Shown: piece by piece, positions 1 to 64,000 of the stretch
Numbering within the stretch: position 1 is the stretch's first letter
Layout: every line of letters starts with the position of its first letter
From: Leifsonia sp. ALI-44-B
Lineage (GTDB): Bacteria > Actinomycetota > Actinomycetes > Actinomycetales > Microbacteriaceae
Assembly: GCF_001984125.1 (NCBI RefSeq)
Contig: NZ_MTQL01000006.1
Span: 1,116,001-1,180,000 of the forward strand
Direction: 5' to 3'
Length of the DNA: 64,000 nt
Translations under genes and position numbers: made by a program
Notes under the pieces: generated by a model
The model's input: only the letters and a program-made list of their open reading frames with translations
Told to the model about the DNA's origin: nothing
Databases searched by the model: none

Positions 1-2178
1 TTGCTCTTGGAAGAGGGGAACGCCGAGGGTGCGTTCGAGCACGGGCTCGAGGGCGGGGTGCAGATAGGTGATCTCTTCGGCCCCCGTGCGCCGGCGGATG
101 TAGGGGTGCACGGCGCCGCCCTGGATGGGGCCCGGCCGAACCATGGCGATCTGGATCACCAGATCGTAGAAGCGGCGCGGCAGCATGCGCGGGAGCATGC
201 CCATCTGCGCGCGCGATTCGACCTGGAAGACGCCCACCGAGTCGGCGTAGCAGAGCTGGTCGTAGACGGCGGCCTCTTCTTTGGGCAGGGTGGCCAAGGT
301 CCAGCGTTCGCCGCAGAACTCGTCGGCCAGGTCGAAGGCGTATTGCATGGCGGCGAGGATGCCGAGGCCCAGCAGATCGAATTTGACGAGACCCATCCAC
401 GCGCAATCGTCCTTATCCCACTGCAGCACCGTGCGGCCATCCATGCGACCGTGTTCGATGGGGCTGACCTCGCCGACGGGCCGGTCGGTGAGCACCATGC
501 CGCCGGAGTGGATGCCGAGGTGCCGGGGGAAACGCAGCACCTGCTGGGCCAGGTCGACGACCGCGTCGGGGATGTCGTGGTCTTCGCTCGAGGCGACGGC
601 CCCCCAGCGCTCGACCTGTTTCGACCAGGCATCCTGTTGCCCGGGGCTGTGGCCGAGCGCCTTGGCCATATCGCGCACCGCGAATTTGGGGCGGTAGGTG
701 ATGACGTTGGCCACCTGCGCCGCGTTGAAGCGCCCGTATCGCTCATAGACGTGTTGGATGACTTCTTCCCGTCGGTCGGAGTCGAAATCGACGTCGATAT
801 CGGGCTCTTCGTCGCGCATGCTCGACAGGAAACGCTCGAAGGGCAGGCCGTAGTAGATGGAGTCGACGGCCGTGATGCCGAGCAGATAGCAAACGGCCGA
901 GTTGGCCGCCGAACCACGCCCCTGGCAGAGGATGCCGCGGTTGCGGGCGAAGTGCACGAGCTCGTGCACGATGAGGAAGTAGCCCGGGAAGTCTTTGTGC
1001 TCGATGACCTCGAGTTCGCGTTCGATGCGCGTGCGCACCTCGGGGGTGAGGGTGCCGTAGAGCTTGTCCGCGCCCTCCCAGGTGAGGGCCCGCAGCCAGC
1101 TCATGGGCGTGTGGCCGGGCGGTACCTCTTGTTTGGGCAGGCCGGGGCTGACGCTCTTCAGCCGGAACCCGAGTTCGTCGGCATAGCCGACGGTGCGCGC
1201 GACGGCGTCGGGGTAGCGGGCGAAGAGGCGCGACATCTCGCGGCCGGAACGCAGGTGGGCACGACCCGTCGCGGGCAGCCATCCATCGAGCTGGTCGAGG
1301 CTGCGGCGCGCGCGCACGGCGGCGAGCGCCTCGGCCAGACGGTGTTGTTCGGGGGCCGCGTAGTGCACATTTCCCGTGACGACCGTGGGCAGGTGGAGTT
1401 CGCTGGCCAGCACGGCGAGCGCCGCGTTGGCCGCACTGTCGGTGGGATGGCCGTGGTCGGTGAGCTCGACGATCACGTTGTCGGGGCCGAAGCGGTCGAC
1501 GAGCCGCCGCAGTTCGAGCCGCGCGGCGTCGGCACCGGAGCGCTGCAGGGCCGAGCGGACGGTGCCCTTGCGGCATCCCGTGAGCACGAGCCAGGAGTCT
1601 TCTGCCGCGTCGGCGAGATCGTCGAGCCGGTAGCGCGGGCTGCCTTTCTCGGCGCCGTCGGCGAGCTGCGCCGTGGTGATGGCGCGCGAGAGCCGATGAT
1701 AGCCCTCTTGCCGGCGGGCCAGCACGAGCAGGTGATGACCCTCGGGATCGGGTTCGCCGTTTTGCGGGGCCGTGAGTTCGAGCGAGAGTTCGGCGCCGAA
1801 GATGGTGCCGAGGCCCGCATGCGCCTCGGCGGCTTCGGCGAGGCGCACGGCGCCGTAGAGGCCGTCGTGATCGGTGAGGGCGATGGCGTGCAGCCCGAGC
1901 CGCACGGCCTCTTCGACCAGGGCTTCTGGCCCGGAGGCGCCGTCGAGGAAGCTGAAGTTCGAGTGCGCGTGCAGCTCGGCATAGGGCACGACGGGCGCGC
2001 GCCGCGACGCGTCGAAGGGTGGGGTGCCGGCCGCATCGGGCGTGTAGGGCTGGCGTTTGCGCGACCATCCGGGGCTGTCTCCGCCGTCGGCGCCGTGGGG
2101 AACCGGGTCGGGGCGACTGAGGTCGGTGAGTTTCTTCTCGAACTCGGACCAGGGAATCGGGGGGTTGTGCCATCCCAT
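1..2178 (-). CDS. dnaE2: Error-prone DNA polymerase III alpha subunit DnaE2 (3' end outside window)
   Basis: Translesion C-family polymerase of the actinobacterial mutasome, acting with ImuA' and ImuB on damaged DNA. Reading the minus strand from the ATG at 2178 gives 726 residues with no stop up to the window edge. A PHP domain opens near residue 66 ([15 protein letters not shown]), and the catalytic aspartates appear near residue 460 ([14 protein letters not shown]), followed by GRGSAANS upstream of it and LFQEQ at the cut end. The protein is cut within the palm/fingers region; the family is about 1050-1150 aa, so roughly a third is missing. An N-terminal stretch of about 60 residues precedes the PHP domain, as in DnaE2 rather than DnaE1. 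It follows imuB with a 57-base gap and an AAGGAG ribosome site. Placement behind imuA'-imuB argues strongly for DnaE2 over the replicative DnaE1. Confidence 0.95.
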
Positions 2179-2235
2179 CCGGGACTCCTTTCTGTGGGGC
2201 TGTGAGCGGGGTGGTGAGCGGTATCGGTGTGCGGG

Positions 2236-3897
2236 TCAGTCGTAGAGCGCCTCGGCCCACCACTCGTGTTCGGCGAGGACGAGCAGCCAGGCCCGGCCGA
2301 GCGCGTCGACGAGCTGGAACCGGTTGATGCTGCGGGCGCCGTCCTCCCACCACCGCTCGGTGAGCGGCCACGGCCCCGACCAGGACGTGACGGGATGCTC
2401 GCCGCTGCCGCCCGATCGCTCGCCGATGCCCGCCGCGAACACCGCCGGTATCCCGGTGAGGATGCCTCGGCCATCGACGTCGACGAGCCGCCCACCCGCG
2501 TCTCTGACGAGCGCCGGGACCGGCGCCTCGAACACCGTCGACGGCAGCGGACCCGGCACGTTGCCCGGCCACGGCAGTTGCCGCCGCCGGGCCAGCTCTT
2601 TCTCGCCCCCCGGGGGCAGATCGCCCCACGGCACGAGAACCGAACGAGAGCTGAGCAGGCGACCACCCGTGAGCACGGCCGTGACGACCCCCTCGTGCCC
2701 GAGCATGCTCTGCACGCGCGAGAAGCCGTGGTGGATGCTCTCGTCGGGGCCGCCGCCCCACAGCCCGTCTTCGTGGTTGAGCGCGCGGTCGACGCTCTCG
2801 GGCGACACCGAGACGCTCACGACGGGGGCCGCGAGACCCGCGTCGATGCCGTGCCCGCCCTGCAACTGCCACCGCACGCGGTCGAGCACATCGGATGCCG
2901 TGAACCACCGTGGATGCAGCCACGTGCGCCCCGTGCGCCGACCGTCGTCGGTGTGCACCTCGACCCGGATGGCCGTGGCGACGAGTCGGGCCTGCGCGAT
3001 GGTCGCGACGAACCGCTCGGCCGTCTGCCGGAACCCGAAGGCCACTTGGTCGACGCGATCGAGCGGGGTCTCGAATTCGACGCGGCAGTCGAGTTGCGGC
3101 GGGGGCACACGCGCCGTGACGTCTCGCCCGTCGAGCCCCGCCGCCAGCCGGTGACAGAAAGCCCCGTCTTCGCCGAACCGATCGCGCACGCTGACGGGGT
3201 CGAGCGCCGCGAACTGCGCGAGCGTGTGCACCCCGAGCTGATGCAGCAGCGGGTTGAGCTCGGGCCGCCCCAGGAGCTCGACGGGTAGACCGGCCAGGAA
3301 TTCTGCCGACAGCCCGGCGGGGACGATGCGCACCATCTCGGTGCCCGGCACGCGCGCCGCCTGTTCGGCCGCGAAGATGCCGTCGGCGATGCCGATGCGC
3401 GCATCGTGGATGCCGAACCGCGCGAGGGTCTCGATGAGCAGCTCACCGGCGCTCTGCTCGCCCCCGTAATAACGGCTGGGGCCCTGGGCGCGGATGGCGC
3501 ACATGCCCGGGCGCAAGACCTGGATGCCCGGCACGACCTCTTCGAGCGCGAGGATGATGGGCTCGAAGGCCCGCGCATCGATGGCCGGATCGTAGTTCTC
3601 GACGATGAGCTCGGAGCACCGCGATTGCGCCTCGCGCACGCGGAGACCGCGACGCACGCCGGCCGCGCGGGCCGGCAGCGAGCAGGCGAATACCTCCCCG
3701 CGCTCGACGAGGGCGATGGTGCTGCCCTCGCTCGACAGCGCCCCCGAGCCCATCTCTCGGCACCACGCGGCGATGGGCCAATCGGGGCACCACACAACCA
3801 AAGTTCTCGTAGGAGTGGGGCCCAGCGTTCTCGTGGGCGTAGGCGTGGGCGTGCGAGGCAGAGTACTCGTGACCCCCGGGCCACTTGCGGTTGTCAT
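2236..3897 (-). CDS. imuB: ImuB, Y-family polymerase-like mutasome protein
   Basis: 553 residues of the DinB/UmuC Y-family fold. In the family ImuB lacks polymerase activity and bridges DnaE2 to the beta clamp. The core starts near residue 32 with VVWCPDWPIAAW, in place of the usual catalytic DxD-bearing first strand, and continues with the GLRVREAQSRC and GPSRYYGGEQ segments. The start ATG overlaps the imuA' stop by four bases (ATGA), which fixes translational coupling. The first 30 residues are a low-complexity Thr-Pro-Arg stretch with a TPTRTL unit present twice; this is poorly conserved material and a later start is conceivable. The same operon carries dnaE2 downstream. Confidence 0.93.
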   Translation of the reverse strand: MTTASGPGVTSTLPRTPTPTPTRTLGPTPTRTLVVWCPDWPIAAWCREMGSGALSSEGSTIALVERGEVFACSLPARAAGVRRGLRVREAQSRCSELIVENYDPAIDARAFEPIILALEEVVPGIQVLRPGMCAIRAQGPSRYYGGEQSAGELLIETLARFGIHDARIGIADGIFAAEQAARVPGTEMVRIVPAGLSAEFLAGLPVELLGRPELNPLLHQLGVHTLAQFAALDPVSVRDRFGEDGAFCHRLAAGLDGRDVTARVPPPQLDCRVEFETPLDRVDQVAFGFRQTAERFVATIAQARLVATAIRVEVHTDDGRRTGRTWLHPRWFTASDVLDRVRWQLQGGHGIDAGLAAPVVSVSVSPESVDRALNHEDGLWGGGPDESIHHGFSRVQSMLGHEGVVTAVLTGGRLLSSRSVLVPWGDLPPGGEKELARRRQLPWPGNVPGPLPSTVFEAPVPALVRDAGGRLVDVDGRGILTGIPAVFAAGIGERSGGSGEHPVTSWSGPWPLTERWWEDGARSINRFQLVDALGRAWLLVLAEHEWWAEALYD

Positions 3898-4661
3898 GAG
3901 ACGAGCGCGCGCAGCGGCGCAACCTCGGGCTCGCGCACCTCATGTGACGCGGGCCGCTGCTCGCGCTGCGGCACCGACGCAGGCGTCTGCCAGGCCGCGG
4001 GAACGCGCTCGGCGCGGCGCAGACGCCCGTCGGCGTCGGGCAGGAACAGCGAAGCGGAGCGTGGCCGACCGGCCCCGGCGCGAGCGTTGACCGTGACCGT
4101 GACGCGGCGCGCCTGCAGATGCCCGCTGCCGGCGTCGAGCCCCACCCATTCGCTGCTCGAGACGCGCAGGGTGGCCTCGGATTGCGGCCAGTCGCCCAGG
4201 GCGATGAGGGTGGACCCCTTGCCCCGGAGGCGAGCCCCCAGACGAGACACCTCGGCGGGCGCGACCCGGCTGGGCGGAACGGCGACGACGACACCGACCA
4301 CATCGGCGACGGCGGCCGTGACGGTGAGCCACTGATCGCCCGGATCGGGCACCAACACGAGCCGCTCGAGGTCGACCCCCGCGGCCGCAGCCGCCTCGAC
4401 GCCGAACGAGGGCATGCCGACGACGGCGCACCACACGCCGGCAGCGCTGGGCGCCGCCATCATGGCCGTGGCGAGCGCCACCGAATCGGGAACGGAATAG
4501 GCGCTGCCCGCCCGCAGCGGCCCGCCCAGGAGGCTGGCGATCTCGGGCGCTGTCGGTAGTCCGTGCGAATCTACTCGTGTTCGTTGCATGCCCCGGATGC
4601 GCGCCTGAAGCTCGGCCACCTTCTCGGCGGCCGAACCGGATGACGCGACGGCAGGGCTCAT
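3894..4661 (-). CDS. imuA': ImuA' RecA-like accessory protein of the SOS mutasome
   Basis: 255 residues. Recognised mainly by position as the first gene of the imuA'-imuB-dnaE2 cassette and by the actinobacterial ImuA' pattern: an N-terminal helix (VAELQARIRGMQ), a RecA-related core without an intact Walker A loop, and a variable Arg-rich C-terminus. In mycobacteria ImuA' interacts with ImuB and is needed for induced mutagenesis. The ATG at 4661 lies 11 bases downstream of a perfect LexA box with no Shine-Dalgarno sequence between them, so the transcript may have a very short leader. The stop overlaps the imuB start. Confidence 0.85.
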   Translation of the reverse strand: MSPAVASSGSAAEKVAELQARIRGMQRTRVDSHGLPTAPEIASLLGGPLRAGSAYSVPDSVALATAMMAAPSAAGVWCAVVGMPSFGVEAAAAAGVDLERLVLVPDPGDQWLTVTAAVADVVGVVVAVPPSRVAPAEVSRLGARLRGKGSTLIALGDWPQSEATLRVSSSEWVGLDAGSGHLQARRVTVTVNARAGAGRPRSASLFLPDADGRLRRAERVPAAWQTPASVPQREQRPASHEVREPEVAPLRALVS

Positions 4662-4672
4662 GGGTTAAATGT

Positions 4673-4688
4673 TCGAACATGTGTTCGA
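4673..4688. promoter_or_regulatory. LexA (SOS) box of the mutasome operon
   Basis: TCGAACATGTGTTCGA matches the actinobacterial SOS consensus TCGAAC-N4-GTTCGA in all twelve arm positions; the arms extend to seven bases each (TTCGAAC/GTTCGAA). It lies immediately upstream of imuA', so the cassette should be LexA-repressed and damage-induced. Confidence 0.93.
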
Positions 4689-4790
4689 AGAAGTCAACGT
4701 GAGAGCAAAAAGTTTTACCGTTTACGGCGTGTCGCGCCGGGGCACGACGGTAGCGCCCGAAAGATTCCCGGGCGCAAGAATCCTGAGCCG

Positions 4791-4829
4791 CCACTGCGGG
4801 CCGGGCATGCAGTGGCGCGGGCCGGGCAT
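4791..4829. repeat. Short direct repeat with hairpin in intergenic region
   Basis: GCGGGCCGGGCAT occurs twice, 21 bases apart (4796-4808 and 4817-4829); CCACTGC/GCAGTGG (4791-4797, 4809-4815) can form a hairpin around the first copy. A second hairpin, GCGCCCG/CGGGCGC (4753-4759, 4769-4775), could terminate the lipoprotein transcript coming from the right. The rest of 4690-4869 shows nothing recognisable. Confidence 0.5.
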
Positions 4830-4869
4830 CCCGTAGGCGCGGGCTGGTCACCTGTGGGGCGCGGGCAGG

Positions 4870-5250
4870 TTATTCGGCGGGCCACCAGTAGATCGAGCCA
4901 CCATCGCGGCCCTGGAAGCCGAAGGAGCACTCGTAGACCTCGACGATGGTCTGCGACTCGAGCACGATGCGGTTGCCCTTGGGCGGCTGGCTCTCACCGG
5001 GCACGCAGGAGGGGTCGACAATGGTGTCTCCGTGCCAGGTCGCCACGTGCACGCGGGGGTTGGAAAGCACACGGATGTCGCGCGCATTGTCTGGCAGCTG
5101 CTCGGGCAGCTTGCCCGACTCGATGAATGCCACGGCCTGCGTCTTCGACGTGAAGTACTCGAACGAACTCTCGCTCGAGCATCCGATCACGGACACACCG
5201 ATGACGGCACCCACGACGGCCGTCGAAACGACCTTGACCAACTGACGCAT
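4870..5250 (-). CDS. Small secreted lipoprotein of unknown function
   Basis: 126 residues. A signal peptide with a hydrophobic core (residues 5-21) ends in a lipobox, VIGC, with the lipidated Cys at 24; the mature part would be about 100 residues, anchored outside the membrane. It has two further cysteines (CVPG and YECSFGF) that could form a disulfide, and ends SIYWWPAE. A GGGGAGAAAGAG ribosome site precedes the ATG. No family was recognised. It is divergent from the MetE-like gene to its right and is not obviously part of an operon. Confidence 0.85.
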   Translation of the reverse strand: MRQLVKVVSTAVVGAVIGVSVIGCSSESSFEYFTSKTQAVAFIESGKLPEQLPDNARDIRVLSNPRVHVATWHGDTIVDPSCVPGESQPPKGNRIVLESQTIVEVYECSFGFQGRDGGSIYWWPAE

Positions 5251-5411
5251 ACGCTCTTTCTCCCCCCGGCATCAGTGTGGCAGAACGCACCCGTCGGCCG
5301 CGGAAAACGTGGCAATCGAGACCCACCCGTTGCCAAAAACGGCATTTTGCGACAGTGCGAAAAACGCGTGCCCGGGGAATCGCTCCATGGCCCGTCGTCG
5401 GTGGTCGGCGG

Positions 5412-5417
5412 TAGGCT
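5412..5417 (+). promoter_or_regulatory. -10 element TAGGCT, leaderless start
   Basis: TAGGCT ends seven bases before the GTG at 5425, so transcription would begin at or next to the start codon. No Shine-Dalgarno sequence is present. Confidence 0.7.
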
Positions 5418-5424
5418 GGAACGC

Positions 5425-6525
5425 GTGAGCGTACCCCACCTGAACGGCGTGCATCTGGTCGGTTCCATCAACCTGCCCGATGCCGAGACGACCTTCCGCA
5501 CCGTGTCCGAGAGGCTCGGCGCACATGCGGCGCGCCTGCCCGACGGCGAGGTCGGCGAGCGCTTCCACTGGATTCTTTTTCAGGGCGCCAGATTCGAACA
5601 AACCTCCGGCCTGCACCGCGTGGGCGCCGAGCCGTTCCTGGTCGCGGGATTCGACCTGCGCCCCGTCGACATCGACGAGGGTGTCGACCCCGACGGCATC
5701 GAGTTCGGCCCGTTGGGATACGCCGACGCCGCTCTCAGCAGCTACGCCGCCTTCAGCGCCCTGCGCGAGAGAGGCGAGATCGCGCCCGGCACGCGTTTCC
5801 AGGTGAGCCTGCCGACACCTCTCGCGCCGCTCACCACGTTTGCCATGCCATCCGCCCAGCCCGCGCTCTATCCCGCCTACGAGGCTGCGTTGGCGCGCGA
5901 GATCGAGCAGATCACGGCGGCCATCCCGGCCGACGACCTCGCCATTCAATTCGACCTCGCCACCGAATTCGCCTTCATCGAGCAGGTCAGCCTGGGTGGC
6001 GGGCCGCTCACGCCCTGGTTCGCCGAGGCGGGGGCCGATGCCGACAGCATCATCGCCGGATGCGTGGTCGCCGCATCACGCGTCGCCAACCTGGTTCCGG
6101 CGGGCGTTCAGCTGGGCTTCCACCTCTGCTACGGGGATGTGGCCGAGAAACACTTCGTCGAGCCATCCGACACCGCCAACCTCGTCGCCGTCGCCAACGG
6201 GCTCACCACCGGTGTGACCCGTCGCATCGACTGGGTGCACCTACCCGTGCCGATCGAGCGGGACGACAGCGACTACTTCGTGCCGCTGGCCGCGCTCAAC
6301 CTGCGCGCCGAGACCGACCTCTTCCTGGGAGTCGTGCACCACGAAGACGGCGTGGCCGGCGCCCACCGGCGGCTCGAGGCCGCTGAGCCGGCGCTCACCA
6401 CGGCCGGAATCCGCCAGGTGGGCATCGCCACAGAATGCGGCTTCGGGCGCGGGCCGCAGGAGCGGACCGTTCCGCTGCTCGACCTGCATGCCGAGATTCT
6501 TTCGACGCTCGGGGCGAAGCACTAG
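5425..6525 (+). CDS. UROD/MetE-like superfamily protein
   Basis: 366 residues starting at GTG 5425, chosen because the GVHLVGSINLPDAE opening aligns with the family start and a -10 element lies seven bases upstream; the frame stays open further upstream but that part is noncoding in character. The fold is that of the C-terminal half of cobalamin-independent methionine synthase. Two zinc-site elements appear retained: LGFHLCYGD near residue 229 (His-x-Cys) and TECGFGRG near residue 334 (second Cys). Members of this family are methyl- or alkyl-transferases using thiols, but the substrate here is unknown. It stands alone, followed by short tandem repeats and a strong hairpin terminator. Confidence 0.8.
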   Translation: MSVPHLNGVHLVGSINLPDAETTFRTVSERLGAHAARLPDGEVGERFHWILFQGARFEQTSGLHRVGAEPFLVAGFDLRPVDIDEGVDPDGIEFGPLGYADAALSSYAAFSALRERGEIAPGTRFQVSLPTPLAPLTTFAMPSAQPALYPAYEAALAREIEQITAAIPADDLAIQFDLATEFAFIEQVSLGGGPLTPWFAEAGADADSIIAGCVVAASRVANLVPAGVQLGFHLCYGDVAEKHFVEPSDTANLVAVANGLTTGVTRRIDWVHLPVPIERDDSDYFVPLAALNLRAETDLFLGVVHHEDGVAGAHRRLEAAEPALTTAGIRQVGIATECGFGRGPQERTVPLLDLHAEILSTLGAKH

Positions 6526-6585
6526 AGCCGCGAACGACTAGAGTCTCGAAGCACTAAAGCCACAAAGCACTAAAGCCACAACGGG
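6522..6585 (+). repeat. Four 16-bp tandem repeats spanning the stop codon
   Basis: Units begin at 6522, 6538, 6554 and 6570, each starting CTAGAG or CTAAAG. Because 16 is not a multiple of three, the TAG/TAA in successive units falls in successive frames, giving stops in all three frames after the gene. Confidence 0.8.
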
Positions 6586-6612
6586 GCCGGGGCCGTAATA
6601 GCCCCGACCCCG
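6582..6612. terminator. Bidirectional hairpin terminator
   Basis: CGGGGCCGGGGC (6582-6593) pairs with GCCCCGACCCCG (6601-6612) with one mismatch and a seven-base loop. It separates the convergent MetE-like gene and galM. Confidence 0.8.
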
Positions 6613-6671
6613 ACAGCGTCAGCTCACATCACTACGGCTCAGACCGCATCGATTCAGATCGCATCGACTCA
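6612..6671 (-). repeat. Four 15-bp tandem repeats, each with an in-frame TGA, at the end of galM
   Basis: On the minus strand TGA occurs at 6671-6669, 6656-6654, 6641-6639 and 6626-6624, exactly 15 bases apart and all in the galM frame. The first three units share the pattern TGA-rTC-GAT-GCG-rTC; the fourth is more diverged. The natural stop codon is the first of the four. Confidence 0.85.
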
Positions 6672-7604
6672 GACCGCCGCGAACCCGTCAGCACGCACGC
6701 CCCAGGTGGCCTGGAACGTCTCGCCGGGAGCGAGGTAGCGCACGTTGCGACCCGTGTTGAAGGCATCCGTCGGCGCGGTCATGGGCTCGATCGCCACGGC
6801 CGTCGACTGGCCCGGGTATTTCTTGGTCGTGAAGACCTGCCAGTAGGGGAAGTTCTCGTCGCCCCACACCGTGACGACGCGGCCGTCGTCGGCCGCGACC
6901 GTGTGCTCGGTGACGCCGTTCTCGAAGACCGCCTGACCGAAACCGTCATCCAGCACCAGGCCGCCGAGGCGACGTCCGCTGCGCAGATCGTATTCGGTGC
7001 CCTCGACAGGAACCTCGCCCGTCGGCAGCAAGCGCTCGTCCACCGTGAAACGAGTCTGGCAATTGAGCGTGACGGTCAGATCATCCGGTTCGACGTCGCC
7101 GATCGTGAAGTACGGGTGCGTGCCGATGCCCGTCGGCGCCGTGCCCGTGCCCACGTTCTCAATGGTGTGCGTGACCTCGAGGCCCGCGTCGACCAGGCGG
7201 TAGCGCACCGACGTGTCGAGCAGGAACGGGTAGCCGTGCTGCGGGTAGACCGTGGCCGTGAGCATGACCGAGTCGTCGGTCTGCTCGGCGACGTCGTAGG
7301 CCGTGAAGCGGAGCAGGCCGTGGATGGCGTTCTGCTTGTCGGGCTCGGTCAGGTCGAGCTGCATCTCTTCGCCGTCGAGCTCGTACTTGCCGTCGCGGAT
7401 GCGGTTCGGCCACGGCACGAGCACGATGCCGCTGCCGTAGGGGCGCTGCACACCCTCGTCGTAGGGCGGCATGATGTCGATGCCGTTGACGCTCAGTCGA
7501 CGGATGCCGGCACCCACCTGGGTGATCACGGCAGAGACCGTGCCGGCCGAAGCCTGGCGGGTCAGAACGTATTGGTCGCCGGTGACGGCGCGCGAGTGGG
7601 TCAT
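6669..7604 (-). CDS. galM: Aldose 1-epimerase (galactose mutarotase) family protein
   Basis: 311 residues, from ATG 7604, which is preceded by an AGAGGA ribosome site; an in-frame extension upstream is Arg/Ser-rich and improbable. The enzyme interconverts alpha and beta anomers of aldoses, feeding alpha-galactose to galactokinase. Visible family features are the GIVLVPWPNRIRDGKY segment with the conserved Asn-Arg, the NAIHGLLR histidine, GTHPYF near residue 180 and a catalytic-type Glu in the C-terminal AIEPMTAPTDAFN region. It is the second gene after the DeoR regulator (70-base gap) and is convergent with the MetE-like gene. Substrate preference for galactose is inferred from the neighbouring galT-galK. 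Confidence 0.9.
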   Translation of the reverse strand: MTHSRAVTGDQYVLTRQASAGTVSAVITQVGAGIRRLSVNGIDIMPPYDEGVQRPYGSGIVLVPWPNRIRDGKYELDGEEMQLDLTEPDKQNAIHGLLRFTAYDVAEQTDDSVMLTATVYPQHGYPFLLDTSVRYRLVDAGLEVTHTIENVGTGTAPTGIGTHPYFTIGDVEPDDLTVTLNCQTRFTVDERLLPTGEVPVEGTEYDLRSGRRLGGLVLDDGFGQAVFENGVTEHTVAADDGRVVTVWGDENFPYWQVFTTKKYPGQSTAVAIEPMTAPTDAFNTGRNVRYLAPGETFQATWGVRADGFAAV

Positions 7605-7674
7605 CTTCGTTCCTCTCGGGGGTGTGTAACGAGCGTAGCGGGTGGATGTCTGGGCGCGAGCTAGCCGGTGGGAG

Positions 7675-8487
7675 CTAGTCGGTGCGCTCGAGCCCCGTGA
7701 TGACGCGCACGCCGCGCGCCGCGATCTGGTCGACGAGCGCGGCATCGGCCTGATCGTCGGTCACGAGCAGGTCGATGTCGTCGAGCGTGGCGATGCGCCC
7801 GAGATGCACCTGACCGAGCTTGGCGGCGTCGGCCACAATGACCACGCGTTCGGCCGCGCCCATCATGAGGCGTTTCACCTCGGCCTCTGGCAGGTTGATG
7901 TTGGTGACGCCGCGTTCGCCGTCGACGCCGTTGCAGCCGATGAAGGCGAGGTCGGCGTGCAACTGGTCGAGCATGGGGGCCGCAAATGGCGCGACGAGCG
8001 AGTGTTGGCGGGGCCGGAGCGTGCCGCCCGTGACGATGACCGTGAAACGCGGGATGTGCGGTTCGAGGGCCAGCGCGACGGTGAGGCTGTTGGTGATGAC
8101 GGTGACATCGGTGAGATCGGCTCGGGAGGCGAGCGCCCGGGCGACCGCGAGGCCGGTGGTGCCGACATCCACGATCACAGTGTTGCCCGAGCGCACGAGC
8201 GCGGCCGCATTGCGCCCGACCCGCTCTTTGCCGGCGGCGGATGAATTGAGCGCTTCTTCGAATTGCCACTCACGTTCGGGACGCGGTGCGAGGTCGTTCG
8301 GCGGCATCGCTCCCCCGTGCACGCGGCGGGCTCGGGCCGTGTCGACGAGCGCATCGAGATCGGCCCGGGCCGTCACACCCGAGATGCCGAAGCGATCGGC
8401 AAGTTCGGCCACGCGCACGAAACCGCGCTCGGCGATGAGGTCGGCGATCGCGTTGCGACGCAGCTCGGCTGGCAGGGTCTCCGACAT
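7675..8487 (-). CDS. DeoR-family transcriptional repressor of the galactose genes
   Basis: 270 residues. An N-terminal DeoR winged helix-turn-helix (RRNAIADLIAERGFVRVAEL to about residue 60) is followed by the DeoR sensor domain of sugar isomerase fold, with DVGTTGLAVA near residue 105, VITNSL, and the FIGCNGVDGERGVTN ligand-site segment. Such proteins bind sugar phosphates and release DNA. It is divergent from galT across 59 bases that contain an inverted repeat and repeated TTACTT-type words, and cotranscribed with galM, so control of both galT-galK and itself is the natural reading. The effector (for example galactose-1-phosphate) is inference. Confidence 0.9.
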   Translation of the reverse strand: MSETLPAELRRNAIADLIAERGFVRVAELADRFGISGVTARADLDALVDTARARRVHGGAMPPNDLAPRPEREWQFEEALNSSAAGKERVGRNAAALVRSGNTVIVDVGTTGLAVARALASRADLTDVTVITNSLTVALALEPHIPRFTVIVTGGTLRPRQHSLVAPFAAPMLDQLHADLAFIGCNGVDGERGVTNINLPEAEVKRLMMGAAERVVIVADAAKLGQVHLGRIATLDDIDLLVTDDQADAALVDQIAARGVRVITGLERTD

Positions 8488-8516
8488 AGGCCAATCTTCA
8501 CTTACTTCGCTTTACT

Positions 8517-8529
8517 TTTCAATATGAAA
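8517..8529. promoter_or_regulatory. Candidate operator between deoR-type gene and galT
   Basis: TTTCAATATGAAA is an inverted repeat (TTTCA-ATA-TGAAA) ending five bases before the galT -10 element. Nearby minus-strand words GTAAAG, GTAAG and GTGAAG at roughly nine-base intervals resemble the direct repeats often bound by DeoR proteins. Confidence 0.6.
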
Positions 8530-8533
8530 GGGC

Positions 8534-8539
8534 TAGATT
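8534..8539 (+). promoter_or_regulatory. -10 element TAGATT of galT, probable leaderless start
   Basis: TAGATT ends seven bases before the galT ATG. A weak AGGA lies in the gap but too close to matter if transcription begins at the ATG. Confidence 0.65.
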
Positions 8540-8546
8540 TCAGGAC

Positions 8547-9721
8547 ATGAGCACCACATCGACGACCGATGACACCGCCGACGGCCGCAGCACGTTCGTG
8601 AGCGATCCGAGCATCCGCGTGCACGGCGACACTCTCGCCGACGGCCGCGAGCTGATCTACTTCGACGACGCCGACACCGCGCTCGGCACCGAACGCAAGG
8701 CCGACACCCGCGCCCTCGATCCGCGTCCCGCCACCGCGAGCATGCGCCAAGACCCGCTCACGGGCGAATGGGTGTCCATCGCGGCGGCCCGCCAGAACCG
8801 CGTATTCCTGCCGCCCGCCGAGCTCGACCCGCTCGCGCCCGCCTCGGCGACGAACCCCTCCGAAATCCCCGATATCTACGACGTCGCCGTGTTCGAGAAC
8901 CGCTCACCCTCGTTCGGGCCGCTCCTCGAAGACGACAACGCCCCCCGCGGCGGGGACGATCTCACCCGCATCGAACTCGGCCGCACCCGCACGTCGGTCG
9001 GCCGCTGCGAGGTCGTCTGCTTCAGCCCCGCGTCGACCGGTTCGTTCGGCAGCCTCAACCGCAGCCGGGCCCGCACCGTGATCGAGGCCTGGGCGCAGCG
9101 CACGGATGCCCTGAGCCACAAGCCCGGCATCGCGCAGGTGTTCCCCTTCGAAAACCGTGGCGTCGAGATCGGCGTCACCCTGCACCATCCGCACGGCCAG
9201 ATCTACTCCTACCCCTACGTGACGCCGCGCACCACGCGTCTGCTCGAATCGATCGAGAGCTACGGGCCGACGCTGTTCGCCGACATCCTCGAGTGCGAGC
9301 AGAACGACGAGCGTGTCATTCTGCGCGGCGAGCACTGGACCGCCTACGTGCCGTTCGCCGCCCGCTGGCCCATCGAGGTGCACATGCTGCCGCACCGCCA
9401 CGTGCCCGATTTCGCCGGCACCACCCTCGAGGAGCGCGACGAGCTCGCCGGGCTCTACCTGCGCCTGCTGCGCGGCATCGACGCGCTCTACGACACCCCC
9501 ACGCCTTACATCGCCGCCTGGCACCAGGCGCCCGTGAACGTCGGTCGGGATGACATCCGCCTCATGTTGCAGATCACCTCGCCGCGTCGCGCCGCCGACA
9601 AGCTGAAGTACCTCGCCGGATCGGAAGCCGCCATGGGCGCCTGGATCGGCGACGTCCCACCCGAACAATCCGCCCAGCGCCTGCGCGACGCCGTGGCGAA
9701 GGCCGACCAGGAGAACCCCGT

Positions 9722-9725
<4 letters not shown>
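8547..9725 (+). CDS. galT: Galactose-1-phosphate uridylyltransferase
   Basis: 392 residues. Leloir pathway enzyme exchanging UMP between UDP-glucose and galactose-1-phosphate in the cytosol. The active-site histidine motif is HHPHGQIYSYP near residue 212, and a zinc/nucleotide-binding N-terminal part carries PLTGEWVSIAAARQNR. Family length is usually 340-370; the extra is an N-terminal stretch of some 30 Ser/Thr/Asp-rich residues. Its TGA stop overlaps the galK ATG (ATGA), so the two are coupled. Confidence 0.96.
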
Positions 9726-10972
<1,247 letters not shown>

Positions 10973-11000
10973 CGCCCGGCACGGCGGGAGAAAGTTTCGG

Positions 11001-11183
11001 ATGTCAGAATCGATCGACGACTTCCCGCCGGGAATCGGCAACCCCGCGCGCAACGCGCTCCACAACGCGGGCTATCGACGCCTCGCCGACCTCGTCGGCG
11101 TCCCCACGAGCGACCTCGCCGCCCTCCACGGCGTCGGGCCGAAAGCGCTGCGCCTTCTCACCGAGGCGCTATCGACCGATTAG
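11001..11183 (+). CDS. Small helix-hairpin-helix DNA-binding protein
   Basis: 60 residues consisting essentially of a single helix-hairpin-helix unit: a first helix (ARNALHNAGYRRLADLVG) and a second hairpin LHGVGPKALRLLTEAL with the Gly-Val-Gly turn that contacts the DNA backbone in this family. Similar stand-alone HhH proteins occur in actinobacteria, function unknown. It follows galK by 28 bases with a GGGAGAAAG ribosome site and is probably transcribed with it; a strong terminator follows. Confidence 0.85.
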   Translation: MSESIDDFPPGIGNPARNALHNAGYRRLADLVGVPTSDLAALHGVGPKALRLLTEALSTD

Positions 11184-11244
11184 CCGCTGTCCACGTCGCC
11201 GGGCGCCCCGGCGCAGACACAAGCGCCCGAACCTAAGCACGTAG

Positions 11245-11273
11245 AAGGCCCGGACACAGGATGTCCGGGCCTT
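11245..11273. terminator. Bidirectional hairpin terminator
   Basis: AAGGCCCGGACA (11245-11256) pairs perfectly with TGTCCGGGCCTT (11262-11273) around a five-base loop, between the convergent HhH gene and folD. Confidence 0.92.
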
Positions 11274-11306
11274 TCGCGTGCGGCGGCGGGCCGCCGTTCA
11301 ACACTC

Positions 11307-12191
11307 TCAGCGGCGCGCGTTGCGCTCCGCGGCTTGCACCACGTTGGAGACGAGCAGCGCGCGCGTCATGGGCCCGACGCCACCCGGGTTGGGCGACAGG
11401 TGACCCGCGACATCCCAGACGCCCGGGTCGATATCGCCGGCCAGCTTGGCCTTACCGCTCTCGGTCGTGCCCACGCGGGTGACGCCCACGTCGAGCACGG
11501 CCGCGCCCGGCTTCACCCAGTCGGGCTTCACGAGGTGCGGCACGCCCACCGCGGCCACGACGACGTCGGCCCGGCGCACCTCGGCGGCCAGGTCGACCGT
11601 GCGCGAGTGCGTAAGCGTGACGGTGGCATCGACACCCTTGCGCGTGAGGAGCAGCCCGAGCGGGCGCCCGACCGTGAGCCCGCGGCCCACGACCGTGACG
11701 TGCTTGCCCGCGAGCGGCACGTCGTAGCGTTTCAGCAGCTCGACGATTCCGGCGGGCGTGCACGGCAGCGGCGAGGTCAGCTCGCCCTCGACGCCCAGCA
11801 CGAGGCGCCCGAGGTTGGTCGGGTGCAGGCCGTCGGCGTCCTTATCGGGGTCGATGAGCTCGAGCATCTCGTTCTCGTCGATGCCCGCAGGCAACGGCAG
11901 CTGCACGATGTAGCCCGTCACCTCGGGGGCCGCGTTGAGGTCGGCGATGGCGGCGCGGATGTCGGCTGCCGACGCGGTGCTCGGCAGGTCGACGCGCACC
12001 GACTCGATGCCCACTTCGGCACAGTCGCGGTGTTTGCCGGCTACGTAGGAGCGCGAGCCCGGGTCGTCGCCGACGAGCAGCGTGCCGAGTCCGGCGAGCT
12101 TGCCCGAAGCCCGCAGCACGTCGATGCGCTCGCGCAGCTCGGATTTGATGGCCGTTGCGGTGGCGACGCCATCCAGTGTGATCGCGGTCAC
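11307..12191 (-). CDS. folD: Bifunctional methylene-THF dehydrogenase/cyclohydrolase FolD
   Basis: 294 residues. Interconverts 5,10-methylene-THF and 10-formyl-THF with NADP+, linking serine-derived carbon to purine synthesis. Family marks: [18 protein letters not shown] with the catalytic Lys near residue 53, [12 protein letters not shown] near residue 90, [11 protein letters not shown] near 115, TPAGIVELL, and the Rossmann segment [16 protein letters not shown]; it ends [16 protein letters not shown]. The GTG at 12191 is eight bases after the glyA stop and gives the expected family length; upstream frame is noncoding. Confidence 0.96.
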
Positions 12192-12199
12192 GGCGGCGC

Positions 12200-13471
12200 C
12201 TACTGCTCGAGGCCCGGGTAGAGCGGGAACGCGTCGGTCAGCGTCTTGACGCGCGCACGCAGGGACGGCAGGTCGGCGTCGGGGCGCAGGGCCGCGGCGA
12301 TGACATCCGACACCTCGGTGAACTCGGCGTCGCCGAAACCGCGCGTGGCGAGGGCGGGCGTGCCGATGCGCAGGCCCGACGTGACCATGGGCGGGCGCGG
12401 GTCGAAGGGAACCGAGTTGCGGTTGACCGTGATGCCCACCTCGTGCAGGGCGTCTTCGGCCTGTTTGCCGTCGAGGGGCGAGGTGCGCAGGTCGGCGAGC
12501 ACCAGGTGCACATCGGTGCCGCCCGTCAGCACGTCGACGCCGGCCTCGCGTGAGTCGTCGGCGGTGAGGCGGTCGGCGAGGATGGCGGCGCCGCGCAGGG
12601 TGCGCTCCTGGCGGTCGACGAACTCGGGCTGCGCCGCGAGCAGGAAGGACGTGGCCTTGGCCGCGATGACGTGCATGAGCGGCCCGCCCTGCTGGCCGGG
12701 GAACACGTTGCTGTTGAGCTTCTTGGCGATATCGGCGTCGTTCGACAGGATGAAGCCCGAGCGCGGGCCGCCGATGGTCTTGTGCACGGTGGACGACACG
12801 ACGTCGGCGAAGGGCACGGGCGACGGGTGCAGACCCGCGGCGACGAGGCCGGCGAAGTGCGCCATGTCGACCCAGAGCTTGGCGCCCACCTCGTCGGCGA
12901 TGGCGCGGAAGGCGGCGAAGTCGAGCTGACGCGGGTAGGCCGACCAGCCGGCGATGATGACCTGCGGCTTGTGCTCGAGCGCCTTCTCGCGCACGACGTT
13001 CATGTCGACGAGGAAGGTCTCGGGGTCGACGCCGTAGGAGACGGCGTTGTAGAGCTTGCCCGAGAAGTTGAGCTTCATGCCGTGGGTGAGGTGCCCACCG
13101 TGGGACAGCTCGAGGCCCAGGATGGTGTCGCCCGGCGTGGCGATGGCGCTCAGCACGGCGGCGTTGGCCGACGCACCCGAGTGCGGCTGCACGTTGGCGA
13201 AGTTGGCGCCGAACAGGCTCTTGGCGCGCTCGATGGCGAGGCTCTCGGCGATGTCGACGTATTCGCAGCCGCCGTAGTAGCGACGCCCGGGGTAGCCCTC
13301 GGCGTATTTGTTGGTGAGAACCGAACCCTGGGCCTGCAGGATGGCGCGGGGAACGAAGTTCTCGCTCGCGATCATCTCGAGGTAGTCGCGCTGGCGACCC
13401 AGTTCGAGCTCGAGGACTTCGGCAATCTGAGGATCGACCTCGGCCAGGGGGGCGTTGAAGGTGGAAGACAA
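12200..13471 (-). CDS. glyA: Serine hydroxymethyltransferase
   Basis: 423 residues. PLP enzyme making glycine and 5,10-methylene-THF from serine. The PLP lysine lies in [14 protein letters not shown] near residue 229, with SGASANAAV near 97 and HFAGLVAAG near 205. The start is TTG at 13471 behind AAGGAG at good spacing; it yields the usual N-terminus ahead of MIASENF. First gene of glyA-folD, whose leader carries a probable ZTP riboswitch. Confidence 0.96.
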
Positions 13472-13520
13472 AACTGGCTCCTTTTAGACACAGTTGACGG
13501 AACAATCGGTTCTCGTATCG

Positions 13521-13623
13521 GCCCAGGCGTGCGGCCGAATCCGTGTCAGTCGCTCCCCGATGGTAACCATCTCGGGCGGATGCGCCAGCTGCTCACGATC
13601 CGTCACTACGCCAGTTGCGACCC
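13521..13623 (-). promoter_or_regulatory. Probable ZTP (pfl) riboswitch in the glyA-folD leader
   Basis: Reading the minus strand, the leader starts GGGTCGCAACTGGCG, continues with ATCGGGGAGCGAC and ends with CGCACGCCTGGGC, which I recognise as the conserved blocks of the ZTP/pfl aptamer. GTCGC near the 5' end can pair with GCGAC after the GGGGA block, and GATGG-TTA-CCATC forms an internal hairpin. A -10 element TATGCT (13628-13633) places the transcript start right at the first block. glyA and folD are established members of the ZTP regulon, where high ZTP signals 10-formyl-THF shortage. About 50 bases separate the aptamer from the TTG start. A covariance-model search was not possible here. 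Confidence 0.75.
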
Positions 13624-13656
13624 GTCCAGCATAGCAGCGGCGGCCCGGTCGAACGC

Positions 13657-13662
13657 TAGTGT
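13657..13662 (+). promoter_or_regulatory. -10 element TAGTGT of nagA, leaderless start
   Basis: TAGTGT ends seven bases before the GTG start at 13670. It lies about 25 bp from the divergent glyA -10, so the two promoters interleave. Confidence 0.65.
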
Positions 13663-13669
13663 TGCCAGC

Positions 13670-14827
13670 GTGAACGCCTTGCCCACGATCATCCATTCGG
13701 CCACCCTCATCGACCACGCGCGCCGGGTCACCGACGCTTGGGTGTGCCTCGACGGCGGCCTCGTGACGCACGCCGGGCGGGGCGACGGATGGCGTGAGCT
13801 GAGCGCCGCGCCCACGGCCGATGTGGTCGACGCCACCGGCCTCTTCCTCACCCCCGGCTTCATCGACCTGCACGCACACGGTGGCAACGGCGCGGCGTTC
13901 GACGACGGTGCGGATGCCATCTCCCGCGCGCTCCTGGTGCACCGCCGTTCGGGCACGACCCGTTCGGTGCTGTCGCTCGTCACGGCCTCGATCGAGGACC
14001 TCGCCGCCCGCGTGGCCGGGATCGCGCGGCTCGCGGCATCCGACCCGGCCATTCTGGGCTCGCACCTCGAGGGCCCTTTTCTCGACCCGGGGCACAAGGG
14101 CGCGCACACCGAGTCGCTGCTGCGACCCGCGGATGCCTCGAGCATCGAGCACCTGATCGAGGCGGCCGCCGGCACCCTGCGTCAGGTGACCATCGCCCCC
14201 GAGCGCCCGGGAGCGCACGACGCCATCGCCCGGTTCACGGAGTCGGGTGCGCGCGTGGCGGTCGGGCACACCGATGCCGACTACGACCAGACGCGCGCGG
14301 CGTTCGACGCGGGGGCCAGCATCCTGACCCACACGTTCAATGCCATGCACGGCTTGCAGCACCGCTCCCCCGGGCCTGTCGCGGCCGCGTTCGACGATGA
14401 GCGCGTGACGCTCGAGCTCATCGCCGACGGGGTGCACGTGCATCCGCGCATGTTGCGGCTGGCGTTCGACGAGGCGCCCGGCCGGGTGGCGCTCGTGACC
14501 GACGCGATGGCGGCGGCGGGTGCGGCCGACGGACGGTACTCGCTGGGCGGCCTGGCCGTCGATGTGCGCGACGGTGTGGCGCGGCTGGCCGACGGGGGCG
14601 CGATCGCCGGGTCGACGCTCACGCAGGACGAGGCGTTGCGGGTCATGACACGTGACGCGGGTGTTGCCCTCGAGGTGGCCGTCGAGGCCCTGACGACGAC
14701 CCCAGCTCGTGCCCTGGGCCGCGAAAACGACCTCGGTCACCTGAGCGTCGGGTTTGCGGCCGACGCCGTGCTGCTCGACGAGTCGCTGCACGTGTCGGCC
14801 ATCTGGGTAGCGGGCACCCGCGTCTGA
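13670..14827 (+). CDS. nagA: N-acetylglucosamine-6-phosphate deacetylase
   Basis: 385 residues of the amidohydrolase fold; converts GlcNAc-6-P to glucosamine-6-P and acetate. Metal and active-site motifs: FIDLHAHGG (His-x-His) near residue 68, GSHLEGPFL near 129 (metal Glu), VGHTDADY near 203, HTFNAM near 224, DGVHVHP near 256 and VTDAM near 279 (catalytic Asp). Start at GTG 13670 is supported by a -10 element seven bases upstream. It is unlinked from nagB (27.9 kb) in this window but supplies the step between the ROK kinase and NagB. Confidence 0.95.
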   Translation: MNALPTIIHSATLIDHARRVTDAWVCLDGGLVTHAGRGDGWRELSAAPTADVVDATGLFLTPGFIDLHAHGGNGAAFDDGADAISRALLVHRRSGTTRSVLSLVTASIEDLAARVAGIARLAASDPAILGSHLEGPFLDPGHKGAHTESLLRPADASSIEHLIEAAAGTLRQVTIAPERPGAHDAIARFTESGARVAVGHTDADYDQTRAAFDAGASILTHTFNAMHGLQHRSPGPVAAAFDDERVTLELIADGVHVHPRMLRLAFDEAPGRVALVTDAMAAAGAADGRYSLGGLAVDVRDGVARLADGGAIAGSTLTQDEALRVMTRDAGVALEVAVEALTTTPARALGRENDLGHLSVGFAADAVLLDESLHVSAIWVAGTRV

Positions 14828-14912
14828 CCTCGGCGACCTGAGCAGCCGAGCACACCCGCGCCCGACAAGATCGCCGCCGGGCCAGATCGGCGTCCGGCGA
14901 CATCGCCCCCTG

Positions 14913-15389
14913 CTACGGCTGCTGCAGGTCTTCCCGCCGGAGCAGGTCGTCGCGGATAAGCAGGTCGTGGCGCACGTGATGCGTGCGATACGCGGCACGG
15001 GCGACCATGTGAGCCGAGATGGGCGCCGTCAGCGACTGAAACAGGATGATGGCGATGGCGAGCGTGATATTGCCGACCGTGGGGGTCGAGACCGCGACAT
15101 CCGCCGTGATGGCGAGCAGGCCGAGCACCTGCGGCTTCGTCGCGGCGTGCAGACGCGACAGCACGTCGGGGAAACGCAGGAGACCCACTCCGGCCGCGAA
15201 ACACATGATGGCGCCGATCATGACCAGCAGCACCGTGAAGGTGTCGCGGATGGGATCGCCACTGAATTCGGGCATGCGCGGCGTGATCTCGGGCACGGCG
15301 CTCGTGGCGGCGCCGGTCGCGTCAAGCGATACGGCCTGCGTCGCGGCCGCGGCGGCGACGGCGACGGCGACGGACGTCACGCCGATCAT
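14913..15389 (-). CDS. mnhG: Na+/H+ antiporter subunit G (Mrp/Mnh)
   Basis: 158 residues, last gene of the Mrp operon. Three membrane helices: the third-of-protein segment DTFTVLLVMIGAIMCFAAGVGLLRFPD contains the family's GLLRFPDVLSRLHAATK motif, followed by a helix around NITLAIAIILFQSLTAPISAHM. The first ATG overlaps the mnhF stop. An N-terminal hydrophobic Ala/Val stretch of about 45 residues before the core is longer than usual and may act as a signal-like segment. Downstream of the stop, minus-strand units beginning CGATGT/CGATCT recur at 16-base intervals. Confidence 0.9.
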   Translation of the reverse strand: MIGVTSVAVAVAAAAATQAVSLDATGAATSAVPEITPRMPEFSGDPIRDTFTVLLVMIGAIMCFAAGVGLLRFPDVLSRLHAATKPQVLGLLAITADVAVSTPTVGNITLAIAIILFQSLTAPISAHMVARAAYRTHHVRHDLLIRDDLLRREDLQQP

Positions 15390-15649
15390 GCGTCGTCCTG
15401 CTTCGCCATGAATCGCGCAACGCTGATCGACCCGAGCACCGCGAACATCGCGAGGGCCAGCAGCACGGGCAGGTTGTCGGCGTGATGGTTGAGCGCCATC
15501 TCGGCTCCCAGCGCGCACATCACGGTGGCGACGAGCACATCCGAGGCGATCACCCGGTCGAGCAGGCTGGGCCCCTTGATGATGCGGTAGACGGCGGCGA
15601 GCGCGCCGGCCCCGAAGAGCACGGTGATCACGATGACGACGGCGAGCAT
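15386..15649 (-). CDS. mnhF: Na+/H+ antiporter subunit F (Mrp/Mnh)
   Basis: 87 residues, three membrane helices. The conserved GPSLLDRVIASDVL motif lies at residues 25-39, with the Asp required in characterised MrpF proteins. Start and stop both overlap the neighbours (TGATG with mnhE, ATGA with mnhG), so translation is coupled. Part of the membrane complex exchanging external H+ for internal Na+. Confidence 0.93.
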   Translation of the reverse strand: MLAVVIVITVLFGAGALAAVYRIIKGPSLLDRVIASDVLVATVMCALGAEMALNHHADNLPVLLALAMFAVLGSISVARFMAKQDDA

Positions 15650-16302
15650 CAGCTGTTCCCTTCTGTCGCACTCGACCCGGACGCGGACCCGGAATCGGTC
15701 TGGGCGTCGGGCCGGGCACGGGCGGTCGGTGTCGCACCCGCGTCGCGCGCACTCACGCGGTCGACGTCGTCCCGCGACCCGAAGGCCATGACGAGTCGCC
15801 GCTCGGTGCCGAGCGCCTCGCTGAGGACGCGTTCGACATCCGCTTCGTCGTGGGTGTCGAGCGAGTGCAGGTAGAGCACCGAGTTGGCGCGGTCGAGGTC
15901 GACCACGATCGAACCGGGCACGAGCGAGATGGCCTCGGCCGTGGCCGACATGATGAGGTCGGAGCGCGTGGACAGCGGCACCTCGATGATGGCGTTACTG
16001 GGCGTATAGGTGGGTTTGGTCACGAGCCACGTGATCTGCGCCGAGGCGCGCACGATGTCGACGACGAGCCGGCCGAAGAAGTAGGCGGCCCAGAGCACGT
16101 TGACACGGCCCGAGAGTTGCACGGCGGGCAGGTAGAACACGAGGGAGACGAGCACGGCGAGAGCGATGCCCGTGACGATGGTGAGGACATCCGCTTTGCC
16201 CCAGAGGAGGCACCACAGCACGACGAGGCCGAGCAGGAGCGTGATCTGGCTGACGATCGAGCGTGTGGGGCCGGAGTTCGATCCGGCGTTCGAGGAGCTC
16301 AT
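15649..16302 (-). CDS. mnhE: Na+/H+ antiporter subunit E (Mrp/Mnh)
   Basis: 217 residues. Two or three N-terminal helices (ITLLLGLVVLWCLLWG and ADVLTIVTGIALAVLVSLVFYLP), then the soluble MrpE domain with RSDLIMSATAEAISLVPGSIVVDLD and YLHSLD. The last 40 residues are Asp/Ser/Ala-rich and disordered in character. The ATG overlaps the mnhD stop. Confidence 0.92.
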   Translation of the reverse strand: MSSSNAGSNSGPTRSIVSQITLLLGLVVLWCLLWGKADVLTIVTGIALAVLVSLVFYLPAVQLSGRVNVLWAAYFFGRLVVDIVRASAQITWLVTKPTYTPSNAIIEVPLSTRSDLIMSATAEAISLVPGSIVVDLDRANSVLYLHSLDTHDEADVERVLSEALGTERRLVMAFGSRDDVDRVSARDAGATPTARARPDAQTDSGSASGSSATEGNS

Positions 16303-17858
16303 TCCACACCTCCCGGGAATACGGCGTCGACGTAGTTCGAGTGGTTCTCGTTGGCCACGGCCGCGCGGTTGGCGAGGTCGAAGAGCGGCCCGGCGAAGAC
16401 CGTGAGCGACAGGCTCAGCAGCACCATGCCCGTCGTGGCGGCGATCATGAGGCGCGGCGTGTGCTTGCGGTCGATCTCTCCGGCGTCGTCGGGGTTCTCG
16501 GCGAGCGACTGGATGAGCGGCGACTCGTAGTCCTTGACCTCGTCCTTGCGGCGCCAGAAGCCCATGTTCCAGACGCGCATGAGGGCGTAGAGGGTGAGGA
16601 GCGATGTTGCCGCGCCGGCGCCGATCAGAATCCAGGCCAGCGGGTCGTTCAGCTGCACACCCGCCTGGAAGAGCCCGACCTTGCCGAGGAAGCCCGAGAA
16701 TGGCGGGATGCCGCCCAGGTTCATGGCACCGATGAAGAAGAGGATGGCCACGAACGGGGATGCCTTGAGCATGCCGCCCAACCGCGAGATGGATGCCGTG
16801 CCGCCGATGCGTTCGACGAGCCCGATGGCCAGGAACAACGTGGTCTGCACGATGATGTGGTGCACCACGTAGTAGATGGTGGCCGTCATGCCCAGCTCGG
16901 AGCCGACCGCGATGCCGAAGATCATGTAGCCGATGTGACTCACGAGCGTGAACGACAGCAGACGCTTGATATCGGCCTGGGCGAGCGCGCCGAAGATGCC
17001 GATGAGCAGCGTGAAGAACGCGACCACCATCAAGGGCACGGCGAGCGGCACATCCGTGAAGAGCACGGTGTCGGTGCGGATGATCGCGTACACACCCACC
17101 TTGGTGAGCAATCCGGCGAACACGGCGGTGACGGGTGCGGGCGCCGTGGGATAGGAGTCCGGCAGCCAGAACGACACCGGGAACACGGCGGCCTTCACGG
17201 CAAAGCCCAGCAGCAGCGCGCAACACAGGATGAGCTGCACATCGGGTGGCAGGTCGCGCACGCGTTCGGCGATGAGCGCGATCGTGACCGTGCCGGTTGC
17301 GCCGTAGATGAGCGCAATGGAGGCCAGGAACAGCAGCGACGACATCAGGCTGATCACGATGTAAGTGACGCCGGCTCGGATGCGGGCGCCCGTTCCCCCG
17401 AGCGTCAGCAGCACGTAGCTCGCCGCCAGCAGCATCTCGAAGCCCACGTACATGTTGAACAGGTCGCCCGCCACGAAGGCGTCGAACAGGCCGGCCGCCA
17501 GCACGAGATAGGTGGGGTGGAAGATCGACACGGGCGTCTCGTCGTGGTTGTCGGCCACGCCCTGCCCGATCGAGAAGATGAGCACGCCCAGCAGCATGAG
17601 CGCCGAGACGAGCAGCATGATGGCCGAGAGCCGGTCTACGACGAGCACGATGCCCCACGGCGGCTGCCAGGCCCCCACGTTGACCACGACCGTGCCGTGC
17701 GTGTCGACCCAGACGAGCAGCATGGCGCTGATGATGGTCACGGCCGTGAGCGCGAGCGAGCTGATGGCGATCTGGATGCGCGGGCGGTGCCCGAAGATGA
17801 GCGCGATCGCCGCCCCCAGCAGCGGGATCGTGACGACGAGAGGGACCAGGGCGTTCAT
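16299..17858 (-). CDS. mnhD: Na+/H+ antiporter subunit D (Mrp/Mnh)
   Basis: 519 residues, about 14 membrane helices, homologous to complex I antiporter-like subunits (NuoM/N). Conserved proton-channel features include the LFNMYVGFEMLL Glu (helix 5 type) near residue 138, the AVFPVSFWLPDSYPTAPAPVTA Lys/Asp-Pro region near 220, and the LLSFTLVSHIGYM segment near 305. Overlaps mnhC and mnhE by four bases each. Confidence 0.95.
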   Translation of the reverse strand: MNALVPLVVTIPLLGAAIALIFGHRPRIQIAISSLALTAVTIISAMLLVWVDTHGTVVVNVGAWQPPWGIVLVVDRLSAIMLLVSALMLLGVLIFSIGQGVADNHDETPVSIFHPTYLVLAAGLFDAFVAGDLFNMYVGFEMLLAASYVLLTLGGTGARIRAGVTYIVISLMSSLLFLASIALIYGATGTVTIALIAERVRDLPPDVQLILCCALLLGFAVKAAVFPVSFWLPDSYPTAPAPVTAVFAGLLTKVGVYAIIRTDTVLFTDVPLAVPLMVVAFFTLLIGIFGALAQADIKRLLSFTLVSHIGYMIFGIAVGSELGMTATIYYVVHHIIVQTTLFLAIGLVERIGGTASISRLGGMLKASPFVAILFFIGAMNLGGIPPFSGFLGKVGLFQAGVQLNDPLAWILIGAGAATSLLTLYALMRVWNMGFWRRKDEVKDYESPLIQSLAENPDDAGEIDRKHTPRLMIAATTGMVLLSLSLTVFAGPLFDLANRAAVANENHSNYVDAVFPGGVE

Positions 17859-18361
17859 CGGCGCTCCTTCTCTCGTGCCTCGGGGTCGTCCTCGATGGGA
17901 CCTGAATCGCTGTCGCTGTCGCCGTGTTCGTTCGACGCGTCGAGCACCTGTTGAATGGCGAGATCGTCTTCGTCGACGGCCGCGAAGGCCGCCTCGGTCG
18001 AGGCCTCGGTCTCACCCGCGTGTTCGTCGGTGAGCGTGTCGCCCTCGTCGCCCAGCTGGGCCAGCCACCACGAGCGGTAGACGAGCGCCAGGATGAAGGC
18101 GACGACGCCGAAGTTGATCACGATGGCCGTGAGCATGAGCACCTGCGGCACCGGGTCGACCATGTTCTCGTCGGCGGCCGTGCCCGTGACGATGGGCGCG
18201 CTGCCGCTCGGGCCGCTCATCAAGAAGATGAGGATATTGGTGGCGTTGCCGACCAGCAGGAAGCCGATCAAGAGGCGCGTCAGGCTGCGTTCGAGCATGA
18301 CGTAGATGCCCGTTCCGTACATGACGGCCATCAGCACGACGAGGGTGAGCGAAGCGGTCAC
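17855..18361 (-). CDS. mnhC: Na+/H+ antiporter subunit C (Mrp/Mnh)
   Basis: 168 residues. Three helices of the NuoK-like fold: LTLVVLMAVMYGTGIYVMLERSL, RLLIGFLLVGNATNILIFL and DPVPQVLMLTAIVINFGVVAFILALVYR, carrying the family's DPvPQaLvLTAIVI block. The GTG at 18361 overlaps the mnhA stop (GTGA). The C-terminal 55 residues are acidic and low in complexity (Asp/Glu/Ser), a cytoplasmic tail absent from typical 110-residue MrpC proteins. Confidence 0.93.
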   Translation of the reverse strand: MTASLTLVVLMAVMYGTGIYVMLERSLTRLLIGFLLVGNATNILIFLMSGPSGSAPIVTGTAADENMVDPVPQVLMLTAIVINFGVVAFILALVYRSWWLAQLGDEGDTLTDEHAGETEASTEAAFAAVDEDDLAIQQVLDASNEHGDSDSDSGPIEDDPEAREKERR

Positions 18362-21276
18362 GGGCGCACCTCCGCGGGCGTGAAGTCGTCGTCGGTGCCG
18401 GCCTCGAGGTCGGTGTCCTCCTGCTGGCGGTCGACCTCGGCGCCCAGCGAGCGCAGGATGTCGAGCGTCAGGCCGATGACGACGAGGTAGACGCCCACGT
18501 CGAAGATCGACGACGTTCCGATCGACAGATGGCCGAGCACGGGGACATCCGCTTCGAGGTAGGCGGATTGCAGGATCTCGCCGCCGAAGAAGAGCGAGCC
18601 GATGGCCGTGCCGACCGCGAGCAGCACGCCGACGCCGAGCACCTTGCCCGGGTCGATGGGCGCGGCCTCGCCGAGTTCGTATCGGCCACCCGCGAGGTAG
18701 CGGAACACGAGCGCGAGGCCCGCGAGCAGGCCGCCCGCGAAGCCGCCGCCCGGCGCGTTGTGGCCGACGAAGAGCAGGAACACGCTGACGACGATGGCGG
18801 GGTGGAACAGCAAGCGCACGAGCACCTCGAGCAGCACCGAGCGGTTCTCGCTCGACACCTTGAGCCCGCCGAGCAGCCAGGACTGGCGGTGCGTGCTCTC
18901 GGGGTGCTCGGTGGTCTGCGGGTCGTCGATCACGTTGCGGCGGTGCTCTGCGCGGCGCTGATTGCGCGACCCGCTGAGCCGCGGCAGGGCCTTGGCGCGT
19001 CCCGAGACGAACAAGAGGCTCGCGATGCCCGTGGCCACGACGACGAGCACCGACAGCTCGCCCATGGTGTCCCACGCGCGGATGTCGACGAGCATGACGT
19101 TGACGATGTTGCGGCCGTGGCCCTCTTCATAGGCCAGCCGCGGCAGCTCGGCGGCGATGGATGGCGCCTGCCGCGCGCCCAGCGCGATCAGGCCGATCGT
19201 TCCCATCACGAGTCCGACGAGCACGCCGATGATCAGGCGCCGCGTGCGCTGCTCGGGCTTGTTGTGCTGCGCGATCTTGACGGGGAGGCGCCGCAGCACG
19301 AGCACGAAGACGACGACCGTGATGGTCTCGACGAGCGCCTGCGTGAGCGCCAGGTCGGGCGCACCGTGCAGCGCGAAGAGCCCGACCATGCCGAAACCGG
19401 TCACACCCGCGAGCAGAACGGCCGTCATGCGCTGCTTGGCGAGCGCGGCGGCGATGGCGGCGATGCCCATGACCACGGCGACGACGAGCTGCGCGGGCGA
19501 GTCGAACCAGCGGATGCCGGGGGGCCAGGTGCGCCCAAGGGTGGCCGTCAGGCCGAGCGCCAACACGAAGACCACGAGGATGGTCGAGAGGTACTGCGAC
19601 AGTCCACCGCGCTGCGCGAAGATCGTGATCTTGGCCGACAACCGGTCGACACCCTGCGTGGCAGCCCAGTAGCCGCGGCTGGCATCGACGAGCGGCGGAA
19701 CCTTCTCCTGCAGGCGCGCCACGCCCCGGCGCCGCCAGAACAGCAGGCCGCCGAGCACGAGCACCGCGGCGCTGATGAACAGCGCGGGCTCGAGCCCGTG
19801 CCAGAGCGCCAGGTGGTAGTGGCCCTCGCCCGGCACGGTGTCGGCGTAGAGCGCGAGCAAAGGATCGAGCAGGGGGACGGCGATGCCGAGGACGACGGTC
19901 GCGAATGCCAGCACGGCGGGCGCGAACTGGATGCCCCAGCCATCCGCGTGCAGTTCGGTGGGGACGATCTTCTTGCGGTTGCCGAACGCGCCCCACAGGA
20001 AGCGCGCGCTGTAGGCCACCGTGAGCACCGAGCCGACGGCCGTGCCGACGAGCGCCACCCAGCCCCAGAACTCGCCCGCGACGGCAGCCTCGACGAAGGC
20101 GCCGAAGACAGCTTCCTTCGCGACGAAGCCGAGCAGCGGCGGAATGCCCGCCATCGAGGCGACCGCGATGGCCGTGATGACGAAGAGCGACGGCGTGGTG
20201 CGCCACAGCCCCGAGAGTTTGCGCCAGTCGCGCGTGCCCGCCTGGTGGTCGATGATGCCGACAACAAGGAAGAGCGTGGCCTTGTAGAGCGCGTGGGCGA
20301 GCAGGAGCGCAGCGGCGGCCAGTGCGGCATCCCGTGAGCCGAAGCCCGTGATGACCATGAGGAAACCGAGCTGCGAGACCGTGCCGTAGGCGAGCACGAG
20401 CTTGAGGTCGTATTGCCGCAGGCTGCGCCAGGCCCCCACAATCATGGTCCAGACGCCGAGACCCACGAGCAGGGCCTGCCAGCCCGGGATGTCGGCATAG
20501 CCCGGCGCCAGACGTGCAACCAGATAGATGCCGGCCTTCACCATGGCGGCCGCGTGCAGGTAGGCGCTCACGGGCGTGGGGGCGGCCATGGCGGCGGGCA
20601 GCCAGAAGTGGAACGGCACGATGGCCGACTTCGAGAGCGCGCCCACCAGGATGAGCAGGATGGCGACCGTGGGCCCGGCGCCCTGCGGGGCCTCGGAGAC
20701 GATGGCGGCCAGCGACGTCGTGCCGGCGAAGGACGAGATCATGATCACGCCGACGAGCATGACGAGCCCGCCGAAGGTCGTGACGAGCAGCGCCTGCAAA
20801 GCCGCACCGCGCGACTCTTTGCGCCCCGTGTAGTGCCCGATGAGCAGGTAGGAGAGGATGCTCGTGATCTCCCAGTACATGAACATCACGATGATGTCAT
20901 CGCTCGTCACGAGGCCGTACATCGTGCCGGCGAAGGCCAGCAGCAGGCCCGCGAAACGCCCGAGGCCCGGCTCGTCGGCGTCGAAGTAGCGGGCGCAGTA
21001 GACGAGCACGAGGGCGCCGACGCCCGTCACGACGAGGGCGAGGAGCCAGCCGAGTGCGTCGACGCGGGATGTCAGGGCGATGCCGAGCTGCGGAATCCAC
21101 TCGATCTTCTCCTCGATCACCCCGCCTGAGGCGATGGTGGGAGTCTGCGCGAGGGTAATGCCGAAAACGGCGGCCGGCAGAAGCGCGATGACGTAGAAGA
21201 CGCGGGTCGAGAGCCAGCGGGTGAGGAGCGGAGACGCGACAGACAGCGCTGCAAACAGAGCGAGGATGAGTGTCAT
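18358..21276 (-). CDS. mnhA: Na+/H+ antiporter subunit A fused to B (Mrp/Mnh)
   Basis: 972 residues, first gene of the operon. The N-terminal ~500 residues are the NuoL-like MrpA core (DDIIVMFMYWEITSILSYLLIG near residue 127; IVPFHFWLPAAMAAPTPVSAYLHAA near 220); the middle carries the MrpA C-terminal domain (GAPDLALTQALVETITVVVF near 640), and the last ~140 residues are an MrpB domain (VFLLFVGHNAPGGGFAGGLL). The A-B fusion explains why no separate mnhB exists. Ribosome site AGGAG before ATG 21276. A six-gene Mrp operon of this kind supports Na+ exclusion and cytoplasmic pH control under alkaline or salt stress. Confidence 0.96.
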   Translation of the reverse strand: MTLILALFAALSVASPLLTRWLSTRVFYVIALLPAAVFGITLAQTPTIASGGVIEEKIEWIPQLGIALTSRVDALGWLLALVVTGVGALVLVYCARYFDADEPGLGRFAGLLLAFAGTMYGLVTSDDIIVMFMYWEITSILSYLLIGHYTGRKESRGAALQALLVTTFGGLVMLVGVIMISSFAGTTSLAAIVSEAPQGAGPTVAILLILVGALSKSAIVPFHFWLPAAMAAPTPVSAYLHAAAMVKAGIYLVARLAPGYADIPGWQALLVGLGVWTMIVGAWRSLRQYDLKLVLAYGTVSQLGFLMVITGFGSRDAALAAAALLLAHALYKATLFLVVGIIDHQAGTRDWRKLSGLWRTTPSLFVITAIAVASMAGIPPLLGFVAKEAVFGAFVEAAVAGEFWGWVALVGTAVGSVLTVAYSARFLWGAFGNRKKIVPTELHADGWGIQFAPAVLAFATVVLGIAVPLLDPLLALYADTVPGEGHYHLALWHGLEPALFISAAVLVLGGLLFWRRRGVARLQEKVPPLVDASRGYWAATQGVDRLSAKITIFAQRGGLSQYLSTILVVFVLALGLTATLGRTWPPGIRWFDSPAQLVVAVVMGIAAIAAALAKQRMTAVLLAGVTGFGMVGLFALHGAPDLALTQALVETITVVVFVLVLRRLPVKIAQHNKPEQRTRRLIIGVLVGLVMGTIGLIALGARQAPSIAAELPRLAYEEGHGRNIVNVMLVDIRAWDTMGELSVLVVVATGIASLLFVSGRAKALPRLSGSRNQRRAEHRRNVIDDPQTTEHPESTHRQSWLLGGLKVSSENRSVLLEVLVRLLFHPAIVVSVFLLFVGHNAPGGGFAGGLLAGLALVFRYLAGGRYELGEAAPIDPGKVLGVGVLLAVGTAIGSLFFGGEILQSAYLEADVPVLGHLSIGTSSIFDVGVYLVVIGLTLDILRSLGAEVDRQQEDTDLEAGTDDDFTPAEVRP

Positions 21277-21397
21277 GCAGGTCTCCTGATCGAGGCGGCC
21301 GCTGGCTTACAAACTTATCAGGTGTGCGGATACCTCTTATACGGGGCTTGCGCGTGGGGGCGCCTATCTGCATGGCGACGACGATCAGCTGATTCGG

Positions 21398-21424
21398 ATA
21401 CATAAATGTCAGCATTGTATGTAT
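21398..21424. promoter_or_regulatory. Inverted repeat upstream of the Pro/Ala-rich surface protein gene
   Basis: ATACATA (21398-21404) and TATGTAT (21418-21424) form a perfect 7-bp inverted repeat with a 13-base spacer, in an AT-richer patch 31 bp upstream of the ATG at 21455. Binding by a regulator is possible but not shown. Confidence 0.45.
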
Positions 21425-21454
21425 TCCGTCGATCGCTCATCAGAGGAGGCTCAC

Positions 21455-23629
21455 ATGCCACGGCATCGACCCACATTCGCGGGCAACTCATCCGGCTCGG
21501 TCGGTCAGGCCGCCGTACCCGCATCCGGCACCACAACGGCCAGGGGCGGCGCGTCCCTCCCTGAACCCGATGACACGGGAACTCTCGTCGTCGACTCGGC
21601 CCGGGCGGCACTCGACACGCTTCCCGAGGCCTGGCGTCGCAGCCTGGGCGACCTTCGAGCGTCACACGGCACGTCCGCACACACGCGACACGCCGATGCG
21701 AAGAAGGCGCGCACGGATGGATCGCGCGGGCACGCGTCGACGCTGGCCGAACGCCACGATCCGCGGATGCGCCAGCTGGCCGCGACCGCGCTCGACGCGT
21801 CCTGGCGCCATGAGCTTGCCCTGCGCATCGATACGACCTCGCCACACCGCGTGATCGTCGACCGCGGCGACGACTACCAGGCCGGCCGGCTGGGCGACCG
21901 CACCCGACAGCGGGCCGCCCAACACATCGACCCTTGTGCGCTCTGCACCCGAATTCTTCCCCTCTTTGCGGCGAGCGACGCTATCGTCGACGCGGCGAAC
22001 GCCTGGGTGCCCGAGCGGCATCGGCGCACGACTCCGGTGCACTATTACCGCAGCGGCACCGGCTCGGTGGCGGGTGGAGTCGGCGTGGCGGTAGCGACTG
22101 CCGTCGGCTCGACGGGCGTGGCGTCGGCAGCGTCGGTGCCGGTGCCGGTGTCGACGGCCGCCGCGAGTTCCCCGTTCGCCGCTGCCTCTGCCGTGGTCGG
22201 CGCCCTGTCGGCGTCGCTGCGCCGCACCGGTTCTGCCTTCACGCGGGGAACGGCCATCGCGGCCACCGCCACGATCTGCATCGTCAGCGTCGGAATCGGC
22301 ACCTCGATCGCCCTGTCGGCCGCACAATCGAACGACGGTTTTCCCATGGTGCTGGCGGCGGGTCAGGCCGCACAAGCGGCGAGCGCGTCTCCGCGCCCGG
22401 GTGTCCCGGCCGAACCGCGCGCGGAGGCGTCGACGGCGCCCGCGGCCCCGCCCGGCGTTCCCGCCGAACCCGGAGACGAGCAGCATCCCCCCGCGGCCGT
22501 CGAGGCGACACCGCCCGCTCCCTCCGAGCCGACGGTTCCCCGCTCGCCGAAGTCCGGGTCGGTGCCGCCGCGAACCGCCGCGCCGCCTCATCGTCCGGCG
22601 AACGCGGGCACGCCGTCTGACGGCGTCGCGCCGAGCGGTTCGGCCCCCGTGGCCGCCTCGACGGTCGCTGCACCCACGCCAGCCGTTATCCCGTCGTCGG
22701 CTGGGGAGAGCGTTCCCGTCACGACCTCGCCGGCAGGGGGCGCGGCGTCCGTCGCGTCGACGGATGCATCGACCACTGCGTCGGCGAACGCGTCGTCCGG
22801 CGCCGGCGCGAATGCCGCGTCGGCGAGCAACGGAAGCGCGGGTACTGCCAGCGCCGGTGACGGAAGCGCGGGAGACGCGGGAACCGGTGCGACGAACGGT
22901 TCGGGTTCCGGTGCGATTGGCAGCGCAGAGGGCAGTGGCGGCAGCGGCAACTCCGACACGAATGGCGCGAGCGGCACCGGTGGCACCGCTGGCGCAGGTG
23001 GCACAGGTAGCACAGGTAGCACAGGTGGCACAGGCAGCGCCGGGGGCAGCGCGTCGAACAACGCCGATGGCGGGACGAGCGGAACGACCGGGGGCGGCTC
23101 GCAGTCCGTGCCCGACTCCGAGCAGCCCTATCGACCCGGCGGGAACGCACCGGTGCCCACACCGACCCGGCCCGACCCGATCGATCCGGACGCATCCACC
23201 CCGGCCCCCGCCTCGCCGTCCTCGGGGACAACAGGACCGACCGAACCGAACGCGCCTGCGCCCGGATCTGTCGGACCCGTCTCGGGCGACCCCGAGACGC
23301 CCGGGGTGCCCGCGGTGCCCGCGAGGCCCGCCGAGCCCGCGAAGCCCGCGGCGACGCCAGGCACAGCGCCCGCGCCGGTTACTCCCCCGGCACCGGTTGC
23401 GCCGACCGCGCCGACCCGGCCGGTTGCCCCGCCCGCAGCCGCGCCGACTCCGGCAGCCAAGCCCGCCAACCAACCCCGGCCGACACCTGTGGCTCCCGTA
23501 GCGCCCACGGCCGCGCCGTCACCCGTCACCCCCGTGGGCGAAGGTCCGGCGGCGGGCGGCGCTTCGTCCGGCGGGGTCGGCATTCCCGATGCGCCGACCC
23601 GCCCGGCGCCCGTGCGCCCGCTGGGCTAG
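21455..23629 (+). CDS. Single-pass membrane protein with long Pro/Ala/Gly/Ser/Thr-rich outer tail
   Basis: 724 residues from ATG 21455, which has a perfect AGGAGG at five-base spacing; an ATG 36 bases upstream lacks one. Residues 1-200 look soluble and cytoplasmic, with charged helices and one Cys pair (DPCALC near residue 160). A clear membrane helix lies at about 266-288 (IAATATICIVSVGIGTSIAL). Residues 290-724 are low complexity: Pro/Ala/Glu, then Gly/Ser/Thr repeats such as GTGSTG units (about 500-545), then Pro/Ala/Thr repeats to the end. The layout resembles membrane anti-sigma factors or wall-spanning anchors, but no sigma factor is adjacent and no domain was recognised. Sixteen bases separate it from the convergent MFS gene. 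Confidence 0.8.
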   Translation: MPRHRPTFAGNSSGSVGQAAVPASGTTTARGGASLPEPDDTGTLVVDSARAALDTLPEAWRRSLGDLRASHGTSAHTRHADAKKARTDGSRGHASTLAERHDPRMRQLAATALDASWRHELALRIDTTSPHRVIVDRGDDYQAGRLGDRTRQRAAQHIDPCALCTRILPLFAASDAIVDAANAWVPERHRRTTPVHYYRSGTGSVAGGVGVAVATAVGSTGVASAASVPVPVSTAAASSPFAAASAVVGALSASLRRTGSAFTRGTAIAATATICIVSVGIGTSIALSAAQSNDGFPMVLAAGQAAQAASASPRPGVPAEPRAEASTAPAAPPGVPAEPGDEQHPPAAVEATPPAPSEPTVPRSPKSGSVPPRTAAPPHRPANAGTPSDGVAPSGSAPVAASTVAAPTPAVIPSSAGESVPVTTSPAGGAASVASTDASTTASANASSGAGANAASASNGSAGTASAGDGSAGDAGTGATNGSGSGAIGSAEGSGGSGNSDTNGASGTGGTAGAGGTGSTGSTGGTGSAGGSASNNADGGTSGTTGGGSQSVPDSEQPYRPGGNAPVPTPTRPDPIDPDASTPAPASPSSGTTGPTEPNAPAPGSVGPVSGDPETPGVPAVPARPAEPAKPAATPGTAPAPVTPPAPVAPTAPTRPVAPPAAAPTPAAKPANQPRPTPVAPVAPTAAPSPVTPVGEGPAAGGASSGGVGIPDAPTRPAPVRPLG

Positions 23630-23645
23630 CGGCACGCGAGCTGTT

Positions 23646-24992
23646 CTAGCGCGTGGGCGTCACACCTGAGCGTCGTCGCACGGCGAGTTCGTATCGCCGT
23701 GCGACGACGACCAAGACCCCACCGATCACGAGCAGCACGACGTAGAAGTACGGCAGCGATTCGATGCCGATGCCGTCGAGCAAAAGGCCGCCGACGAACG
23801 CGCCGCCGCCGATGCCCACGTTGAACGCCGTCGTGTAGAAGGCGCTGGCGGTATCGCGAATGCGCGCACTGGCCGAATGCAGCATGCGCGTCTGCATGAG
23901 CGGCGCGATGGCGCCGTAGGCGATGCCCCAGACCAGGAAGATGATGAGCGCCGCCCAGAACCATCCGGCGACGAGCGCGAGCGCCGTGACGAACACAATC
24001 GACAGGCCGATGCAGATGAGCAGGCCCCGCGTTGTGCGTTTGGCGAAGACCGTGCCGGCGAGCACGAGACCGAGCGCGCCCGTGATGCCGAAGCCGAACA
24101 GCGCCAGGCTGATCTGGGCCTCGGGAACACCGATGACATCCGTCAGGTAGGGCGCGATGTAGGTGTAGAAGCTGTAGTGGCCGATCATGACGATGGCGAC
24201 CGTGATGCAGACGAGCGCGACCGAGAAGACCGTGGGGTCGACGGGGCGGCGCGCACCCGAGCGACCGCCGGCGGCCGAGGTGCCCGATGCTCGAGCATCC
24301 GCTGCGCTGTCGTCGGCATGTGCGTCGAGCTCACGTTCGACGGGCGGCAGGAACTTGTAGACCACGACGGCGCCGACGAGCAGCAGCACCGCGATGCCCA
24401 CGAACGAGAGGCGCCACCCGACCGCATGGCCGGCGGCCGTTCCGAGCGGAACGCCCAGCACGAACGCGAGCGTTCCTCCGGCGAGGGTGATCGAGACGGC
24501 CCGGCCGATGAGCTCCTTCGGCACCAGGTGCGCGGCATAGGCGCCCACCATCGACCAGAAGAGACCGTGCCCGATGCCACCCAAGACGCGCGTCAACAAC
24601 ACGAGCGGATACGTGGGGGCAAGCGCCGTCAGCACATTGGCGACGGCCAGCAGCACGAGCACCGACATGATCAGGGTCTTGCGCGGGATGCGCACCGTGA
24701 GCGCCGTCAAGGGCGCCGACGTGAGCACGACCGTGAACGCGAAAGCACTCACGAGGAAGCCGACCTGCGATTCGGTGACGCCGAGCGACGCGCTCATATC
24801 GGGCAGCAAACCCGTGGGGATCATCTCGCTCGTCACCGAGAGGAAGACGGCGGCCGAGAGGGCGATGAGGCCCACCCAGGGAAAGCGCGCGCCAGCGGGC
24901 GGCGACGAGGTCACGGGCCCGGTGACGATCGGCAGGGAGCCGGTCGGGGTGTCAGACCCGCGATCGGGCAGGGGAATAGGAGAAGTGGTCAT
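23646..24992 (-). CDS. MFS exporter, 12-helix DHA1 type
   Basis: 448 residues. Twelve predicted membrane helices in two halves, separated by a charged loop rich in Ala/Asp/Arg (about residues 222-255). Helix 1 carries SEMIPTGLLPDMS, typical of the AraJ/YdhP/sugar-efflux branch of DHA1, and the GGIGHGLFWSMVGAY segment is also typical of that branch. A 35-residue polar N-terminus precedes it. Substrate unknown; drug or arabinose-like efflux is what characterised relatives do. Monocistronic, facing away from purU. Confidence 0.88.
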   Translation of the reverse strand: MTTSPIPLPDRGSDTPTGSLPIVTGPVTSSPPAGARFPWVGLIALSAAVFLSVTSEMIPTGLLPDMSASLGVTESQVGFLVSAFAFTVVLTSAPLTALTVRIPRKTLIMSVLVLLAVANVLTALAPTYPLVLLTRVLGGIGHGLFWSMVGAYAAHLVPKELIGRAVSITLAGGTLAFVLGVPLGTAAGHAVGWRLSFVGIAVLLLVGAVVVYKFLPPVERELDAHADDSAADARASGTSAAGGRSGARRPVDPTVFSVALVCITVAIVMIGHYSFYTYIAPYLTDVIGVPEAQISLALFGFGITGALGLVLAGTVFAKRTTRGLLICIGLSIVFVTALALVAGWFWAALIIFLVWGIAYGAIAPLMQTRMLHSASARIRDTASAFYTTAFNVGIGGGAFVGGLLLDGIGIESLPYFYVVLLVIGGVLVVVARRYELAVRRRSGVTPTR

Positions 24993-25220
24993 CAGTGTGT
25001 CCGACGATGGCGTTCACTCCGGCACCGGCTGGCCGTCACACTGAGGGTGACCCCTGGCCGCGGGAGTTCGTCTGCGCGCTCATGTGCGCGCCCAGGGCCG
25101 GGCGAACCGCCGCGGCCAGCACCCATTCTACGGGCGGGCGGCGCGCGACACCAGAAGGGGTTCGCGAATGCCACGAGCCGCCGTCCCAGCGACCGCCACG
25201 GTTCGAGCGCCCCGGTGTCC

Positions 25221-25226
25221 TATCCT
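25221..25226 (+). promoter_or_regulatory. -10 element TATCCT of purU, leaderless start
   Basis: TATCCT ends six bases before the purU ATG at 25233; no ribosome site is present. Confidence 0.7.
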
Positions 25227-25232
25227 GGGCGA

Positions 25233-26108
25233 ATGACTTCCGACGCCACCGCCTCCGCGCCCCACAACCACTGGGTGCTCACGTTCGTCTGCCCCGACGC
25301 GCCGGGAATCGTGCACGCCATCTCGGGGGCCATCGTCGAAGCATCCGGAAACATCACCGAGAGCCAGCAGTTCTCGAGCGCCGACACGGGCCGCTTCTTC
25401 ATGCGCCTGCAGGTGCAGGCCCCGACCGACCAGCAGCAGTTCGAGGCCGCCATCACACCCGTCGCCGAGCGTTTCCAGCTGGACTGGCGACTCGACCGCG
25501 TGGGCCGCCCGCTGCGCACGCTCGTGCTCGCCTCGACGGCCGCGCACTGCGTCAACGACCTGCTGTTCCGCCAGCGCGCGGGCCAGCTGCCCGTCGAGAT
25601 CCCGCTCGTGCTGTCGAACCACGGGTCGCTGCGCGAGCTCGCGGCGTTCTACGGCGTGCCGTTCGAGTCGCAATCGGTCACGGATGCCGCGAGCAAGGCC
25701 CTCTTCGAACGCCGCATCCTCGAGGCCGTCGAGGAGCACGACATCGAACTCGTCGTGCTCGCGCGCTACATGCAGATCCTGTCGCCCGAGCTGTGCGAGA
25801 AGCTCGCGGGCCGGGCCATCAACATCCACCACTCATTCCTGCCCGGTTTCAAGGGCGCGAACCCCTACCGGCAGGCGCACGCGCGCGGCGTGAAGCTCAT
25901 CGGCGCCACGGCGCACTTCGTGACGAGCGACCTCGACGAGGGGCCCATCATCGAGCAGAACGTGGTGCGCGTCGACCACGCGCAGAGCCCCGCCGAGCTC
26001 GTCGCCATCGGACAGGACGAGGAGAGTCGCACGCTCACGCAGGCCGTCAAGTGGTTTGCCGAGGACCGCGTGCTGCTCGACGGCGCCCGCACCATCATCT
26101 TCCGCTAG
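25233..26108 (+). CDS. purU: Formyltetrahydrofolate deformylase
   Basis: 291 residues. Hydrolyses 10-formyl-THF to THF and formate, balancing one-carbon pools. An N-terminal ACT domain (residues 10-90, WVLTFVCPDAPGIVHAISG) is followed by the formyltransferase-like catalytic domain with the active-site set: NIHHSFLPGFKGANPY (His and Asn), and HFVTSDLDEGPIIEQ with the catalytic Asp. The ATG is placed by the family N-terminus and the leaderless promoter. Functionally related to glyA-folD at 12 kb and purH-purN at 50 kb. Confidence 0.96.
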   Translation: MTSDATASAPHNHWVLTFVCPDAPGIVHAISGAIVEASGNITESQQFSSADTGRFFMRLQVQAPTDQQQFEAAITPVAERFQLDWRLDRVGRPLRTLVLASTAAHCVNDLLFRQRAGQLPVEIPLVLSNHGSLRELAAFYGVPFESQSVTDAASKALFERRILEAVEEHDIELVVLARYMQILSPELCEKLAGRAINIHHSFLPGFKGANPYRQAHARGVKLIGATAHFVTSDLDEGPIIEQNVVRVDHAQSPAELVAIGQDEESRTLTQAVKWFAEDRVLLDGARTIIFR

Positions 26109-26114
26109 CGCGCC

Positions 26115-26120
26115 TAAGAT
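26115..26120 (+). promoter_or_regulatory. -10 element TAAGAT, leaderless start
   Basis: TAAGAT ends six bases before the GTG at 26127, just after the purU stop, so the next two genes can be transcribed separately from purU. Confidence 0.65.
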
Positions 26121-26126
26121 TGACGG

Positions 26127-26483
26127 GTGCAGAACCAACGAACCACCCCCGCAATCGGCGTCATCGCCGTCATCCGTTTCGTGCTCGAGATCACGGCCTT
26201 CGTCGTGCTCGCGGTGTGGGGTTTCGTCACCTGGCCGTTCCCGTGGAACATCCTCGTCGGTGTGCTCGCGCCCGTTCTCGCCATCGTGCTGTGGGCGCTG
26301 TTCCTGTCACCCAAGGCCGTTCTGCGGGTCGATCCGTTCGGCAAGGCGCTCATCGAGATGCTCATCATGTTCTCGGCGGCGTTCGCGTTCCTGCAGCTCG
26401 GCCTCTGGCCCGTGGCCATCGTCTTCGCGGTGCTCGCCGTCGTGACGGGCGTGCTCAACGGCCGCAAGGAGATTTCCGCGTGA
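26127..26483 (+). CDS. YrdB-like (DUF2568) small membrane protein
   Basis: 118 residues starting at GTG. Four hydrophobic segments (IAVIRFVLEITAFVVLAVWGF; NILVGVLAPVLAIVLWALF; LIEMLIMFSAAFAFLQLGL; AIVFAVLAVVTGVLNG) with RFVLEITAF at the start, the pattern of the YrdB/DUF2568 family. Function unknown. Its stop overlaps the GTG of the oxidase gene (GTGA), implying coupled translation. Confidence 0.8.
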   Translation: MQNQRTTPAIGVIAVIRFVLEITAFVVLAVWGFVTWPFPWNILVGVLAPVLAIVLWALFLSPKAVLRVDPFGKALIEMLIMFSAAFAFLQLGLWPVAIVFAVLAVVTGVLNGRKEISA

Positions 26484-27853
26484 CCTCCGCGCGCGTTCTC
26501 GACCTGTTGACGGCCGCGCTCGGTGACCGGGTGGTCACGAGCCCCGAGGTGCTCGACGAGGCGCGCGCCGACAAGTCCGGCCACCGCTCCGACGCCCCGC
26601 CCCTCGCGCTCGTCGAAGCCCGCAGTATCGACGACGTGCAGCAGACCCTGCGCATCGCCACCGAGACCGGCACCCCCGTGGTCCCCCGCGGCGCGGGCAC
26701 GGGTCTCGCGGGCGGCGCCATCGCCGCGGGCGGCGAGATCGCACTGTCGCTGCGTGCGATGGACCGTGTGCTCGAGATCGACGAGAACGATCTGATCGCG
26801 GTCGTCGAGCCCGGCATTCTAAACGGCGAATTCGGCCGCATTCTGGCCGAGCGGGGCCTGTGGTTCGCGCCCGACCCGGCGTCGAAAGAGATCTCGACCG
26901 TCGGCGGCAACATCGCGACCAACGCGGGCGGCCTGCTGTGCGCCAAATACGGCGTCACGCGCGACGCCGTTTTGGCACTCAAGATCGTGCTCGCCGACGG
27001 CACCCTCATGTCGCTCGGTCACCGCAGCGTCAAAGGCGTCACGGGGCTCGACCTCACGGCCCTGCTCGTCGGTTCCGAGGGCATCCTGGGCGTCATCGTC
27101 GAAGCCACCGTACGCGTGCGCCGCGCCGTTCCCGGGGTCGTCACGACACTCGCGGCCACATTCCCGCACGTCACGGATGCCGCGGCCGCCTGTTCCGCCA
27201 TCACCGCCGCCGGCATCCAGCCCGCCGTCATGGAGTTGCTCGAGCCCACGGCGCTGGCCGCCATCCACGACTATCTGGGGCTCGAGGCGCCCACTCCCGG
27301 CCGCACGCAGATCATGGTGCAGACCGACGGGCCGCTCTCGGCCGACGACGCCCGCGCCTGCCTCGCGATCATCGAGGCCAACGGGGGCGTGGGCGAGGTC
27401 GCGGCGAACGAGGCCGACGGCGAGCGCCTGCTGTCCATCCGGCGCGCCATGCATCCGGCCATGGAGAAGCTGGGCCATCCGTTGATCGAAGACGTGTCGG
27501 TTCCGCGCAGCGCGCTCGTGCCCATGTTCGAGGCCATTCAGGAGGTCGAGCGCGAGTTCGGCATCAGCATCCCGACCGTCGCGCACGCGGGCGACGGCAA
27601 CCTGCACCCGAACTTCGTCTATCAGGGCGACGAGGTGCCCGAGGTCATCTGGCAGGCCGCCGACGCGCTGTTCCTGTCGGCCATCCGGCTGGGCGGCACC
27701 CTGACGGGCGAGCACGGTATCGGCATCCTGAAGCGGCGCTGGCTCGAGGCCGAGCTGGGTGCCGAGCAGGTCGATCTGCAACGGCGCATCAAGGCGACGT
27801 TCGACCCGCAGGGGTTGCTCAACCCGGGCAAGGTTTTCGACCCGATCGTGTGA
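26480..27853 (+). CDS. FAD-linked oxidase, glycolate/D-lactate dehydrogenase type
   Basis: 457 residues. FAD-binding type 4 (PCMH/VAO) domain with PRGAGTGLAGGA near residue 75 and DPASKEISTVGGNIATNAGG near 140, then the GlcD-type C-terminal domain with HAGDGNLHPNFVY near 375 (metal-binding His) and GGTLTGEHGIGILK near 415. Closest functional groups are glycolate oxidase GlcD and D-lactate/D-2-hydroxyacid dehydrogenases, electrons going to the respiratory chain or a partner. No glcE/glcF partners are adjacent, which favours a single-subunit 2-hydroxyacid dehydrogenase. Twelve bases from the convergent nagB. Confidence 0.9.
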   Translation: MTSARVLDLLTAALGDRVVTSPEVLDEARADKSGHRSDAPPLALVEARSIDDVQQTLRIATETGTPVVPRGAGTGLAGGAIAAGGEIALSLRAMDRVLEIDENDLIAVVEPGILNGEFGRILAERGLWFAPDPASKEISTVGGNIATNAGGLLCAKYGVTRDAVLALKIVLADGTLMSLGHRSVKGVTGLDLTALLVGSEGILGVIVEATVRVRRAVPGVVTTLAATFPHVTDAAAACSAITAAGIQPAVMELLEPTALAAIHDYLGLEAPTPGRTQIMVQTDGPLSADDARACLAIIEANGGVGEVAANEADGERLLSIRRAMHPAMEKLGHPLIEDVSVPRSALVPMFEAIQEVEREFGISIPTVAHAGDGNLHPNFVYQGDEVPEVIWQAADALFLSAIRLGGTLTGEHGIGILKRRWLEAELGAEQVDLQRRIKATFDPQGLLNPGKVFDPIV

Positions 27854-27865
27854 GGCTGGGCCGGT

Positions 27866-28657
27866 TCACTCCGCGTCGGGGACGCGCTGCCAGGACGGTT
27901 TGTTCTCGAACGTGTGCCGGTAGTAGTCGGTCAGGGTGAGGGCGGATGCCGCGGCCTCATCGAGAACCACGACCGCCCGCGGGTGGAACTGCAGAACCGA
28001 GCCCGGGCACATCGCGCTCACGGCACCCTCGACCATGGCCGCAACGGCCCGCGCCTTTCCGTCGCCCTGTGCCACCAGCACGGCCTCGCGCGATTCGAGG
28101 ATGGTTCCGAGCCCCTGCGTCAGGCAGTGCGTCGGCACGTCGGCGGGGTCGTCGAAGAAACGCGCGTTGTCGGCGCGCGTCTGCGGCGCGAGCGTCTTCA
28201 GCCGGGTCCGTGATGCGAAGGACGAGGTCGGCTCATTGAAACCGATGTGGCCGTTCGAGCCGATGCCGAGGATCTGCAGGTCGATACCGCCCGCGTCGGC
28301 AATGGCGCGCTCATAGTCCCGGGCCGCCTGCTCGAGGTCGGCCGCGCGCCCGTCGGGCACCCGCACGTTCTCGGGCCGCAGGCCGAGAGGCTCGACCACC
28401 TGCGAGCGGATGACCCGGGCGTAACTCTCGGGGTGCGTGTCGCTGATGCCCACATACTCGTCGAGCGCGAAGCCGCGCACCCCCGAGAAGTCGAGGCCGC
28501 GTGCAACAGCTCCGGTTAGCTCGGCGTAGATCGCCGTGGGCGACGAACCCGTGGCGAGGCCCCAGACGAGGGCCGGCCGGGCGCGAACACGCGCTTCGAC
28601 GAGGCGCGCGGCATACCGGCCTACATCGGCGGGGGTGGGGAGGATGACTATTTCCAC
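27866..28657 (-). CDS. nagB: Glucosamine-6-phosphate deaminase
   Basis: 263 residues starting at GTG with GGAGTCTCACC upstream. Converts glucosamine-6-P to fructose-6-P and ammonia. Motifs: LATGSSPTAIYAEL near residue 34 (phosphate loop), FALDEYVGIS near 62 with the catalytic Asp, LGIGSNGHIGFNEP near 130 with the His-Glu pair. Last gene of the amino-sugar operon, 65 bases after the ROK kinase. The usual C-terminal allosteric region of E. coli NagB appears reduced, as in other short Gram-positive types. Confidence 0.96.
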   Translation of the reverse strand: MEIVILPTPADVGRYAARLVEARVRARPALVWGLATGSSPTAIYAELTGAVARGLDFSGVRGFALDEYVGISDTHPESYARVIRSQVVEPLGLRPENVRVPDGRAADLEQAARDYERAIADAGGIDLQILGIGSNGHIGFNEPTSSFASRTRLKTLAPQTRADNARFFDDPADVPTHCLTQGLGTILESREAVLVAQGDGKARAVAAMVEGAVSAMCPGSVLQFHPRAVVVLDEAAASALTLTDYYRHTFENKPSWQRVPDAE

Positions 28658-28722
28658 GGTGAGACTCCAGGCGTGAGGTTCGGGACTGGCTGGGCAGGTG
28701 GCGGGGCGGCGGTCGGAGGCCG

Positions 28723-29760
28723 CTACGCGACCGTCGCCACGCTCTCGGTCGGGATGCTCGCTCCAGAGATGCTCGCGTCAGGGCCGCTCGAGTCCGCGAT
28801 GCTCGCGTCGGCGCCTCTCGAGTCCGCGATGCTCGCGTCGGGGATTCCGACGAGGGCTGCTCCGACCGCCGCCGCGGGGAACGCGTCCGGGATGAAGCGC
28901 ATGCGGGACGCCAGATCGAGCGACGCCAGGAACGGCGAGCGCTCCCCCCATCCGGCGAACACCTCAACGACATCGTCGCGCAGCCGATCACCCAGCGCCG
29001 TCAGGCCACCCCCGACCACGACGTCCTCGACATCGACCGTGAGCACGAGCACGCGCACGGCGTTGGCCACGCCCTGCGCCAGACTGCCGCGCACCCGGCG
29101 GGCGTCGGAGTTGCCCTGGTCGGCGCGGTCGAAGAGGTCGAGGGGCGGGACCGGATGCGACGTCGGCCACTGCCGGGCGATCGCCGACCCCGAGGCGACG
29201 GTCTCGAGGCATCCGCGCTGACCGCATTTGCAGAGCACGCCCGCGGGGTCGACCACGATGTGCCCGATCTCGCCCGCCGTGCCGCGGGAGCCGCGCCAGA
29301 GCCGACCGCCGATGACGATGCCGGCGGCGAGACCCGTTCCGAGGTTGAGGTAGGCCATGGACTGCGCCGAATCGTCGTCTCGCGTCGCGCTATCGCCGCT
29401 CAGCAGGTGGAACGCGCCGAGGGCGGCCGCCTTGACGTCGTTCTCGATGCTGACGGGTGCGCCGATGACGGCCGAGAGCTCCCGGCCGAGCTCGAGCTCT
29501 TCGACGTCGAGGTTGACGGCGTGCTGCACGCGTCCGGCCCGCCGGTCGACCTGACCCGGGATGCCCACGCCGATCGACGCCACCTCGTGCGGCGCCAGGC
29601 CGGCCAACGCGGCCAATTCGGTGACGCCCCGCACGGCCGTCGCGACGACCTGCTCGGGGCCGCGACCGGTGGCGAAGCGGCGGCGTTCGATGACCGTGCC
29701 CGCCTCGTCGATGACGACGGCGTCGGTTTTGGTGCCGCCGATGTCGAGGCCGATCCTCAT
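28723..29760 (-). CDS. ROK-family sugar kinase, probable N-acetylglucosamine kinase
   Basis: 345 residues. ATP loop DIGGTKTDAVV at residues 5-15, ROK zinc site GHIVVDPAGVLCKCGQRGC near residue 165-185, and the family NDVKAAALGA motif near 112 that carries an active-site Asp. Cotranslated after the hexosaminidase (ATGA overlap) and followed by nagB, so phosphorylation of imported GlcNAc is the natural role. No helix-turn-helix is present, so it is an enzyme, not a repressor. The last 35 residues are an odd repeat tail (DASIADS units) encoded by 30-bp tandem repeats. Glucose or another hexose as substrate cannot be excluded. Confidence 0.88.
   Translation of the reverse strand: MRIGLDIGGTKTDAVVIDEAGTVIERRRFATGRGPEQVVATAVRGVTELAALAGLAPHEVASIGVGIPGQVDRRAGRVQHAVNLDVEELELGRELSAVIGAPVSIENDVKAAALGAFHLLSGDSATRDDDSAQSMAYLNLGTGLAAGIVIGGRLWRGSRGTAGEIGHIVVDPAGVLCKCGQRGCLETVASGSAIARQWPTSHPVPPLDLFDRADQGNSDARRVRGSLAQGVANAVRVLVLTVDVEDVVVGGGLTALGDRLRDDVVEVFAGWGERSPFLASLDLASRMRFIPDAFPAAAVGAALVGIPDASIADSRGADASIADSSGPDASISGASIPTESVATVA
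28753..28842 (-). repeat. 30-bp tandem repeats encoding the kinase C-terminal tail
   Basis: GATGCTCGCGTC recurs at 28768, 28798 and 28828, with a shorter 15-bp copy at 28753. Being multiples of three they keep frame and encode ten-residue DASIADS-type units. Confidence 0.9.
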
Positions 29761-31529
29761 GCCGACTCCCCCACGATCAGGTCGAGCAGGGCGTCGCCCG
29801 CGAGGCGCGACGCACCCCAGGTGGCGACGTCGGCGTAGCTCAGGGCCGGGTCGGGCCAGCCCATGTCGATGACGACGACATCGTCACCGCGGTCGGCGCG
29901 CAGGGCGTCGATGGCGGCCACGGCGGCGGCACGACGATGGATGTCCTTGCCGACGACCAGCACCACGCCTGCGCCGGTCGCGCTCGCGTCGAACGAGCCC
30001 TGCTCGGGGATGGTCGCGGCGGGGGCCGCGGAGAAGCGCTGGGCGCGCTCGAGGGCGGCAGCCGAGTTGGAGGCCGGGGCGGGCGCCGAGTCGGCCGCGA
30101 ACGCGAGGTCGGAGGGGAATGTGGGCGCCGGGTCGGCCGCGGATGCGGGGTCGGAGGCGGATACTAAGTCGGCGGCGGATGTGGATTCGGCGGCGAAGCC
30201 CACGGCCGCGAACGGCCCCCAGGGCGATGCGCCCACGGCGATATTGGCGACGCTCTCGACCGTGACGACCGTGAACGACTCACCCCCGCGCGTGCGGGCG
30301 AGCCCACGGGTGGCCCGATCGTTGACGTCGAAGACCGAACGCACGCGAGCACGCTCCTCAGCGGTGCCGAGCCGCGTGGACGTTGCGTCGGTCGCGGTCC
30401 CGGTCCCGGGCGAGGTCGCCGCTTCGGAGCTCACGTCGCTGAGGCCCGCGGCAACCGAAGCGTCACCCGCAGAAACGCGAGCCTCTGCCGTGCGCTCCGC
30501 CAACCAGGCCACACGAGCGGATGCCTCAGCCACACGCTCGGCCGACAGCCGCCCCTCCTCGACCGCACGCAGCACGTGCTCGAGGATCTCGCCGATCTCG
30601 GCATCCGAGTTGTCGGTGCCGATGCACAGCAGGTCGCAGCCTGCCCCAAGCGCCCGGACGGCAGCTTCGGGGATGCCGATCTCGCCCGACGCGCCCACCA
30701 TGTCGAGCGCATCCGACACGATGACGCCCGTGAAACCGAGCTCACCGCGCAAGATTCCCTCGAGGATGGGCGCGGAGAACGTGGCCGGGTTCCGCTCGTC
30801 GACCGCCGGCACGAGGATGTGCGACGTCATCACCGTGAGCGTGCCCGCGTCGACGGCCGCCCGGAACGGCTCCAGCTCGCGCGAACGCAGCGTCGCGGCA
30901 TCCACGTCGATCACGGGGAGCGCCAGATGCGAATCGGAGGACGTGTCGCCGTGCCCCGGAAAATGCTTGGCGCACGCGGCGACGCCCGCCGACTGCACGC
31001 CGCGCGTCCAGGCCGCCGAGTGCCGCGCCACGAGGGCCTCGTCGGCGCCGAAACTGCGCACGCCGATCACGGGGTTGAGCGGGTTGGAGTTGACGTCGAC
31101 ATCCGGCGCGAAGGTGAGGGTGCATCCCGTTTCGGCGAGCTCCTCCCCCACGCGGTGCGCCACGGCATACGTGTAGTCGAGGTCATCCAGGCGCCCGAGG
31201 ATGGCGTTGCCGGGGTAGGGGGAACCCTCGAGGTGATGCACGCGGGTGACATCCCCGCCCTCTTCGTCGATCGCGATGACGACGTCGGGGTGGGCGCGCG
31301 CGAGGGATGCCGTGAGCGCGGCCAGCTGTGACCGCGAGGCGACATTTGGCCCGAACAGGCAGACCGCCCCGAGCCCCTGCTCGAGCCGGGCCTCGACCCA
31401 GGCGGGCGGGGTCGTGCCCACGAAACCGGGCATGAGGGTCGACAGAACCTGCCGCGACAGCTCGGCGGCCGACGGAGAGGGAGCGGGACTCGACGCGGCG
31501 ACGCCGCCCGAGGTGACGGTGCCGGTCAT
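29757..31529 (-). CDS. Glycoside hydrolase family 3 beta-N-acetylhexosaminidase
   Basis: 590 residues. GH3 (NagZ-type) barrel at residues 25-350: IDEEGGDVTR near 92, the KHFPGHGDT His-Asp loop near 188, characteristic of NagZ acid/base catalysis, and the nucleophile in VIVSDALDM near 271. There is no signal peptide, so it should act on imported GlcNAc disaccharides or muropeptides in the cytosol. The region after 350 includes a degenerate Ala/Asp/Ser/Pro linker (about residues 445-500) and then a second globular part with VVLVVGKDIHRRAAAV, like the C-terminal domain of longer GH3 enzymes. Overlaps both neighbours by four bases. Confidence 0.9.
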   Translation of the reverse strand: MTGTVTSGGVAASSPAPSPSAAELSRQVLSTLMPGFVGTTPPAWVEARLEQGLGAVCLFGPNVASRSQLAALTASLARAHPDVVIAIDEEGGDVTRVHHLEGSPYPGNAILGRLDDLDYTYAVAHRVGEELAETGCTLTFAPDVDVNSNPLNPVIGVRSFGADEALVARHSAAWTRGVQSAGVAACAKHFPGHGDTSSDSHLALPVIDVDAATLRSRELEPFRAAVDAGTLTVMTSHILVPAVDERNPATFSAPILEGILRGELGFTGVIVSDALDMVGASGEIGIPEAAVRALGAGCDLLCIGTDNSDAEIGEILEHVLRAVEEGRLSAERVAEASARVAWLAERTAEARVSAGDASVAAGLSDVSSEAATSPGTGTATDATSTRLGTAEERARVRSVFDVNDRATRGLARTRGGESFTVVTVESVANIAVGASPWGPFAAVGFAAESTSAADLVSASDPASAADPAPTFPSDLAFAADSAPAPASNSAAALERAQRFSAAPAATIPEQGSFDASATGAGVVLVVGKDIHRRAAAVAAIDALRADRGDDVVVIDMGWPDPALSYADVATWGASRLAGDALLDLIVGESA

Positions 31530-32497
31530 CCCTTCACCGCCCCCGACACGAGGCCGCCCGTCATGCGACCCTGCACGATCAGGAAGAAGATCATGACGGG
31601 GATGGCGAGCAGCGTCGACCCGGCCATGATGGCGGCCCAGTCGGTGGCCTGCGTGGCCTGCTGGAAGGTGCGCAGCCAGATCGGGAGCGTGAAGGCATCC
31701 GGTCGCTGCATGATGATGTTGGCCATGGTGAATTCGTTCCAGGCTTGGATGAACGCGAAGATGCCGGTCGAGACCAACCCCGGCGCGAGGAGCGGGAAGG
31801 TGATGCGCCAGAAGGCCTGGCTGCGGCTGCATCCGTCGATCATGGCGGCCTCTTCGAGGTCGGCCGGCACACCCGCGACGAAACCGCGCAGGGTCCAGAT
31901 GGTGAACGGGAGCACGCCCGAGAGGTAGACGATCGTGAGGCCGATGATGGTGTTGAGCGCCTGCCAGCTGTCGATCATGCCGAAGATGGTGAACATCATG
32001 GCCTCGCCCGGGATCATCTGCACGATGAGGATGGCGACGACGAATTGGCGGCGGCCCGTGAAGCGAAACCGCGAGACCGCGAGCGCGCCGAGGAAGGCGA
32101 AGACGAGGCAGATCGCGAGGGTCAGGAGCGTGACGGCGATCGACACCATGAACGACGTGGGAAAGTTGCCGCGATCGGGGCGAGCAGGCTCGAACAACAC
32201 CGTGAGGTAGGCGCGAATGGTGGGCTCGCCCGGGAAGAAGCTCGGCGTCGGCGAGACAATGTCGCGGTTCGGCTTGAGGCTCGTCGACACCATCCAATAG
32301 ACGGGGAAGACCGAGCAGACGAAGACGATGACGGCCGTGATCGAGAGCACCGTCTTCGTGAGGCGGGCTCGGGCGCGATAGCCGTTGTTGCTGCGGTTGA
32401 TGGGTTTGTGCGGCACCGTGCGGTTGCTGGTGCTCACGGCGGGCACGGCGTCTTCGATCGGTTCGGCGTCGCCCGTGATCGACGAGTTCAGGCTCAT
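31526..32497 (-). CDS. ABC sugar transporter permease (MalG type)
   Basis: 323 residues, six membrane helices after a 45-residue polar N-terminus. The EAA loop contacting the ATPase is DLEEAAMIDGCSRSQAFWRI near residue 218. Family: carbohydrate uptake transporter 1, inner permease of the G type. Coupled by ATGA overlaps to the partner permease and to the hexosaminidase. Part of an oligosaccharide importer, probably for GlcNAc or chitobiose. Confidence 0.93.
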   Translation of the reverse strand: MSLNSSITGDAEPIEDAVPAVSTSNRTVPHKPINRSNNGYRARARLTKTVLSITAVIVFVCSVFPVYWMVSTSLKPNRDIVSPTPSFFPGEPTIRAYLTVLFEPARPDRGNFPTSFMVSIAVTLLTLAICLVFAFLGALAVSRFRFTGRRQFVVAILIVQMIPGEAMMFTIFGMIDSWQALNTIIGLTIVYLSGVLPFTIWTLRGFVAGVPADLEEAAMIDGCSRSQAFWRITFPLLAPGLVSTGIFAFIQAWNEFTMANIIMQRPDAFTLPIWLRTFQQATQATDWAAIMAGSTLLAIPVMIFFLIVQGRMTGGLVSGAVKG

Positions 32498-33495
32498 ACT
32501 TCTTCCTCTTTCACGGTCTTGCGCACGTAGTAGATCGAGATCAGCAGCATCATGGCGACCATGATGAACGAGACGGCGCCCGCAACCCCGAGGTTGCTGT
32601 TGCCGAGGTGGTAGATGTAGGTGCCGAAGACGTCGGTCTGCGACGAGATGCCACCCATGCCCTGCAGGGCATACACCTGGGTAAAAACGCGCAGGTCCCA
32701 GATCACCTGCAGAATCGTGGTGACCAGCAGGATGCTCTTGAGATAGGGCATGACGATCAGGAAGAAGCGCGTCGGGCCGCCGGCTCCGTCGAGTTGCGCG
32801 GCCTCGAGCACCTCCTCGGGCACCTGCGTCAGGCCGGCATAGACCACGAAGGCGACGAACGGGATGGACTGCCACGTGATGATCACGGTCAACACGGCGA
32901 AGAACGACAACGGGTCGATCAGCCACGAGTGACCGGTGAAGGCATCCGATTGGGTCAGCCAGTTGAGCACGTAGTTGAGCAGGCCGTATTTGGTGTCGAC
33001 GATCCAGCCCCACACGATGGTGGCGCTGAGCGGCGGCATGGCCCACGCGAGCAGCAGACCGACCGACATCAGCAGGCGGAAGAACTTGTTGAGCTTCGTC
33101 ATCATGACGGCGAGCAGGATGCCGATGCCCATCGTGAGCACGACGAGAACAGCCGCGAGCCCGAAGCTGCGGCCGGCCACGGCCCAGAACTCGGGGTCGC
33201 CGAGCGTCGACATGTAGTTGTCGAGGCCGATCCACTCGGGCGGGGCGCCGAAGATCTGCGCCTTGCCGTACTTCTGGAACGAGTTGATGGCGAGGCGCAC
33301 GAGCGGGTAGCCCACCATGACGCCCAGGATGATGATCGACGGGGCGAGCAGCAGCCACGGTGCCGTGGGAAATCGCCGGCGTTTCGACCCGGCGGGCAGA
33401 TCGGATGGTTCGGCGCGGCGGCGTTTCGGGGCGCGGTTGCCGGCCCCCGGATCGGCGTCGGGCGCGGGTGGCGCGGTGACGAGCGAGGTTGTCAT
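32494..33495 (-). CDS. ABC sugar transporter permease (MalF type)
   Basis: 333 residues, six membrane helices, EAA loop EEVLEAAQLDGAGGPTRFFL near residue 235. The N-terminus has a polybasic run (KRRRAEPS, KRRRF) before helix 1. Partner of the downstream permease; no ATP-binding subunit gene is nearby, as in actinobacterial systems that share the MsiK-type ATPase. Confidence 0.93.
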   Translation of the reverse strand: MTTSLVTAPPAPDADPGAGNRAPKRRRAEPSDLPAGSKRRRFPTAPWLLLAPSIIILGVMVGYPLVRLAINSFQKYGKAQIFGAPPEWIGLDNYMSTLGDPEFWAVAGRSFGLAAVLVVLTMGIGILLAVMMTKLNKFFRLLMSVGLLLAWAMPPLSATIVWGWIVDTKYGLLNYVLNWLTQSDAFTGHSWLIDPLSFFAVLTVIITWQSIPFVAFVVYAGLTQVPEEVLEAAQLDGAGGPTRFFLIVMPYLKSILLVTTILQVIWDLRVFTQVYALQGMGGISSQTDVFGTYIYHLGNSNLGVAGAVSFIMVAMMLLISIYYVRKTVKEEEV

Positions 33496-33539
33496 GGGTT
33501 ACTCCCGAGCGAGTGGTGCGAAATCGGTGCGCGGTGCGA

Positions 33540-33569
33540 GGGGGTGGGCGAAGGCATCCGCCCACCCCC
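33540..33569. terminator. Intra-operon hairpin between binding-protein and permease genes
   Basis: GGGGGTGGGCG (33540-33550) and CGCCCACCCCC (33559-33569) pair perfectly across an eight-base loop. Located after the binding-protein stop, it probably attenuates transcription or protects the upstream mRNA, raising binding-protein levels over permeases. Confidence 0.8.
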
Positions 33570-33576
33570 TGCTCGC

Positions 33577-34842
33577 TTAGGAGTTGAGGATCTCTTCGAT
33601 CTTGGCGTCGAGTTCCTTGGCGATCTGTTCGACGTCGCCGCCCTGGGCGATCTTCACGAACGAGTCCTGCAGCACGTTGGAGGCTTCCACGTCGGCCCAC
33701 TTGGGGGCGGCGGGGGTGAGCTTCGAGGCGGCGGCGGCCTCGGCGGCAGCCTTCGTCACGGCGTCATCGGGCAGCGAGGATGCGGCCGACACGAGTCCCG
33801 GGATGAGCCCGTTCTCGGCCATGATCTTCTGGTACTCGGGCGAGACGAGGATCTTGAGCGCGTCGTAGGCCAAGTCCTGGTGCTTCGCCTTCGTGGGAAT
33901 GGCGATGTTCGAGCCCCCGGCGAACGCTGCGGCGGCCTTACCCTCGGTCATGCCGGGCAGGGCGAATGCGGTGGCATCCTTGCCGAACGTGTCGGGGCAG
34001 CCGGGTGCGGTCGGGTCGTCGGCGGCCGTCGCGAGCGAGCCCGCGAACCAGCTGGGTGCCGACAGGTACCCGACCTTGCCCTCGCAGAACGGCACCTGCG
34101 CGTTGGTTTCGTCGCCGTCCTTGGGCGCGGCGCTGGCCTTCTCATAGACGGTCTGCATCTGGGTCAGGCCCTTGATGCCGCCCGCGGAGGAGAAGCCGGC
34201 CGACCAGGTGTCACCGTCCTGCTCGGCGACGAAGCCGCCGTTCTCCCACACGTAGGGAAGCACGTTGTACCAGTCGCGGCCGGGCGCGTAGATGCCCGAG
34301 ACGGTCGGGTCGGCGCTGTGCAGGGCCTCGCCGTTGGCCACGTATTCGTCGAGCGTCGTGGGAACGCCGGCGGTCGCGATCTGGGGCGTGTAGAAGACGA
34401 CGCGGGCGCCGGAGTAATACGGAGCGGCGAAGAACTTCTTGTCATACGTGCCGGCCTCGACGAAACCCGGCAGCAGGTCGTCGCCGCCCAGGTCGTCGAA
34501 TTTGTCGGTCAGGTCGGTGAAGGCGCCGGCCGAGGTGAAGGCGGCGGCCTGCGTGTTTCCGATCTCCACGACGTCGGGGGCGTCGGATCCACTGAGTGCC
34601 GTCGTGTACTTGTCGACGAGACCCGTCCACTGCTGTTCTTCGATGACGAGCGTCGAACCGGGGTTCTCCTTCTCGAATGTCTTCTTCAGGTAGTCACGCG
34701 CGGCGTCGGGGGTGTCTGTTCCGACGAGCCAGACGCGGACTTCCGCCGAGCTGTCCGATGTCGATCCACCGCCGGAGCCGGCGCAACCGGCGAGGGCGAT
34801 CACGGCAACCGTTCCGAGTGCCGCGAGGCTGAGTTTCCTCAT
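33577..34842 (-). CDS. Extracellular sugar-binding lipoprotein of ABC importer
   Basis: 421 residues. Lipoprotein signal peptide with lipobox LAGC (Cys 20) and a Gly/Ser linker, then a family 1 solute-binding protein fold (VRVWLVGTDTPDAARDYLKK; DAPDVVEIGNTQAAAFTSAG near residue 88). Aromatic-rich patches (DWYNVLPYVWENGGF; APSWFAG) fit a sugar-stacking site. In operon with GH3 hexosaminidase, kinase and nagB, so the ligand is likely GlcNAc, chitobiose or a similar amino sugar, as for NgcE/DasA of Streptomyces. Ribosome site AGAAAGGA. Confidence 0.93.
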   Translation of the reverse strand: MRKLSLAALGTVAVIALAGCAGSGGGSTSDSSAEVRVWLVGTDTPDAARDYLKKTFEKENPGSTLVIEEQQWTGLVDKYTTALSGSDAPDVVEIGNTQAAAFTSAGAFTDLTDKFDDLGGDDLLPGFVEAGTYDKKFFAAPYYSGARVVFYTPQIATAGVPTTLDEYVANGEALHSADPTVSGIYAPGRDWYNVLPYVWENGGFVAEQDGDTWSAGFSSAGGIKGLTQMQTVYEKASAAPKDGDETNAQVPFCEGKVGYLSAPSWFAGSLATAADDPTAPGCPDTFGKDATAFALPGMTEGKAAAAFAGGSNIAIPTKAKHQDLAYDALKILVSPEYQKIMAENGLIPGLVSAASSLPDDAVTKAAAEAAAASKLTPAAPKWADVEASNVLQDSFVKIAQGGDVEQIAKELDAKIEEILNS

Positions 34843-34853
34843 CTGAATGTTCC

Positions 34854-34883
34854 TTTCTAGGGCTTTTCAGTTTTTCTAGGGCT
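34854..34883. repeat. Direct repeat in the leader of the binding-protein gene
   Basis: TTTCTAGGGCT occurs at 34854-34864 and 34873-34883, 19 bases apart, in the 60-base gap between the ROK repressor and the binding-protein gene. It could be a regulator site; nothing else shows its role. Confidence 0.5.
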
Positions 34884-34902
34884 GAATGAGTGGGGTTGAG
34901 AG

Positions 34903-36129
34903 CTACGAAACGCCGAGCTGGCCCGAGAGAACCATGACGGCCGCCCCGCGCAGGACGATGTCCTGCCCGAGGGTGGTGAGCCGAAGCGTCAGATCGCCGT
35001 GGAATTCGGCCATCGTCCGGTTTCGGAGGGTCTCGACGGTGGCCTGGGCCAGTGCTCCGTCGAGAAGTTCTTCGGGGCCCGAGAGCACGATCTGCGAGAG
35101 ATCGAGGGCTCCGACCACGGGCGCGAGCGCGATGCCGAGGCGTTCGCCCGCATCCCGCAGCAGCTGATCGATGCGCGCGGCGGCTGCGTCATCGTCGGCC
35201 GAGTCGGCGCGGATGGCCTGGATCTCGGCTTCGAGGCGCGGAATGGCCACCCAGGCTTCGAGGCAGGCCGTCTTGCCGCAGGCGCACAGCGGGCCGCCGT
35301 CGGTGCCGACCGTGACGTGGCCGATCTCGCCTGCCGCGAATCGGCTGCCGTAGATGGCGATCCCGCCGAGCAGCAATCCCGCGCCGACACCGTGCCCGAT
35401 GCGAACGAGCATGAGGTCGCTCTCGGCGTGCCCGAATCCGTGTTCGGCCAGCACGGCCGCGTTGGCGTCGTTCGAGACGATGACGGGGCAGCCGGATGCG
35501 TCGGCCACCCGACGCTGCAACTCGAGGTCGTGCCAGCCCAGGTTCGGCGCGCTGTGCACGATGCCCGCGAGGTCGACGACGCCCGGCGAGGCGATGCCGA
35601 TGCCCAGCACGGGCCGGGTGGATGCCTGCAGCAGGCGTTCGGTCAGCGCGAGCACTTTCTCGACCGCTCGTTCACCGGTGGCACCCTCGAGCGCCACGTC
35701 GATCCGTTCGAGGATCTCGCCGTCGAGGTTCATGACGGCCCCGTGAAAGTCGGAGTAGTCCGACAGGTCGAGCCCGATGATCTGATGCGCTTCGCGGTCG
35801 ATGTCGATGAGCGTGGCGGGTTTGCCCGGGCGCACGCCTTCGCGCTGTCCCCGTTCGGCGATGAGACCGTCGGTGATGAGTTCGGCGACGAGATCGGAGA
35901 CGGTCACACGGGTCAAGCCGGTTTCGCGCGAGACATCCGCTCGGCTCATGGCGCCGGCCCCGTAGAGGGTCTGCAAGACGAGAGCCCGGTTGTGGTTGCG
36001 GGCGTGTTCGGGGAGCACTTTCGCGCTCGGCCGGAGCCGCCGACCGGGCAGATAAGCCGAGGTCTGGGCGGTATTCGGGTGCGCGGCGTCCAGGGTGGAA
36101 GAGCCGCGCTGCACTTCCGATGCAGTCAT
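34903..36129 (-). CDS. ROK-family transcriptional repressor
   Basis: 408 residues. N-terminal winged helix-turn-helix (NRALVLQTLYGAGAMSRADV to LVAELITDGLI, residues 47-90), then the ROK sugar-binding domain with LDLSDYSDFHGAV near 115, a NDANAAVLAEHG motif near 220 and the zinc motif GPLCACGKTACLEAW near 270. The catalytic ATP loop is lost (LDLSDYS in place of DxGGT), fitting a regulator. First gene before the importer operon, so a NagC/XylR-type response to amino sugars is expected. A 19-bp inverted repeat lies right before its ATG, suggesting autoregulation. No Shine-Dalgarno is seen; TTTACT seven bases before the ATG may make a leaderless start. Confidence 0.92.
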   Translation of the reverse strand: MTASEVQRGSSTLDAAHPNTAQTSAYLPGRRLRPSAKVLPEHARNHNRALVLQTLYGAGAMSRADVSRETGLTRVTVSDLVAELITDGLIAERGQREGVRPGKPATLIDIDREAHQIIGLDLSDYSDFHGAVMNLDGEILERIDVALEGATGERAVEKVLALTERLLQASTRPVLGIGIASPGVVDLAGIVHSAPNLGWHDLELQRRVADASGCPVIVSNDANAAVLAEHGFGHAESDLMLVRIGHGVGAGLLLGGIAIYGSRFAAGEIGHVTVGTDGGPLCACGKTACLEAWVAIPRLEAEIQAIRADSADDDAAAARIDQLLRDAGERLGIALAPVVGALDLSQIVLSGPEELLDGALAQATVETLRNRTMAEFHGDLTLRLTTLGQDIVLRGAAVMVLSGQLGVS

Positions 36130-36133
36130 GTTT

Positions 36134-36152
36134 GTTAGTAAAGCTTACGAAC
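36134..36152. promoter_or_regulatory. Candidate ROK operator upstream of the repressor gene
   Basis: GTTAGTAA-AGC-TTACGAAC: the eight-base arms match in seven positions. It lies five bases before the repressor ATG and overlaps the likely -10 region. The half-site resembles XylR-type ROK operators (TTAGTTTGTT). Confidence 0.6.
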
Positions 36153-36243
36153 TAATGTCTGGCAAGCAATTCATCTCAGATGGGTGCCCTGTTTACCAGA
36201 CCGTTACATTTTGTGAGGGTGGTTAACAAACACGAAACGCGGC

Positions 36244-39000
36244 TCAGGCGTCGGGATGGCTGGACCACAGGGCGCGCACCGACTCGAGTTCATCGCGGCG
36301 GCTGATGCCGAGTTTTCGGAAGGCCCTGTTGAGGTGGTTTTCGACGGTGCGTACCGAGACGCTGAGCCGGGAGGCGATGGTGTGGTTCGACGCCCCAACG
36401 GCGGCGAGCGCGGTGATCTCTTGTTCCCGCTGGGTGAGCGCGGGGCGGGACGCAGCCTGTGCGTGCACGTGCCACAGCACGTCGGCGTCGAGGGTGCCGC
36501 CGAGGGCCTGGGCGAGCTGATCGGCCCGGTCGGCGTCGCCGGCTCGACCAGCCAAGCGATAGGCATCGGCCGCGCGCAGGTAGGCCCCGGCCGCGTGCAC
36601 GGCCTGGTTGGCGGCGCGCAACCGGTCCCCGGCCCGTTCGATCCAGTCGGCCTCGGCTCCGCCGACGCCGCGCAGGTAGTCGAGCAGGGGGCCGAACAGT
36701 TCTCCTTCGAGCGCGGCCGACCGCACCACCCGGGCCGCATCGGAGACGCTCTCGAGCGCCATGATCTCGGCGATCGCCGCCTGGACGGCGAAGCCCCGGC
36801 GGGAGAAATCGGCTTGAGCGGCGGCCAGCAGGCGGCGGCTTCGGTCGTCGTCGCCGCGGGCATGGGCGCTCTGCGCTTCGGCGAACTCGGCCGCGGCGAG
36901 CGGGAGGGACGACACGTGCGGCAACCATCGCCGAGCCTGCACGGTGAGCGTTTCCGCCACGTCGAGAGCGCCGCGGCGTGCGGCGACGATCGCTCCGAGC
37001 ACGAGGATGGCTCCATAGACGTCGGCCGATTCAGCGCCGGGTTCGCCGAGCGCCAGCGCGGCACCGATGGCGTCGTCGGCCTCGGCGTTTCGCCCCGTGT
37101 GCACGAGCGCGAGGGCGCACACATAGGCCTGATCGCGCAGCGCGTCCGCGTCGAGATCGGCGAGGGCCGCGTCGCGCCACTCGGCGGCCCGGCGCAGCGC
37201 CTCATCGATGCGCCCTACGCCGAAAAGCGCCAAGACGGTGACGCGCCTCCGCCGCCTGCGCCAGTGCACACTCTCGTCGACGGGTTCGTCAGGCATCTCC
37301 ACGAGGCGCAGTGCCCGCGCGAACCACCCCTTGGCCTGCACTATCTCGGCGAGCGCCACGGCCGCCTCGTCGACGCGGGCCGCGCCATACTCAGCCATGG
37401 CACCGCCGGCGGCTTGGCCCTCGGCCGCTCCGGCCCCGGCGGCTCCGGCGGCTCCGGCCCCAGCGGCTCCGAGCTCGGCATCCCCATCTTCATCCCCGCC
37501 TCCGCCGACTCCCACCCCGGCGGATCCCACTCCCGCGCGATCAATCAGCTCTCTGACAAGCTGCTCGCTGCCCGCCGAGAAACCGTGTGCGCGGACCTCA
37601 GCCTCGAGACCGATGACCTCGATGGCGTCGATGGCGTCGGCCGACCCGGGCAAATACGAACGCGCTTCGCTCAACACCCGCGCGAGTTCGCCTTCTCCCC
37701 CGTCACGCACCGCGATGTTGACGCGATGCGCGAGTAAAGCCAGGTTGGCCCGCTGCTCCCCCTCGACATAGTCACTGTCGCGCAACACGTCATGGGCGAC
37801 GCGCTCGGCGCCCGCATCGCGACCGAGCGCGTCGGCTAAGGCCAGCGCGGCGTGCAGGCCAGGATGCCGCCGCCACGCGTCGAGCGCCCGCGCCGCTTCT
37901 GCCTGGCGATGTTCTGTCATGAGCCGCGCGACGGCGGGATTGCGCACCGCCTCCCACTCGAGCGCCGCCGGCAGCACGCGGCTCGGCAGGGCGCGGGCCG
38001 GCAGCTCGGCTCGCGGCGCGTCTACCGCCGGCCCGGCCTCTCGTTCCCCGCGATCGCTCGCTACCCTCTCGACGAGCCGCACGCGCCGCGCACTGATCGA
38101 CTGATGCCGGTAGTACTCGGCGATCAATGGAGGGTTGACCGCCACCATCACACGCACCCCGTTGCGGAACACGGTGACGAGCCCGCGGGCCTCGAGCTGT
38201 TCGAGCACCGGCGAACCGATCAGCCGCACGCCCCGGTCGATCGTGACGATGCCGGCGAGGGCGAGCATTTCGAGCCCCTCGCGCAGGGATGCCGTGAGCG
38301 GGTAGAGGATCTCGGTGATATGCGGGGCGAGGGCGGGGTGCCACAGATCGTCACCCGCGTGCCAGGAGCCGGCCTGCTCCCTGAGGATGCCGTGCTGCCG
38401 CCCCGTCTCGCCCACGGCGACGACCAGCCGCGGGAGCCCCCCTGACTTCGAGAACACCCGCCCGGCGGTGTGCGCGTCGACGCCGCCACCGAGGACGTCT
38501 TCGAGCAAGGCCCTGACTTCCTCGTATCGCAGAGCCTCGAGGGCCACGCGCGCGACCCGGCACTCGAGCACGTGCAGCGCACCCGAACCTTCGGGGGCGT
38601 GAGCGTCGAGCGCATAGACGACGGGCACGTCGGTGCGCCGTTGCACAGCCGAGATGACGCCCCAACTCTCGGGGTCGACTACGGCCGCGTCGTCGACGAG
38701 GATCAGCGCCGGCCTGGCGAGCGCCCACCCCGTGAGCGCCTCGACGCGGGCCGAGATGGCACTCTTGCCACCCGCGGACGCAGATCGAACCCCCGCCACC
38801 CCGAGCGCTTCGAGCGCATGGGCGCGCAACGCGAATTCACCGGACACCGACAGTGTGCCGAAATCCTCGTCGCGTGCAGCCCGCTCGACACCGCGCAGCA
38901 ACGTGCTCCGGCCGCTCCCCCATGAGCCACGCAGCTCGACGGAGACCCCTTCACGCACGTGCGCCAGGACGGCCGCCAGCTCGCGACGTCGGACACTCAT
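36244..39000 (-). CDS. Large LuxR-family (LAL-type) transcriptional regulator
   Basis: 918 residues from ATG 39000 with AGAGG eight bases upstream; a GTG one codon earlier is an alternative. Residues 1-200 form a STAND/AAA-like ATPase: the P-loop is GSWGSGRST near residue 26, with Arg where Walker A normally has Lys, and Walker B is ALILVDDA near 97. A long helical (TPR-like) middle follows, interrupted near residues 490-530 by a Gly/Ala run. The C-terminal HTH is LTQREQEITALAAVGAS to VENHLNRAFRKLGI. LAL proteins couple ATP and ligand binding to activation. Divergent from the two-domain unknown gene at 39347 across a motif array. Target genes unknown; the amino-sugar operon downstream is on the same strand but has its own promoter region. 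Confidence 0.9.
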   Translation of the reverse strand: MSVRRRELAAVLAHVREGVSVELRGSWGSGRSTLLRGVERAARDEDFGTLSVSGEFALRAHALEALGVAGVRSASAGGKSAISARVEALTGWALARPALILVDDAAVVDPESWGVISAVQRRTDVPVVYALDAHAPEGSGALHVLECRVARVALEALRYEEVRALLEDVLGGGVDAHTAGRVFSKSGGLPRLVVAVGETGRQHGILREQAGSWHAGDDLWHPALAPHITEILYPLTASLREGLEMLALAGIVTIDRGVRLIGSPVLEQLEARGLVTVFRNGVRVMVAVNPPLIAEYYRHQSISARRVRLVERVASDRGEREAGPAVDAPRAELPARALPSRVLPAALEWEAVRNPAVARLMTEHRQAEAARALDAWRRHPGLHAALALADALGRDAGAERVAHDVLRDSDYVEGEQRANLALLAHRVNIAVRDGGEGELARVLSEARSYLPGSADAIDAIEVIGLEAEVRAHGFSAGSEQLVRELIDRAGVGSAGVGVGGGGDEDGDAELGAAGAGAAGAAGAGAAEGQAAGGAMAEYGAARVDEAAVALAEIVQAKGWFARALRLVEMPDEPVDESVHWRRRRRRVTVLALFGVGRIDEALRRAAEWRDAALADLDADALRDQAYVCALALVHTGRNAEADDAIGAALALGEPGAESADVYGAILVLGAIVAARRGALDVAETLTVQARRWLPHVSSLPLAAAEFAEAQSAHARGDDDRSRRLLAAAQADFSRRGFAVQAAIAEIMALESVSDAARVVRSAALEGELFGPLLDYLRGVGGAEADWIERAGDRLRAANQAVHAAGAYLRAADAYRLAGRAGDADRADQLAQALGGTLDADVLWHVHAQAASRPALTQREQEITALAAVGASNHTIASRLSVSVRTVENHLNRAFRKLGISRRDELESVRALWSSHPDA

Positions 39001-39033
39001 CACATCTGCCTCTCCGGCGCGAACCCGCGCTCG

Positions 39034-39206
39034 TACTCAATATATCGATACTTCACATGGCGAACCGAGGCAGACATCGGCCGACGTGTGCAACTACTCA
39101 GGCCAGGCTTGCTCGCTACTCAACCCGACCCGCGCGCTACTCAGGCGCTCGCTTGCCCTGCACGGATACACACTGTCACTACTCAAATCTCACGCTGCGC
39201 TACTCA
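39034..39206. repeat. Six TACTCA motifs, five of them CTACTCA, with about 21-bp phasing
   Basis: TACTCA begins at 39034, 39095, 39117, 39138, 39180 and 39201; spacings are 61, 22, 21, 42 and 21 bases, that is about two or four helical turns (the first about six). The last five have the form CTACTCA followed by A or G. They sit in the 343-base gap between the divergent LAL regulator and the unknown gene at 39347. The rest of the gap is AT-rich in places (TATATCGATA, AATATATG) and holds a palindrome at 39277; no gene is seen in it. Confidence 0.85.
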
Positions 39207-39276
39207 AATAACCCGATCAGAGCCAATATATGCGTGTCGCCTGCCTACCATTATGAGGCACGGCATCCCCACTCAT

Positions 39277-39290
39277 TTCGACCGGTCGAA
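39277..39290. promoter_or_regulatory. 14-bp perfect palindrome upstream of the unknown gene
   Basis: TTCGACCGGTCGAA is fully self-complementary and lies 56 bases before the ATG at 39347. It is not a LexA box (the N4 spacing is absent). Possible operator. Confidence 0.5.
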
Positions 39291-39346
39291 CAACCGCACA
39301 CAAATCCGAGCGGGCGCTGCCATTCAGAAAAAAGAAAGGCACAACG

Positions 39347-40150
39347 ATGATTCGAGTCGAACGTCTGCGCTCCGACGGATCTCACGAGCGCGGCGACCTG
39401 GTCGCCACGGATTGCGGCATGGTCTACATCTTCCCCGCCGAGGTGCCGCTGTCCGCTCGACGAACGGGGCGCGGTTGGTACCAGCACCGGGTGGGTTACA
39501 TCGTCTATGAATGCGACCTCAGCTGGACGGTGCGCAACATCGGCAACCGCATCCTGCACGACCTGATCGAAGACCGCTTGGATGCCCTCGCCACCATCGC
39601 GGCCTCCGAGGGGTTCCGCATCACGGCTCTCGGCCGCCCGGATCGCCTCGTCGACATGAAGCTGCCCGTCACCCTCACGATTCGAGAGCGATCGCGCCGG
39701 TACGCCACCCTCTCCACCACCTCGGGCAAGGTCTTCCTCTTCCCCGAACGCGTCGCCCCCAAACACCGCCGGGTGGGATCAGGGTGCGGCGAGGTGTTCC
39801 TCGGTTGTGTGCGACGCACGGCGCGCGGCTGGGACATCGAACTCGAGTCCGGAGAAAGCGGCGAGATCCTGCGCGATTCACGGGTCGACGCGGTGCACGA
39901 GCTCGTGAGCCTGCACACGACCCTGATGGAGCAGACATCCGCGCCGGCCACCGCGCTCACCCGCCCCGCCGAAGCCGAGACCGAAACCGTGTTCGTCAGC
40001 CTCGGCGATCCAGATGCCTCGGATGCTTCGAGCCGCGCCCATGCGCTCGAGACGGCCATCCGCGAGCACGATGCCTCACGCTTCACCGCGCCACGCGCCT
40101 ACCGCCCCGCCCCCGCATCCACGCGCCCTCTGCAGAGCCTCTATGCCTGA
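39347..40150 (+). CDS. Unknown protein with two copies of an unrecognised ~70-residue domain
   Basis: 267 residues, GAAAGG ribosome site before ATG 39347. Residues about 16-85 and 110-185 align with each other: GMVYIFPAEVPLSARR against GKVFLFPERVAPKHRR, then a Gly/Tyr/Val-rich strand segment, then ILHDLIEDRLDALATI against ILRDSRVDAVHELVSL. This suggests tandem duplication of a small beta-rich domain ending in a helix. The last 80 residues are polar and probably disordered. No signal peptide or membrane helix. I recognise no family. Position opposite the LAL regulator, with its motif array, suggests that it is its target. Confidence 0.8.
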   Translation: MIRVERLRSDGSHERGDLVATDCGMVYIFPAEVPLSARRTGRGWYQHRVGYIVYECDLSWTVRNIGNRILHDLIEDRLDALATIAASEGFRITALGRPDRLVDMKLPVTLTIRERSRRYATLSTTSGKVFLFPERVAPKHRRVGSGCGEVFLGCVRRTARGWDIELESGESGEILRDSRVDAVHELVSLHTTLMEQTSAPATALTRPAEAETETVFVSLGDPDASDASSRAHALETAIREHDASRFTAPRAYRPAPASTRPLQSLYA

Positions 40151-40212
40151 CGAAGGCCGGTAACCGCCCCCTGATAAGGTCAACTCGTCCACAACACAGA
40201 ATCGAGGGGCCC

Positions 40213-40629
40213 GTGTTTCGAGCACGCACCAAGACCATTTCCATCATCGGATCGTTCGCCGTCGCCGGCCTTCTCCTCACCGGTTGTGCCGGCGGACAGA
40301 GCAAGGCCGATGCGTGCAACGAGCTCAACAAGAGCGTCGAGTCGCTGCAGGACGAACTGACGTCGAGCGTCAGCAACCTGTCGTCCGACCCCTCGGCCGC
40401 CTCCGATGCCATCGACAAGCTCGCCAAGTCGTTCTCCGAGAGCACCGGCAAGGTCACGAACGACGAGGTCAAGCCGTCCGCCGACAAGGCGAACAAGGCC
40501 ATCACGTCGATGGCCGACGAGTTCGGCAAGTACGCCGACGACCCGACCGCGGCCGACCCGACGGCCCTGTCCGAGAGCGCCACCGACGTGCAGACCACGT
40601 TCTCCGATCTGGCGACGCTCTGCAACTAG
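40213..40629 (+). CDS. Small helical lipoprotein of unknown function
   Basis: 138 residues from GTG 40213, with GAGGGG just upstream and a likely -10 TAAGGT at 40175-40180. Lipobox LTGC with Cys 25. The mature part is rich in Ser/Asp/Ala/Lys heptads (CNELNKSVESLQDELTSS, DKLAKSFSEST) and looks like an all-helical bundle; two cysteines (near the start, and the third-last residue of the protein, LCN) could pair. After the TAG the frame continues for about 20 codons of five-residue repeats before the terminator. Confidence 0.82.
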   Translation: MFRARTKTISIIGSFAVAGLLLTGCAGGQSKADACNELNKSVESLQDELTSSVSNLSSDPSAASDAIDKLAKSFSESTGKVTNDEVKPSADKANKAITSMADEFGKYADDPTAADPTALSESATDVQTTFSDLATLCN

Positions 40630-40641
40630 TTCGTCCAGTGC

Positions 40642-40701
40642 GCGTCCAGCAATCACGCGCCGAGTAACTACGCGTCGAGTGACCACGCGTCCAGCAACAC
40701 G
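40642..40701 (+). repeat. Four 15-bp tandem repeats after a lipoprotein stop codon
   Basis: Units start GCGTCCAGC, GCGCCGAGT, GCGTCGAGT, GCGTCCAGC. Read in the frame of the preceding gene they would encode ASSNH-APSNY-ASSDH-ASSNT, with no further stop within the repeat. Confidence 0.85.
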
Positions 40702-40702
40702 G

Positions 40703-40732
40703 AAGGGCCCCGATCCGAGGATCGGGGCCCTT
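40703..40732. terminator. Strong bidirectional terminator
   Basis: AAGGGCCCCGATCC (40703-40716) pairs perfectly with GGATCGGGGCCCTT (40719-40732). Between the lipoprotein and the convergent icd. Confidence 0.93.
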
Positions 40733-40748
40733 CTCGTATCACGAGCGA

Positions 40749-41966
40749 CTATTCGCCGATGCGCGCCTTCAGGTTGTCGGCCAGAGTCGCGAGGAACTCT
40801 TCGGTCGTCTGGTAGGCCTGGTCGGGGCTGACCAGCAGCGCGAGGTCTTTCGTCATCTTGCCCGACTCGACGGTCTTGATGACGACGTCTTCGAGGGTCG
40901 ACGCGAAGTCGATGAGCTCCTGGTTGCCGTCGAGCTTGCCGCGGTGCTGCAGGCCGCGCGTCCACGCGTAGATCGACGCGATCGGGTTGGTCGACGTGGG
41001 CTTGCCCTGCTGGTGCTGACGGTAGTGGCGCGTGACCGTGCCGTGAGCGGCCTCGGCCTCGACGACCTTGCCGTCGGGCGTGGCGAGCACGCTCGTCATG
41101 AGGCCCAGCGAGCCGAAGCCCTGCGCCACGGTGTCGGACTGCACGTCGCCGTCGTAGTTCTTGGTCGCCCAGACGTAGCCGCCCTCCCACTTCATGGCCG
41201 AAGCGACCATGTCGTCGATGAGGCGGTGCTCGTAGGTGAGGCCCGCGGCGTCGAACTGCTCCTTGAACTCGGCCTCGAAGATCTCCTGGAAGATGTCCTT
41301 GAACCGGCCGTCGTAGGCCTTGAGGATGGTGTTCTTCGTCGACAGGTACACCGGGTAGTTACGGCTGAGGCCGTAGTTGAGCGAGGCGCGCGCGAAGTCG
41401 CGGATCGACGCGTCAAGGTTGTACATGCCCATGGCGACGCCCGACGAGGGGGCTTCGAAGACCTCGAACTGCTGCGGCTCGGAGCCGTCCTTCGGGGTGA
41501 ACGTCATGGTGAGGGTGCCGGGGCCGTCGAACAGGAAATCGGTGGCACGGTACTGGTCGCCGAACGCGTGGCGGCCGACGATGATGGGCTTGTTCCAGCC
41601 GGGCACGAGACGCGGGATGTTCGAGATGATGATGGGCTCGCGGAAGATCACGCCGCCCAGGATGTTGCGGATGGTGCCGTTCGGCGAACGCCACATCTTC
41701 TTCAGGCCGAACTCTTCGACACGCGCCTCGTCGGGCGTGATCGTGGCGCACTTGACGCCGACACCGTGCTTCTGGATGGCGTGCGCAGCATCAACAGTGA
41801 TCTGGTCGTCCGTCTCATCGCGCTTCTCGATACCGAGGTCGTAGTATTCGAGGTTGATGTCGAGGTAGGGGTGAATGAGGGTGTCTTTGATGGCCTGCCA
41901 GATGATCCGCGTCATCTCGTCGCCGTCGAGCTCGACGACTGTGCCTTCAACCTTGATCTTTGACAA
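40749..41966 (-). CDS. icd: NADP-dependent isocitrate dehydrogenase, dimeric type
   Basis: 405 residues. TCA cycle enzyme making 2-oxoglutarate and NADPH. Start is TTG 41966 with AAGGAG eight bases upstream. Sequence marks of the homodimeric, eukaryote-like subfamily: [14 protein letters not shown] at the N-terminus, [16 protein letters not shown] near residue 92 (substrate Ser/Arg loop), [14 protein letters not shown] near 215, [16 protein letters not shown] near 250 with metal Asp, and [18 protein letters not shown] near 305 for NADP. Supplies 2-oxoglutarate upstream of sucCD-linked steps. Confidence 0.97.
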
Positions 41967-42130
41967 TGCATACTCCTTGGCTTTTGGCCGGGAAAATGGC
42001 CACGGCCAGCTTACCGTCTCGCCGAGAAGTATCTCGACGTCGAGAGAGTTTGGCGCGAGCTACGACCCGACGCCTCATCCCTGAGGATGAACGTTGGGCG
42101 TCACACTACCGGCGGGCCAGCATGGGCCGG

Positions 42131-42136
42131 TAGCCT
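42131..42136 (+). promoter_or_regulatory. -10 element TAGCCT, leaderless start of GNAT gene
   Basis: TAGCCT ends six bases before the ATG at 42143; no ribosome site in the gap. Confidence 0.7.
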
Positions 42137-42142
42137 AGGACT

Positions 42143-42595
42143 ATGTCTGAATTGCGACTGGAAGAGCTGTCCGCGTCGACCATCGTGGCGGTCAATGCCC
42201 TCACGCTCAAGCCCGGGCAGGAGCAGTTCGTGGCTCCCGTGTCCTACGCGGTTGCGGCCGCCGTGCTCGACCCGGCCACCAGCTGGCAGCGCGTCGTGCT
42301 CGACGGCGACGAGGTCGTCGGTTTCGTCCAGGGCAACTTCGACGAGCACGCCCACCAAGACGAGTTCCGCAGCATCCTGTGGCGCATCAACGTCGACGCC
42401 GACGACCAGGGGCGCGGCATCGGCACCTTCGCGGTCGAGGCCCTTCTCGACGAGGCGAAGCAACGCGGTTTCGACCACGTCAACGTGATCTACGAGCCCG
42501 GCGAAGACGGCCCAGAGGCCTTCTTCCTGCGCGTCGGCTTCGAGCCGACGGGCGAGACGCAGTACGGCGAAGTCGTTGGCAGCCGCGCGCTCTGA
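42143..42595 (+). CDS. GNAT-family N-acetyltransferase
   Basis: 150 residues. Acetyl-CoA loop DADDQGRGIGTFAVEALLDEA near residue 95 gives the Q/R-x-x-G-x-G/A signature, followed by VIYEPGEDGPEAFFLRVGFEPTG with the conserved Gly-Phe. N-terminal ELSASTIVAVNALTLKPGQEQFVAP resembles the spermidine/polyamine-acetyltransferase-like (BltD-type) GNATs; the substrate remains open. Monocistronic leaderless start. Confidence 0.9.
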   Translation: MSELRLEELSASTIVAVNALTLKPGQEQFVAPVSYAVAAAVLDPATSWQRVVLDGDEVVGFVQGNFDEHAHQDEFRSILWRINVDADDQGRGIGTFAVEALLDEAKQRGFDHVNVIYEPGEDGPEAFFLRVGFEPTGETQYGEVVGSRAL

Positions 42596-42598
42596 TCC

Positions 42599-42665
42599 TT
42601 CAGCCGCAGCCGCCAGGTCCCTAGCCGCTGACGCCAGATCGTCAGCCGTAGGCGCCGAGACGATC
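42599..42665 (+). repeat. Degenerate ~20-bp tandem repeats after the GNAT stop codon
   Basis: Three imperfect units built on (T)CAGCCG or TAGCCG followed by GCCAG or GCGCCGAG lie between the GNAT stop and the alkyltransferase-like gene. Period about 20-22 bases. Confidence 0.6.
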
Positions 42666-42695
42666 TCATCGCGACGCCGTTCCATCAACGAGGCC

Positions 42696-43031
42696 ATGCC
42701 CGATACAGCCAGCCACTCCGACCCCGAGGCTTTCGTCGAGGCCGTGCTCAGCGTGGTCGACGACATCCCGGCCGGCCGCGTCATGAGTTACGGCCAGGTC
42801 GCCGCCACCCTCGGCTCGCGTTCGGCGCGCGGCGTCGGCCGCATCATGGCCGTCCACGGTTCGGATGTCGCATGGTGGCGTGTCGTGCAGGCGTCGGGTT
42901 TTCCGCCCGCCGGCCACGAAGTCCGCGCGCGCGAACACTATGCGGCCGAGGGCACTCCCCTCGTCGACAGCGCGCGCGACCCCGGGTTCCGCGTGGCACG
43001 CTGGGCCTTCGTGGGCCACGAAGATCGATAG
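42696..43031 (+). CDS. Alkyltransferase-like (ATL) DNA repair protein, MGMT family
   Basis: 111 residues from ATG 42696. Matches the DNA-binding domain of O6-alkylguanine transferases (AGRVMSYGQVAATLGSRSARGVGRIM near residues 26-51). At the active-site position the usual PCHR is AWWR (residues 59-62), so the acceptor Cys is replaced by Trp. That is the hallmark of ATL proteins, which bind O6-alkylguanine without removing the group and hand the lesion to nucleotide excision repair. An in-frame extension upstream to 42576 would translate the repeats inside the GNAT end and is rejected. Confidence 0.9.
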   Translation: MPDTASHSDPEAFVEAVLSVVDDIPAGRVMSYGQVAATLGSRSARGVGRIMAVHGSDVAWWRVVQASGFPPAGHEVRAREHYAAEGTPLVDSARDPGFRVARWAFVGHEDR

Positions 43032-43130
43032 CCAGGTCATCCTGAAGTCCGAGCGGTCGGGTACGCGCGGCGGATGGCAGGGCAGGGCCCCCGCGATTGA
43101 CTGGTTCTACCGTCGACCGAGGAAAGTCCC

Positions 43131-43685
43131 ATGCCCCACAGCAGCCGCAGCATTTCACGAACACGCCACCCCTCCCGCATCCGCGCCGCGCGCTCGCGCC
43201 GCATCGGCCGCCTCACCGCGACAACCGCGGCCGCCGGCATCGCACTCGTCGCCCTGACGGGCTGCGGAACCCTCGATGCCTTCGCCACCCTCGGCAACCC
43301 CGTCGGCCGCGGCCTCTATGAGACCGCCGCGACGTTCGAGAAGACCGAGACCGCAAAGACCCTCTCCTCCGACTGGCTGCCCGACGACGCCTCGCGTGTG
43401 CGCCTCACCTACCGCCACGACGGCTCGGCAGCGCTCCTCATGTTTACGACGGCCCAGAGCCTCGACCAACTCTGCAAGCCAGCCAACACCGTTCCCGTGC
43501 CCGCCCTCGAAGACTCGTGGTGGCCGCAGACACTGCCCGAAACCGCATACCTGTGCGGCGACCGTTGGACGGCCTTCGCCGACGGCGGCACGGTCTACGC
43601 CTTCACGGGCACCGACACGTCGGCGGGAGCATCCCTGAAGTCGGGCGGCGGCGAGGCGCAGACCACCCGCTCCCCCGGCTACTGA
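43131..43685 (+). CDS. Secreted lipoprotein of unknown function
   Basis: 184 residues with GAGGAAAG before the ATG. A long Arg/Ser-rich n-region (27 residues, seven or more Arg) precedes the hydrophobic core and lipobox LTGC (Cys 45). The mature domain has AALLMFTTAQSLDQLC and a second Cys in AYLCGDRWTAFADGG. No family recognised. An internal start is possible given the long n-region, but no better ribosome site was seen. Confidence 0.8.
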   Translation: MPHSSRSISRTRHPSRIRAARSRRIGRLTATTAAAGIALVALTGCGTLDAFATLGNPVGRGLYETAATFEKTETAKTLSSDWLPDDASRVRLTYRHDGSAALLMFTTAQSLDQLCKPANTVPVPALEDSWWPQTLPETAYLCGDRWTAFADGGTVYAFTGTDTSAGASLKSGGGEAQTTRSPGY

Positions 43686-43770
43686 TTCCTCCGACTGCCC
43701 ACACCCGGTCCGGCGGACTGTCGACACCGCACAGGACATGCGTCGGCTCTCTCGCCCCAGCCTCCAACAC

Positions 43771-43810
43771 AGAAGCGGTTCGCCAACCCGAAGGTCGGCG
43801 AACCGCTTCT
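43771..43810. terminator. Bidirectional hairpin terminator
   Basis: AGAAGCGGTTCGCC (43771-43784) pairs perfectly with GGCGAACCGCTTCT (43797-43810), between the lipoprotein and the convergent ABC exporter operon. Confidence 0.92.
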
Positions 43811-43833
43811 GTCGTTTCGAGACGACCCTGGTG

Positions 43834-45648
43834 CTAGACCAACGAGTCGCGCCAGGCCGCGTGCAGCTGCGAGAACCGGCCGGTGCCGGCGATCAGATCG
43901 CCGGGCGTGCCGTCCTCGACGATGCGCCCGTGCTCCATGACGAGCACGCGATCGGCGATCGCGACCGTCGACAGGCGGTGCGCGATGATGACGGCCGTGC
44001 GATCGGCCAGCAGCGTCTGCAGCGCCTCCTGCACGAGCCGCTCCGACGGGATGTCGAGCGACGCCGTGGCCTCGTCCAAGATGAGCACCTGAGGGTCGGC
44101 CAGGAACGCACGCGCGAACGAGATCAGCTGACGCTGCCCAGCCGAGACGCGCCCGCCGCGCTTGTTCACATCGGTGTCATACCCGTTCGGGAGCGAGCGG
44201 ATGAACTCGTCGGCACCGACCGCCCGGGCCGCGCGCTCGATCTCCTCGCGCGAGGCATCCGGTTTGCCGATGGCGATGTTGTCGGCCACCGAACCCGAGA
44301 AGAGGTACGCCTCCTGGGTGACCATGACGATCGCTCGTCGCAGGTCTTTGGGGTGCAGCATCCTCAGGTCGACGTCGTCGAGCGTCACGCGCCCGGCCGA
44401 CGGGTCGTAGAAGCGCGAGATGAGCTTGGCGAGCGTCGACTTGCCGGCACCCGTCGAACCCACGAGCGCGATCGTCTGGCCGGCCGGCAGGTCGAGCGTG
44501 AAGTCGGGCAACACGACCGCGTCCTCGTTGTAGGCGAAGCGCACATCCTCGAACCGCACGTGCCCGCGCGCCGACCACAGGTCGACGGGCTTCTCGGGGT
44601 CGGGCACGGTGGGCTTTTCCTCGAGCACACCCGAGATCTTCTCGAGTGCGGCCGAGGCCGACTGATAGGAGTTGTAGAACATGGCCATGTCTTCCATGGG
44701 GTCGAAGAACCGTCGCGCATAGAGCACGGCCGCGAGCAGCGCACCGATCGCGAGCTGACCGTCGACCACCCGGAAACCGCCGACGAGCAACACGGCCGCG
44801 ACCGTCACGTTGCCGATCAGGATGAGACCCGGGTCGAACACGCCGAACAGCTGGATGACGCGCGCGTTCACATCGCGGTAGTTCTCGACGAGCCCGCCGA
44901 ACTCCTTCTCGTTGCGACGCTCCTTGCGGAACGCCTTCACGGCACGGATGCCCGTCATGGTCTCGACGAACTGCACGATGAGCTTGGCCGAGGCCACGCG
45001 CGACTGCCGGAACAGCTTCTGCGAGCGCACCTGGAACCAGCGCGTGAGGATGAACAGCGGCACGAGCGCACCGAGCAGCACGAGGCCGCTGGTCCAGTCG
45101 AGCAGGAACAGCGCGATACCCGTGAACAGGCTGTAGAGGATGCCCGAGACGAGCTGGTTGATGCCCGAGTCGAGCAGCTCGCGGATGGAGTCGAGATCGC
45201 TCGTCTGGCGCGAGATGATGCGACCCGACGTGTAGCTCTCGTGGAACTCCAGGCTCAGCTTCTGCGTCTGCAGGAACACGCGTTTGCGCAGGTCGATCAA
45301 GATCGCCTGGCTGACGCGCGCCGCGAGCACCGTGTACCACGCCATGAGCAGCGCGCCGATGACACCCGTGACGAGGTAGGCGGCAACGGTCAGGATGGCG
45401 GGCATCCAGTCCTGGTCGAGCACGGCGGGCAGCGCGCGGTCGATGCCGAAGGCGATCAGCGCGGGGCCGGCCACCTGGGCGGCGGTCGAGATCGCGACCA
45501 CCACCATCGTGAGGGCCACTTGAGCTTTCAGCGGCGACAGCAGCGAGCCGAGCAGGCGCGTCGACCGTCGCCGGATGGACTTCGATTCGGCGCGCGTGAA
45601 ATCGTCACGCTCTTCGCCGGTCACACCCGAGACAGATGTCTGGCTCAT
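43834..45648 (-). CDS. ABC exporter half-transporter, catalytic-Glu subunit
   Basis: 604 residues. Six-helix exporter membrane domain (about 40-330) and ATPase domain: Walker [10 protein letters not shown] near 397, signature VSAGQ near 503 (not the canonical LSGGQ), Walker [12 protein letters not shown] with the catalytic Glu near 523, and AHRLSTV H-loop. The degenerate signature fits a heterodimer with the upstream partner, where the non-hydrolysing site uses this signature. ATGA overlap with the partner gene. Substrate unknown; BmrCD/TM287-288-like multidrug or lipid export is typical. Confidence 0.93.
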
Positions 45649-47642
45649 CGGTTGACCTCCATTCCGGTGTTGCTTCTGTCGTCGCGGTCGCGATCGGGGT
45701 GCGTGTCGTCGAGCCCCTGCCGCACCGCCTCGGTGATCTGGATGTCGCGCTCGGCGTCACCCTCGGTGCGCGTGTCGTCGGCGTCCGCGTTCGACTCTGC
45801 CGCCCCCACACGTCGGCGCTCGGCCGCCTCGCGCTTCTCTTCGTCCTCGAGGCTCGAGATGACGAAGCGGTAGTGCTCGTTGGTGGCCAGCAGCTCGGAG
45901 TGCGTTCCGACGGCCACGATGCGTCCCTCCTGCATGAGCGCCACGCGGTCGGCGAGCGTCACGGTCGAGGGGCGGTGGGCCACGATGAGCGCGGTCGTGG
46001 ACGAGAGGACGCGGCGCAGGGCCGCCTCGACGAGCGCCTCGGTGTCGACATCCAACGCCGAGAGCGGGTCGTCGAGCACGAGGATCGACGGCGCCGCCGC
46101 CACCGCTCGGGCCAGGGCGAGGCGCTGACGCTGGCCGCCCGAGAGGCTGAGCCCCTCCTCACCAACGGTCGTGTCGACGCCGTCGGGCAGGTTGTGCACG
46201 AACGCCGCCTGCGCGATGTCGAGCGCCTCGGCCAGCACGCGGTCGGCCTCGGGCGAACGCGGGTCGAGGTCGGCGCGGCCGAGCAGCACGTTCTCGCGCA
46301 CGGTCGCCGAGAACAGGGTGGCGTCCTCGAAGGCCATGGCGATGTGGGTGCGCAACTCCTCGCGCGTCAGATCGCGCACGTCGACGCCATCCACGCGGAC
46401 CGCTCCCCCGGTGACGTCGTAGAGACGCGTCGTGAGGGCCGTGAGCGTCGACTTGCCGCAGCCCGTCAACCCCACGAGCGCCATGGTCTCACCGGGCGTG
46501 ATGGTGAGATCGACGCCGTCGATGAGGTCGCCGAAACGCTCGGGCGAATCCTGGTAGCGGAAGTGCACGTTGTCGAAACGCAGCTCGCCGCGCGGCTCGG
46601 CCACGGTGAGGGGATGCTCGGGGTCGGTGATTGCGTTGGGAGCATCCATGACCTCGAAGAACCGGTCGGTGGCGGTGCGCGTGTCGAACGTCATCGACAG
46701 CAGGAAGCCGATCGACTCGATCGGGAAGCGCAGCACCGTGGCCGTGGCGAAGAACGCGAACAGCTGTCCGACGGTGATCTGATCGGTGGACGCCAACCAG
46801 ATGCCGCCCAGCAGACACAGCGCGAACGCGACATCCGGAAGCAGCAGCAGCCACAGCCAGATGCCCGCGATGGCCTTGGCCTTGGCGATCTCGGTGCCCC
46901 GCAGGTCTTCGGCCTGAGCCTCGAAGTTCTTCAGCGCATAACGCCCGCGACCGAAAGCCTTGAGCACGCGGATGCCGTGCACGCTCTCCTCGACGGCCGT
47001 GGCCAGGTCGCCCGCCTGATCCTGGCTGCGGCGCGCGATCTCGGAGTACTTCTTCTCAAAGACGAACCCGTAGATCCAGATGGGAACGGCCATGACCAGG
47101 AAGATGAGGCCCAGCAGCCAGTTCCAGTAGAACAGCACGGCGGCGCCGATGAGGATCGTGACGGTGTTGACCACGAGCAGCACGATGCCGAACGACAACC
47201 AGCGGCGGATGAGGCCGAGGTCACTCACGGCACGCGACAGCAGCTGCCCGGACTGCCAGCGGTCGTGGAACGAAACCGGCAGGTCTTGCAGCTTGGCGTA
47301 GAGCGCGTTGCGCATCTTGGCCTCGACATGCGTGCCGGGTGTGAGCACGAACCAGCGCCGCAGCGCGATCATGATGGCCTCGACCACGCCGAGCGCCAGC
47401 ACGAGCAGCACGGCGGGCCAGATCTGGGCCGAATCACCCGTCGACAGCGGGCCGTCGACGAGGCGCTCCAGGATGAGCGGGATGCCGAGGGCCACGACTC
47501 CGGCGATGAGAGCGGCCACCATTCCCAGCACGATGCGGGGCACGGCGGACTTCACGTAGGGGTACATGCGCCAGAGCGCCTGCGCCGTGTTCAGGTCGGA
47601 CTTGTGGGAGGGCGGACGTTGTTCGTTCGCGTTTCGAGACAT
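45645..47642 (-). CDS. ABC exporter half-transporter, degenerate-site subunit
   Basis: 665 residues. Exporter membrane domain (residues 35-330) then ATPase domain: Walker [10 protein letters not shown] near 391, canonical signature LSGGQ near 498, Walker [12 protein letters not shown] near 519 with Asp in place of the catalytic Glu, and an H-loop AHRPSTV. The Asp substitution is the mark of the degenerate site in heterodimeric exporters. The C-terminal 60 residues are a charged Asp/Glu/Arg tail. Coupled to the second half-transporter. Confidence 0.93.
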
Positions 47643-47883
47643 TCGTTGTCAACTCTTCTATGCGTGGTGCGGGTGCCGCTGTCGGGCGGCGAGGCGTGTC
47701 GGCGCGGTGGGCGAGACGGATGCTGTCGCCCCGTGAGTCTGTAACTCCGGGGTCGGGCGCAATAGTTCTCGAGCGGCGACGGATGTGGATGGGTGAGCGC
47801 TCGGGGCGCTGATGGCGACGCCGAACGAACCGAACCCCGACGATGCGGTGGCCGGCGGCCGGACGGGCAGCGAACCGAGTGGT

Positions 47884-48021
47884 TTAGTCGGCGGTCACCG
47901 GGTTGTGGGCGGACGCGCGGTCGGTCGCGGGCTTCCGGCGCGGCTCAACAGCCACGAGGAACGCCGAGACCGCATTGCGCGCGGCGCTGAAGCCGGCTCC
48001 GTGAATGCGTGTAATCGTCAT
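47884..48021 (-). CDS. Small basic protein (45 residues), unknown function
   Basis: ATG 48021 follows a strong AGGAGGAGCG at good spacing; the stop TAA is at 47884-47886. The sequence begins TITRIHGAGFSAARNAVSAFLVAVEP and ends with a charged PRRKPATD tail. Composition and ribosome site support translation better than the overlapping plus-strand frame. It may be cotranscribed from the direction of the DDAH-like gene (174-base gap). No family was recognised. Confidence 0.6.
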   Translation of the reverse strand: MTITRIHGAGFSAARNAVSAFLVAVEPRRKPATDRASAHNPVTAD

Positions 48022-48195
48022 GACGCTCCTCCTGGTTTCGTATTCGTCGTCAGCGTGCGCGGTATTTTCGAGGCCCTCGCGAAGAGGGGACGAAATAACC
48101 GCGGACAGCCCTACAGAATATGAGTAAAGAGAAGCCCGGGGCAAGCAATCCGGCACAATCGGCCGGAAAAGGTGTGTGAACGGTCGGTGAACGGG

Positions 48196-49407
48196 TCAGC
48201 GCACCCGCACGGACAGGCACGTGACGCAGCCCTCGCGCTTCTCGAATTCGCTGATGTCGACGCGCACGACCGTGAAGCCGAGGTCTTCGATGAGCGCGGC
48301 CGTCTGCGGCGCGGCGGCCGACAGTAGCACGGTGTCGTCACTGAGGACCACGACGGCCGATCCCTCGGGCTCGGGCACGGCGCGGAAACGGTCGAAGAGG
48401 CGCACATCGTCGACGAGCGGCTCGTAGCCGATGACGGTGCCGTCGGGCAGAGCCGTAACGGCCGTCTTCAGGTGCAGCACCTTGGTGACGGGAACGGCGA
48501 CGACGACGTAACCCAGCGGGGCGAGCAGGGCGCGCAGCTGGCGCACACCCTCGGCGTTGGTGCGATCAGAGCGGCCGACATACACGGTCTCGCCCGCCGT
48601 GAGGATGTCGCCACCCTCGAGTGTTCCCGGCGCCTCGATGCGCTGCACCCGCAGGCCGAAGTCGCGCAGGTTGGCCTCGATACCCTCGACCTCGGGGGCG
48701 CGCGACTCGAGGGCCGGGCGCGTGATGACCGCCAGGTCGCCGAACAGCGCGACGACGTCCTCGACGAACACCGAATCCGGCAGGCCGTCGGCGAACGGCA
48801 GCTCGGAGGTGGTCCAGCCGTTGGCCTCGAACGCCTTGACGTAGGCATCCCACTGCTCGTCGACCTTGTCGCTGTCGACCGGCACGCGTTCGAGGTGGGT
48901 GACCACGCCGTCGTCGTACGTGGATGCCGGCATGCGCACGATCGCGATGCGCCGGTCGTTCGCCCGCGCCGACGCCCCGCGCCGCAGCACGGCGTTGTAG
49001 ACGAGGCGCCCGAGCGTGGCCGCGAAAACGATGTAGAGCAGGATGAAGATGGTGTTGACCCCCAGCAGGGTGCCGAACAGGTAGGCAACGACGCTGCCGT
49101 CGAGCACCTGGCCGCCCTGCAGGATGGGGATCAAGAGGCCGATGATGCCCGCGATGATGCCGGCCACGAGCCCAGCCGGAACGGCCGTGAACCAGACCCG
49201 CAGCCCGCCCACGAGCGCCAGCGCGAAGATGATCACGAAGCCGATGAGGCTCGCGATCGAGAAGTAGCTGTTGGCCGAGCCGATGATGGCCGACGTGAAC
49301 TGGTTCGAGAAGAAGAACGCGAACACCGTGGCGACGTGCACCCCGACAGCAACCGTGAGAGCGGCCAACAGAGATGCGACGAGCCGGCGGCCCCAGGTAA
49401 CAGACAT
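48196..49407 (-). CDS. Membrane-anchored dimethylargininase/arginine deiminase-like enzyme
   Basis: 403 residues. Residues 1-135 hold about four membrane helices (SLLAALTVAVGVHVATVFAF; FSIASLIGFVIIFALALVGG; AVPAGLVAGIIAGIIGLLI; TLLGVNTIFILLYIVFAATL). From about 150 the guanidino-modifying-enzyme fold of DDAH follows: LPDSVFVEDVVALFGD near 212, GTLEGGDIL near 260, VLHLKTAVTAL near 312 with the active-site His, and EGCVTCLSVR at the C-terminus with Cys 394 and 397, the latter in the position of the catalytic Cys. DDAH hydrolyses dimethylarginine to citrulline; substrate here unverified. Fusion of the enzyme to a membrane domain is unusual. Confidence 0.85.
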   Translation of the reverse strand: MSVTWGRRLVASLLAALTVAVGVHVATVFAFFFSNQFTSAIIGSANSYFSIASLIGFVIIFALALVGGLRVWFTAVPAGLVAGIIAGIIGLLIPILQGGQVLDGSVVAYLFGTLLGVNTIFILLYIVFAATLGRLVYNAVLRRGASARANDRRIAIVRMPASTYDDGVVTHLERVPVDSDKVDEQWDAYVKAFEANGWTTSELPFADGLPDSVFVEDVVALFGDLAVITRPALESRAPEVEGIEANLRDFGLRVQRIEAPGTLEGGDILTAGETVYVGRSDRTNAEGVRQLRALLAPLGYVVVAVPVTKVLHLKTAVTALPDGTVIGYEPLVDDVRLFDRFRAVPEPEGSAVVVLSDDTVLLSAAAPQTAALIEDLGFTVVRVDISEFEKREGCVTCLSVRVR

Positions 49408-49514
49408 GACTCACACCCTAGGGGTGATGTCTATGACGAAACTGTGGACCGCCGGCTCGGCGGACAGGTCGGGCGTGGCGCGGCCTCGATCGTGCAGCAG
49501 CGCCACGCTCCGAC

Positions 49515-51176
<1,662 letters not shown>

Positions 51177-51230
51177 GGGATCTGATCTCCTCGGTTGGGG
51201 TGTGCCGGCCGCAGGTCGCGGCCCGTGGGG

Positions 51231-51815
51231 TTAGAGGGCGGCGAGGTCGACGTCGCCGGTGGCGATGCTGCGCACCGTGTCGACGAGCAGTCGGCGCTCG
51301 ACCGGTTTGATGCGCTCGTGCAGCGCGTGTTCGGTGTCGCCCGGCAGGACGGGGACGCGCTCCTGCACGATGATGGGGCCGTCGTCGACACCGTTCGCGA
51401 CGACGATGATGCTCGCACCCGTCTGCTCCACGCCGGCCGCGAGCGCATCGCGCACGCCGTGGGCGCCGGGGAACTCGGGCAGGTAGGCGGGGTGCGTGTT
51501 GATGAGGTGCGGCGCGAGGGCGTCGACGACCCCGGCGGGCAGCAGGCGCATGAGGCCCGAGAGCACGACGAGGTCTGGCTGCCACACGCGGATCTGCTCG
51601 AGCAGCGCCTCGCCCCATTCGGCGCGCGAGTCGAACGACGAATACGGCACCGTGAAGGTGGGGATGCCGAAAGCCTCGGCGTGGGCCAGACCGTCGGCCT
51701 CGCGATCGGCACCGACCGCGATCACGCGAGCGGGGAACGCGTCATCGCTCGACGCCTCGAGGAGGGCGCGAAGATTGGAACCGGTGCCGGAGATGAGCAC
51801 AACCACGGAGAGCAC
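51231..51815 (-). CDS. purN: Phosphoribosylglycinamide formyltransferase
   Basis: 194 residues starting at GTG. Transfers formyl from 10-formyl-THF to GAR in purine synthesis. Motifs: [15 protein letters not shown] at the N-terminus (phosphate loop), [15 protein letters not shown] near 108 with the catalytic Asn-His, and [14 protein letters not shown] near 143 with the catalytic Asp. Leaderless start with TAGGCT six bases upstream, so it has its own promoter inside the DUF6350 gene end. Confidence 0.96.
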
Positions 51816-51821
51816 CCGAAC

Positions 51822-51827
51822 AGCCTA
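51822..51827 (-). promoter_or_regulatory. -10 element TAGGCT of purN overlapping the DUF6350 stop codon
   Basis: On the minus strand TAGGCT lies six bases before the purN GTG. Its first three bases are the TAG stop of the DUF6350 gene (51825-51827). Confidence 0.7.
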
Positions 51828-53183
51828 CCGTTTTGAGCGAGAACCCGATTCCCGCTCGGTCAGGCGCGAGCGACCGGATGTGGTGGATGCCGAAGCGGCG
51901 TCATGGTGATCGTCGGAGTGCCCGCTCGCCAGCATGCCGATGAGCGCCGCGATCGTCACCTCGACGAAGACGAAGAGCGCCACCCAGAGCGGGTTCGGGC
52001 CGACCTCGGCCAGGCGTCCCGGCCCGATCGCTCCGCCCGACAGCGACGCGAGCACGGCGAAGATGAGCGCGGAGATGAGCCCGATAGCGACGGCGCCCGC
52101 GGCAAGGGTGCGGTTGGCGTGGGCGGGAGTGGCGGCATCCGTCAGTCGTTCGCGCACGAGCATGGCGGCGAAGAAGCCGGCGAGCAAGGGCACAAGGATG
52201 CCGACGAAGCCGAACAGGAGGTCGGCGGTGGGCACGGCGCCGAGGATCGGGAAGGCGGGCAGCGGGCCGACGACCGTGTTGACGGGTGAGACGCTCGTGC
52301 CGGCGCCCAGCGCGAAACCGGGGCCCACGAGCCACGAGGCCACCCAGATGACGAGGTTGGGCATGAACGCCAGCTGGCCGAGGGTGACGGCGATGCCGCC
52401 CGTCACGCCCAGCTGCGTGCTCTCGTAAAGCGTGGTGATGGTGCCGAAGTTGGCGAAGATCGTGAGCGCGAGCAGCACGCTGGCCACGGCGAGGATGGCG
52501 GCGACCACGGCTGTGGCGCCCGTGAAGCCGGCGCGCAGGATGGCCAGTTGGGTGTCGCTGAAGCGGTCGGCTATGCGTTCGCCGAGGCCGGACGACGACC
52601 CGCGGGCGGCAGCGCCCGAACGTGTCCCGGACGCTTTGGCAGAAACGGCCGAGCCAGACGCGCTCGAGGGGGCAGACGCGACCCGGTGGCGGATGACTCC
52701 GATCGCGAGCCCCACGGCGATGACGAGCGGCGGCAACACGATGCCCTGCAGGATCGACGGCCGCAACTGATCGGACAACGCCGAGAACGTGAGGAGCGCC
52801 GATAACACGAGCGCCGCCACGAGCGAACCCGCGACGCCCGACTGCCAGTAACGGGTCTCGGCCGCCCGACGGCCGATGCGCACGGCTGCGAGAACCGAGA
52901 AGAGCGCGAAGGCGAGGGGCGCGATGGTCACGAAGAAGGGTTGCGCGGCTTGTGCCACGCCGACCTGGGCGATGGTCGCGGCATCCGCGGTCGCCCGGAT
53001 GTCGACGCCGTTACCCGCCAACCAGATGTCCACGGCGGCCCGCCAGAAAACAAGCCAGTCGGTCGCGAAACCGTCCTGTATCGCCCACAGGAGCGACAGG
53101 GGTACGAGCGGGATCGCCACGCCGATGGCGATGGCGATGAGGGTCTCGAGGGCGGCGAGAGTGGCAGTCTGTGAGCGGTTCAT
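51825..53183 (-). CDS. DUF6350 (PerM-like) multi-pass membrane protein
   Basis: 452 residues with some ten membrane helices and a polar Ala/Ser loop near residues 168-205. Recognised by topology and by its place beside purN-purH, where actinobacteria carry the DUF6350/PerM family; PerM of mycobacteria supports cell division. Sequence features include DWLVFWRAAVDIWLAGNGV near residue 42 and NLVIWVASWLVGPGFALGAG near 278. The stop TAG doubles as part of the purN promoter. Function in this organism unverified. Confidence 0.8.
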   Translation of the reverse strand: MNRSQTATLAALETLIAIAIGVAIPLVPLSLLWAIQDGFATDWLVFWRAAVDIWLAGNGVDIRATADAATIAQVGVAQAAQPFFVTIAPLAFALFSVLAAVRIGRRAAETRYWQSGVAGSLVAALVLSALLTFSALSDQLRPSILQGIVLPPLVIAVGLAIGVIRHRVASAPSSASGSAVSAKASGTRSGAAARGSSSGLGERIADRFSDTQLAILRAGFTGATAVVAAILAVASVLLALTIFANFGTITTLYESTQLGVTGGIAVTLGQLAFMPNLVIWVASWLVGPGFALGAGTSVSPVNTVVGPLPAFPILGAVPTADLLFGFVGILVPLLAGFFAAMLVRERLTDAATPAHANRTLAAGAVAIGLISALIFAVLASLSGGAIGPGRLAEVGPNPLWVALFVFVEVTIAALIGMLASGHSDDHHDAASASTTSGRSRLTERESGSRSKR

Positions 53184-53201
53184 CCGACTTGGAGCCTACC
53201 C

Positions 53202-54566
53202 TCAGCCCGCTTCCTCGACAGGCTGCCCGGCCGGGGTGTTGTGGGCCGGGCGCTGAAGCACTTCGAGCACGAACAGCAGCACGAGGGCCCCGATCGCGAT
53301 CCAGGCCATGTCCGCCACATCGATCGGTCGAACCAGGAGAACGATCGCAGCCGCAACCAAGAGGACGACCCAGCGGAGCAGACCGATGACACGGGCCAGA
53401 CGTGCTCCGAAGGCGCCCGTGGTCACGCCGTGCGCCTCGCCGAAACCGCGCACCGCGGATGCCGCGTCCCGTGCGCCCGCACGCAACACCCGAGGTGCCC
53501 GGCCGGGGCCGCCGAGCCACACGGCCACCGCGCTCGCCACACCGATCACCACGACACTACTCACGAGCGCGAACAGGCCCGCCGTCGCGTGGTCGAAGAC
53601 CACCTCGAGCGCGTCCCCCGGGAAGCCGTCGGCGCGGGCCGCGCGGCGCAGGAGCGGCCTCGAGATCGCGAGCGCAACGCCGAGCGCCATGCCCGTGGCC
53701 GCGACGGCGATGGCCGCGGCGATGGCGGCACGACGCTTGTTGCGTGCCAGGAGGACCCCTCCGGCGGCAGCCACCAGCGCGATCGCGGGCAGCCACGGCC
53801 CCACCGCGACGACGAGCGTATAGAGCGTCTGCACACCGGCCGCCTGCGACGTGTCGGCGATCACGATGGTGCGGTCGATGGAGGGAATCCGTTCGGCCAG
53901 CGTAAAACCGTCGGCAACCAGGGCCGCCTTCACCCGGTCCACGATCGGCCCGAGCTGCACGCCGATGTCACCCCGCGGGTCGGCTCCGATCTCGACGACC
54001 GCATCCGGGTCACCCTCGAGACTCAGGGTCAGTTGACGGTGGGTCCGCGTGAGGGCTTCGTTCCACACGGTCGAAAACGCGTCCGAGCGGACGACCTTCT
54101 CCACCACACGGTCGATGGCCGAGGTCACACCGGCCGCAGCCGGGTCGCGCAGCAGGTCGAGGGCGGCAGCGGCCTTCGGCGGCACACCCAGACTCTCGAT
54201 CCCGTCGAAGAGGTCGTCGGTGAGGGCCTCGACGTCGAGCGCCTCGCTGATGGCCGCCTCGGTTTCACGGATCACGGCATCTTGCACCGCCGGTTCGTCC
54301 ACGAGGGGACCGAAGGTTTCGACGAAAGACTGCGTGTCCGTGAGTTCTGTGACCGCCCAGCTCGCGGCGATACTCACGGGCGCGAGCACGGCGGCCACGA
54401 CGATGAGCATGGCTGAGAGGAGCTGAGAGAAAAGCCGCGCGACTCGACCCGTCTTCGGCGTGTCGGATTTCCCGGTCGTCACGCGTTCACGTTGCCGAAG
54501 CCTCGCGTTCTCGGCCTCGAGACGGGCAATCCGCACGCTTTGGGCGCTTTCCGACTCCGTCATCAT
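53202..54566 (-). CDS. Membrane protein of unknown function with N-terminal coiled coil
   Basis: 454 residues. A short coiled-coil-like N-terminus (RIARLEAENARLRQRER) is followed by a membrane helix (SAMLIVVAAVLAPVSIAASWAV), an extracellular domain of about 180 residues (DTQSFVETFGPLVDEPAVQDAV to IVIADTSQAAGVQ), and four or five helices, ending in a VLLVAAAIVLLVRP and IAIGALVLLFVLEVL pair. Large outer-domain membrane proteins of this layout are common in actinobacteria without assigned function. Eighteen bases before the DUF6350 gene, so possibly cotranscribed. Confidence 0.8.
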   Translation of the reverse strand: MMTESESAQSVRIARLEAENARLRQRERVTTGKSDTPKTGRVARLFSQLLSAMLIVVAAVLAPVSIAASWAVTELTDTQSFVETFGPLVDEPAVQDAVIRETEAAISEALDVEALTDDLFDGIESLGVPPKAAAALDLLRDPAAAGVTSAIDRVVEKVVRSDAFSTVWNEALTRTHRQLTLSLEGDPDAVVEIGADPRGDIGVQLGPIVDRVKAALVADGFTLAERIPSIDRTIVIADTSQAAGVQTLYTLVVAVGPWLPAIALVAAAGGVLLARNKRRAAIAAAIAVAATGMALGVALAISRPLLRRAARADGFPGDALEVVFDHATAGLFALVSSVVVIGVASAVAVWLGGPGRAPRVLRAGARDAASAVRGFGEAHGVTTGAFGARLARVIGLLRWVVLLVAAAIVLLVRPIDVADMAWIAIGALVLLFVLEVLQRPAHNTPAGQPVEEAG

Positions 54567-54633
54567 GCTGCCCTTCTCGATCGGGCACGCGGTCTCCTAC
54601 CGGGCGCTGAGCACACGGTAGCGCTTCGATGAC

Positions 54634-55260
54634 TCAGCCCGCTGGCGTCCGTTCGAAAGAATCAACGCGGATGCCCACGGCCGGCAGCAGCACGCCGTCG
54701 ATGATGGAGAGGAGGAACGGGCGGTCGACGGGTTTTTGCAACACGAGCACGCGATACGCGGTCATGGCGGGGGTGATGAGGGCGAGCGTCTCGAGGTCGC
54801 AGTCGCTCGCGATCTCGCCACGCTCGATGGCCCGCCGCAGGAGCGTCTTGTTGGCCTCGGCGCGCGGGCGGATGATGGCCTGCTCAATCGCCTGCGCGAG
54901 CTCGGGCGACTTCGAAAGCATCGACGAGAGCCCCGCCATGATCTGCAGCTTCTTCTCGGCCTCTTCGATCGTGCGCGGTTTGATGAGACCCACGAGGTCG
55001 CCGCGCAGCGTGCCGGTATCGGGCAGGTGCTCGAGGTCGGCGCGTTTCATGCACGCGACGGCGTCGATCACGAGTTCGTTCTTCGAAGCCCAGCGGCGGT
55101 AGAGCGTGGCCTTGCCGGCCTTGGCGCGGGCGGCCACCATCTCCACGGTCATGCCGTCGTAGCCGCATTCGGCGAGCACCTCGAGTGCCGCGTCGAGGAT
55201 TTCGGGGTCGCGCGAGTGATCGCGCTTGCGCCCCAGTTTGGGGGATTCGACCTGCGTCAT
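54634..55260 (-). CDS. TetR-family repressor of the adjacent MFS exporter
   Basis: 208 residues. N-terminal TetR helix-turn-helix: ILDAALEVLAECGYDGMTVEMVAARAKAGKATLYRRWASK (residues 20-60) with the usual GKATLYRRW recognition turn. The C-terminal ligand domain has no family-wide marks and resembles the TetR_C_16/YfiR-like group. Divergent from the MFS gene, with a 26-bp imperfect palindrome over the promoters; it should repress both. Confidence 0.93.
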   Translation of the reverse strand: MTQVESPKLGRKRDHSRDPEILDAALEVLAECGYDGMTVEMVAARAKAGKATLYRRWASKNELVIDAVACMKRADLEHLPDTGTLRGDLVGLIKPRTIEEAEKKLQIMAGLSSMLSKSPELAQAIEQAIIRPRAEANKTLLRRAIERGEIASDCDLETLALITPAMTAYRVLVLQKPVDRPFLLSIIDGVLLPAVGIRVDSFERTPAG

Positions 55261-55326
55261 TGCGGCGGCCTCCTCGTGTTTTCGGGCCTCGACGGGTTCA
55301 TCCCATGTTAGCGAAGGGTTAAATAT

Positions 55327-55370
55327 AGAACTGATCGTATCCGAAACTGGCCGGTTCCGTATATAGTTCT
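55327..55370. promoter_or_regulatory. TetR operator region with nested inverted repeats and leaderless promoter
   Basis: A 26-bp imperfect palindrome (55338-55363, ten of thirteen pairs, centre CTGG/CCGG) is nested in a second inverted repeat AGAACT (55327-55332)/AGTTCT (55365-55370). The -10 TATAGT (55362-55367) ends seven bases before the MFS ATG, so a bound repressor would cover the promoter. Confidence 0.8.
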
Positions 55371-55374
55371 CGAC

Positions 55375-56898
55375 ATGCCACAGACTTCCTCCGCTTCACC
55401 CGTTATCGCGGCAACCGCTGCCGCCGCGTCATCCCGCCGGTGGTGGACGTTGACCGCCGTCGCCATCGCGCAGCTCATGGTCGTTCTCGACGCCACCGTC
55501 GTCAACATCGCACTGCCCGCCGCGCAGGCCGACCTCGGCTTCTCCAACGGCGACCGCCAATGGGTCATCACCGCCTACTCCCTCGCCTTCGGCAGCCTCC
55601 TGCTGCTGGGCGGCCGCCTCTCCGACCTCATCGGTCGCAAGCGCGCCTTCATCATCGGCCTCATCGGCTTCGCCCTCGCCTCCGCGCTGGGTGGTGCCGC
55701 CGACAGCTTCGGCCTGCTGGTCGCCGCCCGGGCCCTGCAGGGTGCCTTCGGCGCACTGCTCGCCCCGACGGCCCTCGCCGTGCTCACCACGACGTTCACG
55801 ATCCCCAAGGAACGCGCCCGCGCATTCGGCGTCTTCGGCGCCATCGCCGGTGCGGGTGGCGCGGTCGGCCTGCTGCTCGGCGGCTTCCTCACCGAGAAGC
55901 TCGACTGGCGCTGGAACCTCTACATCAACGTCTTCATCGCCATCATCGCCATCATCGGCGCCGTCATCTTCGTCTCCTCGCCGAAGCGCGAAGGCGCGCG
56001 GCCGAAGCTCGACGTTCCGGGAACCATCCTCGTATCTGGTGCCCTCTTCACGCTCGTCTACGGCTTCTCGAATGCCGAGACCGACGGCTGGGACTCCCCG
56101 GCCACGTGGGGCATGCTCGCCGCGAGCGTCGTGCTGCTCGTCGCCTTCGTGTTCTGGCAGCGTCGCGCCGCGCATCCGCTCTTGCCGCTGTCGATCGTGC
56201 TCGATCGCAACCGCGGGGCCGCCTACGCGTCGGTGCTCATCGCCGGCGCGGGCATGTTCGGAATCTTCCTGTTCGTCACCTACTACCTGCAGGCGTCGCT
56301 CGGCTACTCCCCCATCCAGACCGGCCTATCGTTCCTGCCCATGATCGGCATGCTCGTTCTCGCCGCGCAGCTCTCGACCAATATCTTCGTGCCGCGCTTC
56401 GGCCCCAAGGTCATGGTCCCGTTCGGCATGCTCCTCGGCATGACGGGGATGCTGCTCCTCACGCGCCTCACCCTCGACAGCAGCTATGCGGCCGATGTGC
56501 TGCCCGCGCTCATGGTGCTCGGTTTCGCGATGGGTTCGATCATGCCGGCGTCCATGCAGACCGCGACCCTCGGAGTCGACCGCCAGTTCGCCGGCGTCGC
56601 CTCGGCCATGGTGAACACGAGCCAGCAGGTCGGCGGGTCGATCGGCACGGCGCTCCTCAACACGCTCGCGGCAACCGCGGCCACCGACTTCGTGGCCTCG
56701 AACCTGCCCGCCTCGCCCGAGGTGCTCGCCGATGCGGCCGTGCACAGCTACTCGACGGCCTACTTCTGGGGCGCGGGCTTCTTCCTCGTCGGAGCGATCC
56801 TGTCGGCCCTGCTGTTCCGCCGTCGCGGCCACGGCGTCTCGCTGCACAACCCCGAGGGCACCGCTCCGGCGGCCGCCGAGCCGGTCGTCGCGCACTAG
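55375..56898 (+). CDS. MFS drug exporter, 14-helix DHA2 (EmrB/QacA) type
   Basis: 507 residues, about 14 membrane helices. Motifs: LMVVLDATVVNIALPA in helix 1 (motif D1), LGGRLSDLIGRKRAF (motif A) near residue 80, and GAIAGAGGAVGLLLGGFLTEKLDWRW (motif C and the following Trp-Arg-Trp) near 160. Family members pump antibiotics, dyes or QACs out against H+. A TetR gene faces it across 114 bases, the classic inducible efflux pair. Confidence 0.95.
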   Translation: MPQTSSASPVIAATAAAASSRRWWTLTAVAIAQLMVVLDATVVNIALPAAQADLGFSNGDRQWVITAYSLAFGSLLLLGGRLSDLIGRKRAFIIGLIGFALASALGGAADSFGLLVAARALQGAFGALLAPTALAVLTTTFTIPKERARAFGVFGAIAGAGGAVGLLLGGFLTEKLDWRWNLYINVFIAIIAIIGAVIFVSSPKREGARPKLDVPGTILVSGALFTLVYGFSNAETDGWDSPATWGMLAASVVLLVAFVFWQRRAAHPLLPLSIVLDRNRGAAYASVLIAGAGMFGIFLFVTYYLQASLGYSPIQTGLSFLPMIGMLVLAAQLSTNIFVPRFGPKVMVPFGMLLGMTGMLLLTRLTLDSSYAADVLPALMVLGFAMGSIMPASMQTATLGVDRQFAGVASAMVNTSQQVGGSIGTALLNTLAATAATDFVASNLPASPEVLADAAVHSYSTAYFWGAGFFLVGAILSALLFRRRGHGVSLHNPEGTAPAAAEPVVAH

Positions 56899-56913
56899 CC
56901 CGTCCGCGCACGT

Positions 56914-56963
56914 AGAACGCCGGGTGTCGGCCGCGGATCTTCCACGACGATGCCCGGCGTTCT
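56914..56963. terminator. Bidirectional hairpin terminator
   Basis: AGAACGCCGGG (56914-56924) pairs perfectly with CCCGGCGTTCT (56953-56963) over a 28-base loop, between the MFS gene and the convergent HepT remnant. Confidence 0.75.
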
Positions 56964-56970
56964 GTTTGCG

Positions 56971-57096
56971 CTAGAGACGCAGGGCTGCGGCATCCAGAAC
57001 CACCTGGTCGTGAGCTTCTGTGAGCAGCAGGTGCTCGTGGAGCACTTGCAGATGCGTGAGCGCATCGTCGAGGTGATCAGCGTCGGTCCTCTTCAC
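56971..57096 (-). pseudogene. Truncated HepT-like (DUF86) toxin gene
   Basis: The GTG at 57096 overlaps the MNT gene stop (GTGA). It opens RTDADHLDDALTHLQVLHEH, the typical first helix of HepT/DUF86 RNases or AMP-target proteins encoded right after MNT antitoxins, and runs to VVLDAAALRL, where a TAG ends it after 41 residues. HepT proteins are about 110-150 residues and carry their RX4-6H active site in the C-terminal half, which is absent: the terminator hairpin begins eight bases past the stop. So the toxin half looks deleted. A function for the 41-residue remnant cannot be excluded. Confidence 0.75.
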
Positions 57097-57590
57097 AGCA
57101 CGACCGCCGACGCGAGAAGAGCCTCGAGCGCCTCGGCCTTCACTTGGTGCTCGGGAACGATATCGACCGGCACACAGAGCAGGTCGCTTAGATCGTCTCC
57201 CAGGCGCGCGATCGCTAACATGCCAGTTCCGGCGCGCATGTCGACGAGAAGATCGAGGTCACTGCCCTCGGTGTCTTCACCGCGCGCAACGGAACCGAAG
57301 ACCCGCAGCCTGCTGGCACCGTGCTCGCGCGCAATGCGAACGATGTCGTCGCGATACTCGAGGACATGTCGTCCGATCGGGCCCTGGCCCAGCGACGTGC
57401 GGCGCACTGTTCCGAGCATCTGGGACACCGCGGGCTGACTCACACCGAGAATGGATGCGATCTCGCGCTGCGATAGTCCCCACGTCGAGGCGCGCAACAC
57501 GGCGAACCTCAGGTCGGCGGATGCATCGGCCCGACGCTTGGCCGCCGACGCCAGCTCGACTCGAAGCCCCTCTTCAATGGCTTTCTTCAT
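57093..57590 (-). CDS. MNT-domain nucleotidyltransferase with N-terminal HTH (MntA-type antitoxin)
   Basis: 165 residues from ATG 57590, which has GGAGG at five-base spacing; a GTG two codons upstream is too close to that site. Residues 1-65 include a helix-turn-helix (LSQREIASILGVSQPAVSQML), residues 75-165 the minimal nucleotidyltransferase: FGSVARGEDTEGSDLDLLVD with the GSxARG and the two metal Asp (111, 113), and a third acidic position in VPVDIVP. In MntA-HepT modules this enzyme AMPylates the HepT toxin. A palindrome overlaps its promoter, suggesting autoregulation. The toxin gene next to it is broken. Confidence 0.88.
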   Translation of the reverse strand: MKKAIEEGLRVELASAAKRRADASADLRFAVLRASTWGLSQREIASILGVSQPAVSQMLGTVRRTSLGQGPIGRHVLEYRDDIVRIAREHGASRLRVFGSVARGEDTEGSDLDLLVDMRAGTGMLAIARLGDDLSDLLCVPVDIVPEHQVKAEALEALLASAVVL

Positions 57591-57601
57591 ACTCACCTCC
57601 T

Positions 57602-57615
57602 ATAAGGCACCTTAT
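57602..57615. promoter_or_regulatory. Palindromic operator at the MNT gene promoter
   Basis: ATAAGG-CA-CCTTAT, six-base perfect arms. On the minus strand it contains TAAGGT, a probable -10 element, just upstream of the GGAGG site, so binding of the HTH would block transcription. Confidence 0.65.
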
Positions 57616-57673
57616 CGCGCCTCGCACGCTCTAACCAGGGGCGGGACGCCGACCGACCTTCCTTTGCAAACGC

Positions 57674-57708
57674 AGAAGGCCCGCACCGGCGAACCGGGCG
57701 GGCCTTCT
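57674..57708 (-). terminator. Terminator of sucCD
   Basis: AGAAGGCCCGC (57674-57684) pairs with GCGGGCCTTCT (57698-57708); the loop has a further CGG/CCG pairing. Lies 24 bases past the sucD stop. Confidence 0.88.
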
Positions 57709-57731
57709 GTCGTGCGTGCGCTGAGCGCGGG

Positions 57732-58622
57732 TTAGAGTGACGCGATGATGTCGCGCATGAGGTTGGCGGTCTCGGACGGCGTCTTGCCGACCTTGACACC
57801 CGCAGCCTCGAGGGCTTCCTTCTTAGCCTGAGCCGTTCCAGCCGAGCCCGACACGATGGCGCCGGCGTGGCCCATGGTCTTGCCCTCGGGAGCCGTGAAG
57901 CCCGCGACGTAGCCCACGACGGGCTTCGTGACGTTGGCCTTGATGAAGTCGGCGGCGCGCTCTTCGGCGTCGCCACCGATCTCGCCGATCATGACGATGG
58001 CCTTGGTCTCGGGGTCGGCCTCGAACGCGGCGAGCGCGTCGATGTGCGTCGTGCCGATGATGGGGTCGCCGCCGATGCCGATGGCCGTAGAGAAACCGAT
58101 CTCGCGCAGCTCGTACATCATTTGGTAGGTCAGCGTGCCCGACTTCGAGACGAGCCCGATGGGGCCCTTGCCCGTGATGTTCGCGGGCGTGATGCCCACG
58201 AGCGACTCACCGGGCGTGATGATGCCGGGGCAGTTCGGGCCGATGATGCGCGTCTTCGAGCCCTTCTCCTTGGCGTAGGCCCAGAACTCGGCCGAGTCAC
58301 CGATGGGAACACCCTCGGTGATGATGACGAGCAACGGGATCTCGGCGTCGATGGCCTCGATGACCGCATCCTTGGTGAAGGCGGGCGGCACGAAAGCGAT
58401 CGACACGTCGGCGCCGGTCTTCTCGATGGCCTCGGCTACGGTGCCGAACACGGGCAGCTCGACGCCACCCTCGTGCGTGACGGTGGTGCCGGCCTTGCGG
58501 GCATTGACGCCACCGACGACCTGGGTGCCGGCCTTCAGCATGAGGGCCGTGTGCTTGGTGCCCTCGCCGCCGGTGATGCCCTGGACGATGACCTTCGAAT
58601 CCTTGTTGAGGAAGATTGACAT
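57732..58622 (-). CDS. sucD: Succinyl-CoA synthetase alpha subunit
   Basis: 296 residues. CoA-binding Rossmann domain at the N-terminus ([15 protein letters not shown] near residue 12) and ligase domain with the phosphohistidine in [13 protein letters not shown] near residue 247; [10 protein letters not shown] near 157 is also family-typical. TCA cycle substrate-level phosphorylation. Ribosome site AAGGA; 27 bases after sucC. Confidence 0.97.
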
Positions 58623-58649
58623 GCTTTTTTCCTTAGTCCTTTCCGCGCT

Positions 58650-59813
58650 TTAGCGGGAAGCCAGTTCGGCGGCCTTGTCGGCGCCCTCGTCCATGGTGGC
58701 GGCGAGGGTGATGAGGGGGTGGTTCGCGGCCTGCAGGATGGCGCGGCCCTCCTCGACCTTGTTGCCGTCGAGTCGCACGACGAGCGGCTTGGTGGCGGTG
58801 TCGCCCAGGATGCCGAGGGCGTCGACGATTCCGTTGGCCACGGCGTCGCACGCCGTGATGCCGCCGAAGACGTTGACGAAGACGCTCTTGACCTGCGAGT
58901 CACCGAGGATGACGTCGAGGCCGGCGGCCATGACGGCTGCCGAGGCTCCGCCGCCGATGTCGAGGAAGTTGGCGGGCTTGACGCCCCCGTGGGCTTCGCC
59001 GGCGTAGGCGACGACGTCGAGCGTGGACATGACGAGTCCGGCACCGTTTCCGATGATTCCGACCTCACCGTCGAGCTTGACGTAGTTGAGGTCGTTCTCC
59101 TTGGCCTTCAGCTCGAGCGGGTCTTCTGCCGCCGTGTCTTCGAGGGCCGCGTGGTCGGCGTGACGGAACGAGGCGTTCTCGTCGAGCGAGACCTTGCCGT
59201 CGAGCGCGATGATGTCGCCCTCTTCGGTGAGTACGAGCGGGTTGACCTCGACGAGCGTCGCGTCTTCACCGGTGTAGACGGCGTAGAGCTTGACGAAGAC
59301 GTCGGCCACCTTGTCGACAAGTTCGGCCGGGAAGTTCGCGGCTTCGGCGATCTCGCGGGCCTTGGCGATGTCGATTCCGGCGATCGGGTCGACCTCGATG
59401 CGCGCGAGCGCCTCGGGCTTCTCGACGGCGAGCACCTCGATCTCCATGCCGCCCTCGACGCTCGTGAGCGACAGGTAGGAGCGGTTTGCGCGGTCGAGCA
59501 GCACCGAGAAGTAGAACTCCTGGGCGATGCGGGCGCCGCCGGCCACCATGACGCGCTTGACGACGTGGCCCTTGATGTCGAGTCCGAGGATGGCCTTCGC
59601 CGCTTCCTCTGCCTCGTCGGGCGTCTTCGCCACCTTGACGCCGCCGGCCTTGCCGCGGCCTCCGGTCTTCACCTGGGCCTTGACGACGACGACACCGCCC
59701 AGCTTCTCGGCGGCGGCGCGCACCTCCTCGGGCGTCTCGGCGACGATACCGGGTAGCACCGGCACCTCGTACTTCTCGAATAGGTCTCGTGCCTGGTACT
59801 CGTAAAGATCCAC
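58650..59813 (-). CDS. sucC: Succinyl-CoA synthetase beta subunit
   Basis: 387 residues from GTG 59813. ATP-grasp fold: [22 protein letters not shown] at the start, [19 protein letters not shown] near residue 42 (nucleotide Lys), [19 protein letters not shown] near 193 with metal Glu/Asp, and [18 protein letters not shown] near 317. Forms the alpha2beta2-type enzyme with SucD. First gene of the operon. Confidence 0.97.
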
Positions 59814-59960
59814 GTTCGGTTCCTAACCCCGCCTCTATCTGTGTGAGTGTATGCGGCGTTCTCCGGCCGAGGTTTGCTCGACGTCGAGAGAAATTGCCTC
59901 CCCCGACTCTACTCCCGTGCGGCGGTCGGGTTGTGGCAGGGGCCTCCAAGCTGGCCACGA

Positions 59961-59966
59961 TATGGT
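59961..59966 (+). promoter_or_regulatory. -10 element TATGGT, leaderless start of mpaB-like gene
   Basis: TATGGT ends seven bases before the ATG at 59974. Confidence 0.65.
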
Positions 59967-59973
59967 GCACGCC

Positions 59974-60834
59974 ATGACCGATTTGGGGGATGTCGCGCGC
60001 GAGGGTGTGCTCATCGCGGGCGGTGGCCGCGCCATCCTGTTGCAGATCGCCGACCCCCGCATCGGCGTCGCCGTGGCCGCGCACTCCAACTTCAGCGAAC
60101 GGCCGCTCGACCGCCTGAACGGCACCCTGTCATTCGTTTACGCGCAGGTGTTCGGCAGCGAGGAGGAGCGGCGCGAGACGGCGCGGCGGGTCAACCACGC
60201 GCACGGGCCGGTCCATAGCGATCCGCCGCCGCGTCGTGGCTCTCACGAGGCCGAGACGCCCGGTCGCGACGAGTCGCCGACGTCTTCGCACACCGCCGGC
60301 GGCCCCCACACGGTCGCCTACAACGCCTTCGATGCGGATGCGCAGCTGTGGGTCGCCGCCACGCTCTACGACACCGCCATCCAAATGTTCGAGCGCATCT
60401 TCGAGCCGCTCTCGCCCGCCGACGCCGAGCGCGTCTATCAGGGCTATGCCGTTCTCGGCACGGCCCTGCAGGTTCCCGAGGGCGCGTGGCCGACCGATCG
60501 CGCGGCTTTCCAGGTCTATTGGGCCGAGCGGATGTCCGAGCTCACCGTCACGCCCGAGGCCCGACGTGTCGCCGCTGACCTGCTGCACCCGCGCCGGGGG
60601 CCGATCTGGTTGAAGGCCGGCATGCCCCTCGCACGCCTCGTCACCGTCGGGCTGCTCGACGATCGCCTGCGCGAGGCGTTCGGCTTCCGTTGGTCGAGGG
60701 GCCGCCAGCGACGGTTCGACGCGGCGATGCGGATGACCCGGGCGATCTGGCCACGCCTGCCCCGGGTCATCCGCACCGCCCCGCGCGATCTCTATCTGCG
60801 TCGGCTGCGGGTCAGCCGTTCCTCAGCAGCTTGA
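59974..60834 (+). CDS. MpaB/latex-clearing-family (DUF2236) oxygenase-like protein
   Basis: 286 residues from ATG 59974, supported by a -10 element seven bases upstream. Matches the DUF2236 pattern: an N-terminal GGGRAILLQIADPRIGVAVAAHSNF block near residue 15, VYAQVFGSEEERRETARRVNHAH with the His pair near 50-68, AYNAFDADAQLWVAATLYDTA near 110, and a C-terminal VPEGAWPTDRAAFQVYWAERM. Members are haem or di-iron oxidases, many uncharacterised. A 20-residue polar insertion (HSDPPPRRGSHEAETPGRD) interrupts the middle. Its 3' end overlaps the convergent permease gene by 23 bases. Confidence 0.85.
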   Translation: MTDLGDVAREGVLIAGGGRAILLQIADPRIGVAVAAHSNFSERPLDRLNGTLSFVYAQVFGSEEERRETARRVNHAHGPVHSDPPPRRGSHEAETPGRDESPTSSHTAGGPHTVAYNAFDADAQLWVAATLYDTAIQMFERIFEPLSPADAERVYQGYAVLGTALQVPEGAWPTDRAAFQVYWAERMSELTVTPEARRVAADLLHPRRGPIWLKAGMPLARLVTVGLLDDRLREAFGFRWSRGRQRRFDAAMRMTRAIWPRLPRVIRTAPRDLYLRRLRVSRSSAA

Positions 60835-62392
60835 GCTTGACCAGCAGGTCGGGGCCCGTGCGGTCGAGCGTGCGGCCGCCGACACGGATGCCGACGAACA
60901 TGAGCACGAGTCCGAGAATCACGCCCACCGCGAGCGTCGCGTAACCGAAGACGATGTCCCCCGTGACGAACGCGATAATCGTGAGGACGATCTCGGGCAG
61001 CGTGAAGAGCAGCAGCATCCCCATCACGGCGAAGGAGATGCCCGCCTGCCCGATGCTGCCGCCCGCGTTCGACTTGAAGGGCGAGTCGCCCGCGGCGGGA
61101 ACGGTGATGACGAACCGCGCGGACGACACGCTGACGACCGCCATCCCGGAAAACAGCAGTCCGAGGCTGAGGCCGAGGATGGCGGGCAGGAACGGCCATT
61201 CCTTGGAGATGACCACCGACCCGACGGCGCCGAGCACCGTGGCGGGGAGCCCGAACGACAGCAGTGCGGCCACCCGACCCCAGCGGTCGTCGACGCCGCG
61301 CACGCCGTTGGCCAGGTGGGTGGCGAAGGCCGTGCCGTCATAGGAGATGTCGGCGAAGATGACGAGGGCCAACGAGAACGCGATGAACGGGCCCGTCAGG
61401 TAGAGCAGGATGTAGTTCTCGTTGAACGACGACACCAGCCAGAACACGGCGAAGAGGATCGGCACCGAGATCAGCTGGCGCAGGTAGCGCGGGTCACGCA
61501 CCCAATAGGTGAGTGACCGAGCCATGACGGCCCCGCGCGGGGTGGCCGGCAGAACGCCGAACAGACCGATCTTGCCCGCGCCGCGCAGCTTGTTGGCCTG
61601 CTGCGGCGGGTTGACCAGTGCGCTGGCGAAGGCGCGGTACCAGATCACGATGACGATGGCGAGGAACGCCAGGGCGATCACGAACTTGGCGAGCGCGGGC
61701 AGCCAGTCGCCCACGGCGATATCGGCGGGGACGGCCCAGGGGGCTCCGAGCGGCGTCCAGCCGAGCACGCGGGCGACGCGCGGGAACGTGTCGGAGTCGA
61801 GGCTCGACAGGCCGCCCGTGACGCCGATGATGATGGGGCCGGCGAGAATGAGCGGGATGAGCACGATCGTGCCCGAAACCTCGCGGAAGCGGCGCTTCGA
61901 CGCGAGTCCCGACCCGAGCGCGGCGACGGCGCGCGACAGCAGCACGCAGGTCACGGCGCCGACGAGGCCGCACACTGCCGCTGCGATAGCCGCCGCGGGG
62001 TAGCGGATCCAGCTGATCGTGATGGCCAGCGCCGCAACAGTGGTGACGAGGCCGGGCACGCCCAGAATGCCCGAGAGGCCGAGCCCGAGGAGGAGTTTGG
62101 GCAGCGGGATCGGGAACTGCACGAGCCGCGCCGGTTCGAGGGTCTGCTCGATACCCGAGAAGACGAGCGGGATGATGACCCACCCGAGCACGAGGACCGA
62201 CCCGGCGATGATGAGCACCTGCGTGGTGACCTCGAGGGGCGCGAAGCTCAGCGCGACGAGGCCCGCGACGATGCCGAAGAGCAGCCCGAGCCCGTAGAGC
62301 GCGCCGATGACGACGGCGACGATCTGCCAAGGGCTGCGTGACAGCGTGTTCTTGAGGACGAGGAAACGCAGTCTTACGAGAGTCGCAACCAT
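60812..62392 (-). CDS. ABC transporter permease, large multi-helix type
   Basis: 526 residues, about 12-14 membrane helices in two halves with short loops, starting VATLVRLRFLVLKNTLSRSPWQ. The C-terminus ends in a basic tail (TGPDLLVKLKLLRNG). Paired with the ATPase gene upstream (19-base overlap), it forms an ABC-2-type exporter or related system. Substrate unknown; no regulators nearby to help. Confidence 0.9.
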   Translation of the reverse strand: MVATLVRLRFLVLKNTLSRSPWQIVAVVIGALYGLGLLFGIVAGLVALSFAPLEVTTQVLIIAGSVLVLGWVIIPLVFSGIEQTLEPARLVQFPIPLPKLLLGLGLSGILGVPGLVTTVAALAITISWIRYPAAAIAAAVCGLVGAVTCVLLSRAVAALGSGLASKRRFREVSGTIVLIPLILAGPIIIGVTGGLSSLDSDTFPRVARVLGWTPLGAPWAVPADIAVGDWLPALAKFVIALAFLAIVIVIWYRAFASALVNPPQQANKLRGAGKIGLFGVLPATPRGAVMARSLTYWVRDPRYLRQLISVPILFAVFWLVSSFNENYILLYLTGPFIAFSLALVIFADISYDGTAFATHLANGVRGVDDRWGRVAALLSFGLPATVLGAVGSVVISKEWPFLPAILGLSLGLLFSGMAVVSVSSARFVITVPAAGDSPFKSNAGGSIGQAGISFAVMGMLLLFTLPEIVLTIIAFVTGDIVFGYATLAVGVILGLVLMFVGIRVGGRTLDRTGPDLLVKLKLLRNG

Positions 62393-63180
62393 TCCGGGCC
62401 CTCCGCGTGGTGTCGGCCGCCGACGAGTTCGACGAACTTGTCTTCAAGCGTGGATTCGCCGCGCACCTCGTCGACGGTTCCCGCCACGAGCACGCGCCCG
62501 GCGGCGACGACGGCCACGTGGTCGCACATGCGCTGCACGAGGTCCATCGAGTGGCTCGACACGATCACGGTGCCGCCGTTCTGCACATACCCCTTGAGGA
62601 TGTCGCGGATGTTGGCGGCCGAGACCGGGTCGACCGATTCGAACGGCTCGTCGAGCACGAGGACGCGCGGCGCATGCACGAGGGCGGATGCGAGGGCGAT
62701 CTTCTTCGTCATACCGGCCGAGTAGTCGACCACGAGTGTTCCGCCGGCCTTGTCGAGGTCGAGCAACGCGAGCAAATCATGGGTGCGCTGGGCTACGGTG
62801 TCGCGGTCGAGACCGGAGAGCAGCCCGTTGTAGGTGACGAGCTGCTCGCCCGTCAGGCGGTCGAAGAGTTTGACGCCGTCGGCGAGGATGCCGAGCAGAC
62901 GCTTCGCCTCGATGGGGTGCTGCCACATGTCGATGCCGTGCACGAACGCCTGCCCGTAGTCGGGTCGCAGCAGGCCCGTGGCCATGCTGAGGGTCGTGGT
63001 CTTGCCGGCGCCGTTGGGGCCGACGAGGCCATAGAACGACCCGGTGGGCACGGTCAGGCTGATGCCGTTGACGGCGATCTTCTCGCCGAATTTTTTGGCG
63101 AGCCCGGTGACCTGCAGGGCAGGAGTGTTCGGATCGACCGAATGGTCGGGAGCGGGTGGACGTTGGCTGGCGTTCGACAT
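62374..63180 (-). CDS. ABC transporter ATP-binding protein
   Basis: 268 residues. Walker A GPNGAGKTTT near residue 54, signature YSAGMTKK near 152 (a variant of LSGGQ, common in ABC-2 exporters), Walker B VLVLDEPFESVD near 172 with the catalytic Glu, and H-loop SSHSMDLV. The first 20 residues are a polar tail. Partner of the overlapping permease. Confidence 0.93.
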   Translation of the reverse strand: MSNASQRPPAPDHSVDPNTPALQVTGLAKKFGEKIAVNGISLTVPTGSFYGLVGPNGAGKTTTLSMATGLLRPDYGQAFVHGIDMWQHPIEAKRLLGILADGVKLFDRLTGEQLVTYNGLLSGLDRDTVAQRTHDLLALLDLDKAGGTLVVDYSAGMTKKIALASALVHAPRVLVLDEPFESVDPVSAANIRDILKGYVQNGGTVIVSSHSMDLVQRMCDHVAVVAAGRVLVAGTVDEVRGESTLEDKFVELVGGRHHAEGPEWLRLS

Positions 63181-63331
63181 GGGAACCCCTCGGATCGTCG
63201 GCGGATGGTCGGCGAGGGGTCACGGCGCTCTGACACGCCACCCCCGGTCGCCACCGAGCCTACAAGAGCCGCGCATCGCGGCGACAGGCGCAACCTCCCG
63301 CCGCGCTTGCCCGACACAACCGACCGGCGCG

Positions 63332-64000
63332 CTAGATCTTTTCGATCGGCGCGATCTTGATGAGCAGCTTCTTGGCGCCGGCCGAGTCGAAGGCCACGTG
63401 CGCGATGCGTTTGGCGCCGATTCCGGTCACCTGTTGCACGCGCCCCTCGCCGAAGTCGGTGTGCCGGATGCGGTCGCCGCTCTGCAGCTCGAGGTCGCCG
63501 TTGTCACGCACCTGGTTGGTGACCCGGTTGGGCCAATCCTTCTTCTCGGTGAGCGCCTTGCCGTTGAACGACCCCTGCAACCCGGGCGCGGAGTCGTCGC
63601 CCCAGCGGGACTTCTGCGCGTTGAGTGCCCGCGACTGGGTGCCGCCGCGCGAGTTGGCCATGCCGGGCGATTGACGCCACTCGATGAGCTCGGCGGGGAT
63701 CTCTTGCAGGTAGCGGCTGGGCATGGCCACCGACGTCTCGCCGTATTGCGCGCGCGTCATGGCGAGCGAGATGTGCAGCTTCTTGCGGGCGCGCGTGATG
63801 CCGACGTAGAACAGCCGGCGCTCTTCGGACGGGCCGCCCGGCTCGCCGGCCGACATGCGATGCGGCAGCAGGTCTTCTTCGACGCCCGTGAGGAAAACGG
63901 CGTCATATTCGAGACCCTTTGCCGTGTGCAGCGTCATGAGCGAGACGGTGCCGGAGCTGTCGTCGAGGTCGTCGGCGGCGGCCACGAGCGACACCTCGGT
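63332..64000 (-). CDS. pcrA: ATP-dependent DNA helicase PcrA/UvrD (C-terminal part; start outside window)
   Basis: 222 residues visible; the frame runs off the right edge, so the N-terminal two thirds are missing. Motif V/VI of superfamily 1 helicases: SLMTLHTAKGLEYDAVFL near the cut end and EERRLFYVGITRARKKL. The C-terminal end carries the PcrA Tudor-like domain (GDRIRHTDFGEGRVQQVTGIG to IAPIEKI) that binds RNA polymerase in PcrA/UvrD. Role: nucleotide excision repair, replication conflict resolution. Same strand as the ABC pair but with a 151-base gap, in which nothing else is recognised. Confidence 0.95.
   Translation of the reverse strand, partial: TEVSLVAAADDLDDSSGTVSLMTLHTAKGLEYDAVFLTGVEEDLLPHRMSAGEPGGPSEERRLFYVGITRARKKLHISLAMTRAQYGETSVAMPSRYLQEIPAELIEWRQSPGMANSRGGTQSRALNAQKSRWGDDSAPGLQGSFNGKALTEKKDWPNRVTNQVRDNGDLELQSGDRIRHTDFGEGRVQQVTGIGAKRIAHVAFDSAGAKKLLIKIAPIEKI

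Follow-up and report, generated by a model that had tools for sequence, protein, structure and literature searches.

A Conserved, Helically Phased Array of Putative Operator Sites beside a LAL Regulator Gene, Proposed Head of a Small Genus-Specific Regulon in Okibacterium

Repeated Sites in the Gap between Two Divergent Genes

The DNA analyzed here (the window, 64,000 nucleotides) carries a gap between the divergent genes of a LAL protein and of a 267-amino acid protein without assigned family, within which the hexamer TACTCA recurs. The locus raises the question of whether these repeats are an operator, which protein would bind them and how many genes would be controlled in this way. The answer developed below is that they form a genuine, conserved and helically phased array of putative operator sites, from which a small regulon restricted to the genus would be controlled.

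TACTCA is found in the + strand of the gap sequence starting at positions 39034, 39095, 39117, 39138, 39180 and 39201, that is, with start-to-start steps of 61, 22, 21, 42 and 21 bp, as given by the initial annotation. The last five words, and not the first (39034), read CTACTCA. These five sites occupy positions 39094–39100 (site 1), 39116–39122 (site 2), 39137–39143 (site 3), 39179–39185 (site 4) and 39200–39206 (site 5), all on the + strand, with steps of 22, 21, 42 and 21 bp. Relative to the promoter-proximal site 5 (position 0) the others start at −106, −84, −63 and −21. A degenerate rung in phase with the sites, CTGCACG (39158–39164, + strand), is found at −42; it is identical in the two species compared below and lies inside a conserved block, CTGCACGGAT.

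The array is far beyond what is expected by chance. Shuffling of the gap (first-order Markov, 20,000 sequences) yielded a mean of 0.14 TACTCA per gap and a maximum of 4, and half of the 12 TACTCA present in the window, counting both strands, are inside the gap. The location of the sites on one face of DNA, also part of the initial annotation, is borne out by the helical coherence of the five sites (R = 0.97–0.98 at a period of 10.5–10.6 bp), which is attained in 0.2% of random placements. The locus thus features a site repeated at multiples of the helical repeat and conserved along with its spacing, as characterizes one-face arrays.

Conservation in O. fritillariae and Restriction to the Genus

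The genus sample was composed of two genomes, the one containing the window (G000), which by kinship belongs to another Okibacterium species, and that of Okibacterium fritillariae (G001). The orthologous gap of O. fritillariae is flanked by the orthologues of the LAL and of the 267-amino acid proteins and keeps the sites at −106, −84, −63, −21 and 0 with all their steps. Site 1 is kept in position and sequence while site 2 has the letters ACACTCA in the congener. In the two-species alignment 33 of 35 motif columns are identical versus 63 of 131 flanking columns in the same stretch (Fisher p = 2e-7); the spacers between motifs have 36 identical columns out of 78 (about 46%). The TACTCA at 39034 is not kept in O. 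fritillariae and overlaps the edge of a block conserved in the alignment, CAATATATCGATAC (39038–39051, − strand), where the LAL gene probably has its −10 region. The array proper is for these reasons delimited to 39094–39206, and of the six-motif array initially described five sites remain.

Genome-wide statistics were obtained by pattern searches. Pairs of CTACTCA with a gap of 13–15 bp (~21 bp apart) occur five times in the window genome and four times in O. fritillariae. Nine were found across 97 relatives versus about 11 for a reversed-pattern control, which is the chance level, so the CTACTCA word and its spacing are considered special to Okibacterium. Pairs with a gap of 31–60 bp are present in both Okibacterium genomes only inside this array. 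This search for CTACTCA clusters had been suggested together with two outcomes that would argue against a function, lack of conservation upstream of orthologues and an equal frequency at random loci; both were examined and neither was found. A lone pair located within a coding region (G000:C6:42304) was discarded.

The LAL Protein and the 267-Amino Acid Protein

The LAL gene (36244–39000, − strand) codes for a candidate regulator whose features, assigned by profile, motif and orthologue, are a STAND-type ATPase and a C-terminal GerE/LuxR helix-turn-helix. The mechanically defined ORF starts with GTG at 39003, but the conserved ATG at 39000 was taken as initiation codon because the O. fritillariae orthologue begins MSVRRREL. 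The resulting length is 918 amino acids. The GerE domain (PF00196) spans residues 855–906 (E = 3e-12), a C-terminal region matching the structures of GerE, VraR, DevR and NarL. ATP binding was assigned by motif (Walker A GSWGSGRS at residue 26 and LILVDD at residue 100) since no Pfam NTPase scored above cut-off. LAL regulators are described in PMC3282765 as a poorly studied family defined by an N-terminal ATP-binding domain with a Walker A motif; the S. coelicolor members listed there have 780–919 amino acids. The protein encoded here combines the large size, the N-terminal Walker A motif and the C-terminal LuxR-type helix-turn-helix of this class. It has no match to SARP/BTAD or Trans_reg_C domains, as found in SARP-LAL proteins, and its score of 35 bits to the NCBIfam MalT model (cut-off 537 for an orthologue) arises from the helix-turn-helix only. 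The O. fritillariae orthologue is 73–75% identical. Among 60 genomes of the family, none outside Okibacterium has a detected orthologue, the best matches there showing 28–34% identity over partial length. LAL relatives in other genera have no phased repeat upstream of their own genes, showing that the proximity between array and LAL gene is not a general rule.

The 267-amino acid protein (39347–40150, + strand) has an orthologue 73–74% identical in O. fritillariae and no match in Pfam, NCBIfam or PDB, nor a plasmid homologue. Its depiction as a two-domain protein gained some support: two-sequence comparisons detected a weak likeness between its N and C halves (E = 1e-4) and a similarity of the N half to a single-domain protein of ~93 amino acids from another genus (that of G029; E = 4e-11), compatible with a weak internal tandem duplication of a ~90-amino acid domain. 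There is no TACTCA in the 10 kb around this single-domain relative. Structure prediction of the 267-amino acid protein from a two-sequence alignment gave a mean pLDDT of 35.

A conserved block between the array and the gene, CCTGCCTACCATTATGAGGCACGGC (39240–39264, + strand), has 25 identical columns in the two species. It likely comprises the −10 region (TACCAT/CATTAT) and the transcription start of the 267-amino acid gene. Downstream from this presumed promoter is a perfect 14-bp palindrome, TTCGACCGGTCGAA (39277–39290), kept in both species and present once in the window, that is possibly the operator of a second regulator. The lengths of the two proteins and the palindrome agree with the initial annotation.

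Arrays at Other Loci

The array at 39094–39206 (array A) is not unique in the genus. Array B, present in both species upstream of a 137-amino acid membrane protein gene, has sites at 0, −21, −41 and −63/−64, the −41 rung being ACACTCA/ACGCTCA. Array C, also found in both species, is composed of three sites with steps of 20 and 23 bp between genes that were identified by eye from sequence as TrmH-like RNA methyltransferase and antitoxin-like, and is oriented away from the latter. Its CTGAGTAGT (twice) and TGAGTAC words are kept across species while the spacers differ. The reverse-oriented TACTCA of array C overlap AAGTAC/GTACTT words repeated before the antitoxin-like gene (G000:C7:985208 onward, about 5209–5250 of L009) which are kept in the congener and look like an autoregulatory operator.

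Two further arrays were found only in O. fritillariae. Array D has three sites with exact 21-bp steps upstream of the gene of a secreted 200-amino acid protein whose N-terminus is signal-like. The tail of this protein is rich in Cys and Gly and has a halocin C8-like score below threshold (E 0.08, 13.9 bits versus a cut-off of 24). Array E has four or five sites upstream of the gene of a secreted 116-amino acid protein, apparently without a leader. Homologues of the D and E proteins were not detected in the window genome, and those of other genera (G050, G035) are encoded without an array. These two small secreted proteins with Cys/Gly-rich tails, encoded at G001:C3:416000-428000 (5190–5792) and G001:C4:147000-159000 (5486–5836), have sporadic homologues in other genera. 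They are possibly bacteriocin-like, although the halocin C8-like score was obtained for one of them only and is below threshold.

The consensus over 30 sites is RCTACTCAR. Since the search used TACTCA, the core is invariant by construction, and independent information comes solely from the R and C before it and the R after it. Distances between ACTCA in the collected arrays peak at 20–23, 41–43 and 63–64 bp. At four loci the ladder is directed toward the gene and its last site starts about 43–47 bp before a −10-like hexamer, a weak match picked by eye. One step downstream (+21) a CCA followed by A/T-rich or ACTCA-like letters is found at A (in the window species), B, D and E, and may correspond to a weak site beside the −35 region.

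Conserved motifs and spacings amid diverged spacers, restriction to the genus and recurrence are direct observations. Together they support well the proposal that the gap is a landing pad where a regulator would bind cooperatively. The target was supposed to be a dedicated one; instead the array is part of a small regulon, with at least three loci in the window genome and five in that of O. fritillariae. The regulon is unstudied but not exotic, and the array is ordinary in kind and new in detail. Comparative genomics alone was enough to define the site as RCTACTCAR, to reveal its strict spacing and to name a few targets, rendering binding, cooperativity and the effect of ladder length directly testable. 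As targets are proteins without assigned family, the regulon also offers a route to uncharacterized secreted and membrane proteins.

Candidate Regulator and Comparison with Known Systems

Very probably a single gene-control protein docks on the ladder, and this regulator is most likely the adjacent LAL protein, a candidate from its sequence and position. It is the best one because it has the right type of DNA-binding domain, the longest array adjoins its gene and no orthologue was detected outside the genus. TACTCA fits the NarL heptamer consensus TACYYMT (PMC4886647), in agreement with a GerE/LuxR-type DNA-binding domain. LAL gene and motif co-occur in two genomes of one genus. We consider it reasonably probable overall that the LAL protein binds the ladder as an activator of a small regulon, on a one-face operator resembling those of MalT and BvgA. 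The gap would be an activator operator with asymmetric GerE-type sites RCTACTCAR spaced by two helical turns, the last of them shortly before the promoter of the 267-amino acid gene. Monomers or an oligomer of the regulator would line up on one DNA face, as suggested by the repetition of single, directed half-sites, and recruit RNA polymerase. By analogy with MalT, the LAL protein might multimerize on ATP and an inducer, and the shorter ladders before a few other genes would be the rest of its regulon. Three elements of this scheme are inferred: which protein binds, that it activates instead of repressing, and that an inducer takes part. Array C, which points away from the antitoxin-like gene and has steps of 20 and 23 bp, fits it less well.

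Further LuxR-type regulators are very probably encoded in both genomes and one of them could be the binder. It is possible though somewhat unlikely that the ladder is occupied by another protein of the GerE type, for instance a response regulator like NarL or BvgA, encoded elsewhere, whose stacked dimers would sit every 21–22 bp; the LAL gene would then be only a neighbor or a target. It would account for the arrays away from the 39094–39206 locus having no LAL neighbor, the NarL heptamer fit speaks for it as well, and BvgA, a NarL-type regulator, places up to six dimers along one face of DNA at 22-bp intervals, the final one adjoining the −35 region (PMC7250471). The ladders described here are like those of BvgA in the GerE-family domain, the two-turn sites on one face and a last site near −35. 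However, BvgA dimers are head-to-head and recognize inverted heptads, whereas one asymmetric, directed half-site per 21-bp step is conserved here. The 30 aligned sites have no inverted partner; enrichment beyond the TACTCA core is limited to R-C in front of it and R behind it. The LAL protein, which unlike BvgA is not a response regulator, is moreover the only LuxR-type product among those neighbors of the five arrays that were annotated.

The LAL protein as binder finds partial parallels in other systems. MalT, the LAL prototype, multimerizes in response to ATP and inducer and binds its boxes cooperatively (PMC4381067). Like the E. coli maltose regulon, the one proposed here would have a large ATP-binding LuxR-type regulator and a few scattered target promoters, but the motif differs from MalT boxes, the sites, as many as five or six, recur strictly at every second turn, and the likeness in protein sequence is confined to the helix-turn-helix. 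PimR, a SARP-LAL protein and thus with a LAL half, binds cooperatively to heptameric direct repeats, though through its SARP domain and with 4-bp spacers (11-bp step versus 21 here) (PMC5930380). MilO, a LuxR-family activator, binds three direct repeats that precede a promoter, in its case with a 13-bp step, another motif and one direct target (PMC11784345). A bolder version of the LAL proposal, rather doubtful at present, is that a genus-specific LAL/STAND filament assembles on the two-turn half-site ladder, the 3–6 rungs setting promoter strength in a regulon of membrane proteins and small secreted, possibly bacteriocin-like proteins.

We regard it as quite unlikely that the array serves repression or silencing, perhaps also shutting down the LAL gene. 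The gap does include the LAL promoter as well, the conserved palindrome is a second element, located past the presumed start, and array C sites overlap a promoter region in reverse orientation. At four of the five loci, however, the sites are upstream of the presumed −10 rather than over it and are all directed to the gene, at a similar distance between the last site and the −10, as in activator sites.

Repeats of Similar Period in Other Genera

An origin of the array as a functionless repeat, either a minisatellite in decay or a mobile intergenic element, is extremely improbable: minisatellites of 20–22 bp containing ACTCA are indeed present in other genera of the family, but with near-identical spacers, whereas here spacers vary between copies and species and the heptamer and spacing are kept, a conserved footprint over diverged spacers that refutes this reading in the main.

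Searching the whole family for three ACTCA in steps of 20–22 bp retrieved mostly minisatellites in other genera; the reversed control is void for this word, which is identical when reversed. ACTCA minisatellites with a 20–22 bp period occur in several other Microbacteriaceae genera at many sites per genome (L072-L074, L081, L082, L092-L094 and others). The sequence TACTCACGTGTTACTCA is found in both Okibacterium genomes (L049, L050, L053) and, being twice near contig ends, is probably part of a repeated element, e.g., an rRNA operon or a mobile element.
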